From: a virus
DNA length: 31,507 bases
IMG/VR virus record: IMGVR_UViG_3300025684_000044
Location: 1-31,507 of that record
Reading direction: 5' to 3' (one strand)
Shown here: one piece after another, positions 1 to 31,507 of the stretch
Layout: each line of letters opens with the position of its first letter
How positions within the stretch are numbered: position 1 is the stretch's first letter
The notes under the pieces: generated by a model
Told to the model about the DNA's origin: nothing
What the model saw: only the letters and a program-made list of their open reading frames with translations
Database searches by the model: none
Translations under genes and position numbers: made by a program

Positions 1-360
1 TTCAATCGTTTTATCTGAGATATCGCCCCAGTATAGTAAGTTACCGCCTGTAGCGGCATCCCAAATACCAAAGCCTTTAACTGTGAATGCAGAACCTAAA
101 GTGTTTTCAAATTCAATGTCAGCATCAGGACCAGCAAAGCTACTGCCAGAAGTTGTAGCAAAAGTAATTGGTGGGCGTTCGTTAGCACTTGCTCCAGTTG
201 CTGTGTAGCTGGTAGATGCAATTTCATTAATTGTGCTATCGTCTGGGTCTGCTGTTTCAATAAGACCCAAATAAATAGTAGTAGGTGCGCTAAAGCCACC
301 GGCATTTGCGTTAAGCCAGAAGTCTAAGACTGCATTTTCTAAATAATTCGACTTGGACAT
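1..360 (-). CDS. Putative tail-fibre-like structural protein (3' end cut by window)
   Basis: The reading frame is open for 120 codons from an ATG at 360 to the window edge, so the C-terminus is missing. An AAAGGAAAG ribosome site precedes the ATG. The protein opens with SNYLENAVLDFWL, continues with PTTIYLGL and later has GSAFTVKGFGIWDAATGGNLLYWG. This NYLEN...PTT-Y-GL layout followed by a 'fgIwda..GnllyWG' stretch is the one I know from small phage proteins usually labelled tail fibre or Gp80-like. It is the last visible gene of the leftward structural arm and shares its MSKS start with the next gene upstream. The exact virion position is uncertain. Confidence 0.6.
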   Translation of the reverse strand, partial: MSKSNYLENAVLDFWLNANAGGFSAPTTIYLGLIETADPDDSTINEIASTSYTATGASANERPPITFATTSGSSFAGPDADIEFENTLGSAFTVKGFGIWDAATGGNLLYWGDISDKTIE

Positions 361-382
361 TTTCTTTCCTTTAAAAGAGTCA

Positions 383-398
383 GGGGGCCGAAGCCCCC
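383..398 (-). terminator. Strong hairpin with UUCG loop between two structural genes
   Basis: GGGGGC and GCCCCC (383-388 and 393-398) form a perfect 6-bp GC stem. Read on the minus strand the loop is TTCG, the most stable RNA tetraloop. It lies between the stop of the 136-aa gene and the start of the fibre-like gene. Only a short interrupted T stretch follows (TGACTCTTTT), so it may be a leaky terminator or an mRNA-stabilising element rather than a full stop. Confidence 0.45.
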
Positions 399-411
399 AT
401 CATCGGTTAGC

Positions 412-822
412 TTACGCTAGCTGATCACGATCAACTTCGTCAGCACCTGCTGTCGCTTCATTAACGTCAACAACAATTGCCCATACACGAGCAGTTACTG
501 TAGCCGCAGGAGAAGCTGTAGCTGTACCTGTTACGTCGATTGTGTCGGCAGTTGCTACGATACCCTGTGTTTGAGTACCGAAAGCGAAGTCACCTGCAGA
601 ACCACTATCCACAGCGGTAGCCGCCATGAAAGTTGTAGTTCCATCAGTTACTGTGACATCATAGTCTGCAGAATCCATAGCGTCGATTAACTCAACGCCA
701 GCCGCAAGAACGAGAGTACCCGCTCCTACAGATGGACCTGTGACTGTGCCAGTTGTAGTCGGAAGTTCGACTTCCGCTTCAACCATTACTGCTTTTGCAA
801 GCAAAGAAGTAGATTTAGACAT
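412..822 (-). CDS. Ala/Thr-rich small protein next to the capsid gene; candidate head decoration protein
   Basis: The 136-aa product follows the major capsid gene after 14 nt, with a strong GGGGAG ribosome site. The sequence is rich in Ala, Thr, Val and Gly with alternating hydrophobic stretches (VTVTDGTTTF, ATVTARVWAIVVDV), typical of an all-beta surface domain. It has no Cys, no signal peptide and no membrane segment. It starts MSKSTSLLAKAV, like the MSKS start of the downstream gene. Small beta proteins directly after the capsid gene are often decoration or head-completion proteins, so that role is inferred from position only. I do not recognise the family. Confidence 0.75.
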   Translation of the reverse strand: MSKSTSLLAKAVMVEAEVELPTTTGTVTGPSVGAGTLVLAAGVELIDAMDSADYDVTVTDGTTTFMAATAVDSGSAGDFAFGTQTQGIVATADTIDVTGTATASPAATVTARVWAIVVDVNEATAGADEVDRDQLA

Positions 823-836
823 AGTAAGTTCTCCCC

Positions 837-1922
837 TTATACACCAGTTGCTGTTACGTAACGAGCAGTAGTGATAGCTTCAGGACGAAGAATCTTACGG
901 CCATACAGGTTCATACCACGGACGATGTCAGCGAATGAATCAGGGTCACGGTAAGTTTCAGTCTTAGCAATCTGCTGTGCAGAAGCTACTGCTGAATCGT
1001 GACCAGCAACTACAACACCAAAGTCTGTAGCCTGAAGGGTAGATGAAGACTGAGCCGCACCACCACCTACTGCTGGCAAGTTGTTAGAAACATAGACACG
1101 GAATCCGTGCAAGTTATTAACAGTCAAGCCATTGCGAAGTCCGCCATTCTCACCGAAGTCAGAGTTGAACAGACGAGAGTCTTCATCACGGAGAAGCTCC
1201 ATGAAGACAGGATCAATAACCAACCAACGGCCATTTGAATCAACAAATTGCTGGTCAAGAAGACGAGCCATACGGTTGATCAATTGGAGTGGAGAGATAT
1301 CGTCATCTGTAGTTGCGTTGACACCTGGAAGACGAGGCTTCAGAGGAATCGCTTCACCAGCTACAGCGGCACCACCATCATCCAAAGAGAAGTCAGTAGC
1401 GTCGAGCTTCATAGAAGCCAAAAGTTCATCAGTACCAGCAGTATCGACAGCAACAGAACCAGCAACCTGATCGTTAACTGCGCTAGCATTGCTGTTCAAT
1501 GAAGCTTGCTTATAGCCTGAGATGTAACCCAAGACTTCTTGGTCAAACTGATCACGGAGGCGATAACCGGCACGGTCAGTAGCCATATCCATGAAGTTGA
1601 CGTGTGAATGCGCATCTTCAATGTCGTCCATTTTGAATGCGAAATAGTGCGCTTGGTCAACTACGAGAGTGAAATCTTCGTCGTCGATGTCTTGCGCTGT
1701 GATTTGAGTACCACGTGAGTACTCTTTAACAGTGATCTCTGGCTCTTTGATGATCTTTACAGAGTCACCGAAGTTAGCGATTTCACCGAAGTAGTCGTTG
1801 TTTGTGATATCTTCAACAATTGAAGACTTACGGAAGGCTTTTTGGACCTTCTGGGAATAGATTACAGGTGAGAAATTACCGTTAGGTAAGTTTCCATATC
1901 CTGCTGCTGAACGAAATGCCAT
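837..1922 (-). CDS. Major capsid protein
   Basis: This 361-aa protein most likely forms the icosahedral head shell. It begins MAFRSAAGYGNLPNGNFSP and contains IVEDITNNDYFGEI followed by GDSVKIIKEPEITVKEYSRG, then a long helical segment after residue 90 and an AGHDSAVASAQQI stretch near the C-terminus. These resemble phage coat proteins with an HK97-type fold as I know them. Position supports it: the scaffold gene is immediately upstream, and portal and terminase precede that. The start is fixed by a GAGGAG site 9 nt before the ATG. The 257-nt leader before it is unusually long for this arm, which suggests separate control of the most abundant virion protein. Confidence 0.85.
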   Translation of the reverse strand: MAFRSAAGYGNLPNGNFSPVIYSQKVQKAFRKSSIVEDITNNDYFGEIANFGDSVKIIKEPEITVKEYSRGTQITAQDIDDEDFTLVVDQAHYFAFKMDDIEDAHSHVNFMDMATDRAGYRLRDQFDQEVLGYISGYKQASLNSNASAVNDQVAGSVAVDTAGTDELLASMKLDATDFSLDDGGAAVAGEAIPLKPRLPGVNATTDDDISPLQLINRMARLLDQQFVDSNGRWLVIDPVFMELLRDEDSRLFNSDFGENGGLRNGLTVNNLHGFRVYVSNNLPAVGGGAAQSSSTLQATDFGVVVAGHDSAVASAQQIAKTETYRDPDSFADIVRGMNLYGRKILRPEAITTARYVTATGV

Positions 1923-2088
1923 GATAAGTTCTCCTCATAGTCAGGCATAATTTACATATTAGATTACGACTGACCGTGTTAGAGGCTTGATACACTGTGG
2001 GTGTCTGGGTTGACATGCTCGGCCAAAAGCATTACAATCAAAGGCCACGGTTTCAAGGTATTCTTATACGGTTAGTAATCTTTATTCT

Positions 2089-2133
2089 CTAGATAAGAGA
2101 CAGGTTGTCCATACGGGGCTGTCTCATACCTAG
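2089..2133 (-). promoter_or_regulatory. Inverted repeat in the leader between scaffold and capsid genes
   Basis: GAGACAG (2097-2103) and CTGTCTC (2119-2125) form a perfect 7-bp stem with a 15-nt loop. CTAG pairs (2089-2092 and 2130-2133) extend it after a small internal mismatch. It lies 47 nt after the scaffold stop in the 257-nt gap 1923-2179, which holds no gene that I can see. No T-run follows on either strand, so I favour an RNA processing or stabilising hairpin over a terminator. Confidence 0.4.
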
Positions 2134-2179
2134 TAAATATACATCTGGTGTAGCGATAATTAACTTTGTGTCAAGCCTT

Positions 2180-2968
2180 TTATCGTGCCGCACCTGACAT
2201 ATCATAAACAAATTTACCACTTTGCATTGCGCTAAGAATATCTTCTTCGTACTTCTCGTACTCATACGCCTTTAAAGCAGCAACCTTGCTTTCACTCCAG
2301 TCCGCATTTGGCGATGCAGATGGAGAATTCTTTGTAGTTTTCTTGACGGCTTTAGCCGCTTCTTTTTCTAACTGAGAATCAGAACGCTTCTCTGAGATCA
2401 TTCCCATATCCGCTTTGTACAAATCAATTGCACGTCCTGCGGCAATAGCGTCTGTATCATTCTTATACAGTGCGTCTTGGATATAAGTTGGTTGTTCTTT
2501 TACCCAAGCATGAAAATTTTTATCGGCACGGATAGTATCAAAATCAGGATGCATTTGCTGAAGTTGATGTTGTGCCTTTTCCTTCTCTAACTGAGTTTTC
2601 ATTTTTCGTAGATCAGACATACTCTGTTCTACTTCTTGGCTGGCTTCTCGTGCCCGTTTTTGAGCGATAGAGTCAACAATCTTTGCAACTTCAGGATACT
2701 TTGTAGCCCACGCTTCAATCTCTTCTTCAGATGTTGGAAGTTTAAACTCTTCCTTTTTCTGAGCGTTGATTTGTTGCTTGAGTTTTTCTAGTTGCCTATC
2801 CTTTGTCTCTACAGTCTGTTGCATATAACGCCGAAGGTCACCATATCGTTTTTTAAAGGTTTCCTCTTCAGAGTCTTCCACAGTTTCTTCAGCTTGCGCT
2901 TCTACTGCTTCTTCTTGCTGTACTTCTTCTTCCTCAATCTCTTGACGTGAGTAACGTTTATTAGCCAT
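2180..2968 (-). CDS. Capsid scaffolding protein
   Basis: This 262-aa protein probably guides assembly of the capsid protein into a procapsid and then leaves. It is almost entirely charged and helical: a Glu/Gln-rich N-terminus (1-45), a long predicted coiled coil (about 45-145, with runs such as DLRKMKTQLEKEKAQ), a conserved-looking HPDFDTIRADKNFHAWV segment (about 140-156), and a basic linker KAVKKTTKNS before the C-terminal helix. That linker and helix are where phage scaffolds usually bind coat protein. It directly precedes the major capsid gene. There are no Cys residues and no membrane segment. Confidence 0.8.
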   Translation of the reverse strand: MANKRYSRQEIEEEEVQQEEAVEAQAEETVEDSEEETFKKRYGDLRRYMQQTVETKDRQLEKLKQQINAQKKEEFKLPTSEEEIEAWATKYPEVAKIVDSIAQKRAREASQEVEQSMSDLRKMKTQLEKEKAQHQLQQMHPDFDTIRADKNFHAWVKEQPTYIQDALYKNDTDAIAAGRAIDLYKADMGMISEKRSDSQLEKEAAKAVKKTTKNSPSASPNADWSESKVAALKAYEYEKYEEDILSAMQSGKFVYDMSGAAR

Positions 2969-3026
2969 TGTATTTTCCTTTTGCTGGGGGCCATAATGGG
3001 TAGCCCATATAACTACTTGCGGTGCT

Positions 3027-3398
3027 TTAGACCGGAGGAGTAGCTTCCTCTTCTTCCATTGGCATATCTGCCATAGGTTCTTCTGCGGGTGCCATCATGC
3101 CCTCACCTTCTGGTGCTGGCTCTGCTTCACCCTGAATTGTTGAGCCTAACTGCTCGACAAGACGTGCCATGACAGGCTCGCCCACAATTTCATCAAAATA
3201 AGATGCGGCGGGAGATGCTAAGAAAATAGTTGCTTTCTTACGTTTCTCATCGTCCATATCCATGAAGTTGCCCATCAAAGTTTCCATATCAAACTTAGAC
3301 TGCTCTTCGTCTGCCATAGGCTCGTCTGCTGGCATAATTGCTTCAGGAGCAGGGGCTGCCATGCCATTCATTTCTTCATTCATCATATCTTCAGCCAT
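3027..3398 (-). CDS. Acidic Met/Glu/Pro-rich protein in the head gene cluster
   Basis: The 123-aa product is not one I recognise. It starts MAEDMMNEEMNGMAAPAPEA, has a short helical core around residues 35-90 (MDDEKRKKATIFLASPAASYFDEIVGEP) and ends in a tail of repeated PMADMPMEEEE-type sequence. Met and Glu content is extreme and the charge is strongly negative. Its ATG overlaps the stop of the 520-aa gene by 1 nt, implying translational coupling. Placed between that gene and the scaffold, it could be an assembly helper or a minor head protein, but nothing in the sequence decides this. Confidence 0.7.
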   Translation of the reverse strand: MAEDMMNEEMNGMAAPAPEAIMPADEPMADEEQSKFDMETLMGNFMDMDDEKRKKATIFLASPAASYFDEIVGEPVMARLVEQLGSTIQGEAEPAPEGEGMMAPAEEPMADMPMEEEEATPPV

Positions 3399-4960
3399 TA
3401 TTTGCTTCCTTTTGAATATTGCATTGCCGCTACTTTCGGCTTGTTCTTTTTAGTGACGTATCCGCCTTTGTTCATATAACCACTGTAGTCACCCTTGTCG
3501 TCGTCGGATTCTGTTGTTGCAGATGTACCTGAATCTGTACCAGCTTCGCTACTGCTACTATCATCACTCTTATTATTGTCGCTGGAAGCATTTCCATCAC
3601 CTGTTACCGTTGACAATGAACCGAAATCTGCTTTGTCTACTGCATCAATCCAAGATCCAAACTCATCGTCTGTCATGCTAAAAGGATCAACTTTTTCTCC
3701 TGTACTCGGGTCTGTATGAGCATAATCAGATGCCCAAGTACCACCACCTTCTCTCTCTTGTAACTCAGTAATCTTGGTGCTAGAAGTTGCTTTAAACGAA
3801 GCAGTTTCAGGATCAAAGGTATAGTTGTAGGTTCTAGGCAACTTAGTAGCATCTAGACCTGATGCAATTTTAGAGATCTCATTCGCACGGGTTAATGCGG
3901 CTCTAGACGCACCAACCTCATCGTATAAACGCTGACCCTCAGCGACTAACATACCTACCCCTGGAAAGATAGAACGCTCTACATCTGTTGGTTGGGTCAT
4001 GCGAGAAAAAGCTCTGTCAGCTAATGTAGAACCCGGTTGATCTGCCAAATCTTCTGCGGACAGTGGGCCAAAAGCTTCAGCAAGTTTTGTCCCTAGACGA
4101 TCTGCGTATTGGGGTGTGTACGATTCAAAACCGCCACCGCCGCCTTCATCATCTCCAGTGGGTACACCCACGGAAGGCTCAGTTACAGCTTCTGGTGCTA
4201 CTGGAACACAGGTATCTGTATCGGGGTCATAAATAAAACCTTCACCACATTGTTTATACTCGTTACCGTAAACTTCACGCTGTACGATCTCTCCAGGAGA
4301 CATACGAGTAGACAATTCAGGCTTAAATTCTTCTGGAGTTACTGTTTCTCCGGTGACAGGGTCACGGTACACATAAACAATCCTTCCAGTTTGTGGATCA
4401 ATCTCTTGTGTTAGACGGTACCTAGAGGGCACTACGGGGTCTGGTGCCTCTGGCATAGTAATAATACCTTCAGCCGCCTCTACAACTTTAACTGTAGCCT
4501 TTTCTACTTCGGGCTTGTCTTTTTCTTCAATCTCGTATTCTTCAGACTCAACTTCAGCAATGCGTCCATCTTCAGCCATCAAGCCCATGCCCATCTTGGC
4601 TTCTTGCCGCATCATCTCAAACTGCTTAACCCCATGCCAGCGAACAACATCGGCAGGGATAACGTACTCACCTTCGGATAACATTGCAGGAATATCATCG
4701 GCAACTTCTTGCGGCATTGATCCAGCAGGAATCTCATTGCCAGACTCTTCTTCAATACCAATAGTGACTCCCATGCCACCACACATTAAACCACCCATGT
4801 TCATCTCCGCTCCATCTTCAGCTTGAGCCGCTTTAATAGCTTCGTGGCGAGCCTTCTCCCACGCTTGGAACTCGCCGTCTTCGTTAATATCGGCCTTTTC
4901 TGGAAGAGCCTTGTTTGGATTTTCTTTCTTCATCTTTTCGCCAGCTTCAGTTTTGATCAT
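3398..4960 (-). CDS. Putative virion-associated protein with EF-hand-like loop and MN-x-GG motifs
   Basis: The 520-aa product has several recognisable pieces. Residues 24-35, DINEDGEFQAWE, fit the 12-residue EF-hand loop (D1, N3, D5, G6, F8, E12). Residues 53-59 are MNMGGLM, and 88-118 contain IPAMLSEGEYVIPADVV followed by RWHGVKQFE, a stretch I recall from marine phage proteins of unknown role. A PQTGRIVYVY...PVTGETVTPEEF segment and a Gly-rich linker come next. The final third is Ser/Thr/Asp-rich and ends with MNKGGYV at 496. The ATG overlaps the upstream stop by 4 nt (ATGA). It is probably structural or injected; the function is unknown. Confidence 0.7.
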   Translation of the reverse strand: MIKTEAGEKMKKENPNKALPEKADINEDGEFQAWEKARHEAIKAAQAEDGAEMNMGGLMCGGMGVTIGIEEESGNEIPAGSMPQEVADDIPAMLSEGEYVIPADVVRWHGVKQFEMMRQEAKMGMGLMAEDGRIAEVESEEYEIEEKDKPEVEKATVKVVEAAEGIITMPEAPDPVVPSRYRLTQEIDPQTGRIVYVYRDPVTGETVTPEEFKPELSTRMSPGEIVQREVYGNEYKQCGEGFIYDPDTDTCVPVAPEAVTEPSVGVPTGDDEGGGGGFESYTPQYADRLGTKLAEAFGPLSAEDLADQPGSTLADRAFSRMTQPTDVERSIFPGVGMLVAEGQRLYDEVGASRAALTRANEISKIASGLDATKLPRTYNYTFDPETASFKATSSTKITELQEREGGGTWASDYAHTDPSTGEKVDPFSMTDDEFGSWIDAVDKADFGSLSTVTGDGNASSDNNKSDDSSSSEAGTDSGTSATTESDDDKGDYSGYMNKGGYVTKKNKPKVAAMQYSKGSK

Positions 4961-6429
4961 GATTCTGCCCTGTTATACTCATCCGACATTAAACCGCCAG
5001 CATTCATTTCTCTGTAACGAACATCTGATGGTAGTTCTTCTCCCTTAGATGTTGGTAAAGGCTCAGGTGCTTCGGATTTTTTCCAGTACTTGACACCTTT
5101 TGCGTATACACGATCCCCGATAATAGTTGCCTCATCAGCACCTTTTACTGCTTGACCTGTCTGCATATCTATGAAAAGATGGTTAAACTTAGGATTAAAT
5201 CCTACTTCTACTAAATCTTCTGGTGTGTACTGCTCTAGTACACTTGGGCTATTTGTATATTTGCCATTAACAGAAGCCATAGGAAATTTGTTCTTAGAGG
5301 CTTTAGTTTCTTTACCTAGAATCTTAGCGGCAATATCTCTTCTACCCGCTTGGCCTATAGCAAACTCTGCGTTTTTAACGGTTACTACTGGCATATAGGA
5401 AAGTGCTTTCCCACTGTATGTTTTAGCGTGAAGAGTCTGTAAGGTGTTTAAACTTTTATCAACGCCTTCGCCAACAGAAGAATTTAGATTCTTACGGACT
5501 GCTACTTTTGTACCCTCTTCTACAGGAGCGTATAGCTTCTCGCCCTTATCACCAGCAACCTTGCCAGTCTTTTTTGCAGTATCTTCTAGCATCTTTACTG
5601 TAGCAGACGCATAATTTCGTAGCTCTTCCCCCGCCAACTTAGCTTCGTCTACACCAACGTCCAACGCTTTAGATGCTTTAGTCGCAGTCTTCCCCCCAGG
5701 AATTGCACCTATCGCAGATATAGCAGCCTTGCCATATTCGCCTTCCATAAGGGCTTTACCAGTATTTATAATGGCTTCCGCTGTACCCGCAGGTGATAGG
5801 TCTTCGCCAAACTCCTTAATGCCTTGAGCGTATTCGGCAACGCCCATCTTAGGCTCTGCTTCTTCTTCAGCAGTTTCTGAGAGAACAAGTGGATCAGTCA
5901 TTAATCCACCTGCATTCATTTTAGATTTTTCTACCCAAGTTCCTTCAGGTCCAATCTCATAGAGACCTCCATCTTCTTTCTCAGGTTCTTTAGTTGCACC
6001 GTAGTACACTAAAGGTTTCATTTCTTCAGGCAAATCTAACTCTCTACCTTCTTTTTCAGCTAACTCCCATTCTTCAACGTAAGACTTAGCAATCTCTAAC
6101 GCTTGCTCTGTGGTTAGCTGATCTGCTTGCTCTTCGTCAAGCATTTCATAAAGCTTCTTTCCAATAGCATTATTATGAAGATCCATCTTCTTTCCACGAG
6201 AATCTCCTATACTGCCTACGTATTCTTTAGTACCTAAGATAATATCCGAAGCAAGATCAGGGTACTGAGCATACATTGCTAAAGAAGCACCAATATGCCG
6301 AATAGCATCGTACTTGTTATCTGCTTCATCGTAGTTAGTATCTTCGGCTTTACGAAGATCTTTAACGTAGGTCTGTGCTTTCTCTTTGATGTCAAAAGGA
6401 GCTAAAAACCCAGTATCCCGCTCTGCCAT
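4957..6429 (-). CDS. Polyvalent-like multidomain virion protein
   Basis: The 490-aa product looks modular. Residues 41-90 carry D-A-I-R-H (41-45) and K-M-D-L-H-N-N-A-I-G (81-90), the spaced signature of a DUF6973-like domain as I remember it. MNAGGLM occurs at 171 and again at 475. Residues 237-248 hold an ISAIGAIPGGK segment like the linkers before toxin domains in polymorphic toxins. Residues 409-444 hold VGFNPKFNHLFIDMQTGQAV followed by ADEATIIGDRVYAK, which resembles a module common in large phage polyvalent proteins. Such proteins are often carried in the virion and injected. No catalytic residues can be assigned. It is coupled to both neighbours (1-nt and 4-nt overlaps). Confidence 0.7.
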   Translation of the reverse strand: MAERDTGFLAPFDIKEKAQTYVKDLRKAEDTNYDEADNKYDAIRHIGASLAMYAQYPDLASDIILGTKEYVGSIGDSRGKKMDLHNNAIGKKLYEMLDEEQADQLTTEQALEIAKSYVEEWELAEKEGRELDLPEEMKPLVYYGATKEPEKEDGGLYEIGPEGTWVEKSKMNAGGLMTDPLVLSETAEEEAEPKMGVAEYAQGIKEFGEDLSPAGTAEAIINTGKALMEGEYGKAAISAIGAIPGGKTATKASKALDVGVDEAKLAGEELRNYASATVKMLEDTAKKTGKVAGDKGEKLYAPVEEGTKVAVRKNLNSSVGEGVDKSLNTLQTLHAKTYSGKALSYMPVVTVKNAEFAIGQAGRRDIAAKILGKETKASKNKFPMASVNGKYTNSPSVLEQYTPEDLVEVGFNPKFNHLFIDMQTGQAVKGADEATIIGDRVYAKGVKYWKKSEAPEPLPTSKGEELPSDVRYREMNAGGLMSDEYNRAES

Positions 6430-6656
6430 TAGTGCTTACCCTCTCCCGCCCTCTGGATAGCCTCATCCTTCAGCGTTAATAATCGACGTACTTCCCGTAT
6501 CTGACCCTGCAGTGAATACATTTCTGCTTCTGTAGGACATTGTTCTAATTGTGTGTGCAGATAATTCAAGCGATCACCAACGTATGTCTCTAACCGTTCC
6601 ATGTTCTGCTTACCATTGACTAACGCCAATAACTTACGTGCGGTTTCTATTTGCAT
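6429..6656 (-). CDS. Small helical protein after the portal gene
   Basis: This 75-aa product is predicted to be nearly all helix, with heptad-like spacing in LETYVGDRLNYLHTQLEQ and a second helix YSLQGQIREVRRLLTLKDEAI. It has one Cys and no membrane segment. Its ATG overlaps the portal stop by 1 nt (TAATG) and its own stop overlaps the next ATG in the same way, so the three genes are likely co-translated. Size and position would suit a head-completion or portal-associated factor, but I do not recognise it. Confidence 0.7.
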   Translation of the reverse strand: MQIETARKLLALVNGKQNMERLETYVGDRLNYLHTQLEQCPTEAEMYSLQGQIREVRRLLTLKDEAIQRAGEGKH

Positions 6657-8761
6657 TAAGCGGCCTCTGGTCCTGCAGTATCAGGGCGACTAAACCCTTC
6701 GGCTCCCGGTTCAGGGGCGTTTCCTGGCCCCATAGCTCCCGCTCCTACCCCTGCTTGGTTATCTAGCGTAGGTGACCCTTCTTGCCCCTGTTGAGGCGCT
6801 TGTGGGCCTTCCTGTGCGGTCTGAGGGGCATTTTGTTGGTACTGCGCCATAAGTGCAGCTTGGATAGCAGCCTCACGAGGATCGTTGACGATCTTATCTT
6901 CGTCTAGGTCTAGGCTTGCGGCTATCTCACGAAGGATGTAATCAAACTTAATCATCGGAGCCATCGCTGGGTTACTACCCAATTGCATAACCTGCATCAG
7001 CTTCTGTGAGCGGATTTCATTGCGCATGAGAGATTCTGTTCCACGAGCAATAACGGCAAGATCACCGTTAGCTTCTGGGTCAAAGTCAAACTGCATGTTA
7101 AAAGCAAACATCGCTTGGCCTAGCGGTGACAGCAGATAGTCGTCAATGTTTTTAACGACAGTCTTAATGTTTTGGGCGGCGGCACCCATCAACATAGACA
7201 TACCAGAAGCGGTACGCCCTACACCCATAACGCCAGTCTGTCCGTGCGAAAATGAGGGGATTCCTGTTGCTTCGTCCGCTAGCTGGCGGGACTTATCAAA
7301 CAACATCATGTTCTCGTTGGATACGTTTTGGAACTTAGTTGAAAATAATGCCTGACCGGGTGCTCCCCCTTGACGACGGAACACTTTTCCTGGGTACACA
7401 GACAGATCCTGACCGGGAACTAAGTTTGTCTCGTCCACCTCAAAGATCAGGTTGCCCGACAACACAGCGTTGTCTACAGCCATACGCATGAATCCATTCA
7501 TTAGCTGTTGGGTATCTTCCATGTTCTCTGCTACACCAATACCAAAAAAGCTGTATGGATTTAGCTCAAAGGGTACTGCGTAGAACGGAATACGAGTTGG
7601 TTTGAATGGATTAAGGACGAGACGAAGAATATTACCCCCGCAAACCCACGCATTAATCTGAATCTGATCTTGCTTCTTAAGTTCTTTAGGGATATCTAAG
7701 CCAGCTTCTTGGGCGGCATCTGCATCAATAAAGCCCCAGTATTCTAACACTTCCCAGCGGTTAACTTCGTTTGTGTAGTTACTGTCGTCAATGACATCTT
7801 CCCAATACTCTTTGACGTAGTTAGGTCCAGCTTGAATAGCACGTTCTACTGCTTCATCACGGAAGAATGGACGAGTCTTCAGTTCACGCATTTGAGAGCG
7901 AGACATGCGGTGACGGTACACAGCATACTCAGCTTCATCCATGTTGTACGCATCAGCGTCAGGGTAGAAGTTCCAAATAGATACTGCTTCTAAGCGAGGG
8001 CGAGTTTTAATCTCTGGATTGTAATCGCCATTAGAACTCCAGCGAGGGTACTCAACATCAGTAGCAAATGGTCCTTTGATAATACCTGTACCAAATAGAC
8101 ATTGCTCAAACGCAACGAAGCGTAGGTGCTTGTTACCGTCAGACTCTGAAATCTGATCGTGGATCTTTTTCTCCATACGCCTAGCGGCTTCTTTGGCTGG
8201 CTCGTAAAGAGCAGAAGTCATGGTGTTTCCCGGACCACTCTTGATTTTATCTTCTGCGCCTTTAATTTGTTCTTGGATTGGACCAAGGTCACGAGCAGAG
8301 ACAGCACCTTTAGGTACATCTCGTCCGTCGCCTGTATACCCTACATTTAACTCTTCGTAGATTGACTGCAACGGCTCTGGAACAGCAACGTCAATATGAA
8401 CACTGTCCTGAATGCCTTCGGGAATTGGTGTATTTTCAATGCCGATAGGAAACTTGTTACCCGCAAATAGTACATCGGTTACTTGGCTATAGGCAGCAAG
8501 TACTTTTGTTTTGGTGATCTTAATGAAAATTTGTGAGCGTTCAGTATCTGTAAACTGAGTAGTATCGTCGTACACGCCTCTGTAGTTTTTATACGAAACT
8601 AACCACCGTTGCTCGTCAGTTAAGCGACGGTCCTTAGACCGTTGGTACTTGTCTCTAACGATATCTACAAAACCTGAGTACTGAACATCTTCCTGCTCAC
8701 TCTCAGAATCTTCAAGAGCAACTACTTCTTCGTCAAACTCAGGTTTATCTACTATAGCCAT
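6656..8761 (-). CDS. Portal protein (head-tail connector)
   Basis: The portal ring at one vertex is the channel for DNA packaging and ejection. At 701 aa this is in the size range of P22-type portals. Features seen: an acidic N-terminus (1-25), VRDKYQRSKDRRLTDEQRW (about 35-53) and NYRGVYDDTTQFTDTERSQIF, a core with RWEVLEYWGFID and FYAVPFELNPYSFFGIGV, then TGIPSFSHGQTGVMGVGRTA, and a Pro/Gln/Gly-rich low-complexity tail from about 645. The RSQIFIK...KVLAAYSQVTDVLF stretch is typical of phage portal families. It lies directly after terL, the standard order. Confidence 0.85.
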   Translation of the reverse strand: MAIVDKPEFDEEVVALEDSESEQEDVQYSGFVDIVRDKYQRSKDRRLTDEQRWLVSYKNYRGVYDDTTQFTDTERSQIFIKITKTKVLAAYSQVTDVLFAGNKFPIGIENTPIPEGIQDSVHIDVAVPEPLQSIYEELNVGYTGDGRDVPKGAVSARDLGPIQEQIKGAEDKIKSGPGNTMTSALYEPAKEAARRMEKKIHDQISESDGNKHLRFVAFEQCLFGTGIIKGPFATDVEYPRWSSNGDYNPEIKTRPRLEAVSIWNFYPDADAYNMDEAEYAVYRHRMSRSQMRELKTRPFFRDEAVERAIQAGPNYVKEYWEDVIDDSNYTNEVNRWEVLEYWGFIDADAAQEAGLDIPKELKKQDQIQINAWVCGGNILRLVLNPFKPTRIPFYAVPFELNPYSFFGIGVAENMEDTQQLMNGFMRMAVDNAVLSGNLIFEVDETNLVPGQDLSVYPGKVFRRQGGAPGQALFSTKFQNVSNENMMLFDKSRQLADEATGIPSFSHGQTGVMGVGRTASGMSMLMGAAAQNIKTVVKNIDDYLLSPLGQAMFAFNMQFDFDPEANGDLAVIARGTESLMRNEIRSQKLMQVMQLGSNPAMAPMIKFDYILREIAASLDLDEDKIVNDPREAAIQAALMAQYQQNAPQTAQEGPQAPQQGQEGSPTLDNQAGVGAGAMGPGNAPEPGAEGFSRPDTAGPEAA

Positions 8762-8772
8762 TTATACACCTA

Positions 8773-10785
8773 TTAATACCCAAATACGGGGTCCATTGGT
8801 TTCCATCCTGTTTTATTGAAATCATTTCCAAAGTCAAACAAACTTTTTGATTTGGGGCGTGACATGATTCCATAACGGATAGAATCGTATGCGTGATCTG
8901 ATGCGTACCGTGGGTCAATGTCGTCTGTCCCTTTAGGGTCAGTCGGTATTACTTGCATATCCGCAATGATTTGTCTGCATGTGTTAAAAAATATAATTTG
9001 AGGTTGTTCTACCTCTTCGTTGAATTTTAGCAACTCGTGTAATCTGTTTTTTCCTGCAACACGAGAACCTCCAGTACGATCTGATGGTCTCCAGCGGCAT
9101 CCTTCGGCAATCATTTCTTCTGCAATAGACGGACCGGTGTGACCACGGCTGTGCCACGTAGAACTATCCAATACTCCGTACCGAATATCTTCGCCAGACT
9201 CTAGCTCTAAAATTTTTGTTGCAAGTTCTCTTGCCGTATGCTTAGATACGTACAATTCCCTATAGACGTACAGAGTCTCAAAAGCAGGATCTATTGCAAA
9301 CCAATGCACTGCTGAAAACGAACTGTAACCAAAATCGCAAGACCTAAACCTAGTCCAAGTGTGTGGAATATCAAAAGGCTCACAGGTATGCACAGAAATC
9401 TTAAATTCTGGGAATGCAGCCCCATCAGCAATTGTCCAATCACCTTCTAACAACTGTCTACGCTGTTGTTCAGGCATAGAAAGCAAGTTTGCTTCGTACA
9501 TTCCGTCTTGAAACAAGTACGGGTTATCTTTTAGCGTTGCCGGTATGAATCGACGGTAAAACAAAGGTTCCCCCGCCCTAGAATGGTTTGGAGGAAACCG
9601 CAACTCTTCGTTTGATTCTAAATCACGAGGAACGAACGTTTTGTTAGCTGGTGAAGGGTCAATAAACATTTGTTTGACCCATCCGTGGCCAGGACCTCCC
9701 GGGTTCGTGGTAGCTCGCATACAAAGGGGTAGCTTAGGGTCTGTAGTACGCAAACGAGAACGCATGTAGTCCCAAGAGAATGGAGTAGGGTGTTGAGTGA
9801 GTTCGTCGAACCCGATCCATGTAAAAGCCTGTCCCTGATAGCGCAAAACATCATCTTCTCTGTCCAAATACGTAAACCAAAGTCTCGCTCCGCTAGGGAA
9901 CGTCCACTGTGATTTGCGCTCTGACCATCTTGCGCTCTTAAATACTTTTGGATATAGCTCCTGAGACTTCCACACAAGCTCTCTTAGCTCATCTGAACGC
10001 CTACGTAGTAGGAGACCATTAAAGTTAGCATTTGAAACGTATCTGAGGGGATCTACGAGCAATGCGTAGGACTTCCCACCCCCTGCAGCACCTCCGTAAA
10101 GCACTTCCCGCTCTGGTGCAGACAAAAAGTCTGTTTGCGGGCCTTCATTTGGCTTAAATATAACGTTTTGTGCTTCTTCAGCCTCTTTATTCTCGTCAAT
10201 GACCTGAATTTGCTTCTGAGTCTTAAGCCTACCCTTGTCAGTGACGTAATCATCTATGTTTTCTAAAGCATCTTCGCTTAATTTACCGGATTCAACGGCT
10301 TCTTCGGCAACTAAACGCTTTAATTCAAGCTCCATATCCCTTAATTTGCGGGAAAGTTGCTTTTTCTTCTTAGTTTTCTCTTTTTGTTCTTTATTTTGAT
10401 TCTTGGAGAAGTGTTTTTCCCCAGCAAAGTTGTTTGCCTTAGTCTGTGCATCCTTCCAAGCTGGAAGTTTAGCGCAGATTTCGTTAAATTCTTCTGCAAC
10501 CTTCTGGTACGAACACTGCGAACCAATTTGAGTTGTGAGGAAGTCTGCAACTTTACGGTAGGCAACCCCATTACGGCAGGCTTGCATACCCTCAATTAGA
10601 ATCTTTAAATCATCAGTGCGTAGTTTGTAGACCGCCTGCCCCGTTTCTTTATCTTTGTAAGGCATCCTGTCGTAGATGTACGGGCGGTACGCCTTACCTC
10701 TAGGGGTTCGCACAACGATTTCGGGGTACAACTCTTCAGCAATACCCCGTATATCTTCATCTTCTATGTAGTCGTAAAGACTCAT
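8773..10785 (-). CDS. terL: Terminase large subunit (ATPase and nuclease)
   Basis: TerL pumps DNA into the prohead and cuts the concatemer. This 670-aa protein has Walker A GGAAGGGKS (231-239), Walker B FTWIGFDE (321-328, D327/E328) and a TTNPGG coupling-type motif (359-364). The RNase H-like nuclease domain has acidic residues at D483 (SCDFGYSS), D540 (GVLDSSTW) and D630/D634 (ASDHAYDS). About 215 residues precede the ATPase: a probable helix-turn-helix (RNGVAYRKVADFL... about 71-104) and a Lys-rich coiled coil (130-200). Many TerL proteins are 450-550 aa, so this extension is unusual. The gene overlaps the terS stop by 1 nt. Confidence 0.95.
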   Translation of the reverse strand: MSLYDYIEDEDIRGIAEELYPEIVVRTPRGKAYRPYIYDRMPYKDKETGQAVYKLRTDDLKILIEGMQACRNGVAYRKVADFLTTQIGSQCSYQKVAEEFNEICAKLPAWKDAQTKANNFAGEKHFSKNQNKEQKEKTKKKKQLSRKLRDMELELKRLVAEEAVESGKLSEDALENIDDYVTDKGRLKTQKQIQVIDENKEAEEAQNVIFKPNEGPQTDFLSAPEREVLYGGAAGGGKSYALLVDPLRYVSNANFNGLLLRRRSDELRELVWKSQELYPKVFKSARWSERKSQWTFPSGARLWFTYLDREDDVLRYQGQAFTWIGFDELTQHPTPFSWDYMRSRLRTTDPKLPLCMRATTNPGGPGHGWVKQMFIDPSPANKTFVPRDLESNEELRFPPNHSRAGEPLFYRRFIPATLKDNPYLFQDGMYEANLLSMPEQQRRQLLEGDWTIADGAAFPEFKISVHTCEPFDIPHTWTRFRSCDFGYSSFSAVHWFAIDPAFETLYVYRELYVSKHTARELATKILELESGEDIRYGVLDSSTWHSRGHTGPSIAEEMIAEGCRWRPSDRTGGSRVAGKNRLHELLKFNEEVEQPQIIFFNTCRQIIADMQVIPTDPKGTDDIDPRYASDHAYDSIRYGIMSRPKSKSLFDFGNDFNKTGWKPMDPVFGY

Positions 10786-11192
10786 TAATCCTCGTTATTG
10801 TTATCTTCAGATCGTTTGGCAGGAAGAATAAATATTCCGTTGCCATCTTCTGAGGAAACTTCTAATTTCTCTTTCTTAACGATTCCAATACGGTCTAATA
10901 CTTCTTTAGCCGCTGCAACAGAGTTCTTAGCCCCTAAAGCTGTTGGATCATCTAACACGCCAACCATTCCAAAGGCTGCTTTAGCACCGTTGTACGCTAG
11001 GATGTACTCTGCGATAGCAATTAGCTCATCTTGAAGGTACGGTACAACATCACGATGAGAAACTGCACCGTAACCTGCTAGCTTTATCGCCTGATTAATG
11101 TTACCCTTGGCTTCTCCAGCCATCGCATCCAAGAAAGCAAGTTGTTTCTCAGTGTATTTACGCTCAGGGTTTAAGTACTTTGCTGTATCCAT
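10785..11192 (-). CDS. terS: Terminase small subunit
   Basis: TerS recognises phage DNA and recruits TerL. The product has YTEKQLAFLDAMAGEAKGNI then NQAIKLAGYGAVSHRDV, a helix-turn-helix-like N-terminal region. A helical middle follows, with KNSVAAAKEVLDRIGIVKKE, and then an acidic Asn/Asp-rich tail. This is the arrangement of many phage small terminases and it sits directly upstream of terL. I chose ATG at 11192 (135 aa); a GTG at 11201 would add three residues but lies too close to the AGAAG-like ribosome site. The start is 2 nt after the previous stop. Confidence 0.85.
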   Translation of the reverse strand: MDTAKYLNPERKYTEKQLAFLDAMAGEAKGNINQAIKLAGYGAVSHRDVVPYLQDELIAIAEYILAYNGAKAAFGMVGVLDDPTALGAKNSVAAAKEVLDRIGIVKKEKLEVSSEDGNGIFILPAKRSEDNNNED

Positions 11193-11194
11193 TG

Positions 11195-11479
11195 TTACCA
11201 CTTCTTACATGACCAATAACGTGCAGAGAACTTATCCTTTGCAGTATCGCATTTATGACGAGCACGAAACGACTTACGCCTTTCAGGGCTGTCTTTTTTA
11301 ATTTCCATATTCGGGTCACCAAAGCGCACGAGTTTGATCTGGTCATCCTTCTTTGCAAGAACAGCAAACTTCTTAGGTCCGTCAGGAGTTCTTTTTGGTT
11401 TGTTGTATCCTGCGAATGTTTCCCCACGATACTTGATACGGCCAGAAGGTAAGCGTTCAACATCTTTTGTAGTAGCCAT
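11195..11479 (-). CDS. Small basic protein with conserved FRARHKC...YWSCKKW C-terminus
   Basis: The 94-aa product ends with SPERRKSFRARHKCDTAKDK followed by FSARYWSCKKW, a tail I recognise from small proteins of many phages and some giant algal viruses, where it can also end larger proteins. The N-terminus (MATTKDVERLPSGRIKYRGETFAGYNKPKRTPDG) looks like a small beta domain. Two Cys residues bracket the tail motif and could bind a metal. I chose the ATG at 11479 because AGGA lies just upstream; an earlier in-frame ATG at 11512 lies inside the previous gene. It belongs to a tight cluster directly before terS. The function is unknown. Confidence 0.8.
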   Translation of the reverse strand: MATTKDVERLPSGRIKYRGETFAGYNKPKRTPDGPKKFAVLAKKDDQIKLVRFGDPNMEIKKDSPERRKSFRARHKCDTAKDKFSARYWSCKKW

Positions 11480-11480
11480 C

Positions 11481-11729
11481 CTATTTCCTGTACTTTGCAG
11501 TTTTACTTGCAATCTTCTTTGGTTGCTTTGCTACCTGCTTACCCGCCTTAGTTGCTTTTCGCTTGGCTTTCGTAGTAGCGGCATACTCGCTGGGCGAAAG
11601 TGCCTTGATAGCCTTCTCTGGCAGATACCGCTCTCCGGTAGCCTTCGGACCTTGCGTCGATGGTTTTCCTGACTTGGTCCTCCACTTTTGCTGTGTCCAA
11701 TTCTTCAAACTTTGTTGAGGCTTCTTCAT
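11481..11729 (-). CDS. Small Lys-rich protein with GERYLPEKA motif
   Basis: The 82-aa product starts MKKPQQSLKNWTQQKWRTKS and has GERYLPEKAIKALSPSEYAA followed by a very basic C-terminus (KRKATKAGKQVAKQPKKIAS). The WTQQKW...GERYLPEKA pattern is one I recall from viral proteins labelled DUF5872-like. The charge suggests nucleic acid binding or packaging in the virion, but that is inference. I use the ATG at 11729 because it overlaps the previous stop by 1 nt (TAATG). The open frame extends further upstream only inside the neighbouring gene. Confidence 0.8.
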   Translation of the reverse strand: MKKPQQSLKNWTQQKWRTKSGKPSTQGPKATGERYLPEKAIKALSPSEYAATTKAKRKATKAGKQVAKQPKKIASKTAKYRK

Positions 11730-11917
11730 TACGACTTGTAGCCTCCACCCTTTGACTTGTATTGCTTGGCAAGCATCTGGGCCTTTCTTGCTGACCATTG
11801 TCCGGGCTTGCCACCCTTTCCACTGCTCTTGATTTGGTTGAATAGGTTTTTACGCATGGTAGGCTTTGTATAGTTACCTGCGGCATTGACTTTACTCTTT
11901 GTCTTTTTTGCTGGCAT
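11729..11917 (-). CDS. Small Lys-rich protein with GQWSARKAQ motif
   Basis: This 62-aa product reads MPAKKTKSKVNAAGNYTKPT then a helix RKNLFNQIKSSGKGGKPGQW and SARKAQMLAKQYKSKGGGYKS. The G-x-GQWSARKAQ-x-LAK-x-YK-x-KGGGYK signature is widespread in phage and large-virus proteins, often in the same polypeptide as the motif encoded by the next gene. Here the two are separate, overlapping genes. No known activity; the charge is strongly positive. Start and stop both overlap neighbours by 1 nt. Confidence 0.8.
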   Translation of the reverse strand: MPAKKTKSKVNAAGNYTKPTMRKNLFNQIKSSGKGGKPGQWSARKAQMLAKQYKSKGGGYKS

Positions 11918-12336
11918 TACAAGACTCCTGCAGAAAAGAAGAACTCCTCGTACGTGATGAACACATCTACGTCTGGGGTTGCACTGCCACTTGTGTTATC
12001 TGCTTTCGCCTGTAAGTAATCTCCTGGCTCTAGCACGATAAACGCCCCACCATCAAATTGAATGAATTCACCTACGTGTAAATTTTTACCACCAACAATA
12101 TGCACAAGCTCATCTGTTACTGGTGTATCACTAGTAGAAGTTGGTAAGTTACGTGCTTTCATTAACCAATCCACAGTGACATCAGAAGCGGCAGTCCCAG
12201 CATTGGTTATGAACAACAAAGATATATGAGTCTTACAATTTGCAGGACATGTGTATATCTTGAAGTCTGTAGCATCTGTTATGCAATGCACTGCTACCGA
12301 ACGGGTACGTGCATTAACTATGGACGTATTTGGCAT
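11917..12336 (-). CDS. Putative beta-rich virion protein
   Basis: The 139-aa product has alternating beta-like segments: THISLLFITNAGTAASDVTV, VHIVGGKNLHVGEFIQFDGG, AFIVLEPGDYLQAKADNTSG and DVDVFITYEEFFF. The LEPGDYLQAKAD turn is typical of jelly-roll-like phage structural proteins. Three Cys occur near the N-terminus. It begins 8 nt after the 56-aa gene and is coupled to the 62-aa gene by a 1-nt overlap. A minor capsid or fibre role is plausible; I do not recognise a named family. Confidence 0.7.
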   Translation of the reverse strand: MPNTSIVNARTRSVAVHCITDATDFKIYTCPANCKTHISLLFITNAGTAASDVTVDWLMKARNLPTSTSDTPVTDELVHIVGGKNLHVGEFIQFDGGAFIVLEPGDYLQAKADNTSGSATPDVDVFITYEEFFFSAGVL

Positions 12337-12343
12337 CGGTTAA

Positions 12344-12514
12344 TTACTTACCTTGCTGTGGTTTCATTGAAGCACCACAATTTGCTTTAACAACACCACC
12401 TTTATTCATTTTAACTTTCTTGGCCATACCACCGTACGCCTTCTTAGCAGTCTTCAAACATTTACCTGCTGCAGTACACTTAGCTGGTGTAGGACATCCT
12501 GGACATAATTTCAT
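12344..12514 (-). CDS. 56-aa Cys-rich protein with MNKGGVV motif
   Basis: This gene begins at ATG 12514 after GAAGGA with 9-nt spacing and ends at TAA 12344, 8 nt before the next gene. The N-terminus CPGCPTPAKCTAAGKC has four Cys (4, 7, 13, 19), a possible metal site. The C-terminus has KVKMNKGGVVKANCGASMKP, which contains the same MN-x-GG motif as the 490-aa and 520-aa proteins. Small proteins ending this way are familiar from marine phages, without function. It is the first gene of the leftward structural arm. Confidence 0.75.
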   Translation of the reverse strand: MKLCPGCPTPAKCTAAGKCLKTAKKAYGGMAKKVKMNKGGVVKANCGASMKPQQGK

Positions 12515-12552
12515 GAATACAAATCCTTCTTTACGGACAAAAGAATAAAATT

Positions 12553-12621
12553 AGGCGGTGGTTTACATTGCGTAAACTGCTTAGAGCACTGCCCCATATG
12601 TTAGGGACTTACGCACCGCCT
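12553..12621 (-). ncRNA. Multibranched RNA-like structure in the late leader
   Basis: AGGCGGTG (12553-12560) pairs perfectly with CACCGCCT (12614-12621), closing a 53-nt interior. Inside it GTTTAC (12561-12566) and GTAAAC (12572-12577) form a second perfect stem with a 5-nt loop, and CCC/GGG near 12593 and 12604 can form a third. The whole is about 69 nt, close to tRNA size, but I find no T-loop consensus, so I do not call a tRNA. On the minus strand it lies about 40 nt before the 56-aa gene and is followed by AATTTTATTCTTTT, so it may be a leader switch, processing site or leaky terminator. Confidence 0.45.
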
Positions 12622-12698
12622 GTCTTAAGTATGACCACTGTGAAGCTCTTTTTAGAATGTGAGAGTGTAAACCTTTAGTGGCACTTGTATTGAAGTGG

Positions 12699-12724
12699 TG
12701 TACGCAATACAAATAATCTGTCAA
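12699..12724 (-). promoter_or_regulatory. Candidate promoter for the structural arm
   Basis: On the minus strand a consensus -35 TTGACA (12719-12724) is followed after 16 nt by TACACC, a weak -10. The -35 extends to TTGACAGATT, with GTACA 11 nt further on; the same TTGACAGATT-N11-GTACA layout recurs on the plus strand at 13157. The stretch 12622-12730 between this and the structured element holds no gene. It would place the start of the late transcript near 12690. Confidence 0.4.
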
Positions 12725-12730
12725 CCCCTA

Positions 12731-13042
12731 TTACTTACTTTTATTTTCTGGGAAAGTTGAATTGTAGGATTTGAATTCTTGGTCCAGTAGGGTACGTATC
12801 TCTTCCATCGTAAACTTCCTATCTGGAAATTTATTCTCTAGGGCCGCACGTATATAAAACAAATCACTGTGTGGTATCTTAGCCAGCTTGGGAATCTTAT
12901 TGTTTGCAATTTGATTGTACACAATCTCTAGATACCGCTCCTGTGGGGGTCTTTTAGGATCGGGTAAGGTTGCGTATTCTCTGAGCTTGCGCTCAGTCTC
13001 TGTCTCTTCGTAGATTTCGTAGGATGTATTGGTAATAGTCAT
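12731..13042 (-). CDS. Hypothetical 103-aa protein flanked by control regions
   Basis: The product is highly charged and mostly helical: EIYEETETERKLREYATLPD, then RYLEIVYNQIANNKIPKLAK and HSDLFYIRAALENKFPDRKF TMEEIRTLLDQEF (given in two parts). The second half has the look of a small DNA-binding or protein-binding helical domain, but I find no clear helix-turn-helix. It stands alone between two non-coding stretches, with GGAGA 11 nt before the ATG and a promoter-like sequence further upstream that overlaps a palindrome. A regulator of the flanking arms is a reasonable guess; no family recognised. Confidence 0.65.
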   Translation of the reverse strand: MTITNTSYEIYEETETERKLREYATLPDPKRPPQERYLEIVYNQIANNKIPKLAKIPHSDLFYIRAALENKFPDRKFTMEEIRTLLDQEFKSYNSTFPENKSK

Positions 13043-13105
13043 GCTGTGTTAAATCTCCATTAACATATATCTCCCATCTTTTTGCATCCCCATGCTTATT
13101 ACCAT

Positions 13106-13124
13106 ACGTTATAAAGCTTATAAC
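13106..13124. repeat. GTTATA palindrome overlapping a promoter
   Basis: ACGTTATAAAGCTTATAAC: half-sites GTTATA (13108-13113) and TATAAC (13119-13124) with a 5-nt spacer, followed by AAAA. It covers the -10 of the candidate promoter for the 103-aa gene, the usual place for a repressor operator. A near copy is at 13629. Confidence 0.55.
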
Positions 13125-13143
13125 AAAATAATATAAAGGTCAA
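13117..13143 (-). promoter_or_regulatory. Candidate promoter for the 103-aa gene
   Basis: On the minus strand TTGACC (13138-13143) and TATAAG (13117-13122) match five of six positions each of the bacterial -35 and -10, but with a short 15-nt spacer. The GTTATA palindrome overlaps the -10. The gene starts about 75 nt downstream. Confidence 0.4.
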
Positions 13144-13156
13144 GCCTTTTACCCTA

Positions 13157-13184
13157 TTGACAGATTGAATATTCTTGGTACAAC
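13157..13184 (+). promoter_or_regulatory. Rightward promoter-like sequence with no gene downstream
   Basis: TTGACA (13157-13162), 16-nt spacer, TACAAC (13179-13184). It shares TTGACAGATT-N11-GTACA with the leftward site at 12699-12724. No plus-strand gene follows until 18999, so it would make an untranslated or antisense RNA if active. Confidence 0.3.
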
Positions 13185-13240
13185 TAGTTGATAACGTCAA
13201 TCGTTATTTTAACTTTGTCCAAGGCTTACATATATACTAT

Positions 13241-13294
13241 AGTCTTGTACGCAATATCCCCCTTATATTCTCCTTAAAGTCTTGTACGCAATAT
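13241..13294. repeat. 17-nt direct repeat, two copies 37 nt apart
   Basis: AGTCTTGTACGCAATAT occurs at 13241-13257 and 13278-13294. The core TGTACGCAA also occurs at 12699 (control region), 14048 (inside a gene) and, inverted, at 18733 (divergent control region). Two helical turns plus suggest protein binding on related faces; there are too few copies for a CRISPR. Confidence 0.6.
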
Positions 13295-13328
13295 ACCTGC
13301 ATAACCTGTGTATAGTTTACTGCATAGT

Positions 13329-13337
13329 TGTGGATAA
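13329..13337 (-). promoter_or_regulatory. Perfect DnaA box
   Basis: TGTGGATAA is the exact complement of the DnaA consensus TTATCCACA. It is a single site in A+T-rich non-coding DNA rich in repeats. A host-DnaA-dependent start of replication is possible, but one box alone is weak evidence. Confidence 0.35.
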
Positions 13338-13628
13338 CTTGACTATAATCTGACTACCTTAAATTTCCCTTCCGTTGTATACGTGGTATACACCAACCCT
13401 ATACCCCCCACTGGCACATACATAGTACTACTAGGTAGTCGCTATCGCTCCTACTCTTTAATGCCCGATTTTTCAAATCGTTCAAAATGTCAGCAAAAAG
13501 AGGGTTTTACAGGGTCTACAAAATAGGGTCTGAGAGCCATTAGAATGCCTTGTATGCGATTATCTTGATGTAAGGAACTCTACCCTACACTCTAAAGGTG
13601 CGCATACCGTACAACGCCTTATTCCTGG

Positions 13629-13657
13629 ACGTTATATGGATATAACAAAACGTTATA
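13629..13657. repeat. GTTATA palindrome plus an extra half-site
   Basis: GTTATA (13631-13636), TGGA, TATAAC (13641-13646), AAAA, then another ACGTTATA (13650-13657). The unit ACGTTATA...TATAACAAAA is the same as at 13106, about 520 nt away, so the two copies bracket most of the non-coding region. Confidence 0.55.
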
Positions 13658-13761
13658 AGCAAGCGCAGCGTAGAACTCTAAAGAATTATTTTAAAGGGTG
13701 GTGGTGTGGTGGGGGTTTTATGTACGAATCAGGATATCAAAAGAGGGATAAAAACAGGCAT

Positions 13762-13787
13762 AAAAAAACCCGCCATAAAGACGGGTT
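13762..13787 (-). terminator. Rho-independent terminator of the accessory operon
   Basis: On the minus strand AACCCG pairs with CGGGTT (13782-13787 and 13767-13772) around a 9-nt loop, and the stem runs directly into seven Ts. It lies about 30 nt after the 24-aa peptide gene, ending the leftward transcript that includes the GP88-family gene. The plus-strand reading has a weaker T stretch (TTAATTGTTT). Confidence 0.85.
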
Positions 13788-13816
13788 AATTGTTTAGAAA
13801 TTATGATTTGAATTTA

Positions 13817-13891
13817 TTAGCTAAAAATCACAATTAAGATAATCGTTGAATACGAAATAAAGCCTAAGATAGGCAACCAAATTTTATACAT
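13817..13891 (-). CDS. 24-aa hydrophobic membrane peptide
   Basis: ATG at 13891 lies 2 nt after the GP88-family stop, with GAGAGGG about 10 nt before it. The peptide is MYKIWLPILGFISYSTIILI then VIFS: one Lys at position 3 and then an uninterrupted hydrophobic run long enough to cross a membrane. A terminator follows at once, so it is the last gene of its operon. It could be a small membrane toxin, a superinfection-exclusion peptide or a lysis helper; the sequence does not decide. Coding status rests on the start, ribosome site and fit between stop and terminator. Confidence 0.5.
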   Translation of the reverse strand: MYKIWLPILGFISYSTIILIVIFS

Positions 13892-13893
13892 AT

Positions 13894-14502
13894 TTATTTT
13901 ACCCTCTCAATAATTGAATCAATGCCAGAATCCTTTTTATAACATGCAAGACATTCTATGCATTTTTGACCAGTACAATTCTCATTCTTATACCCACCAT
14001 GCGAAACGTTATTGAATACCTTGTGAAAATGAACTGGTGGTTCAATTTGTACGCAATCTATCTTGGGGTTGGAATAGATTAAAATCATGTTCTTTGGTGG
14101 GTGATACTGTTTGGAATATTTAAACAGTTTAGTGACTAGGCTTTTTCGTTTCGTCCACAATGCGAAACTAGTGTGCGGATTCTTTTTGCAGATATTCACT
14201 AGGTTAATTAAATGCGTCATGTTGATCAATTCACCATGCCCATTAAACCGAAAGAATGCGGAATTAATAACAGGCAAGAAATCTTCAATCAATATTGATT
14301 TACTCAATAAATCAGAATTGAATTGGAATGCAGGTTGGCAATTTTTCCGGTAAGTATTCAACATGCGATGCGAATAGCAGGAACCACAAATTGAGTCGGT
14401 ATCTTTCATCTTGATACAAAACTCATTAGTAACTGTATTCGTATTAATTGCCGGAATACCTGAAAGCTTACCGGACATTTTAGAAACTTTAACAATATTC
14501 AT
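13894..14502 (-). CDS. GP88-family phage protein with two Cys clusters
   Basis: The 202-aa product begins with VKVSKMSGKLSGIPAINTN and has ICGSCYS (38-44), CQPAFQFNSDLLS (55-67), INSAFFRFNGHGELIN (79-94) and KNPHTSFALWTKR (107-119). This is the pattern of the phage 'gene product 88' family. Cys are arranged C39-x2-C42 and C176-x4-C181-x2-C184-x2-C187, a spacing compatible with zinc or iron-sulfur binding. The family has no established biochemical role that I know. A GGGAG ribosome site sits in the last codons of the preceding gene. Confidence 0.8.
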   Translation of the reverse strand: MNIVKVSKMSGKLSGIPAINTNTVTNEFCIKMKDTDSICGSCYSHRMLNTYRKNCQPAFQFNSDLLSKSILIEDFLPVINSAFFRFNGHGELINMTHLINLVNICKKNPHTSFALWTKRKSLVTKLFKYSKQYHPPKNMILIYSNPKIDCVQIEPPVHFHKVFNNVSHGGYKNENCTGQKCIECLACYKKDSGIDSIIERVK

Positions 14503-14503
14503 T

Positions 14504-14710
14504 TTATTTTACTCCCATAATAATATTTTCTTTTAGTGTTACTTCCGCAAAGAATTCTCTTTTGAATCCTGTTAAATGCGGACGATTGCACCCGACTAGT
14601 GTACCAGTCGAAATATACTCCTCACCAAATAAACTGGTTTCGGTATAGTTTAAACGTTTACCTATATTCTCTTTTAATACTTTCTTAGATGGATAATGTA
14701 AAACTAGCAT
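14504..14710 (-). CDS. Small conserved phage protein (MLVLHYPSKK type)
   Basis: This 68-aa protein reads MLVLHYPSKKVLKENIGKRL, then NYTETSLFGEEYISTGTLVG and NRPHLTGFKREFFAEVTLKE. I recognise the pattern from small uncharacterised phage proteins, often near the start of early or accessory operons. I prefer the ATG at 14710 over one at 14725, because the GGGAG ribosome site lies between them, embedded in the end of the upstream gene. The stop is 1 nt before the GP88-family ATG region and carries its ribosome site. Confidence 0.75.
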   Translation of the reverse strand: MLVLHYPSKKVLKENIGKRLNYTETSLFGEEYISTGTLVGCNRPHLTGFKREFFAEVTLKENIIMGVK

Positions 14711-14711
14711 T

Positions 14712-14969
14712 TTAAAAACTCCCATTGTTTAAATTGTCGCAAACTGCTTTTGCAAATTCGGTTTTTAGATTCTCTTGTGCTGACTCAATCATATGATCAA
14801 TTTCGCATTCTGCATTTTCTAATGAAAAGAGAATTTCATATTGCAATTGATCATCATTAAATTCGGGTTCGTTTTCCCGAACGTCAGACAACAATTCATC
14901 AGTTAAACAGCGAACCTCGCAAATTAAAGATGCGATTTTTTGTAATTCTTTGAATGTAGTTAATTTCAT
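14712..14969 (-). CDS. Hypothetical acidic helical protein, 85 aa
   Basis: The product MKLTTFKELQKIASLICEVR...ECEIDHMIESAQENLKTEF is acidic and predicted all-helical, with three Cys. No family recognised. The open frame continues upstream to 15074, but the ATG at 14969 follows the ATGGGAGTAAACAAA ribosome cassette used by three other genes here, so this start is preferred. It is the first gene after a terminator and candidate promoter, so it should head the GP88 transcript. Confidence 0.7.
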   Translation of the reverse strand: MKLTTFKELQKIASLICEVRCLTDELLSDVRENEPEFNDDQLQYEILFSLENAECEIDHMIESAQENLKTEFAKAVCDNLNNGSF

Positions 14970-15024
14970 TTTGTTTACTCCCATAAACATTTTTTTAAAT
15001 ATCGTTTTAATCAACGATGCCCAT

Positions 15025-15053
15025 AGGTTAAGGGTTTCCGGCCAGACTGTCAA
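15025..15053 (-). promoter_or_regulatory. Candidate promoter of the 85-aa/GP88 operon
   Basis: On the minus strand a perfect TTGACA (15048-15053) is followed after 17 nt by TAACCT (15025-15030), a weak -10. It lies between the terminator at 15135 and the gene start at 14969, where a new transcript would be expected. A bulged hairpin (CCACGATAG / CTATCGGTGG, about 15092-15117) lies upstream. Confidence 0.45.
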
Positions 15054-15134
15054 CCTAGATAATGCCATAGTCAAAATCTATCAGAAATCCAACCACGATA
15101 GTCCAGGGCTATCGGTGGGGTATTTATTCAGGGC

Positions 15135-15160
15135 AAAAAAAAACCCCGCACTTGGCGGGG
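15135..15160 (-). terminator. Rho-independent terminator
   Basis: On the minus strand CCCCGC (15155-15160) pairs with GCGGGG (15144-15149) around a 5-nt loop, running into nine Ts. It lies 35 nt after the stop of the 85-aa gene 15195-15452, closing the leftward operon that includes the methyltransferase. Confidence 0.9.
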
Positions 15161-15194
15161 AAATGAGGGAGTAATACTTTAAACAATCGTGTCT

Positions 15195-15452
15195 TTATGT
15201 TGTGTCTTTAATGTAGTCTTTAACTATGTCTTGCACCAGACCGATAGGATCATTCTGTATGGATTCATTATACATTTGTTCGTACACAAATTCAGACAGC
15301 ATGACAGAACGCTCTTCATCGGTCATACACTCAACGTAATAACCTACAGCCTCTTCCAACAAATCCGCTGTGACAACCTGAGTACGTACGTCAGGATCAT
15401 TAGGGTGATGATGAGACGTACAGTATTCTAACAGTCTCTCACTACGACTCAT
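15195..15452 (-). CDS. Hypothetical acidic protein, 85 aa
   Basis: The product begins MSRSERLLEYCTSHHHPNDP and continues as an acidic helical protein (TADLLEEAVGYYVECMTDEE, then SVMLSEFVYEQMYNES). No family recognised; a His cluster at 14-16 and two Cys are the only features. Its ATG overlaps the upstream stop by 4 nt, and the gene is the last one before the terminator at 15135. The last codons contain two tandem copies of a GTGTCTTTA word (plus strand 15188-15210). Confidence 0.7.
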   Translation of the reverse strand: MSRSERLLEYCTSHHHPNDPDVRTQVVTADLLEEAVGYYVECMTDEERSVMLSEFVYEQMYNESIQNDPIGLVQDIVKDYIKDTT

Positions 15453-15664
15453 GCTTCATCCTCCATCGCATCAACGACACGCTGTACTGATTTCTTGGCG
15501 TGAATACCCAACGCACAATGTAACGCTCTCTCCAATGCTTCAGCGTGAATAGAATTCAGATCATTTAAGAATGCATCATATTGTGGTTCAGGATCACGTA
15601 CCCAATCCGATAGACGCTTATCTAGCTCACGTACTAGCATGACAGTTGATATCTCATTCATCAC
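15449..15664 (-). CDS. Hypothetical protein, 71 aa
   Basis: The product MMNEISTVMLVRELDKRLSD...DAFLNDLNSIHAEALERALH ends KKSVQRVVDAMEDEA. It is helical and acidic, with one Cys and no recognised family. Overlaps of 11 nt upstream and 4 nt downstream show it is part of a translationally coupled set of small genes. Size and context match phage host-takeover genes, but that is only contextual. Confidence 0.7.
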   Translation of the reverse strand: MMNEISTVMLVRELDKRLSDWVRDPEPQYDAFLNDLNSIHAEALERALHCALGIHAKKSVQRVVDAMEDEA

Positions 15665-15857
15665 GATATACCTCTATGATTTCTGCAAGCTCAACTCGCT
15701 CTTCTTTGAATTTCGCCCACTGTTCAAATTGATCCCATGCTCTTGGTTCATCTAATGCCATGAACTCAACAATCTCACCATGCTCAAGTTTAAAACCCGC
15801 ATCATGCTCATGATTATTGATGTACTGAAACACGTACGTGCTGTATGGATTACCCAT
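15654..15857 (-). CDS. Hypothetical protein, 67 aa
   Basis: The product MGNPYSTYVFQYINNHEHDA then GFKLEHGEIVEFMALDEPRA and an acidic helix WDQFEQWAKFKEERVELAEI. It looks like a small alpha/beta domain; I do not recognise it. GGAGGAT precedes the ATG, giving a strong ribosome site. It begins 14 nt after the 89-aa gene and overlaps the next by 11 nt. Confidence 0.7.
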   Translation of the reverse strand: MGNPYSTYVFQYINNHEHDAGFKLEHGEIVEFMALDEPRAWDQFEQWAKFKEERVELAEIIEVYRDE

Positions 15858-15870
15858 TATTCATCCTCCC

Positions 15871-16140
15871 CTACTCAGAAACCATGAACGCACCACCGTG
15901 ATACCATTCGGCATAACAACCGTATGATTCAACGATGGCATTGATTTCTTTGTTCGTACCAAACTCATCGTAAATGGCACTGTCTTCAGCGTAATAGTCA
16001 CCCGCCATACCTTTACCCTCTACCCACTCTTCACAGTTGATAGCAAGATCACCATCACGATCCCAATCGGTCATGATCACATCGCCCCAACCCGCTTTGG
16101 TCAGAGCATTAACAATCGCATTGCGCTTACGTAGATTCAT
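15871..16140 (-). CDS. Hypothetical protein with DxDxDG loop, 89 aa
   Basis: The product starts MNLRKRNAIVNALTKAGWGD, a helix, then DWDRDGDLAIN (25-35), which fits the first eight positions of an EF-hand loop, although position 12 is Cys36 rather than Glu (Glu37 follows). The rest is acidic and aromatic, ending with GCYAEWYHGGAF. The N-terminal helix plus strand layout suggests a compact alpha/beta fold. I use the ATG at 16140, right after the ATGGGAGT ribosome cassette; an ATG at 16155 would use the cassette itself. Function unknown. Confidence 0.7.
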   Translation of the reverse strand: MNLRKRNAIVNALTKAGWGDVIMTDWDRDGDLAINCEEWVEGKGMAGDYYAEDSAIYDEFGTNKEINAIVESYGCYAEWYHGGAFMVSE

Positions 16141-16173
16141 AATTTCAACTCCCATTGATTATGTTGTGGACAG

Positions 16174-16203
16174 AGTATACTCCTATTCCACTTCTATGTT
16201 CAA
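16174..16203 (-). promoter_or_regulatory. Candidate internal promoter
   Basis: On the minus strand TTGAAC (16198-16203), 18-nt spacer, TATACT (16174-16179). It overlaps the end of the 76-aa gene and lies about 35 nt before the 89-aa gene, in the only real gap in this stretch (16141-16182). Confidence 0.35.
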
Positions 16204-16413
16204 CCCCTCAAGATGTTCTGACTTTGCAAGGTAGTATTCATGCAATCCATTGATGTGGTGCATATCGTCCACATCCTCCTTCAGAACGCTCGCCAGAGCT
16301 TCCACAAGCTTCAGAGACGTACGCAAATCATGTGGCGACATATCCATCGCATTACGACTCAACATCGCTGTCGCTTCCCGTAGGTTCTCTGCCATTTCAG
16401 TTATGCCACACAT
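16183..16413 (-). CDS. Hypothetical helical protein, 76 aa
   Basis: The product MCGITEMAENLREATAMLSR then NAMDMSPHDLRTSLKLVEAL and a C-terminal helix with HHINGLHEYYLAKSEHLEG. It appears all-helical; no family recognised. The ATG at 16413 overlaps the methyltransferase end by 13 nt and has GGAGA 8 nt upstream, inside that gene. Tight overlap with the methyltransferase suggests co-expression, possibly a modulator, but no direct evidence. Confidence 0.7.
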   Translation of the reverse strand: MCGITEMAENLREATAMLSRNAMDMSPHDLRTSLKLVEALASVLKEDVDDMHHINGLHEYYLAKSEHLEGLNIEVE

Positions 16414-17357
16414 AATTCTTTCTCCGCTTCACATAATCCTTTGAAGATGTGGGCAACCACATCCACTGTCCATCCATTGCCTAGCATCTTGTACCGTTGT
16501 GTATTGGACACACCCTCAGTGTATCCCTCTGGTACAGTTTGCAAACGCTCGCATTCTAGTGGTGTAAGCTTACGCCAGAGTGTCTCGCCTACTGCAATCT
16601 TGGGTTCACGATTACCACCAGTACATGCATTTAGTGTGGGTGACTTACCTTCAATATGATACACCCGTTTCATCAGGTCATACCCATTCACATCAGCCAG
16701 ACCGACATGGCATAATCCATCCTCACTAAACACCAGTTGACGACGACTCTTTTCAAAGTATGAAGTAAGGTTTCCACCCTTCCAATAATTAGCGTCCAAA
16801 CAGTGGGACTTGTCACGATCCACAATGCCATGCTCAATGATATCCTTCAGTTTAATGTTCTTGTCTGTGATAGCTGTATCAAACGGGATGTTTGTCCAAT
16901 ACAACCGCTTACGATTCTGTGCAGAAAACAGATTGGAATTGATCTCAATCGGTTTAACTCCAAGCATATCTGAAATAACATATTCAGATTCCTTACGCAT
17001 TTTGACATTCTCCAACAGAAAGTATTTGGGTTGTGTCTCATTCTTAATGCGTACGAATTCAAAGAATAGTTTTGATCTAGGATCATCAAAGTTCAGTTGA
17101 CCACCCGCAAAGCTAAAGCCTTGGCATGGTGATCCACCAATCAGCAGATCAATGTCAGCAAGGTCATCACCCTTCACATCACGTACGTCCCCAATATGGA
17201 TCGTATCGGGATAGTTTTTCTTGGCGATCTCAATCGCATACTTATCCACTTCCGATGCGTAATACGCATTAACTGGGATACCCAAACGATCCAATGCAAT
17301 GCGTCCACACGACATGCCATCAAACAGTGAACACACGTTTAAAGATTTACGCATCAT
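16401..17357 (-). CDS. DNA (cytosine-5) methyltransferase
   Basis: The enzyme transfers a methyl group from S-adenosylmethionine to carbon 5 of cytosine in a target sequence. The 318-aa protein has the ordered C5-MTase motifs: I, SLFDGMSCGRIAL (10-22); IV, GGSPCQGFS with catalytic C78; VI, ENV (116-118); VIII, QNRKRLYW (147-154); IX, LTPLECERLQ (264-273); X, MLGNGWTVDVV (291-301). The variable target region (about 165-260) is short and ends with TLNACTGGNREPKI. No restriction enzyme gene is adjacent, so it is probably an orphan that shields phage DNA or alters its expression. The start overlaps the previous stop (TAATG). Confidence 0.95.
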   Translation of the reverse strand: MMRKSLNVCSLFDGMSCGRIALDRLGIPVNAYYASEVDKYAIEIAKKNYPDTIHIGDVRDVKGDDLADIDLLIGGSPCQGFSFAGGQLNFDDPRSKLFFEFVRIKNETQPKYFLLENVKMRKESEYVISDMLGVKPIEINSNLFSAQNRKRLYWTNIPFDTAITDKNIKLKDIIEHGIVDRDKSHCLDANYWKGGNLTSYFEKSRRQLVFSEDGLCHVGLADVNGYDLMKRVYHIEGKSPTLNACTGGNREPKIAVGETLWRKLTPLECERLQTVPEGYTEGVSNTQRYKMLGNGWTVDVVAHIFKGLCEAEKELCVA

Positions 17358-17836
17358 TACTCCACCTCCGCAAAATCAGTTTCTAAATTGAATTCATCAA
17401 TCAGGTTGAATGGGGCATCACGATTCACATCAAAGTAAAATGCTTCACCACACTCAAACTGTCCAATGAAGTTCCACCCTTCATCCAAATAGTATGCGCT
17501 TACTTCAAAGCCTAGTTCAACCAGTTTCTCAAAGATCGGAATCGGTGGTGACCATGCGGTCTCCATCATCACGTACAGAGACGTATCAGACAGACGCTGT
17601 ACGCTTATGTTGTACGCATCCCATTTTGTACCCCAATTAGCACAAGACCAATCGTACCAGTTGCGTCCATTAGACTTCTTACGCATTTCGTACGTCAAGT
17701 TGTCACGAATGATATCGTCAGGCATTGGAATGATCATGTTGAATGGATAATCATTACTGAAGATATTCTCCATATCATCAATGCGATTCTTATTTGTGTG
17801 ATCAATGTACACACGAACATCTGTATTATTTGGCAT
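17357..17836 (-). CDS. Api92/YubB ferredoxin-like domain protein
   Basis: The 159-aa product has FNMIIPMPDDIIRDNL (33-48), NGRNWYDWSCANWGTKWDAY (about 56-75) and late LGFEVSAYYLDEGWNFIG. The IIPMPDD...NWYDWS-x-NWGTKWDA pattern is that of the Api92-like / YubB ferredoxin-like family found on phages and plasmids (DUF1281-type). Its molecular role is not established; these genes cluster with anti-restriction and establishment genes, which fits the neighbouring methyltransferase. A GGGAG ribosome site precedes the ATG. Confidence 0.8.
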   Translation of the reverse strand: MPNNTDVRVYIDHTNKNRIDDMENIFSNDYPFNMIIPMPDDIIRDNLTYEMRKKSNGRNWYDWSCANWGTKWDAYNISVQRLSDTSLYVMMETAWSPPIPIFEKLVELGFEVSAYYLDEGWNFIGQFECGEAFYFDVNRDAPFNLIDEFNLETDFAEVE

Positions 17837-17859
17837 TTCGTTTCTCCCTTTAGATAACG

Positions 17860-18171
17860 TCAGATAAAGCTTAAGCGTTTAGCGATATCGTTTATATTAG
17901 ACTTTGGTGGTATGGCATCACCAACTTCATCAGTCCCAAGGATCAATCCATATCCTGCTAGTGGATGCGGATAACCCTCAATGAAAAAGTATCGTTGATC
18001 CTCAACGTACAGACCTTCATCGTCCACATAGATCACATCATGATCCATATCTGGTGGATACGCACCGGTAATCCACTGGCATCCTAGTATCTTGGCAATG
18101 GACAATGCATCACCATCCCAATCCATTTCAGTGATATCTTCCTTAAAAGGATCAATTAAAAGTGCTTGCAT
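17860..18171 (-). CDS. DUF3846-like protein
   Basis: The 103-aa product begins MQALLIDPFKEDITEMDWDG and has ISIAKILGCQWITGA-like sequence (SIAKILGCQWIT), DVIYVDDEGLYVEDQRYFF, GYPHPLAGYGLILGTDEVGD. The 'alliDP ... lgc ... yvDdeGl ... plaG.glvlGtde.G' pattern is that of DUF3846, common in phage and plasmid accessory regions and without a defined role. It starts 1 nt after the upstream stop region and shares the operon with the methyltransferase. Confidence 0.75.
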   Translation of the reverse strand: MQALLIDPFKEDITEMDWDGDALSIAKILGCQWITGAYPPDMDHDVIYVDDEGLYVEDQRYFFIEGYPHPLAGYGLILGTDEVGDAIPPKSNINDIAKRLSFI

Positions 18172-18172
18172 A

Positions 18173-18382
18173 TTACTTCTCCTCTATGTAAACACGTAAG
18201 TGAGTAGACAGTTTGATGGGTTGTCCCATCTCATATTTACGCCAGTTCTTTTTGGCTTCAGCATTCATGTACTGACCACGAACACGCATACTGTACGTAT
18301 CCCGATTGAAATACTTCTTCATCAATTTAACAAGAAGTTTACCCTCATTAGTGTTAGGGATTTCTTTAAACACGTATTTCAT
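18173..18382 (-). CDS. Hypothetical basic protein, 69 aa
   Basis: The product MKYVFKEIPNTNEGKLLVKL then MKKYFNRDTYSMRVRGQYMN and WRKYEMGQPIKLSTHLRVYI is basic and looks like a small alpha/beta domain. No family recognised. AAAGGA lies 8 nt before the ATG, within the end of the 21-aa peptide gene. The stop is 1 nt before the DUF3846 start, indicating coupling. Confidence 0.7.
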   Translation of the reverse strand: MKYVFKEIPNTNEGKLLVKLMKKYFNRDTYSMRVRGQYMNAEAKKNWRKYEMGQPIKLSTHLRVYIEEK

Positions 18383-18384
18383 AA

Positions 18385-18450
18385 TTAGTTTCCTTTAGTA
18401 ATCAACACTTTAAGAATAATAACTACAATTAATATAACTACGAATGACAT
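18385..18450 (-). CDS. 21-aa hydrophobic membrane peptide
   Basis: ATG at 18450 follows the stop of the 77-aa gene with no gap, and TAA at 18385 is 2 nt before the next ATG, so the frame exactly fills the space between two genes. The peptide is MSFVVILIVVVIILKVLITK plus GN: about 16 hydrophobic residues with Lys only near the end. It is a likely single-pass membrane peptide. The ribosome site is weak (GGTGA), so translation may depend on coupling. A second such peptide ends the GP88 operon. Confidence 0.45.
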   Translation of the reverse strand: MSFVVILIVVIILKVLITKGN

Positions 18451-18684
18451 CTACATCACCGGAATGATTGGCAGTTCATCATCACTGGTTGCCAATGCAC
18501 CCGCATTGTTACCTTCATCATCACTCAATGGAATGATGTAAGAACCATCATCAAAGATAATAACTACTGGTCTGCTGTACCAGAGATTAGCTTCACACTG
18601 ATCCTCAGTCATGTACGTAATGCCTGTGACCTTCTTGCCTACAAGTGACTTACGTATTGCTTCTATCCACTTATCTTCATTCAT
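18451..18684 (-). CDS. Small conserved phage protein, first gene of the leftward operon
   Basis: The 77-aa product starts MNEDKWIEAIRKSLVGKKVT and has LWYSRPVVIIFDDGSYIIPL then SDDEGNNAGALATSDDELPI. The 'W..RP.vi.fDDG..iiP..DdEGn.aGAL.Ts...LP.iPV' pattern is familiar from small uncharacterised proteins of many phages. The ATG follows a strong GGGAGGA site. As the first gene after the divergent control region it is probably expressed early. Confidence 0.75.
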   Translation of the reverse strand: MNEDKWIEAIRKSLVGKKVTGITYMTEDQCEANLWYSRPVVIIFDDGSYIIPLSDDEGNNAGALATSDDELPIIPVM

Positions 18685-18815
18685 GTTGATTCCTCCCTAT
18701 GTGATTGATCAACAGGGCTGACACTACAGATGTTGCGTACAGATGTGAAGTTAGACATTAGTCTTATATACTTTAGTCTATTAGACTTTAGTCCAGGATG
18801 TTTGCGGTATATGTA

Positions 18816-18896
18816 TATAACTAAAAGTTATAATGATTTGTTGAAGATTGCTTATATTACAGTAAAGTTGTGTGTGTCTTTATAACTAAAAGTTAT
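18816..18896. repeat. Two copies of a 16-17 nt palindromic operator
   Basis: TATAACTAAAAGTTATA at 18816-18832 and TATAACTAAAAGTTAT at 18881-18896, centres 65 nt apart (about six helical turns). Half-sites TATAAC/GTTATA are the same hexamers as in the palindromes at 13106 and 13629, but in the opposite arrangement. A dimeric repressor or activator of both arms is the likely ligand. Confidence 0.65.
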
Positions 18897-18933
18897 TAAC
18901 ATATATGTATTATAGTTTTGCGTGTCTTTTAAG

Positions 18934-18962
18934 TTGACGGATTGCTTAACAGCAGGTAGTGT
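18934..18962 (+). promoter_or_regulatory. Candidate rightward promoter
   Basis: TTGACG (18934-18939), 17-nt spacer, TAGTGT (18957-18962). The -35 area TTGACGGATT is 9/10 identical to TTGACAGATT at 12715-12724 (minus) and 13157. A start near 18969 would give a leader of about 30 nt. Confidence 0.5.
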
Positions 18963-18998
18963 ACTGAGACTAAGTTAGTTTATAGGGAGATGTCAACA

Positions 18999-19799
18999 GT
19001 GAATGCAAAAGAATTTATTAGCAGCTTAGATATACGTGATGGAGAAACCAAGCGTGTCTCGTGTCCTGAGTGTGGTGGGCGTAATACATTCACCGTGTCT
19101 CGTAAAGACGGGCGTGTCTTGTACAACTGCTACAAGGCATCATGCCGTACGAAAGGTAGTATGTCGAGAAGAAGGTCTCTAGATGACGTTGAGAGGCTCT
19201 TAAACAGGGGTATATGCGATGTTACAGACACAGGTAATACCTACCTACCTGAGTTCACCTTACCCCCCAATATGACAGTGAATTTAGAAAGAGATGCGTG
19301 TCTTGAATACATGGACGATATGAACATCCAGCCGTCTGTCGATGCTGGGCATACGAATATCATGTACGACTTTGCTCAAGATCGTTGTGTCTTCTTGATC
19401 TATGACGATAACAAGAATATGATCGGTGCAGTGGGTAGAGCATTACGAAAGGGTGTCTTACCTAAATGGAAACGATACGACAAAAGGAAAGACCTCATGT
19501 TCTTCTGTGGAACTAAACGTGGTACAGCCGTTCTGGTTGAAGATTGTGCCAGTGCCTGTACGGTATTTGCCTCTGGCTATACGGGTGTAGCCTTATTGGG
19601 TACATCACTCAACGATCATCATATCCATCAACTGCGTGTCTTTGATAGAGTCATTGTGGCTTTAGATGCAGATGCATCAGACAAAGCAATTAAAATGCAG
19701 AAAATGCTTGCGCCACATGTAACATCTGAGCTACTATTCTTAACAGATGACCTGAAGTATTTTACTCCCGAATGCGTTAGGTCATTGCTTACCAAGTAA
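18999..19799 (+). CDS. Toprim DNA primase
   Basis: It should lay RNA primers for lagging-strand synthesis. The protein (266 aa from this start) has a zinc ribbon with C22, C25 (CPEC), C44 and C49, and a Toprim fold with Glu181 (VLVEDCASA) and D223/D225 (VALDADASD). This is like the primase half of T7 gp4 without the helicase, which is a separate gene at 21109. GTG at 18999 is preferred because GGGAG lies 9 nt upstream; an in-frame ATG at 18990 abuts that site with no spacing. A terminator follows the gene. It contains many copies of a GTGTCTT word. Confidence 0.88.
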   Translation: MNAKEFISSLDIRDGETKRVSCPECGGRNTFTVSRKDGRVLYNCYKASCRTKGSMSRRRSLDDVERLLNRGICDVTDTGNTYLPEFTLPPNMTVNLERDACLEYMDDMNIQPSVDAGHTNIMYDFAQDRCVFLIYDDNKNMIGAVGRALRKGVLPKWKRYDKRKDLMFFCGTKRGTAVLVEDCASACTVFASGYTGVALLGTSLNDHHIHQLRVFDRVIVALDADASDKAIKMQKMLAPHVTSELLFLTDDLKYFTPECVRSLLTK

Positions 19800-19833
19800 C
19801 ACATCTTGTTACTTTTGAATACTCCCTATGTTT

Positions 19834-19859
19834 GCCCCTCTTCGGAGGGGCTTTTTTTT
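19834..19859 (+). terminator. Rho-independent terminator after the primase gene
   Basis: GCCCCTC and GAGGGGC form a perfect 7-bp stem with a TTCG loop, followed by eight Ts. It is textbook in form and separates the primase transcript from the next operon. Confidence 0.95.
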
Positions 19860-19863
19860 GTGG

Positions 19864-19893
19864 TTGACAAAAGATAACCGCATACTTCACAAT
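19864..19893 (+). promoter_or_regulatory. Candidate promoter of the replication operon
   Basis: TTGACA (19864-19869), 18-nt spacer, CACAAT (19888-19893). It starts 4 nt after the terminator and lies about 30 nt before the GcrA-like gene, whose ATG follows GGAG. Confidence 0.5.
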
Positions 19894-19923
19894 GCGTAGA
19901 CTAACCAACATAGGAGTTGAATC

Positions 19924-20190
19924 ATGGCTTGGAAAAAGCAGTACGAAGAGAAAGAAATCAAGATCTTAATTGAGATGTGGGGTGATGGATACACTGCTAC
20001 TGAGATAGGGGATAGGTTGGGTAAGACCATGTCGTCTGTTCGCCAGTTCATTCATCGCAATAGAAAAAAGTACGACCTTGAGAAGAAGGAGGGGGGTAGA
20101 TATGTCCCTAGAAATTCCTTTGACAAGCAGTGGCATGGGGTTGTACCTTGTGGTCACTGGGCAATTACGAAACCTTGGGGAAGACTATGA
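19924..20190 (+). CDS. GcrA-like helix-turn-helix regulator
   Basis: The 88-aa product begins MAWKKQYEEKEIKILIEMWG and continues DGYTATEIGDRLGKTMSSVR QFIHRNRKKYDL (in two parts). The W...IK-L-x-x-W-DG-x-x-A-x-EI-x-x-x-LG-x-T-x-x-x-V-x-x-x-IHR layout matches the N-terminal DNA-binding part of GcrA, the alphaproteobacterial cell-cycle regulator, although general Myb/SANT-like phage HTH proteins look similar. It could redirect host transcription or control this operon. It is the first gene after a promoter and overlaps the next by 4 nt. Confidence 0.7.
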   Translation: MAWKKQYEEKEIKILIEMWGDGYTATEIGDRLGKTMSSVRQFIHRNRKKYDLEKKEGGRYVPRNSFDKQWHGVVPCGHWAITKPWGRL

Positions 20191-20309
20191 TTGATTACAC
20201 CTGTCATACCTGCGGTAAGAAGGCTGTAGTGAAAGAACAGGATGTTTTCTATTCATGTGCGGAATGCTGGATTAAGCGTAATACACCAAAGAAGGAGAAA
20301 CAAGCATGA
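20187..20309 (+). CDS. 40-aa zinc-ribbon protein
   Basis: ATG at 20187 overlaps the previous stop (ATGA) and its own TGA overlaps the next ATG (ATGA). The peptide begins MIDYTCHTCGKKAVVKEQDV and has CxxC at 6-9 and a second CxxC (SCAECW) at 24-27, the four ligands of a minimal zinc ribbon, then a Lys-rich tail. Such mini zinc ribbons often bind nucleic acid or RNA polymerase. The double overlap and the zinc pattern argue strongly that it is translated. Confidence 0.75.
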   Translation: MIDYTCHTCGKKAVVKEQDVFYSCAECWIKRNTPKKEKQA

Positions 20310-20575
20310 GTAAGGTACCGTACATAGAACGTGGTTACGATGAGTATGGTTTAACCGGAGAGTGTGCATTCTTGTGGGCATTGTTCCTCATGCGTGAACA
20401 TGAGATGGACGATGACCCCTTTGAGTATGATAAGTGGAAGTCGTGTGCAGAAACACTGCAGCCAAGGGAAGGTAAGCCAACCCCAGCCGTTGTGCATTAC
20501 GCTGCTTTGGAAGAAGAGATTGATAAGTACAACGTACCTGAGTATGTGTACCCCGGCAGTGATCCACAGGAGTGA
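20306..20575 (+). CDS. Hypothetical protein, 89 aa
   Basis: The product MSKVPYIERGYDEYGLTGEC then AFLWALFLMREHEMDDDPFE and a Pro-rich end NVPEYVYPGSDPQE. An amphipathic hydrophobic stretch (AFLWALFLM) lies at about 20-29, too short to call a membrane segment. It is acidic with two Cys. No family recognised. GGAG precedes the ATG within the zinc-ribbon gene. Confidence 0.7.
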   Translation: MSKVPYIERGYDEYGLTGECAFLWALFLMREHEMDDDPFEYDKWKSCAETLQPREGKPTPAVVHYAALEEEIDKYNVPEYVYPGSDPQE

Positions 20576-20580
20576 TGTAA

Positions 20581-20649
20581 ATGAATATTATAGTGACCAA
20601 AGTCTACACATATGGTGCTTTTATAGCTCATTGTTTTCGACGATGCTGA
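20581..20649 (+). CDS. Possible 22-aa peptide
   Basis: ATG at 20581 has AGGAG 8 nt upstream and lies 5 nt after the previous stop. The peptide is MNIIVTKVYTYGAFIAHCFR plus RC. It lies in the 101-nt gap before the 106-aa gene, which otherwise holds nothing. Good spacing is the only evidence; it could equally be non-coding leader. Confidence 0.3.
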   Translation: MNIIVTKVYTYGAFIAHCFRRC

Positions 20650-20676
20650 AGGATTTTCGACTTAGGAGAAGAACAA

Positions 20677-20997
20677 ATGAAACTAATTGATTTCTTGAGT
20701 GAAGTGGATATTGAAATTCACGAAGACGATTTGCTAGATACACTGAGTAAATTGAAGGTAGGTATTCTGGTATCAGAGCTACGTGACTTTCGTGAACGAA
20801 GAATAGATGACTACTTATCTGTAAAGGATGGTGTATCAAGAAGCATCTTTGTGAAGGGTGATCTTGAGCAGGACGCATTTGAAATCAGCAGACGCATTGA
20901 AGCACTTGATATGATCTTAGATGAGTATGTAGCAGGACATGAGCCATTCGACTTTGACTCAGTTGAATGGTGGGATGATAAAGAAGGATTAAGCTAA
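20677..20997 (+). CDS. Hypothetical acidic protein, 106 aa
   Basis: The product MKLIDFLSEVDIEIHEDDLL and later LKVGILVSELRDFRERRIDD, then a helical end with ISRRIEALDMILDEYVAGHE and WWDDKEGLS. It is acidic, lacks Cys and is largely helical with possible coiled-coil content. No family recognised. AGGAGA precedes the ATG and the stop overlaps the next start by 1 nt (TAATG). Confidence 0.7.
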   Translation: MKLIDFLSEVDIEIHEDDLLDTLSKLKVGILVSELRDFRERRIDDYLSVKDGVSRSIFVKGDLEQDAFEISRRIEALDMILDEYVAGHEPFDFDSVEWWDDKEGLS

Positions 20998-21143
20998 TGC
21001 CTAGAAAGAAGAATAGCCCTGCGTACGGGAAGGGCGATTGGAAACGTCCCGTAGACGAGAAAAAGTTCGCTGAGAATTATGATCGTATTTTTAATAAGGG
21101 AGACAAGCATGAAACCGGAACTAATACAACTCCTCCTAAGTAA
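20997..21143 (+). CDS. Small basic protein, 48 aa
   Basis: ATG at 20997 overlaps the previous stop. The peptide is MPRKKNSPAYGKGDWKRPVD then EKKFAENYDRIFNKGDKHET and a short tail. The 'RPVD-x-KKF-x-ENYDRIF' pattern occurs in small uncharacterised phage proteins near replication genes. It overlaps the helicase gene by 35 nt and contains the helicase ribosome site. Confidence 0.7.
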   Translation: MPRKKNSPAYGKGDWKRPVDEKKFAENYDRIFNKGDKHETGTNTTPPK

Positions 21144-22335
21144 GGAGTTCTTTACTAACAACAGGCATCGTATCCGTGCTTCCATGTTTGAGGACACGGA
21201 TTACCTGCCAGTTTACAAAAGTATTATACGAGCACATGAGAGGTCAGAAGATGGAGACATTACTGTCCAAGATGTGGCTGCGCTGTACGACGTGGATAAC
21301 CCCACGGAGAGCCGTTCAAAGAAAGAAAACGTACGTATACTATTACGTGAGTTGTCGGATCGGCCACCGCTATCGCTTGACGTTGCTGAAGAAGTACTCC
21401 AACAATCATGGCGGACTGAGATCGGTAGGGATATTGCTCACCTCGGATCACAGATAGTCAATGGTGAAGTCCAAGACTTAGTATCACTTAAACGACTCAT
21501 AGATAAGACACAAGACGACTTCATGCCCCATATAGAGGTCAAACCTTGTACCAAGGATGTCTTTGAACTACTCAAGGAAAACGAAGAGGATACCCGCTGG
21601 ACGTTTAACGTACGAGCACTGCGGGATAAGCTTCCAGGAATTGCAGGTGGGGAACTATGTATTATATTCGCCAGACCAGAAACAGGAAAGACTGCAAGCC
21701 ATGTATCCTTCTGCTACGGACCAGACGGATTCGCAGAGCAAGGAGCTAGTGTCCACACCTTTGTGAACGAAGAGAAGGCAACACGGACGATGCTAAGAGC
21801 TATGTCCGCCTTTACCGGTATTACTAAGGAAGAGATCTATGAAGACCCTAAGTTTGTCGCCAACGAATGGCGTACGATCTATGACAATGTCAACATGTAT
21901 GACGCACAGGGTGTCACCATTGAACAGATTGATGCCTACTGCGAGAACCATAAGCCAGACGTACTGGTTGTGGATCAGCTAGATAAAGTACAAGTGCATG
22001 GCAACTTCAGTCGTACCGATGAGAAGTTACGTGAGATATACACACAAGCTCGTGAGATTGCTAAACGCCATGACCTTGCATTCATTGCAATCAGTCAGGC
22101 ATCTGCAGACGCAGAGGGCAAGACTAGGCTCAATCCTTCCGAAATGGAAGGCAGTAAGACCGGCAAGTTTGCTGAAGCAGATATTATTATCGGTATCGGT
22201 AAGCATGATCAATCAGGAGTAGATGATGAGCCAGATTACACTAGACACCTCACAGTAGGAAAGAACAAGATCACGGGATGGCATGGCACCATTATTTGCG
22301 AAATACAACCAAAGCTATCTCGCTACGTTGATTGA
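21109..22335 (+). CDS. DnaB-type replicative helicase
   Basis: The 408-aa protein has a helical N-terminal region (1-140) and a RecA-like core. Walker A is ARPETGKT (188-195), where the second residue after Pro is Glu rather than the usual Gly. Walker B is DVLVVDQLD (284-292), and AISQAS (Q330) matches the DnaB-family H3-type sensor. It should unwind the fork ahead of the polymerase at 22346 and work with the separate Toprim primase. ATG at 21109 has AAGGGAG 6 nt upstream; the open frame to 21079 lacks a ribosome site. Confidence 0.85.
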   Translation: MKPELIQLLLSKEFFTNNRHRIRASMFEDTDYLPVYKSIIRAHERSEDGDITVQDVAALYDVDNPTESRSKKENVRILLRELSDRPPLSLDVAEEVLQQSWRTEIGRDIAHLGSQIVNGEVQDLVSLKRLIDKTQDDFMPHIEVKPCTKDVFELLKENEEDTRWTFNVRALRDKLPGIAGGELCIIFARPETGKTASHVSFCYGPDGFAEQGASVHTFVNEEKATRTMLRAMSAFTGITKEEIYEDPKFVANEWRTIYDNVNMYDAQGVTIEQIDAYCENHKPDVLVVDQLDKVQVHGNFSRTDEKLREIYTQAREIAKRHDLAFIAISQASADAEGKTRLNPSEMEGSKTGKFAEADIIIGIGKHDQSGVDDEPDYTRHLTVGKNKITGWHGTIICEIQPKLSRYVD

Positions 22336-22345
22336 TAGGTCCGAT

Positions 22346-24454
22346 ATGTATGTACTAGGAATAGACATTGAGACGACAGTACAGAAGGCTGAACGTGGTT
22401 TGGATGGTAGCCCATTCAATCCTAACAACCATCTTGTGTCTGTGGGTGCTCAGTTCTTACACGATGAGACAGGCGAGTACTTCTTCTTTAACCACAACAA
22501 AGTCGAGTGCAACCCAAAGGAAGCCCACTTCAAGCTACAGCAGATGATTGAGTTAGCCGACGTAATCGTAGCTCACAATGCTAAGTTTGATATCCTTTGG
22601 CTGCAGGAAACAGGATTCAATATTGAGTGCGCTGTTTACTGCACAATGATTGGTGAGTATGTACTAGCCCGTGGGCAGAAGATGCCATTGTCGTTAGAAG
22701 AGACTGCCAAGCGCAGGAAGGTTACACTCAAGCGTTCTGACCTGATGGAAGAGACCTTCAAGAAAGGAATCGGCTATGAGCAGATGGACCCAGAGATTGT
22801 AGAGACGTACGGACGTGGTGACGTAATATCCTGTCTGGAAGTCTACGAATCTCAGATGCATGACTACAGGCAACCTCACTTTACAGGATTACGAAAAGTC
22901 AGGGACATGATGAATGAAATGATGTTCGTACTGTTGGAAATGGAACGGAACGGAATTTGCATTGATATTGAATCACTGGACGATGTAGAGAAAGAATTCA
23001 CTGAAGAGCGCAACAAATTAGACACACGGCTACAGCAGATTGTTAGTACAGTTATGGGTGACACTCCCGTCAACCTGAACTCACCGGCCCAGCTATCTGA
23101 AGTAGTCTACTCTCGGCGTGTACTGGACAAGAATAAGTGGCGTGAACTATTTAATGTAGGCATTGCCGCTAACGGCAAACCCTTACCACGTCCACGTATG
23201 TCGCCTAAAGAGTTTGCGCTTGCAGTAAAGAACAACTCAACAATTCTCCACCGCACCAGAGGCGTACAATGTTCTGAGTGCAGGGGTATTGGTACTGTCC
23301 AGAAGACTAAGAAGGATGGCAAGCCGTATAAGAATCGTAGCAAGTGTGTTACCTGCAACGGTGTTGGGGCTGTCTATAAACCGACAGACAAGGTAGCAGG
23401 GTTCAAGCTAACACCTTCCTCTGTGCAGGATGTATCTGCTAACGGCTTCAAGACAGAAAAGAACACCCTACAGTTTTTACTGGCTCAGGCGCAACGCAAA
23501 GGCTCGCAGGAGGCGATTGAGTTCCTACAAGGGATGCGTAGGCTCAACGCCCTAAACGTCTACCTGAACTCATTCTGTGGAGGTATGAGGCGTAATACCC
23601 GTAGTGATGGCGTATTGCATACGACTTTTAACCAATGCATTACTTCTACTGGACGCTTGTCTTCTTCTGATCCTAACTTCCAGAATCAACCACGCAGTGG
23701 GACATTCCCCATTCGTAAGTGTGTCGTATCACGCTTTGAAGGTGGTGAGATTATGGAGGCTGACTTCAGCGGTCTAGAGTTCCGTGTAGCCGGTGAACTG
23801 TCCAAGGATGGTCAGATATACAATGACATCATGACAGGTAAGGATGTACACAAGCAGACTGCTTCTATTATCAACCAAAAGTCTTCTGAGGAGATTACTA
23901 AGGATGAGAGGCAACAGGCGAAGGCGTATACGTTTGCGCCGCTCTACGGCGGTCAGGGGGCGCAGGAGGCTCCACATGTTCAACAGTACTTCAAAGAGTA
24001 CTTCAACATCTACGAAGGACTCGCAGAGTGGCACGACAAACTCAAAAGAGGAGTCTTAAGAAATGGTACGGTAACCCTACCTTCTGGACGACAATTCTAC
24101 TGGCCTAACGTTGAACGCAAGCAAGGCGGTAGGATTTCGTACGCCACACAGATTGTAAACTATCCTGTGCAATCCTTTGCTACTGCGGACATTGTTCCGT
24201 TGGCTTGCATACGTGTACACGAAATGATGAAAGATCGACAGGTTAAATCGTTATGTGTATTGACTGTACATGACTCTATCGTCGTTGACGTATATCCTGG
24301 AGAGCAAGAGATCATGAAAGATATTCTTGCAGAAGGTATGGAAGGGGTTGCAATGGAAGTCAAAAAACGGTTTAATTACGATATGGTAATTCCACTCGCC
24401 ATTGAGATAAAGAGTGGATCAAATTGGCTAAATGGAAAAGTTATTTATGAGTGA
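22346..24454 (+). CDS. Family A DNA polymerase with 3'-5' exonuclease and DnaJ-type zinc insertion
   Basis: This 702-aa replicative polymerase has exonuclease motifs D7/E9 (GIDIETT), D82 (HNAKFDILW) and D159 (YGRGDVIS). The palm has STGRLSSSDPNFQNQPR (434-450), motif A with D473 (EADFSGLEFR), O-helix RQQAKAYTFAPLYG (522-535, R522, K526, F530, Y534) and motif C HDS (642-644). Between exonuclease and palm, residues 309-341 hold two CxxCxGxG units (CSECRGIG and CVTCNGVG), as in the DnaJ central domain; HMO-2011-type phages are known for this. ATG 22346 follows AGG at 6-nt spacing; the frame extends upstream within the helicase gene. Confidence 0.95.
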   Translation: MYVLGIDIETTVQKAERGLDGSPFNPNNHLVSVGAQFLHDETGEYFFFNHNKVECNPKEAHFKLQQMIELADVIVAHNAKFDILWLQETGFNIECAVYCTMIGEYVLARGQKMPLSLEETAKRRKVTLKRSDLMEETFKKGIGYEQMDPEIVETYGRGDVISCLEVYESQMHDYRQPHFTGLRKVRDMMNEMMFVLLEMERNGICIDIESLDDVEKEFTEERNKLDTRLQQIVSTVMGDTPVNLNSPAQLSEVVYSRRVLDKNKWRELFNVGIAANGKPLPRPRMSPKEFALAVKNNSTILHRTRGVQCSECRGIGTVQKTKKDGKPYKNRSKCVTCNGVGAVYKPTDKVAGFKLTPSSVQDVSANGFKTEKNTLQFLLAQAQRKGSQEAIEFLQGMRRLNALNVYLNSFCGGMRRNTRSDGVLHTTFNQCITSTGRLSSSDPNFQNQPRSGTFPIRKCVVSRFEGGEIMEADFSGLEFRVAGELSKDGQIYNDIMTGKDVHKQTASIINQKSSEEITKDERQQAKAYTFAPLYGGQGAQEAPHVQQYFKEYFNIYEGLAEWHDKLKRGVLRNGTVTLPSGRQFYWPNVERKQGGRISYATQIVNYPVQSFATADIVPLACIRVHEMMKDRQVKSLCVLTVHDSIVVDVYPGEQEIMKDILAEGMEGVAMEVKKRFNYDMVIPLAIEIKSGSNWLNGKVIYE

Positions 24455-25289
24455 AGTAGCACTATATAACGGTATGACTCCTGAGCAGTTAATGGCTGCG
24501 ATGGGAGCGGGTGAACCTCAAGAAGCAACAGGCAATCGTTTGCCGTTGTTAAAGGTCAACTACCAGACTGAGGATGACGATGGTAATACGCTCAAGCGTG
24601 GTGCTTTTTGTTTAACTCTTCCGCAGGGTACGGTGTATAGCGAAGACGTAACTGTACGTGTATTTGCGGATTACATGCAGTACTTGGATTACGATCCAAA
24701 CGAAAATGCGGTTGTTAACAAGACAATCATTCACCGTGTGGGCGATGAGCCTATTGATGAAACAGGTGGTGTACGATGTGGCAAACCCACGTCTAAAGAA
24801 CTGCGTGAGCTTGATGCTGACGTAAAGCTTAAGTACAAAGACATTACATGTTTTAGGTACCTGTACTCTACGGTGACAATGGTTGGGGCTACAGACGGGG
24901 CAGGGAATGCCGTTGAGGTACAGGATGTACCGTGTATGTTCCGACTTAAGGGTGCTTCGTTCTTGTCTTTCTCACAAGATGTGATTGAGCCATGCAAGAA
25001 CCTTAAGCTTAAGTTTATGCAAGTAGCAAGCAAGCTTGTGACTACACGTCAAAAGAACGGCTCTGTTACTTACTTTACTGTAGGCTTTGAACCTGACTTC
25101 CAGAACAAGATGGAAATTGGAACGGACGATCTTCAGTTTATGTCCACTATACTGGACACAGTAAATGCGGAGAACAAGTCTATTATTGCAAAGCATAATG
25201 CCGCCTTGTACAGCAAGCAATCTGATGTACATGAGGAGAAGATTGTCTCCGAAGTCGAGGACTACTTAGAAATCGACGAGGCATCATAA
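24447..25289 (+). CDS. Unrecognised replication-module protein, possible ssDNA-binding protein
   Basis: The 280-aa product starts MSEVALYNGMTPEQLMAAMG and has RLPLLKVNYQTEDDDGNTL, then beta-rich runs (RVFADYMQYLDYDPNENAVV, FRYLYSTVTMVGATDGAGNA, FMQVASKLVTTRQKNGSVTY FTVGFEP in parts). The final 40 residues are acidic and helical (EEKIVSEVEDYLEIDEAS), like the acidic tails of ssDNA-binding proteins. It sits between polymerase and nuclease, where ssDNA-binding proteins often lie. The role is inferred. ATG 24447 overlaps the polymerase end by 8 nt; an ATG at 24432 is possible. Confidence 0.6.
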   Translation: MSEVALYNGMTPEQLMAAMGAGEPQEATGNRLPLLKVNYQTEDDDGNTLKRGAFCLTLPQGTVYSEDVTVRVFADYMQYLDYDPNENAVVNKTIIHRVGDEPIDETGGVRCGKPTSKELRELDADVKLKYKDITCFRYLYSTVTMVGATDGAGNAVEVQDVPCMFRLKGASFLSFSQDVIEPCKNLKLKFMQVASKLVTTRQKNGSVTYFTVGFEPDFQNKMEIGTDDLQFMSTILDTVNAENKSIIAKHNAALYSKQSDVHEEKIVSEVEDYLEIDEAS

Positions 25290-26161
25290 TGTCCGAAATG
25301 CCTCATAAATACGAGGTTCAGATACGTGAATATCTATCTAAGTTGTCGGCGGGGGAAGCTCCCCCTGTCGATGACCAATGGATAGATCAAGCATGTGAAG
25401 ACTTTCGTAATGCCCTAGTAAAGCAGTTTACCCGTGATGGCGGACGTGATTTTACGGTACGTATGTCAAACGCAGGACGGCCTCGTTGCCAGTTATGGTG
25501 GCAGAAGAATCATCCTGAAGAGGCTACTAAGCCTTCGTACGACTTCATCATGAAGATGCTGTTGGGGGATGTTATTGAGGTATTGGCCTTGCTTTTAATG
25601 CGGGGTGCGGGTATACCAGTCCAGTCCTACCACGGCAAGGTAGAACTCCAGCTTGACGACGATGCCACCATTAAAGGTGAATATGATGTTGTCATTGACG
25701 GTAAGGTATGGGATATCAAGTCCTCCTCCCCGTTTGCCTTTGAGCACAAATTCAAAGACTTCAATGCTGTCAAGGATGACGACTCTTTTGGTTATGTCGC
25801 CCAAGGCTTCGGCTACGCTAAAGCTAACGGAATGCCCTTTGGCGGTTGGATTGTAATCAATAAGTCTACAGGCGAATGGAAGTTTATTGAAGCAGATAAC
25901 TCTGTAGCAGACGAGTACACTGAAGTCATCAAGGATACCATTGACTACATTGCTACAGATAAACCGTTTGCTAGATGCTTTGAGGAAATTGACGAGACTT
26001 TCCGCAGTAAACCAACCGGTAACAAATACATCGCAAAGAATTGTATCTACTGCGACTACAAGTTCAAGTGTTGGCCTACCCTTCAGTACAGGCGAGTAGA
26101 AGCGTCACAGGCTAAGAATAAGCCTTGGAGATATTACACGGTGTACAATGACGTTCAGTAA
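25289..26161 (+). CDS. Cas4/RecB-type PD-(D/E)XK exonuclease
   Basis: The 290-aa protein has a nuclease core: G93-D94-V95-I96-E97, D133 (GEYDVVIDG), D142-I143-K144 (WDIKSSS, the DxK form of E-x-K) and Q162...Y166 (AQGFGYA). Cys at 230, 252, 255 and 261 (NCIYCDYKFKC), with Cys36 or Cys67 as a further candidate, resemble the iron-sulfur cluster of Cas4/AddB-like nucleases. It is likely to process DNA ends in recombination or degrade host DNA. It is followed by endonuclease I with a 14-nt overlap, and starts at the previous stop (TAATG). Confidence 0.8.
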   Translation: MSEMPHKYEVQIREYLSKLSAGEAPPVDDQWIDQACEDFRNALVKQFTRDGGRDFTVRMSNAGRPRCQLWWQKNHPEEATKPSYDFIMKMLLGDVIEVLALLLMRGAGIPVQSYHGKVELQLDDDATIKGEYDVVIDGKVWDIKSSSPFAFEHKFKDFNAVKDDDSFGYVAQGFGYAKANGMPFGGWIVINKSTGEWKFIEADNSVADEYTEVIKDTIDYIATDKPFARCFEEIDETFRSKPTGNKYIAKNCIYCDYKFKCWPTLQYRRVEASQAKNKPWRYYTVYNDVQ

Positions 26162-26540
26162 GGCGGCTAGGAAATATGGATACAAATCAGGCTTGGAGAA
26201 AACTGTCGCTGATCAAATCAAAAAGCGGGGACTACGTGTTAAGTATGAAGACCCATCTTCACGAATTAGCTTTACACAACCCGCTACTGATAGAACGTAT
26301 ACTCCTGATTTTGTCCTGCCTAATGGTATTGTGGTTGAGACAAAAGGCAGGTTCACCTTAGAGGACCGTAAGAAGCACCTATGGATACAGGAGCAGTCAG
26401 ACCAAGATATACGGTTTGTCTTCTCCAGTTCTAAGGCTAAGATACGCAAGGGATCAAAGACAACATACGGTATGTGGTGTGATAAGCATGGCTTCCTGTA
26501 TGCGGACAAACAAATACCAGAGGACTGGTTCAATGAGTAA
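26148..26540 (+). CDS. T7-type endonuclease I (Holliday junction resolvase)
   Basis: It resolves branched DNA made during replication and recombination and may help degrade host DNA. The 130-aa protein has KSGLEKTVADQI (E17), YTPDFVLPNGIVVETKG with D54, E64 and K66, then DRKKHLWIQ, IRFVFSS and SKTTYGMWCDKHG. E17/D54/E64/K66 correspond to the T7 gp3 catalytic set E20/D55/E65/K67, and the length is close to the T7 enzyme. It overlaps both neighbours. Confidence 0.9.
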   Translation: MTFSKAARKYGYKSGLEKTVADQIKKRGLRVKYEDPSSRISFTQPATDRTYTPDFVLPNGIVVETKGRFTLEDRKKHLWIQEQSDQDIRFVFSSSKAKIRKGSKTTYGMWCDKHGFLYADKQIPEDWFNE

Positions 26541-26892
26541 AGCAGTAAGTTTAGACTTGGAGCCGGGTGAAGCATTCTTCCGTGTTAGTGTAGACGAGGA
26601 GGGTGTAACTAACTTTGCCTGTGGTTTTTACCCAACCAATATGAACATTGAGAAGGACTTCAATGAGGAAGAAGAGGTTGACTACGATGATATGTTAGCA
26701 GTCTTCATGGCAGGTATTACGCACATGGTCAAAGAAGACATGGACGCTATCCTGCATAGAGGTATGGAATCTATCATCAAGGGTAACAAGCCCTTTGATT
26801 TTATAGTAGACCCTGCAGATATGGAGTTCTACTCCGGATTATCAGATGAACAGTTAAGGCTATTGCGCATGGACACAGAGGGGGAAGCATAA
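26533..26892 (+). CDS. Hypothetical acidic protein, 119 aa
   Basis: The product MSKAVSLDLEPGEAFFRVSV then EEGVTNFACGFYPTNMNIEK and a helical acidic part (YDDMLAVFMAGITHMVKEDM). No family recognised. ATG at 26533 follows AGAGGA by 7 nt and overlaps the endonuclease end by 8 nt; the longer upstream frame would run inside that gene and lacks a site. Its stop overlaps the next ATG by 1 nt. Confidence 0.75.
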   Translation: MSKAVSLDLEPGEAFFRVSVDEEGVTNFACGFYPTNMNIEKDFNEEEEVDYDDMLAVFMAGITHMVKEDMDAILHRGMESIIKGNKPFDFIVDPADMEFYSGLSDEQLRLLRMDTEGEA

Positions 26893-27248
26893 TGGCACGA
26901 GAGAGTTGTAATTCATTTTTTGAACAGGTAGCTGAGCTACACGCTACAGACTTCCCTGACCCTAGACCAGACATGGTTAACTCTCCAAAGCATTACATCA
27001 TCAACGACAAGTTAGAGGTCAAGGACGTACGTGAGGCTTTACTGCAGAAGTTAATGCGTGATGGTGTAGTGCTACCCTACGAAGACGCATTTGACTGGAT
27101 GACAGCTTGGGAATACGTTACTCGTGCGCCCTTTAAGAACGGCCCCGAAGACTTGGGTAAGGCTATTTGGTATTTAAACAGTCTGCTGGAGCGCATTGAG
27201 AAGCGAGGGGGCTACGTGTATGACGACACGCAAGATGATCAAGATTAA
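26892..27248 (+). CDS. DUF3310 protein (T7 gp1.7-like)
   Basis: The 118-aa product has MVNSPKHYIINDKLEVKDV (28-46), then WMTAWEYVTRAPFKNGPEDL and GKAIWYLNSLLERI. The 'vnsPkHY ... lEviDv ... eYv-R...KnG.EDl.KA.wYLn-l' pattern is that of DUF3310, which includes T7 gp1.7, a nucleotide kinase. A role in phosphorylating dNMPs would fit its location beside ribonucleotide reductase. Whether this copy is active cannot be told from sequence. Confidence 0.85.
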   Translation: MARESCNSFFEQVAELHATDFPDPRPDMVNSPKHYIINDKLEVKDVREALLQKLMRDGVVLPYEDAFDWMTAWEYVTRAPFKNGPEDLGKAIWYLNSLLERIEKRGGYVYDDTQDDQD

Positions 27249-27414
27249 GTTGCCAGAAGGTCAACTGGTCAAACTATTAGGCTTTGCTGACGAAATGCTA
27301 AGGATGGTTGAAGCAAGCGAGCTAAGTGCAGAAGAAGAACGGGCGGCGAAAGAACTTCGTCACATATTTAACAAGACGTATAATATTTACAAGGATCAAG
27401 CCAGTGAAAGTTAA
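27220..27414 (+). CDS. Hypothetical helical protein, 64 aa
   Basis: The product MTTRKMIKIKLPEGQLVKLL then GFADEMLRMVEASELSAEEE and a helix ELRHIFNKTYNIYKDQ. It looks like a helical bundle or coiled coil. I use ATG 27220, which has GGGGG about 8 nt upstream; ATG 27235 is an alternative. It overlaps the DUF3310 gene by 29 nt and the nrdA start by 11 nt. No family recognised. Confidence 0.6.
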   Translation: MTTRKMIKIKLPEGQLVKLLGFADEMLRMVEASELSAEEERAAKELRHIFNKTYNIYKDQASES

Positions 27415-29167
27415 AGTTGACCTCTCACGTGATGCCCTGCTGTCTGAGCAGGGAATGACCTTAATGAAAGACTACTACATGCTCCCGTGGGAAGAATCGC
27501 CGCAGGAGGCTTACGCACGAGCGGCAGAGGCATACTGTTATGGGGACTACGACTTCGCACAACGCATCTATGACTATGCTTCTCGTAATTGGTTTATGTT
27601 TGCTAGTCCCGTTCTCAGTAACGCTCCTAGTGATAAGGGTGATAGTAAAGGTCTTCCTATTAGCTGTTTTCTTACTTATGTTGGCGATAATCTTAGTAGC
27701 TTGATTAAGCATCCTAATGAAGTTGCTTGGCTATCTGTAAAGGGTGGTGGAGTAGGAGGACATTGGTCTGACGTACGTGGGATTAGCGACAAGGCTCCTG
27801 GACCAATCCCGTTCCTCAAAGTAATGGATTCCGGTATGACTGCATGGAAGCAGGGCCGTACCAGAAAGGGTAGCTATGCTGCCTACCTTGACGTATCGCA
27901 TCCCGATATCGTTGAGTTCTTAAACTTTAAAGTACCAACCGGAGGAGACATCAACCGGAAGTGCTTTAACCTTTTTAACGCAGTGAACATCACTGACGAA
28001 TTTATGGAGAAGATACAACATGAAAACCCAGAAGACAGACTTTGGGAACTTAGAGACCCTGACAGCGGACTTGCAAGAGATACAGTCGATGCTAGAGACC
28101 TTTGGCACAGAATACTTGAAGCTAGGTTCAGAACTGGCAGTCCTTACCTTAACTTTATCGACACAGCCAACCGATACTTACCAGATAGCCAAAAAGAACT
28201 TGGACTCCGGATTCATGGCTCTAACCTCTGCAATGAAATCCACCTCCCAACAAGTGAAGAACGCACAGCAGTTTGTTGCCTCTCATCAGTCAACGTCGAA
28301 CGATACGATGAGTGGAAAGGAACAGAAATGGTTAGAGACTTGGTACGATTCCTTGACAACGTTCTCCAATACTTTATTGACCACGCACCGGACGAACTTG
28401 GAAAAGCTAAATTCTCTGCTGAAAGAGAACGCTCGCTAGGACTAGGTGCAATGGGCTTCCACGGGTACCTACAGTCTAGGGGTATTCCGTGGGAGGACTG
28501 GAGAGCGGCCAGTGAGAACTATCAAATCTTTAAGTACATTAAAGAACAGGCTGTGATGGCTAGTAAGCAACTTGCTACGGAAAAGGGTGAAGCCCCAGAC
28601 ATGGTAGGCACAGGTATGCGTAATGCGCACTTACTTGCCATTGCCCCTAATGCGAATAGCTCTATTATCTGTAATTGTAGCCCTAGTATTGAACCTATCA
28701 AGTCTAATGCATTTACGCATCGTACTCGTGCGGGTGCTCACCTCATCAAGAACCCCCACCTCATTACGGTTCTAGAAGAGAAGGGTAAGAACACAGATGC
28801 TGTATGGAAAGATATCATTGCAAACGATGGATCAGTCGATCATGTAGACTTCCTAAGCACAGAGGAGAAGGCTGTATTCCGTACAGCGTTTGAGTTGAAG
28901 CAGACATGGGTGGTAGAACATGCCTCTAAAAGGCAAGAGTTTATTTGCCAAGGGCAGTCTGTTAATCTATTCTTCCCTTCAGGAGCTAACAAGAAGTATG
29001 TACGCCTTGTGCATCAGTTAGCATGGAAGGAAGGTCTTAAGGGGTTGTACTACCTCCGTACGTCAGCAGGAGCGTCTGCAGACAAGGTAGGTAAGCTTGT
29101 AGAGCGGTTGGCTCTCAAGGACTTTGAAGGTGAAGAAGAGGATGTCTGTGTATCATGTCAGGGGTAA
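27404..29167 (+). CDS. nrdA: Ribonucleotide reductase class I large subunit
   Basis: NrdA reduces ribonucleotides to deoxyribonucleotides with NrdB. The 587-aa protein keeps the catalytic residues: C88 (LPISCFL), N274-L-C276-N-E278 (NLCNEIHL), C292 (VCCLSS, C291/C292), Y549-Y550 (GLYYLRT) and a C-terminal redox pair C582/C585 (CVSCQG). It lacks the N-terminal ATP-cone of many NrdA proteins, which is common in phages and removes dATP inhibition. The GTG start at 27404 has AAGGA 8 nt upstream; the longer frame begins in the preceding gene. It is separated from nrdB by five small genes. Confidence 0.92.
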   Translation: MKVKVDLSRDALLSEQGMTLMKDYYMLPWEESPQEAYARAAEAYCYGDYDFAQRIYDYASRNWFMFASPVLSNAPSDKGDSKGLPISCFLTYVGDNLSSLIKHPNEVAWLSVKGGGVGGHWSDVRGISDKAPGPIPFLKVMDSGMTAWKQGRTRKGSYAAYLDVSHPDIVEFLNFKVPTGGDINRKCFNLFNAVNITDEFMEKIQHENPEDRLWELRDPDSGLARDTVDARDLWHRILEARFRTGSPYLNFIDTANRYLPDSQKELGLRIHGSNLCNEIHLPTSEERTAVCCLSSVNVERYDEWKGTEMVRDLVRFLDNVLQYFIDHAPDELGKAKFSAERERSLGLGAMGFHGYLQSRGIPWEDWRAASENYQIFKYIKEQAVMASKQLATEKGEAPDMVGTGMRNAHLLAIAPNANSSIICNCSPSIEPIKSNAFTHRTRAGAHLIKNPHLITVLEEKGKNTDAVWKDIIANDGSVDHVDFLSTEEKAVFRTAFELKQTWVVEHASKRQEFICQGQSVNLFFPSGANKKYVRLVHQLAWKEGLKGLYYLRTSAGASADKVGKLVERLALKDFEGEEEDVCVSCQG

Positions 29168-29592
29168 AGAAACGGTTTGATCGTGATCTGTATAAGTTGT
29201 ATGACGAGTTGGCAAAAGATGCTACTCGTTTATATAACCAAAAGATAGGTAATCCACTCACTGATAATCCTAATCGTTATAAGCAGGATTTGATGTGTGA
29301 TGACTACATGGTAGAATGCGAAGTGAAGTTAGTCTGGGGTAAGGAACAATTTCCGTACGACACCGTACAGTTACCTCAGCGCAAGGAAAAGTTCTTTGAT
29401 ACATTGACTCAGTTCTATATCTGGAACAAGTCGCTCACACGGGCGGCTACGTTCTGGTCAGAAGACGTAAAGAACTTAGAGCCGGTGGAGGTACCTAACA
29501 AGTACGTATACTCTGGAGAATACTTCTTCCAGATTCCTCTGGACCTTGTTACATTTGTACAACTTGAACATGACTTGGAGTTACCACAATGA
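29155..29592 (+). CDS. Hypothetical protein, possible nuclease-like fold
   Basis: The 145-aa product begins MSGVKKRFDRDLYKLYDELA, then has MCDDYMVECEVKLVWGKEQF (47-66) and YDTVQLPQRKEKFFDTLTQF. D50 with E56-V57-K58 and R76-K77 could be a D...E-x-K arrangement of a restriction-type nuclease, but the support is weak. The remainder is hydrophobic and aromatic (YIWNKSLTRAATFW). It overlaps nrdA by 13 nt and the next gene by 4 nt. No family recognised with confidence. Confidence 0.65.
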   Translation: MSGVKKRFDRDLYKLYDELAKDATRLYNQKIGNPLTDNPNRYKQDLMCDDYMVECEVKLVWGKEQFPYDTVQLPQRKEKFFDTLTQFYIWNKSLTRAATFWSEDVKNLEPVEVPNKYVYSGEYFFQIPLDLVTFVQLEHDLELPQ

Positions 29593-29936
29593 TCGTTAAT
29601 GATATGCACGTAGATGACCGCTGTGTTCCAGTATGTATGTCTACCTTACACGATTCTATTATGTCAGCTTGGCATACTGTGGATGACATTAGATCGCTTC
29701 TCAAATCTGCTGAGAACATGAACGAGGATCAGATGATGAATGCCCTTCTAGGGTTAGAGATCTTTGCTGACATGCGAATGCAGGAACTATTTGATACGTA
29801 CGAAAACGTAATGCACAATCAACGAGTCGCACTAGAACGGGGGAACGGCTATGACAAAGGAATGGAAGCACTTAGAAGAGAAACTATTAACGCTTTGGAT
29901 GAAGCTCCTCAAAGCTTCGGTCAAGGGAAAATCTAG
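29589..29936 (+). CDS. Hypothetical Met-rich helical protein, 115 aa
   Basis: The product begins MIVNDMHVDDRCVPVCMSTL with C12 and C16, then has helices HDSIMSAWHTVDDIRSLLKS and DQMMNALLGLEIFADMRMQE. Met content is high. It is likely a helical cytosolic protein; no family recognised. The ATG overlaps the previous stop by 4 nt. The last 86 nt overlap a 52-aa gene in another frame. Confidence 0.65.
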   Translation: MIVNDMHVDDRCVPVCMSTLHDSIMSAWHTVDDIRSLLKSAENMNEDQMMNALLGLEIFADMRMQELFDTYENVMHNQRVALERGNGYDKGMEALRRETINALDEAPQSFGQGKI

Positions 29937-30009
29937 GAAGATAGCTAAGATAGAATCTAAGCTGATTCAGTTAGAACTGGAGAAGAAGAATGACTCTAGA
30001 AGAAGTTGA
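29851..30009 (+). CDS. 52-aa Lys-rich coiled-coil protein overlapping both neighbours
   Basis: ATG at 29851 has GGGGGA 6 nt upstream. The frame runs to TGA at 30009, covering the otherwise empty 29937-29989. The product MTKEWKHLEEKLLTLWMKLL then KASVKGKSRKIAKIESKLIQ and LELEKKNDSRRS has leucines at heptad-like spacing and is very basic. It overlaps the 115-aa gene by 86 nt and the next by 20 nt. The 'LW-x-KLL-x-ASVK...KI-x-KLIQLELEKKND' type is familiar from small phage ORFs. It explains how translation reaches the 105-aa gene. Confidence 0.6.
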   Translation: MTKEWKHLEEKLLTLWMKLLKASVKGKSRKIAKIESKLIQLELEKKNDSRRS

Positions 30010-30307
30010 TCAATTATTAGTTAAGTTACAGGAAGAGGAAGCGGAGTACGAGAGACGGTACGATCCGTACAATAACCCTGTATCTCGTGAGGTAGAACGA
30101 GTAACTACCTTAAGAGAGTTCGTAGAATGTGGAGTTCCTTTTGAATATTACGGGGATCACATTGTATTGTTTGACAAGTACATAATCACTCTACGCAAAA
30201 GAAGGTGGCGTGTAGACGGAAAGAACACGTGGTACCACTTCAAGAATGCTGAAGACTTGTTAACTCGCTATTTGTTAAAGGATGAGACATGGGAAGTAAC
30301 ATCATAG
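29990..30307 (+). CDS. Hypothetical protein, 105 aa
   Basis: The product MTLEEVDQLLVKLQEEEAEY then RRYDPYNNPVSREVERVTTL and an aromatic half (EYYGDHIVLFDKYIITLRKR, TWYHFKNAEDLLTRYLLKDE). The second half looks like a small beta-plus-helix domain. No family recognised. GGAG lies 11 nt before the ATG. It overlaps the coiled-coil gene upstream and the 62-aa gene downstream. Confidence 0.7.
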   Translation: MTLEEVDQLLVKLQEEEAEYERRYDPYNNPVSREVERVTTLREFVECGVPFEYYGDHIVLFDKYIITLRKRRWRVDGKNTWYHFKNAEDLLTRYLLKDETWEVTS

Positions 30308-30477
30308 AGCGTACTAAATTCTACGAAGAGATTGCTAAGTGTAGCATAGATTACAGTCCACCTACGCAATACTTCACTGACGTTTTGGACTCATTAGAAT
30401 ACATGCAGAAGCAGATCAATGACTTACGCCAAGAAAATGAGAGACTGCATAAAGAGCTAAGTAAAATATTTAAATAA
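30289..30477 (+). CDS. Small coiled-coil protein, 62 aa
   Basis: The product begins MGSNIIERTKFYEEIAKCSI and ends with a clear leucine-rich coiled coil, DSLEYMQKQINDLRQENERL HKELSKIF (in two parts), likely to dimerise. It overlaps the previous gene by 19 nt and is the last gene before a promoter and terminator. No family recognised. Confidence 0.65.
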   Translation: MGSNIIERTKFYEEIAKCSIDYSPPTQYFTDVLDSLEYMQKQINDLRQENERLHKELSKIFK

Positions 30478-30482
30478 TCCGG

Positions 30483-30510
30483 TTGCCAAAAGGCAATTAG
30501 CAGATATAAT
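30483..30510 (+). promoter_or_regulatory. Strong promoter-like sequence before nrdB
   Basis: TTGCCA (30483-30488), 16-nt spacer, and a perfect TATAAT (30505-30510). The predicted start near 30517 lies only a few nt before the hairpin at 30519, so any transcript would meet that structure at once. Confidence 0.55.
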
Positions 30511-30518
30511 AGTAATAT

Positions 30519-30542
30519 AGCCGGTAACTTCACCGGCTTTTT
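30519..30542 (+). terminator. Rho-independent terminator before nrdB
   Basis: AGCCGGT and ACCGGCT form a perfect 7-bp stem with a 6-nt loop followed by five Ts. It closes the nrdA operon. nrdB then needs read-through or its own promoter. Confidence 0.85.
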
Positions 30543-30574
30543 AGCCTTCAACCCACACTCATAGGAAGAACAAT

Positions 30575-31507
30575 ATGTCGCTACTTGAAGGAAGTCTTGT
30601 ATACAAGCCTTTTAAATACCCAGAGTTCGTAAAGCTCGCAACAGAGCACGAGCGCATTCATTGGATTGAGGATGAACTGGAACTTCAAACAGACGTTGCC
30701 CACTGGCGAAATGGTAAGCTCACACAGGCAGAGAAAGAACACATTACACAGATTCTCAAACTGTTTACTACATCCGATGTAGCAGTTGGTACCAACTATC
30801 TAGAATACTACCTACCTAAGTTTAAGAACAACGAAGTACGAGCAATGCTCTCTTCATTCGCTAGCCGTGAGTTCATTCATCAGCGTTCGTACGCATTACT
30901 GAATGATACCCTTGGCCTAGACGAAGCAGAGTTCTCTGCCTTCTTAGACTACCAACAGATGGCCGATAAGATTGAGTTTATGGCCGACATTGACATGCAT
31001 AGCCACCAAGGGACTGCACTGGCGATTGCACGTAGCGTACTTAACGAAGGAGTATCTCTATTCAGTGCGTTTGCAATGCTTCTCAACTACCAACGCTTTG
31101 GCAAGATGCCTGGAATGTGTACGGTTGTTGAGTGGTCTGCACGTGATGAAACCATGCACAGTGATGGTATGGCACTACTCTTCCGTGAGTTCTGTAACGA
31201 ACACCCACGAATTGTTAATGATGAATTTAAGAAAGCTATATACGAAATGTTTAGGACTTCTATTAAGCTTGAGGACAAGGTTATTGATATTGCGTTTAAG
31301 ATGGGCGCTGTACAGGGCTTGTCGTCAGAGGAGGTTAAGCAATATATCCGATTCCTTGCTGATAGGAGACTCATCCAACTCGGTCTTAAGGGCAACTGGA
31401 AAGTGAAAGAAAATCCTTTACCTTGGATGGAGACTATGCTAGGCTCAGACTCAATGAGTAACTTCTTTGAAAAGAGGGTTACTGATTACAATGCCGCAGG
31501 TATGACA
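30575..31507 (+). CDS. nrdB: Ribonucleotide reductase class I small subunit (3' end cut by window)
   Basis: NrdB holds the di-iron centre that makes the tyrosyl radical passed to NrdA. The frame is open for 311 codons to the window edge. Metal ligands match class Ia: D68 (TTSDVAV), E99 and H102 (SREFIHQRSY), E158 (NEGVSLF), E192 and H195 (ARDETMHSDG). Radical Tyr is Y106, four after H102 as in E. coli Y122. Residues 29-44 (HWIEDELELQTDVAHW) hold the electron-transfer Trp region. ATG follows AGGAAGA by 6-9 nt. It lies after a promoter and terminator that separate it from the nrdA operon. Confidence 0.92.
   Translation, partial: MSLLEGSLVYKPFKYPEFVKLATEHERIHWIEDELELQTDVAHWRNGKLTQAEKEHITQILKLFTTSDVAVGTNYLEYYLPKFKNNEVRAMLSSFASREFIHQRSYALLNDTLGLDEAEFSAFLDYQQMADKIEFMADIDMHSHQGTALAIARSVLNEGVSLFSAFAMLLNYQRFGKMPGMCTVVEWSARDETMHSDGMALLFREFCNEHPRIVNDEFKKAIYEMFRTSIKLEDKVIDIAFKMGAVQGLSSEEVKQYIRFLADRRLIQLGLKGNWKVKENPLPWMETMLGSDSMSNFFEKRVTDYNAAGMT

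Follow-up and report, generated by a model that had tools for sequence, protein, structure and literature searches.

A predicted half-DnaJ zinc hairpin in the thumb of an HMO-2011-type phage DNA polymerase, a possible built-in DNA clamp

The polymerase and its cysteine motifs

The question raised by this locus is what two CxxCxGxG motifs of the DnaJ type contribute to a phage replicative DNA polymerase. The window analysed is the whole 31,507-nucleotide stretch of the IMG/VR record IMGVR_UViG_3300025684_000044, in which the polymerase is encoded by a stop-free frame of 702 residues (Table 1). This start agrees better with the homologues than does the longer ORF from 22283. The product matches DNA_pol_A (PF00476, E 3.7e-63) and a 3′-5′ exonuclease family (PF01612, E 3.9e-5) in Pfam, placing it among the family A polymerases that carry a 3′-5′ exonuclease domain. 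In an alignment of 54 sequences, exonuclease residues D7, E9, N78, D82, Y155 and D159 and polymerase residues D473, E478, R522, K526, F530, H642 and D643 are invariant; their assignment to the two catalytic activities is presumed from knowledge of the family. Based on this invariance, the enzyme looks like an active, proofreading replicative polymerase. The invariant phenylalanine F530 (23933-23935) is at the position equivalent to residue 762 of E. coli Pol I, a residue that serves elsewhere as a lifestyle marker.

Both motifs, with C309, C312, C334 and C337, are present in the translation at exactly the positions given in the preliminary description. Two such motifs were found in none of 20,000 composition-preserving shuffles. 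The Pfam family PF00684 (DnaJ_CXXCXGXG) matches residues 306-345 (E 1.3e-4) with 22.6 bits against a curated cut-off of 32.7, a shortfall that is expected because half of the domain only is present. Between its exonuclease and polymerase catalytic regions, the enzyme carries part of a DnaJ central domain, including two CxxCxGxG motifs, and a partial domain of this kind is the defining criterion of HMO-2011-type DNA polymerases (PMC9038755; PMC6918029). The observation is already published; the window polymerase is of a known kind, and its sequence is new.

Table 1. Features of the window polymerase and its thumb insertion, with neighbouring genes that are candidate partners.
Feature	Residues	Position in window	Strand	Basis
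Family A DNA polymerase, intact 3′-5′ exonuclease and HMO-2011-type thumb insertion		22346..24454	+	Pfam, PHROG, invariant residues
Thumb helix H	208-237	22967..23056	+	Model; aligned with Klenow ERNGVKID...
Thumb helix H1	247-255	23084..23110	+	Model, Klenow alignment
Thumb insertion	about 256-371	23111..23458	+	Klenow profile gap; cellular Pol I alignment break
First beta strand of ribbon stalk	302-308	23249..23269	+	Full model and insert-only model
First zinc knuckle, CSECRGIG	309-316	23270..23293	+	Motif, homologue alignment
Basic loop between knuckles, TVQKTKKDGKPYKNRSK, net charge +6	317-333	23294..23344	+	Alignment, charge count
Second zinc knuckle, CVTCNGVG	334-341	23345..23368	+	Motif, homologue alignment
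Second beta strand of ribbon stalk	342-350	23369..23395	+	Model
Thumb helices H2 and I	372-417	23459..23596	+	Model, Klenow alignment
Primase (zinc ribbon and Toprim), candidate partner		18990..19799	+	phrog_47 E 2.2e-21
DnaB-like replicative helicase, directly upstream of polymerase, candidate partner		21079..22335	+	PF03796 E 2.8e-16; phrog_19
285-residue product just downstream of polymerase, candidate partner or SSB		24432..25289	+	Gene order

A predicted half-DnaJ hairpin between thumb helices

The motifs had been placed between the exonuclease and the palm. This is true along the sequence, but in both the Klenow alignment and the structure model the insertion, of about 110 residues, is within the thumb subdomain, between helices H1 and H2. 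In the Klenow profile alignment, H1 is matched (NLNSPAQLSEVVYSRR with NLSSTKQLQTILFEKQ), a gap of about 100 residues follows, and the alignment restarts at H2. Likewise, the profile match to cellular Pol I relatives from GTDB genomes ends at profile positions 251-268 in nearly all of them and restarts at 355-416, and no cysteine quartet was seen in these relatives in the profile match. The AlphaFold model of the polymerase (pLDDT 91.3, pTM 0.85) has H2 at residues 372-385 and helix I at 388-417, so that thumb helices flank the insertion on both sides; the insertion itself contains two small extra helices (262-269 and 287-296) and a two-stranded beta ribbon. Outside the insertion, the enzyme has the fold of the Pol I large fragment, structure comparison giving Bst Pol I-DNA complexes with Z about 36 over 548 residues. 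Lying at the edge of the cleft that binds DNA, the insertion may help the polymerase to grip it.

Since one knuckle trails the first strand of the ribbon and the other precedes the second, the two are predicted to be opposite each other at its tip. In the full model and in a model of the insert alone, both knuckles, of the CxxC(x)G(x)G form, are at this tip, where zinc is predicted to bind. The model thus brings them together on a single ribbon, and the wide separation of the four cysteines that the preliminary description had named as a refuting result did not occur. That description also counted two zinc units. A reading as two separate units is rejected, as the spacing, the model and the DnaJ alignment all suit one site, and the motif pair is best read as a single predicted zinc site corresponding to half of the DnaJ Cys-rich domain, repeats 2-3.

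When a profile of the insertion was compared with PDB sequences, the best match (1exk, E 1.2e-4) was to repeats 2-3 of the DnaJ Cys-rich domain from E. coli, followed by human DnaJA3 and lambda Q at E 0.03-0.04 (7ubj for lambda Q, E 0.037). PF00684 matches all 53 inserts compared; in PHROG, the inserts most often match Q-like antiterminators, two of these families matching 49 and 37 of the 53. The insert modelled alone (pLDDT 78) has 17 listed structural matches with Z of at least 2, all with low values (2.1-3.7), in keeping with the small size of the motif. All 17 are DnaJ proteins, anti-TRAP, UvrA, BSD2 (alone or with Rubisco) or DNA-bound lambda Q, with no unrelated fold among them. The most fitting description of the insertion is that of a half-DnaJ zinc hairpin, for which one zinc is predicted.

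It shares with DnaJ (Hsp40) a pair of CxxCxGxG motifs capping a beta ribbon, with a spacing of 25 that is close to that of repeats 2-3 in 1exk. However, a DnaJ protein has a J domain, four repeats and two zinc sites, whereas here there are two repeats and one predicted site, no J domain was found in the Pfam scan of the polymerase, and the module has a Lys-rich loop and is set in a polymerase thumb. By these features the insertion does not qualify as a DnaJ protein. It is very unlikely that it recruits or mimics the DnaJ/DnaK chaperone machinery, as the name of the domain and the use of DnaJ in lambda replication might suggest and as has been raised by analogy (PMC9038755). Although the best solved sequence relative is from E. 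coli DnaJ, two of the four repeats and one of the two zinc sites are retained, the Pfam matches of the polymerase are to polymerase, exonuclease and Cys-rich families only, and the half-module is also present in the non-chaperones lambda Q, UvrA and anti-TRAP, as well as in BSD2. A chaperone role is rejected as the main reading, given a half domain without a J domain. The hairpin in lambda Q (7ubl, Z 2.6) is likewise a half-DnaJ module in a nucleic-acid-binding phage protein, although the host protein and its function are different and the scores are weak.

Conservation and lineage of the insertion

The arrangement of the four cysteines (C-x2-C ... C-x2-C) is kept in 273 of 276 polymerase-like ORFs, a set that includes overlapping records and represents 246 distinct proteins. 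These 273 are all of the homologues examined; the three ORFs without the cysteines are outgroups (VpV262, Vibrio 1.209.O, and Villemi). A position-restricted count misses six truncated or frame-shifted sequences that do have the motif. Because the patterns used to recruit homologues were placed outside the insertion, its conservation is not an artefact of the search. Between the eight-residue motifs there are either 17 or 29 residues across the 273 ORFs. The glycines of the second motif are looser, the strict form of both motifs being present in 182 of 240. In one record (L176, 2001-4153), the polymerase match extends over 712 codons and the open frame over 595 residues, an apparent frameshift that may be real or due to sequencing.

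The loop between the knuckles is also constrained. Lys or Arg is found at the position of K320 in 52 of the 54 aligned sequences and at that of K322 in all 54, and G325 is invariant. The net charge of the loop in the homologues has a median of +5 and a minimum of +2, against a mean of 0.1 for windows of equal length in the same proteins; the loop is among the 3-4 % of windows with the highest charge in the protein that carries it. For the window polymerase, the insertion has a net charge of +14 and the whole protein +2.

The insertion had been proposed as a mark of the HMO-2011 lineage, and this agrees with the published definition and with its presence in the closest isolates. Identity to the window polymerase is 51.8 % for CRP-235, 39.6 % for HMO-2011, and 37.6 % for CRP-2, with no isolate above 52 %; closer relatives are uncultivated IMG/VR contigs (75-99 % identity). 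The closest relatives retain the insertion, so the loss that would have spoken against the lineage was not seen. As a group, the HMO-2011-type polymerases (HMO-2011, CRP-1/2/3/212/235/738, and HTVC033P; 38-52 % identity) share with the window the gene order primase-helicase-polymerase-unknown-exonuclease-endonuclease I-RNR. In a tree computed with the insertion removed, the window polymerase groups with HMO-2011-type sequences, in a 20-member clade that includes CRP-3, CRP-212, CRP-235, and CRP-738 (support 99/99). It differs from the isolates in having its own branch, with IMG/VR relatives, beside CRP-3/CRP-235/CRP-738. The zinc polymerases are not strictly one clade, since two long-branch outgroups, Villemi and PD-AB9, fall inside with weak support (84/78). 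Clean monophyly is therefore rejected, the tree needing two changes, and the placement of these two is probably due to long-branch attraction.

By tblastn of the insertion against 50,697 records, significant E-values were obtained only for HMO-2011-type polymerases; the next match, at E 0.2, is to LR756504, where the protein has CxxCxGxG repeats but is unrelated. The window is also from an HMO-2011-type phage by its capsid (up to 71 % identity to the group), its large terminase TerL (up to 75 %) and its syntenic gene order. It has been reported, however, that in CRP-9, CRP-13, and 173 metagenomic genomes the structural modules are of the HMO type but the polymerase is of another type, and that in eight genomes an HMO-type polymerase occurs with cobavirus structural genes (PMC8528129). 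The insertion thus marks the HMO-2011-type polymerase and tracks the replication module, but does not mark the virion or the whole phage as a lineage.

Close whole-protein relatives are also found among phiKMV-like and Friunavirus polymerases (Villemi and PD-AB9, hhalign E 2.6e-63), which have an insertion at the same thumb site but without the zinc cysteines. Homology of the two insertions is not supported, the insert-only hhalign score being 10.5 against up to 15.0 for column shuffles; a residual basic motif in the phiKMV-like insertion is similar by eye. Several zinc-less related polymerases are annotated as two ORFs, split near the boundary of exonuclease/thumb and palm (L034, L035, L037, and L039, from Vibrio Rostov-5342/ICP2-like, Methylophilales MEP402, ctOsX528, and Alcaligenes QDWS535), some with a small or HNH gene in between. 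These splits are possibly caused by homing elements.

Possible roles of the insertion

In some ocean viromes, HMO-2011-type polymerases account for as much as 19.7 % of the family A polymerases (PMC9038755), and no test of the role of their diagnostic insertion was found in the literature searched. With its placement between H1 and H2 as a single basic ribbon, predicted to be stapled by zinc, what had been a curiosity of annotation becomes a question of how a single-subunit polymerase grips DNA, and one that could interest enzyme engineers. There is about an even chance that the insertion is a built-in DNA-gripping clamp, and perhaps a docking site as well. This reading is drawn from the thumb site, the invariant cysteines, the fixed-length basic loop, and the occurrence of the module in proteins that act on nucleic acids. 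Most simply, a rigid, zinc-stapled, Lys-rich ribbon in the thumb would add a DNA contact. The positively charged ribbon would grow out of the thumb between H1 and H2, with one Zn2+ held by the four cysteines fixing its end. The basic loop (KxKKxGxPYKNxxK type) could then contact the duplex or the template leaving the active site, and the hairpin would raise DNA affinity and processivity. This would resemble the role of the thioredoxin-bound thumb insertion of T7 polymerase, without a borrowed host protein.

Work on the thumb of related enzymes bears on this reading. In T7 polymerase, residues 346-355 and 360-373 (H1 and H2) crosslink to the template (PMC9198812), and lysines of its thioredoxin-binding domain (TBD) touch the DNA backbone in simulation (PMC5984650). 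Truncation of the thumb of E. coli Pol I (Klenow) lowered processivity and fidelity (Minnick, 1996, as described in PMC10061031). Thumb insertions of the T7 and human mitochondrial polymerases serve processivity, and Lys-rich thumb insertions matter for the activity of plant organellar polymerases (PMC7699545).

The likeness to the T7 TBD, a thumb insertion with basic residues that is a processivity element according to the literature, is one of place and role, not of homology. The TBD lies between H and H1, one element earlier, needs host thioredoxin and is without a four-cysteine site, and no sequence similarity to the window insertion is shown. From the Klenow alignment and the model, the window insertion follows H1 and is thus not of the T7 TBD type; that the two occupy the same site is ruled out by the alignment and by the T7 numbering (H1 339-348, with the TBD ahead of it; PMC9198812). 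It can be suggested tentatively that the insertion is a self-contained clamp, stapled by zinc at the tip of the thumb, which evolved independently as a counterpart to the clamp that T7 polymerase forms with thioredoxin. If so, an abundant group of marine phages would need neither a processivity factor from the host nor a sliding clamp for processive replication. Counting against a clamp, relatives free of the insertion, VpV262 among them, presumably replicate genomes of similar size.

The positive charge and the conservation would be compatible with protein docking too. A hairpin that is mainly a docking arm, coupling the polymerase to the replisome through the helicase, the primase or the possible SSB encoded downstream, is a less likely reading than the clamp. 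It would be consistent with the reports that each polymerase-helicase combination is exclusive to its phage group (PMC8528129) and that the T7 SSB binds the polymerase via the TBD (PMC7699545). The helicase, the polymerase and the downstream gene also adjoin or are near one another in the window, CRP-235, and HMO-2011; the product of the downstream gene has no Pfam or PHROG match and occupies the same position as CRP-235 gp12 and HMO-2011 gp13. On the other hand, VpV262 has a separate helicase gene yet no insertion, and a basic loop of fixed length, the outer feature under the tightest constraint, would suit nucleic acid no less well. By analogy with the T7 TBD, clamp and docking arm may both be true.

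It is improbable that the insertion is only structural or regulatory, either a stably folded decoration or a zinc/redox switch acting by oxidation of the CxxC pairs. Such pairs can be redox active, but the invariant Lys and Gly beside the cysteines and the fixed loop length point to a binding surface, and no gene for a redox partner was identified among the window ORFs that were scanned.

Further genes were noted elsewhere in the window. Downstream of the polymerase are a Cas4-type exonuclease (25289-26161, phrog_1990) and a T7-like endonuclease I (26148-26540, PF05367, E 9.9e-51). A C5-cytosine DNA methyltransferase (16401-17357, reverse strand, by Pfam) is found amid small genes that separate the structural module from the replication module. 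A Gene product 88-like protein with several cysteines (13894-14502, reverse strand) matches PF17338 at E 9e-5, slightly under the curated cut-off. In a long protein of the structural module (4957-6429, reverse strand), residues 304-443 match the mycobacteriophage L5 gp82 family (PF25735, E 2e-6). The major capsid proteins G003:C1:47548-48429 and G005:C1:42384-43259, which belong to the relatives L022 and L191, give two alignment blocks; a stretch of about 60 residues, equivalent to 149-206 in the window capsid, is absent while the frame stays open, so that a capsid insertion domain varying between subgroups is possible. For the large terminase (8773-10785, reverse strand), the C-terminal ~470 residues alone align with most of the group and much of the first ~200 aligns further with CRP-738 only, suggesting a variable N-terminal domain.
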